Source: an uncultured beta proteobacterium | Lineage (GTDB): Bacteria; Pseudomonadota; Gammaproteobacteria; Burkholderiales; Rhodocyclaceae | DNA length: 9,342 bases | Direction of reading: 5' to 3' | Assembly (NCBI GenBank): GCA_903916205.1 | Contig: CAIWVX010000144.1 | Span: forward strand, 1-9,342 | Shown here: positions 1 through 9,342 of the stretch, piece after piece | Layout of the letters: each line of letters starts with the position of its first letter | Numbering within the stretch: the stretch's first letter is position 1 | Notes under the pieces: model-generated | The model's input: the letters and a program-made list of their open reading frames with translations, nothing else | Told to the model about the DNA's origin: nothing | The model's database searches: none | Program-made: the position numbers and the translations under genes

Positions 1-2714
1 CGTGGCTCAAGTGTTTGAGTGTAATTGCGTCCAAACCAGCGGTCATTGCGTTCAAAAGTCATCCCGGCATCCACGCTGGCAATTGGCAGCGTCGAACTGA
101 TCGAATTCGGCTCCCCGGCGGCCAACCCGGTCAATGCATATTGACGCATATTCAGGCCGAGTTTCGGTGTCACGTACCAGCCTGGGGTCACATAGGGCAA
201 GGCCACCTGGGGATAAAGCACGAGGCGCTTGGCATCGGGGTCAGCTGTCGCTACGCCATTGATGATCTGTTTTGGCTTCACGAACACCGTGTACTGCCCC
301 ATGAAGCTGCTATCCGTTCGATACAAATCAGGCTTACGGGCATTGACGGTAATTTGCGGCAACATGCGGTACTGTTCGCCCACCGGATTTTTCGGATCAG
401 GCTGCAAGGTTTGGTAAGTCTGAAAGTTGGCCGTCGCATTCCACCACCCCCCGCCGCCATAACTCAACATCCCTTGCTGTATCAGCTGGGTCTGAGAGGT
501 CGTCAGCACATTGCTGGATAGATCGGTGAAATACGTGTCATCCGAGACTTTGTTGTAGTTGACCGCCCCTGCAAATCCGTGGCCCAGAGGCTGGCTATGC
601 ATTAGAGACAGGCCATAACGATTTTCGCCATTTTTCAACTTGTCGCCCGGCAACACTTCGAGACGCGCTTCGCCACGATACGTGCTATCCATATAACGAA
701 ATTCGGAACTCATCATTAAACCGCGCGCGGAGATTAAGCGCGGGGTGATCGTTGCATCACGGTTCGGCGCAATGTTCCAGTAGTAAGGCAGACGGAGCCA
801 GAGTCCGCTGTCACTGCTCGAACCATATGAAGGGGCGAGAAACCCCGATTTTCGTGCGCTGTTAAGCGAAAACGACAGCCAAGGCGAATGAAGAATCGGA
901 ACATCTTTGAAATAAATCGTTCCATCCTTGGCATCGCCGACCTCTCTGTCGTAATCCAGCTTGAGGTCTCCGGCCTTGGCGTACCAGTCATTATTATCCA
1001 CAGCGCAGGTGGTATAGGTTCCGTTAGTCAGCCGAATTTGGTTTTCACCCTCGAAATCAATGCGATCTGCCTGGCCTCGAGCATCGGCATTGGTATGTGC
1101 TATTGCCCCCGAATTAAGGGTTGCCGGGTTAATTAAAAGCGGGGCGGCAAATCCCGTCGTGAAGCTTTCCAATTTTTCTTGATCTAAGAAACGTTCGGCA
1201 AACTCTCGGTCTGTTTCCGCTTGACTTCCCAACGTGGCCTGACGTCGCAGAAGATAGGTCGGCTGCTCGAAAAACCCCAGATGGTCTTTTAATTTAAGCC
1301 GCAGTTTGGGCCCAGAGAAAACATCTTCTCCTTGTTGCAAACGAACATGGCCTTCGGCCTCAATCTCATCGTCAATCGGCCAGTAAGTCATTTGATCCGC
1401 GTTGACCACGGTACCGATCTTGCGCAATTCGGCATCGCCTTCGGCCGAAAATTCACGATCAATATTGCCCCCCATACGATAGGCATTAAAGAACACGGGG
1501 CGCGGCACTACACTTTCTTTGGCTTGTGGCCGCATCACCTTGGATGAACGCAAGGGCAATGAAGGCATCGCGTCGAGCACTTCTTCTTCATCACGGCGAA
1601 CGGTCGTGTCCATGTAAGGCGAGACCATTGATTGGGCCGCCGTCGTGTCTTGGCCCGTAGGGGTAAGGTTACGGCCTGTGCTGCCTGTGCCACCTGTGCC
1701 ACCTGTGCCACCTGTGCCACCTGTGCCTCCTTCCACCCCAAAATTAAGCGCTGGGCCATACGGTACATGCGGGCGAGAAAAAGGCCCATCCGCGCCAAAG
1801 GAGGTGCGTGAGCTTTCATTTTGCAGAGACGGTTCCATTTCTGCTTTAAACGGCGTACCGACAGGCTCGTTGTTTTTGCCCAGTTCCCACTTTGCCCATA
1901 TAAAGAAAATATTACCGAAGCCACGGCCACCGGGGATATAGACGCCTTCAAGGCTGAAATTTTTGTAAGCCGCCGAGGCCATCGGCAAGGCAATCGGGAA
2001 GGGCACGTAACCCAAAATATCGGTACGCGACATCAGGCCGGCGTTATACCCTAAGCCTAGGCGAACATCTTCTGCCGGTCGCCACAGAGCTTTCCATCCG
2101 TAGCCTGCAAAATACATCGGCATGTAGTGCGAATCTTGGAAAGCCAAGGCATAAACCCCTTCCCAATTGCCTTTTGCGTCGTAATGACCACGACCGACAC
2201 CAAAGCCTTTAGGTCTTTCCTGATAGGTGGCAATTTTTTCTGCCGTATATTTACTACGAAAGTGATAGGTTTCCAACGGCAGGAAAAACTCAAGCGAACC
2301 CTTGTCGTAAGCCTCAGCAACGGGAGCCCACAGGCGCTCATACCAGCTTTTAGCGGGTTTCTTGACCAACGGAACTAAGCCCATGCGCACCGGCTTGGCT
2401 GCGGGATATTTTTCTCTCATCAAACTCGGCAAAGCCGCATCAATAGGCGAAGTGGGTGAAGACGTCGAATGCACCGGAGTCACAGTCACCGGCGTTCCTT
2501 GAATTGTTGAAACCGGAGCCGTATCACTGGCCGTGAGCGCTTCAGCTGGGGCAGGTACGTTTTCTGACCGGATGGGCGGGGAAGCCAGCAACACAGGGTC
2601 GACACGCCATGATGAGGTTGACTGTGTCTGAGCCTGGAGGGCCGTTCCGCTAACTAAAACGCTAGCAAAGCAAATGAGTTGCGCGAGTGGTTTGCGCCGA
2701 AAAAGGAAATTCAT
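1..2714 (-). CDS. lptD: PagP-LptD fusion: lipid A palmitoyltransferase joined to LPS-assembly outer membrane protein (partial, C-terminus beyond window)
   Basis: The frame runs from ATG at 2714 to base 1 with no stop (904 codons). A signal peptide (about residues 1-28, basic n-region FRRK, cleavage near A25 or A28) is followed by a Ser/Thr/Pro-rich stretch (29-122). Residues 123-278 match a whole PagP: amphipathic start (SWYERLW), catalytic-type His151 (ETYHFRSKY), Asp194-Ser195 (AFQDSHY), AGYGW at 203-207, Arg230, and a C-terminal strand (GNIFFIWAKWEL) like the end of E. coli PagP. A linker (279-414) with five Gly-Gly-Thr units leads to the LptA-like LptD domain (about 415-600: AEGDAELRK, AEGHVRLQQG, TYTTC) and the LptD barrel (YYWNIAPNRDATITPR, then RNYTQTLEP at the edge). 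LptD, normally with LptE, moves LPS to the cell surface; PagP palmitoylates lipid A. The LptD part has no signal peptide of its own. No clear Shine-Dalgarno precedes the ATG. The domain calls are strong; the active fused state is inferred. Confidence 0.93.
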   Translation of the reverse strand, partial: MNFLFRRKPLAQLICFASVLVSGTALQAQTQSTSSWRVDPVLLASPPIRSENVPAPAEALTASDTAPVSTIQGTPVTVTPVHSTSSPTSPIDAALPSLMREKYPAAKPVRMGLVPLVKKPAKSWYERLWAPVAEAYDKGSLEFFLPLETYHFRSKYTAEKIATYQERPKGFGVGRGHYDAKGNWEGVYALAFQDSHYMPMYFAGYGWKALWRPAEDVRLGLGYNAGLMSRTDILGYVPFPIALPMASAAYKNFSLEGVYIPGGRGFGNIFFIWAKWELGKNNEPVGTPFKAEMEPSLQNESSRTSFGADGPFSRPHVPYGPALNFGVEGGTGGTGGTGGTGGTGSTGRNLTPTGQDTTAAQSMVSPYMDTTVRRDEEEVLDAMPSLPLRSSKVMRPQAKESVVPRPVFFNAYRMGGNIDREFSAEGDAELRKIGTVVNADQMTYWPIDDEIEAEGHVRLQQGEDVFSGPKLRLKLKDHLGFFEQPTYLLRRQATLGSQAETDREFAERFLDQEKLESFTTGFAAPLLINPATLNSGAIAHTNADARGQADRIDFEGENQIRLTNGTYTTCAVDNNDWYAKAGDLKLDYDREVGDAKDGTIYFKDVPILHSPWLSFSLNSARKSGFLAPSYGSSSDSGLWLRLPYYWNIAPNRDATITPRLISARGLMMSSEFRYMDSTYRGEARLEVLPGDKLKNGENRYGLSLMHSQPLGHGFAGAVNYNKVSDDTYFTDLSSNVLTTSQTQLIQQGMLSYGGGGWWNATANFQTYQTLQPDPKNPVGEQYRMLPQITVNARKPDLYRTDSSFMGQYTVFVKPKQIINGVATADPDAKRLVLYPQVALPYVTPGWYVTPKLGLNMRQYALTGLAAGEPNSISSTLPIASVDAGMTFERNDRWFGRNYTQTLEP
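1683..1730 (-). repeat. 9-base tandem repeat encoding a (Gly-Gly-Thr)5 linker
   Basis: On the plus strand the unit tgtgccacc occurs four times in a row from 1686 to 1721, followed by a diverged copy (tgtgcctcc, 1722-1730) and flanked at 1683 by gcc. On the coding strand this gives five Gly-Gly-Thr units (residues 329-343), followed by Gly-Ser-Thr-Gly. It lies between the PagP and LptD parts and reads as a flexible spacer. A gain or loss of one 9-base unit keeps the frame, so the length could vary between strains. Confidence 0.95.
1881..2348 (-). other. PagP domain within the fusion (residues 123-278)
   Basis: This stretch encodes about 156 residues, close to the length of mature E. coli PagP (161). 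PagP is an eight-stranded outer-membrane barrel that transfers palmitate from a phospholipid to lipid A. Aligned by eye to E. coli PagP (mature numbering), His33, Asp76 and Ser77 correspond to His151, Asp194 and Ser195. Gly88, the floor of the acyl-chain measuring pocket, corresponds to Gly206, and Arg114 to Arg230. Shared blocks include YQERP versus YNERP, KGNWEGVYALAFQDS versus KGNWHGLYAMAFKDS, and AGYGW. Because the catalytic residues and Gly206 are kept, I infer an active, palmitate-selective enzyme. Confidence 0.92.
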
Positions 2715-2748
2715 CAAATTGTAACGGTATTGAACACGGTGTAACTTG

Positions 2749-2754
2749 ATTGTA
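2749..2754 (-). promoter_or_regulatory. Candidate -10 element for the pagP-lptD fusion
   Basis: Read on the minus strand this is TACAAT, one base from the sigma-70 consensus TATAAT, about 35 bases before the ATG at 2714. I see no convincing -35 element at the usual spacing, so this is only a candidate. Confidence 0.3.
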
Positions 2755-2787
2755 TTCCGGCGGCACGGTAGCCAGCGGGACGGATGT

Positions 2788-2805
2788 TAAAATCTGCGCA
2801 TTTTA
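2788..2805. promoter_or_regulatory. Palindrome TAAAAT-N6-ATTTTA in the divergent promoter region
   Basis: The six-base arms TAAAAT (2788-2793) and ATTTTA (2800-2805) flank CTGCGC. Each arm resembles a sigma-70 -10 hexamer on its own strand, so the site could serve as a -10 for amgK (plus) or the lptD fusion (minus), or as an operator. It lies 24 bases before the amgK start. No good -35 hexamer is visible in either direction. Confidence 0.35.
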
Positions 2806-2816
2806 GCACCTTGGCC

Positions 2817-2823
2817 TAGGAGA
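2817..2823 (+). promoter_or_regulatory. Ribosome binding site of amgK
   Basis: TAGGAGA contains the strong Shine-Dalgarno core AGGAGA and ends six bases before the ATG at 2830. It fixes the amgK start. Confidence 0.75.
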
Positions 2824-2829
2824 AGCGGC

Positions 2830-5869
<3,040 letters not shown>

Positions 5870-5893
5870 AGCGCCCCGCAGCAATGAAAATTC

Positions 5894-6760
5894 TTAGCGC
5901 ACGAGTTCCGACAAGGGATGCTGGTCAAGCCCGGCCGCCAACCAGCCGTGCATTCCGGCGGGGCGTTGGCGGAAAACGGTTTGGGCCGCCTCCACGCTCG
6001 GAAATGCCGCAAAAACACACGCGCCTGAACCGCTCATGCGAGCTTCGGCAAAGCCGCTAAGCCAGCGAAGATACTCAGCGATAACCGGAAATCGAGCCGT
6101 TGCCACGGCTTCCAGATCATTGTGACCGGCGTTGGGCCGCCAGTCGGAAATTTGCATTGGCGGCGTATCGCGCTTTAGTTCCGGTGCCGTAAAAATGGCC
6201 GCTGTCGGCACCTGCACGGGCGGTTCAAGAACAACGTACCAGGCCGGAGGAAGATCAATCGTCTGTAATCTTTCCCCCACCCCTTCGGCGAAGGCATTTT
6301 TTCCGAAAACAAAAACCGGTACGTCCGCCCCCAATGTCAGGCCAATGTCTTGCAAACGCTGTCGCGACAAGCGAAGTTGCCAGAGATGATTGAGTGCCAA
6401 TAATACCGTCGCCGCATCCGAACTTCCGCCGCCCAATCCGCCGCCCATCGGCAATCGTTTTTCAACGCTTATCTCAACCCCCAGACGGGTACCGGTTTGG
6501 GCTTGCAATAGACGCGCCGCACGGACGGTCAGATCGTCCTCCGGTGACACGCCGGGCAATGGAGTAGCCAGGCTTATCTGACCATCACTCCGGGAGACAA
6601 AGCGCAGACGGTCTCCGTGATCGACCAAGCAGAACAGGCTCTGCAACAGGTGATAGCCATCAGGCCGCCGCCCGACAACGTGCAAAAAAAGGTTGAGTTT
6701 GGCGGGCGCAGGATAGACACTCTGCCAGTTCCAACGCGCCCAAGGGTCGTTGTTTATCAC
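5894..6760 (-). CDS. ispE: 4-diphosphocytidyl-2-C-methyl-D-erythritol kinase
   Basis: A 288-residue GHMP kinase of the MEP isoprenoid pathway, which phosphorylates CDP-methylerythritol at the 2-hydroxyl. Visible motifs are PAKLNLFLHV (19-28, with catalytic-type Lys21), the ATP-binding loop PMGGGLGGGSSDAAT (104-118), GADVPVF (144-150, with catalytic-type Asp146), AFAEGVGE (156-163), and the C-terminal MSGSGACVF block. The start codon is GTG at 6760; it overlaps the lolB stop in the four-base GTGA arrangement, which suggests translational coupling and supports this start even though it leaves about ten residues before the usual beginning. It is the last gene of the minus-strand cluster. Lying next to lolB is a common arrangement in beta- and gammaproteobacteria. 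Confidence 0.95.
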   Translation of the reverse strand: MINNDPWARWNWQSVYPAPAKLNLFLHVVGRRPDGYHLLQSLFCLVDHGDRLRFVSRSDGQISLATPLPGVSPEDDLTVRAARLLQAQTGTRLGVEISVEKRLPMGGGLGGGSSDAATVLLALNHLWQLRLSRQRLQDIGLTLGADVPVFVFGKNAFAEGVGERLQTIDLPPAWYVVLEPPVQVPTAAIFTAPELKRDTPPMQISDWRPNAGHNDLEAVATARFPVIAEYLRWLSGFAEARMSGSGACVFAAFPSVEAAQTVFRQRPAGMHGWLAAGLDQHPLSELVR

Positions 6761-7296
6761 GGCTCTTCGCCCCCCGAGGCGAGGCTACGCCATTCATCGA
6801 TGCGCAAACGCAGCTCGATGCCATTGGTACGTTTTGCCACCAAACGCATGGGGGGCGACTGCGCCTCGGCGTTCTCATACACGTACTCGATTTGCCAAGC
6901 ATCGTGATGTAAACGCGTCAAGCGTCCGTAATCGTCGCGCTCAATTGTCCCGGAGCGAGCCCGTCCGCGTACCCAATCGGTAAGCTGTGTCAAAGGCAAA
7001 GGGAAACCGAGCACCTGCCGAGTCAGTGTTTCAGCATCCACGGCTTCATAGACTTTGCCATTACTCAGGGTCAGTCGCGCACCCTGCGGAGTGCTGACGA
7101 TCTCGGCCAATCCTTGCCCAAACGGCGACGAGAGCAGCACGTCGTCGTTCATGCCGACGTGCCGCCAATTTAAGCGGCCAGAAGCGTTTTTATCTTCATA
7201 TTGCAGGGAAAAACGGCCTTCCAGCGAAAAATCGGCGAGCGCATCAATCGCTGGGACGCTACCCGACGACGACAAAGTGGCACAGCCGGTCAGCAA
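6757..7296 (-). CDS. lolB: Outer membrane lipoprotein receptor LolB (true start probably upstream)
   Basis: LolB takes lipoproteins from the periplasmic carrier LolA and inserts them into the outer membrane. The lipobox LLTGC (Cys codon at 7284-7282) is followed by Ala-Thr, with no Asp at +2, so outer-membrane sorting is expected. The body reads as LolB: FSLEGRFSLQYEDKNASGRLNWRH, LLSSPFGQGLAEI, GFPLPLTQLTDWVRGR and a C-terminal RLVAKRTNGIELRLRIDEW. The listed start is a TTG that leaves only four residues before the lipid-anchor Cys, too short for a signal peptide. The frame stays open upstream to a stop at 7399-7401 and encodes a plausible basic-hydrophobic leader (GRYSLLAF before LLTGC), but it has no ATG, GTG or further TTG. 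An ATT at 7374 preceded by GAGG, or one of several CTG codons, is possible. Function is well supported; the start is not. Confidence 0.85.
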   Translation of the reverse strand: MLTGCATLSSSGSVPAIDALADFSLEGRFSLQYEDKNASGRLNWRHVGMNDDVLLSSPFGQGLAEIVSTPQGARLTLSNGKVYEAVDAETLTRQVLGFPLPLTQLTDWVRGRARSGTIERDDYGRLTRLHHDAWQIEYVYENAEAQSPPMRLVAKRTNGIELRLRIDEWRSLASGGEEP

Positions 7297-7361
7297 AAAA
7301 GCCAGCAGACTGTAGCGGCCCGCCTGACTAAGCGGGATCTTAAACCACGCCAGAAACAGGA

Positions 7362-9128
7362 TTACGGGGAGAATTTTTTTACCGCCTCGATCAATAAATC
7401 ATTGTCCGGGTACTTTTGCTTAGCTTCGCGCAACAAGCGCTGGGCCTCATCCTTGCGCCCAAGCGCCCACAACACTTCGCCGATGTGGGCGGCAATTTCC
7501 GGGTCGTCACGTTTGACTAGAGCGCGCTCAAGATAAGCCAGCGCGCCGGGCAGATCGCCCTGACGGAACAGCACCCAACCCATGCTATCGAGAATGAAAT
7601 AATCCTCTGGAGAAAGCTTCAATGCCTTTTCAATCAGCCCACGCGCCTCGGACAGACGAAGGTTGCGCTCGGCCAAAGAATAGCCCAGCGCGTTGTAAGC
7701 CTGAGCGCTTTCAGGACGCAGTTGAATAAGCTTGTTTAAGCGACTTTCCATGAGATCAAAACGGCCAATTTTCTCCGCCAGCAAGGCGACTTCATAGAGC
7801 AGATCAACTTGATCGGGCTGTTTTTTCAGGACAAATTCCAGCAGTTCAAAAGCCTCCTGTGGGCGCTTGGCATCGCGCAACAAACTGGCTCGAATAATCA
7901 CCAGTTGGATGTCTTCTTCAGCGTTAGCGCCCTTGGCCGCGCTCAATTGTTGATGTGCCTCATCCGACCGCCCTTGTTCAACCAGCAAACGAGCGCGGCG
8001 GATTTGTGCTGGAAGATACTGTTCGCCCCGACTCACCAGCGCGTAATAAGCCAGCGCCTCGTCAATCCGTTTAGCGGCTTCGGCGATCTCGCCAAGATAA
8101 AAATTAGCGAGATTTTTATCCGTCACCGGCAAACTCAAAAAATGCTTCAACTGTTTTTCGGCAAGCGCCTGATCATTTTGTTGCAAGGCCAGAATGGCCA
8201 CCGGAAAGACGATATCAGGATTATCCGGGAAGGCCTCAAGCAAGTGCTCGAAGTGCTTGCGCGACTCAGCGTAGCGTTTTTCGGCTACCAAAAGGCGGGC
8301 CAAATAGAGGCGGGCATCGCGGGCTGTCGGGTTAGCTTCGACAAATTCCTGAAGAAAATTAGCCATATCCGCAGGAGAAGCTTGAGCCATGAGTTGCACC
8401 TGAAGCAAGGCGGCCATTTCCCATGTTGGGCGCAAGGCCAGCGCCCGGCGCACTTCCGCCCGAGCACGATCATTAAACCCCGCAGAACCAGCCGCCATCG
8501 CCACCGCATAATGCGCTTCGGCGAGACCAAGGAAAGGGCGACAAACCTGTTCGACCAACTGGAAGACGGCTTGACGATTCGGATTACGCGCCAGCATCCG
8601 ATTAATCCCGAGAAGATTGTCGGGCAGCGCGGTTTTGTCCGTTTCGAGCATACGAATCAATTTAGGCGCCAACTCGTCGAATTGGTTGAACAAGATCATT
8701 ACGCTGATCTGTATCTGCTGCGCCTGTTTCGATTCCGGCTCAATCTCGACCCACCGCTTGGCCGCCTCCAGCGCCAAATCAGAACGCCGCGCAATCGTGG
8801 CTACGGCCACCGTGCGCTCAAGAATTTTGGGCTCACGAGTCCGCGCAGCGAGCTCAGCGTAAGTTTTAGTTGCCAGCGCGGTATCGCCGCGCTGCAAGGC
8901 GATTTCGGCGAGTAAAACCTGATAGACGAATTGCCCATACGGCGGGTCAGAAAGCTTTTCCCGCAAACTAGAAGCGCTAAGCGACGGCGGTATAGAACCG
9001 GTAGTTTTTGCGCCACGCCCCATTGGGTGGCGCTTATTTGTCGGAACAAGCTCATCCGCCGCAAACGCCGTTAGGCAAAAAGCCGACATGAGCGCCGTGT
9101 AGCAAAGAAAGTGTCGAGTAGAAGTCAT
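7362..9128 (-). CDS. Exported tetratricopeptide-repeat protein
   Basis: A 588-residue protein with a signal peptide (hydrophobic core about 7-22, AFA cleavage after Ala23), so periplasmic or envelope-associated. Nearly all of the rest is helical repeats of TPR type, from QVLLAEIALQRGDTALATKT near residue 70 to the C-terminus. The clearest units are the last ones: ALGYSLAERN, SMGWVLFRQGDLPGALAYLE and IGEVLWALGRKDEAQRLLRE (about 479-570). TPR arrays bind other proteins; no catalytic domain is visible and the partner is unknown. It precedes lolB in the same direction, and such TPR proteins are commonly encoded next to lolB in betaproteobacteria, which suggests an envelope-assembly role (inference). 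The start is supported by AAGGA four bases before the ATG. Confidence 0.88.
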   Translation of the reverse strand: MTSTRHFLCYTALMSAFCLTAFAADELVPTNKRHPMGRGAKTTGSIPPSLSASSLREKLSDPPYGQFVYQVLLAEIALQRGDTALATKTYAELAARTREPKILERTVAVATIARRSDLALEAAKRWVEIEPESKQAQQIQISVMILFNQFDELAPKLIRMLETDKTALPDNLLGINRMLARNPNRQAVFQLVEQVCRPFLGLAEAHYAVAMAAGSAGFNDRARAEVRRALALRPTWEMAALLQVQLMAQASPADMANFLQEFVEANPTARDARLYLARLLVAEKRYAESRKHFEHLLEAFPDNPDIVFPVAILALQQNDQALAEKQLKHFLSLPVTDKNLANFYLGEIAEAAKRIDEALAYYALVSRGEQYLPAQIRRARLLVEQGRSDEAHQQLSAAKGANAEEDIQLVIIRASLLRDAKRPQEAFELLEFVLKKQPDQVDLLYEVALLAEKIGRFDLMESRLNKLIQLRPESAQAYNALGYSLAERNLRLSEARGLIEKALKLSPEDYFILDSMGWVLFRQGDLPGALAYLERALVKRDDPEIAAHIGEVLWALGRKDEAQRLLREAKQKYPDNDLLIEAVKKFSP

Positions 9129-9299
9129 GGATTCCTTGAGTGACCCGGATGCTGTGAAAAATTCATAAGTTCACCCAGTAGTGTCCGGTTTAATTGAAAC
9201 TCGCTGGCTAAAAAGCCAATATTAACGAGGGGTTTGAGCGATTCATGGGTGTCCACGATTTGAATTTGATAATTGATATTTGCGACACTTTCGGCTTTA
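9129..9299. other. Non-coding stretch upstream of the TPR gene, possible insertion-sequence end
   Basis: The 171 bases between the TPR gene and the partial gene at the right edge look AT-richer than the rest. They hold the TPR Shine-Dalgarno (9133-9137), GTGTCCGGTTTAATTG from 9181, a small hairpin TGGCT-AAAA-AGCCA (9205-9218), a second GTGTCC (9249-9254) and a GACAC (9284-9288) facing it. The GTGTCC motif followed by a subterminal hairpin recalls the ends of some insertion sequences, but no transposase can be identified here. I see no clear promoter. Confidence 0.3.
9205..9218. repeat. Small hairpin TGGCT-AAAA-AGCCA
   Basis: Five-base perfect arms around an AAAA loop. It is not followed by a T-run on either strand, so a normal intrinsic terminator is unlikely. 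It may belong to the suspected insertion-sequence end or simply be a chance palindrome. Confidence 0.4.
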
Positions 9300-9342
9300 T
9301 CAGGCGGCGAGTGCCGCATGAACTTGGGCAAGATACTGTTGA
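9300..9342 (-). CDS. C-terminal end of a gene entering from the right edge (unidentified)
   Basis: On the minus strand, one frame gives 13 residues, QQYLAQVHAALAA, ending in tandem stops TGA-TAA (9302-9297). Tandem stops and a helix-like, Ala-rich tail are consistent with a real C-terminus, but the fragment is too short to name. It could be a chromosomal gene preceding the TPR gene or the end of a transposase, given the repeat-like sequence between 9178 and 9290. Confidence 0.3.
   Translation of the reverse strand, partial: QQYLAQVHAALAA

What the first reader, a model, noticed from the sequence alone, without database searches (positions are those of the whole stretch)
1..2714. PagP fused in frame to the N-terminus of LptD
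A single stop-free frame joins a full-length PagP lipid A palmitoyltransferase to LptD, the outer-membrane LPS exporter. Only one signal peptide is present, before PagP. The 136-residue region between the domains has no hydrophobic leader, so the LptD part could not be exported as a separate protein. The two are separate proteins wherever I know them, and I recall no described fusion. It would place lipid A palmitoylation at the mouth of the LPS export channel.
Basis: partly seen in the sequence, partly recalled or inferred. Interest (0 to 1): 0.93.

Follow-up and report, generated by a model that had tools for sequence, protein, structure and literature searches.

The report
LPS exporter LptD carrying PagP enzyme
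In Propionivibrio, Rhodocyclus and a related lineage, the outer-membrane channel that places LPS on the cell surface (LptD) has a complete PagP domain, with PagP's key residues intact, in the same protein chain, which would likely couple LPS export to lipid A palmitoylation.

Summary
Window 3-2714 (minus strand) is one open frame: signal peptide, low-complexity extension, full PagP (PF07017, 163 bits), Gly/Thr-rich linker, then LptD, cut by the contig end. It is not an assembly error: the same architecture occurs in 10 of 28 genomes of the genus, 3 of 3 Rhodocyclus and 1 of 1 of a third genus, among them isolates such as P. dicarboxylicus DSM 5885 and R. purpureus DSM 168, and in 77 protein clusters. 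No second pagP or lptD was found in these 14 genomes. PagP is better described as inserted into a long N-terminal extension that unfused relatives also carry. Trees fit one gain and about four losses. The PagP fold and catalytic His/Asp-Ser are kept, under purifying selection like LptD's. I read it as a two-barrel outer-membrane protein that likely palmitoylates lipid A beside its exit; activity is untested. I found no description in the papers searched; one key multibarrel paper could not be read.

The parts
3..2714 (-). pagP-lptD fusion gene (904 codons, 3' end cut by the contig end)
   Evidence: ATG at 2714 matches the start of relatives
2628..2714 (-). signal peptide, residues 1-29 (MNFLFRRKPLAQLICFASVLVSGTALQAQ)
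   Evidence: read; most hydrophobic part of the N-terminus; cleavage site judged by eye
2355..2627 (-). Pro/Ser/Thr-rich N-terminal extension with one copy of the RVDPxLL motif, residues 30-120
   Evidence: motif position
1884..2354 (-). PagP domain with its N-terminal amphipathic helix, residues 121-277 (Pfam core 132-275 = 1890-2321)
   Evidence: AlphaFold2; Foldseek 3gp6; aligned to E. coli PagP
2262..2264 (-). codon of PagP catalytic histidine (E. coli His33 equivalent), residue 151
   Evidence: invariant column H33; alignment; catalytic role recalled
2130..2135 (-). codons of PagP Asp-Ser pair (E. coli Asp76-Ser77 equivalents), residues 194-195
   Evidence: invariant columns D76 S77; catalytic role recalled
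1473..1883 (-). linker between PagP and LptD, residues 278-414, no hydrophobic leader
   Evidence: equivalent region predicted disordered in the R. purpureus model (residues 282-359, pLDDT < 50)
1675..1731 (-). 9-bp tandem repeat, 6.3 copies, encoding the Gly-Gly-Thr run of the linker
3..1472 (-). LptD: periplasmic jelly-roll part and the N-terminal part of the barrel, residues 415-904
   Evidence: remaining C-terminal piece on G000:C10

Best explanation
The window encodes a single protein in which a complete PagP domain lies inside the long N-terminal extension of LptD, the only lptD found in this genome, making a predicted two-barrel outer-membrane protein that likely palmitoylates lipid A next to the site where LPS leaves LptD. 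Shown: one frame, one leader, both domains full-length in relatives, conserved junction, PagP's catalytic residues kept, purifying selection, no other pagP or lptD found in the fused genomes. Predicted: PagP folds as its usual helix plus eight-strand barrel and LptD as jelly roll plus barrel, with a flexible periplasmic linker. Inferred: Sec exports one chain, BAM inserts both barrels (PagP termini are both periplasmic, recalled, so the topology fits), and the tether holds one PagP per LptD, so outer-leaflet phospholipids near the export site donate palmitate to newly arriving LPS. Evolution (inferred from trees): the domain was gained once in a common ancestor of Rhodocyclus, the g450 lineage and Propionivibrio and lost about four times, so it is useful but dispensable.
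Against: No biochemical or expression data exist. One genome, G010, has the leader in a different frame from PagP, the break lying at a 6-bp repeat upstream. Of 78 PagP-bearing clusters 58 pass a crude leader test and two more have an evident leader; 18 begin inside the extension or later (fragment, wrong start or frame break not resolved). PagP's C-terminal beta-signal is internal and its end position is Leu in 52, Phe in 14, Met in 6, Ile in 1 of 73 read, so BAM handling is uncertain. The residue at the floor of PagP's acyl pocket (recalled role) is Gly in 52 of 78 and otherwise varies, so the acyl chain may not be palmitate everywhere. In 16 of 26 LptD-bearing genomes of the genus no PagP was found (some are incomplete). 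Support for one PagP clade falls to 80/70 with 50 rows and a long-branch row breaks it (one clade not rejected, p 0.43). Mean model pLDDT is only 65 and says nothing on the relative position of the barrels. Proteolytic separation in the periplasm is not excluded.
Confidence: 0.68

Rival explanations
1. The chain is made as one precursor but is cut in the long linker after export, giving ordinary separate PagP and LptD; the fusion then only ensures 1:1 synthesis and shared export.
For: Linkers are long (60-166 residues in 69 measured by pattern), low in complexity, predicted disordered and evolve fast (dN/dS 0.27-0.55), so they would be protease-sensitive.
Against: By eye no conserved cleavage motif in the linkers; in many the stretch right after PagP (GKxGEAxGTPA) and, in Propionivibrio, RVPYGP and DEEEVPD are conserved instead.
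Confidence: 0.17
2. PagP has lost its enzymatic role and its barrel serves as an outer-membrane anchor or assembly aid that brings LptD to BAM or to the membrane.
For: PagP's barrel is first in the chain; the beta-signal end has changed and the acyl-pocket floor residue varies; the domain is missing in many relatives.
Against: Asp-Ser kept in 79 of 79 and His in 77 of 77 clusters after long divergence, and dN/dS is as low as LptD's; an anchor would not need them.
Confidence: 0.1
3. The fusion is an assembly or frame artefact of the metagenome bin.
For: The window genome is a 501-contig, 79% complete bin and the linker has a tandem repeat; G010 shows a frame break upstream of PagP.
Against: Same architecture in isolates (R. 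purpureus DSM 168, R. gracilis DSM 110, R. tenuis 2761, and P. dicarboxylicus DSM 5885, whose copy is cut at the leader end by its contig), in two 4-contig assemblies (G026, G027) and 77 clusters; stretches of the linker are conserved across genera.
Confidence: 0.02
4. On origin: the fused PagP arose by moving the local pagP from its purH-purD site about 10 kb away into lptD, rather than from another source.
For: pagP has purH and/or purD beside it in 20 of 26 standalone loci examined (18 with both, 2 with one at a contig end; some loci are the same genome fetched twice), and the site is empty (14-111 bp) in 12 of 12 measurable fused genomes; fused plus 12 PagPs of that kind as one clade is not rejected (AU p 0.23).
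Against: The best tree puts fused PagPs nearer Sulfuricella-type PagPs (95/72), which are not at purH-purD (L162, L165); fused plus G817 alone is rejected (p 1.3e-5); G817, inside the fused part of the LptD tree, keeps a standalone pagP at the old site; the site is also empty in 11 unfused genomes.
Confidence: 0.35

Closest known systems
PagP (lipid IV(A) / lipid A palmitoyltransferase), E. coli PagP/CrcA, PDB 3gp6, 1thq
   Same: Full domain with amphipathic N-terminal helix, eight strands, His and Asp-Ser; 34-42% identity in structural alignments to solved PagP.
   Different: Not a separate protein; C-terminus internal, followed by a linker and LptD; beta-signal end mostly Leu.
LptD, LPS-assembly protein (PDB 9kn3, 7omm)
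   Same: Jelly roll plus large barrel, one cysteine in each part, surA next in the gene order, LptE present in the genome.
   Different: Carries a second, enzymatic barrel in its N-terminal extension; two cysteines only in the LptD part of 13 of 13 fused rows not cut there.
Multibarrel outer-membrane proteins (Solan et al. 2021, seen only as cited in PMC8592465 and PMC11494523, passages)
   Same: Two beta-barrel domains predicted in one chain.
   Different: Here one partner is the LPS exporter and the other an LPS-modifying enzyme; whether that paper lists this pair I could not read.
PagP plus OMP_b-brl two-barrel proteins of another family of the order (L241-L243)
   Same: PagP followed in frame by a second outer-membrane barrel domain.
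   Different: Partner is PF13505, not LptD; PagP there is more divergent (95-111 bits).

Membership tests
PagP | PF07017 / NCBIfam PagP equivalog score over cut-off | tested here: met
   163 bits (cut-off 24) and 172.9 bits (cut-off 155)
PagP | catalytic His and Asp-Ser (E. coli His33, Asp76, Ser77; role recalled) | tested here: met
   window and relatives:
PagP | N-terminal amphipathic helix plus eight-strand barrel | tested here: met
   predicted; matches 3gp6
PagP | separate outer-membrane protein ending in its own beta-signal | tested here: not met
   C-terminus is internal; so it is a PagP domain, not a PagP protein
PagP | palmitoyl transfer to lipid A | not testable with these tools
   no assay
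LptD | LptD barrel family (PF04453) over cut-off | tested here: met
   151.6 bits in the truncated window protein, 343 bits in R. purpureus (cut-off 22.4)
LptD | N-terminal jelly roll and barrel fold | tested here: met
LptD | disulfide linking jelly roll to barrel | tested here: inconclusive
   one cysteine in each part in full-length fused relatives; bond itself untested; need for one such bond from PMC8983717, passages
LptD | partner LptE in the genome | tested here: met
   14 of 14 fused genomes
Multibarrel outer-membrane proteins | two closed barrels in one chain, both membrane-inserted | tested here: inconclusive
   two barrels predicted; insertion not tested

The most novel reading that the evidence does not exclude
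LptD with a built-in lipid A palmitoyltransferase: a single chain with two outer-membrane barrels in which LPS is acylated as it emerges from the export gate, the first LPS export machine fused to an LPS-modifying enzyme, and a natural test of how BAM folds two barrels, one with an internal beta-signal, from one polypeptide.
Probability: 0.6. Interest if true: 0.82.

Novelty: new variant of a known kind. Interest (0 to 1): 0.7.

Why it matters
LptD is the last step of LPS export and PagP one of the best studied lipid A enzymes; in E. coli PagP uses phospholipids that have reached the outer leaflet (PMC7950410, passages). A natural covalent link suggests that acylation can be tied to export in space and in number. 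It makes three questions testable in cultured environmental isolates: where PagP meets its substrates, whether LPS is acylated at the exit gate, and how the assembly machine handles two barrels in one chain. Where a source names these proteins, it calls them either PagP or LptD/LPS-assembly protein, so half the protein goes unnoticed in each case.

Tried and rejected
Assembly artefact: rejected on isolates and many independent contigs. Second signal peptide in the linker: none seen by a hydrophobicity scan of 11 fused proteins. Second pagP or lptD copy in fused genomes: none found; G000 (lptD) and G001 (pagP) show two pieces because contigs end inside the gene. Donor of the fused PagP: left open. 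One search's third test (fused plus Rhodocyclaceae purH-purD rows) was badly posed because it left out G572, which nests among those rows; redone with G572, where it is not rejected. In one search a long-branch row (G863) fell among the fused PagPs; one clade was still not rejected (p 0.43), and with that row left out support is 100/99; with 50 rows it is 80/70. LptD rows: 59 domains were extracted, 43 used and 32 (left out there: G005, G017, G020 and most outgroups, to allow a careful search). In one search the list is filled by LptD and PagP chains and general barrels; nothing is concluded from what is missing. Papers, seen as listings unless passages are cited: PagP+LptD+fusion gave 5 papers, none on such a fusion by title and abstract start; Propionivibrio+PagP 0; multibarrel terms and PagP+LptD terms showed no PagP-LptD protein; Rhodocyclus lipid A searches gave one unrelated paper and the genus genome paper, whose passages mention LPS sugars and neither gene. 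One search listed PagP papers, of which I read passages of two. Solan et al. 2021 is not held, so 'not described' is limited to what was searched.
Full report
Observation. The window is all of contig C144 of a 2.25 Mb, 501-contig genome, 79% complete. The minus-strand frame 2714-3 has no stop, starts with ATG at 2714 and runs off the contig. Pfam places PagP at residues 132-275 (163 bits) and LptD at 697-904 (151.6 bits, first 207 of 384 positions), and NCBIfam gives the PagP equivalog above its cut-off (172.9 against 155). The rest of LptD, ending in a stop and followed by a SurA-like start (by eye), begins contig C10. A 9-bp tandem repeat (1675-1731) makes the Gly-Gly-Thr run of the linker. 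In the window the leader peaks at 1.80 on the Kyte-Doolittle scale and the linker at 0.40; in ten other fused proteins the linker reaches at most 0.55-1.52 and the leader 1.83-2.31.

Spread. In the 28 held genomes of the genus PF07017 is found in 10, and each match lies in an LptD frame or a contig-cut piece of one. LptD is found in 26 of the 28, one copy each apart from the split copy of the window genome. In the family sample PagP is in 45 of 297 genomes; long fused frames appear also in a second genus (3 of 3 genomes held) and a third (1 of 1); scripts confirm LptD in the same frame, and each of these four has one LptD. In wider samples 15 of 369 class genomes and 58 of 399 order genomes have PagP, and only the window genome has it in a frame over 540 codons. 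The protein search with the PagP part of the window gave 57 clusters, 56 with both Pfam families; a profile search, which scored only the best 7989 candidates, added 21 more with both. Sources name them sometimes PagP and sometimes LptD.

Quality of the frames. Of the 14 fused genomes, ten hold the whole frame from leader to stop (G006, G007, G012, G013, G026, G027, G813, G842, G889, G922); three are cut by contig ends (G000, G001, G002); in G010 the leader is in another frame, with the break at a 6-bp repeat upstream of PagP. Of 78 PagP-bearing clusters 58 pass a crude leader test, and two more (P0042, P0067) have an evident leader; the other 18 begin later, and I did not resolve why.

Anatomy. 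The 14 unfused LptDs of the genus with a visible N-terminus carry a long low-complexity extension with one or two copies of a motif like PLRVDPALLGLPP; in 11 of them a start could be chosen by rule and the extension to the LptD domain is 158-305 residues. In the fused proteins PagP sits after the motif copies; a GKxGEAxGTPA-like stretch follows in most, in Propionivibrio also RVPYGP and DEEEVPD, then LptD. Hence PagP was inserted in an existing extension. G004 has RQRRPYG and RDEEEVPD but no PagP, which reads as a remnant. The linker is 60-166 residues in 69 proteins measured by pattern.

Selection and residues. The Asp-Ser pair is kept in 79 of 79 PagP-bearing clusters and the histidine in 77 of 77 that reach it; 78 and 75 of these by pattern, the rest read. 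In eight pairs dN/dS (a simple counting method; dS is over 1 in several pairs) is 0.03-0.30 for PagP, 0.08-0.30 for LptD and 0.27-0.55 for the linker. The residue equivalent to E. coli Gly88, the floor of the acyl pocket (recalled), is Gly in 52 of 78, otherwise Ser, Gln, Glu, Thr, Ala or Ile, so acyl length may differ. PagP's last strand ends in AKWELGK in 51 of 73 read; of 12 standalone PagPs printed, six end in Phe and six run on a few residues further.

History. In the LptD trees the fused rows are scattered (5 changes; AU test of one clade p 5.7e-6), while their PagPs form one clade (100/99 with 38 rows; 80/70 with 50 rows; broken by one long branch) in the same order: Rhodocyclus, g450, Propionivibrio. 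One gain and four losses is the simplest reading; repeated transfer of lptD is not excluded. In relatives pagP stands beside purH and/or purD in 20 of 26 standalone loci examined, some of them the same genome fetched twice (purH and purD named by family search); the gap holding it is 569-781 bp in the seven genomes measured. G904, G895 and the Sulfuricella loci have it elsewhere. In 12 of 12 measurable fused genomes, the window's included, the purH-purD gap is 14-111 bp without pagP; it is also empty (33-352 bp) in 11 unfused genomes. In the loci mapped, that site is about 10 kb from lptD, across amgK, murU, pepP and others; in G828 it is far away. So either the local gene moved, or a new copy made it redundant; trees do not decide.

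Mechanism. PagP moves palmitate from phospholipid to lipid A in the outer leaflet (PMC2887491, passages). In E. coli loss of BepA, proposed to lower LptD assembly, raises surface phospholipid, which PagP uses (PMC7950410, passages). LptD releases LPS by lateral opening between strands 1 and 26 (PMC8983717, passages). A tethered PagP would thus likely meet both fresh lipid A and stray phospholipid at the gate. This is inference; no call shows activity, membrane insertion or packing.

Comparison. Two-barrel single chains are a proposed class (Solan et al. 2021, as cited in PMC8592465 and PMC11494523, passages); I could not read that paper. In the listings of my searches I saw no PagP-LptD fusion. 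I therefore call it a new variant of a known kind.

Noticed in passing
L241:1332-2948, L242:1163-2620, L243:254-1495: In another family of the order (code f201) PagP is followed in frame by an OMP_b-brl barrel domain (PF13505), a different two-barrel PagP protein; 7 genomes of that family have PagP in 389-539 codon frames, 3 of them examined.
   Followed up: partly
window 2355-2627; L012-L019, L049-L063, L185: The low-complexity N-terminal extension of LptD in Propionivibrio and kin carries a conserved short motif like PLRVDPALLGLPP, once or twice, with or without PagP; possibly a binding site for an envelope partner.
   Followed up: no
L135-L146, L160-L173, L204-L208: pagP stands beside purH and/or purD in 20 of 26 standalone loci, about 10 kb from lptD in several genomes; the site is empty in the fused genomes measured.
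   Followed up: yes
L019 (reverse strand), around 3832-4605: In G010 the leader frame and the PagP-LptD frame differ, the break lying at a run of 6-bp repeats read as Gly-Ser in one frame and Gln-Ala in the other; sequencing error or a real switch unknown.
   Followed up: partly
L017, L018 N-terminal extension; window 1675-1731: Extensions and linkers of fused LptDs hold short in-frame tandem repeats (Gln-Ala-Thr, Gln-Ala, Gly-Gly-Thr) that differ between genomes.
   Followed up: no
window 2830-4565: amgK and murU (cell-wall sugar recycling) lie divergent to lptD, an arrangement also seen in all seven loci mapped; ordinary.
   Followed up: no
   Followed up: no
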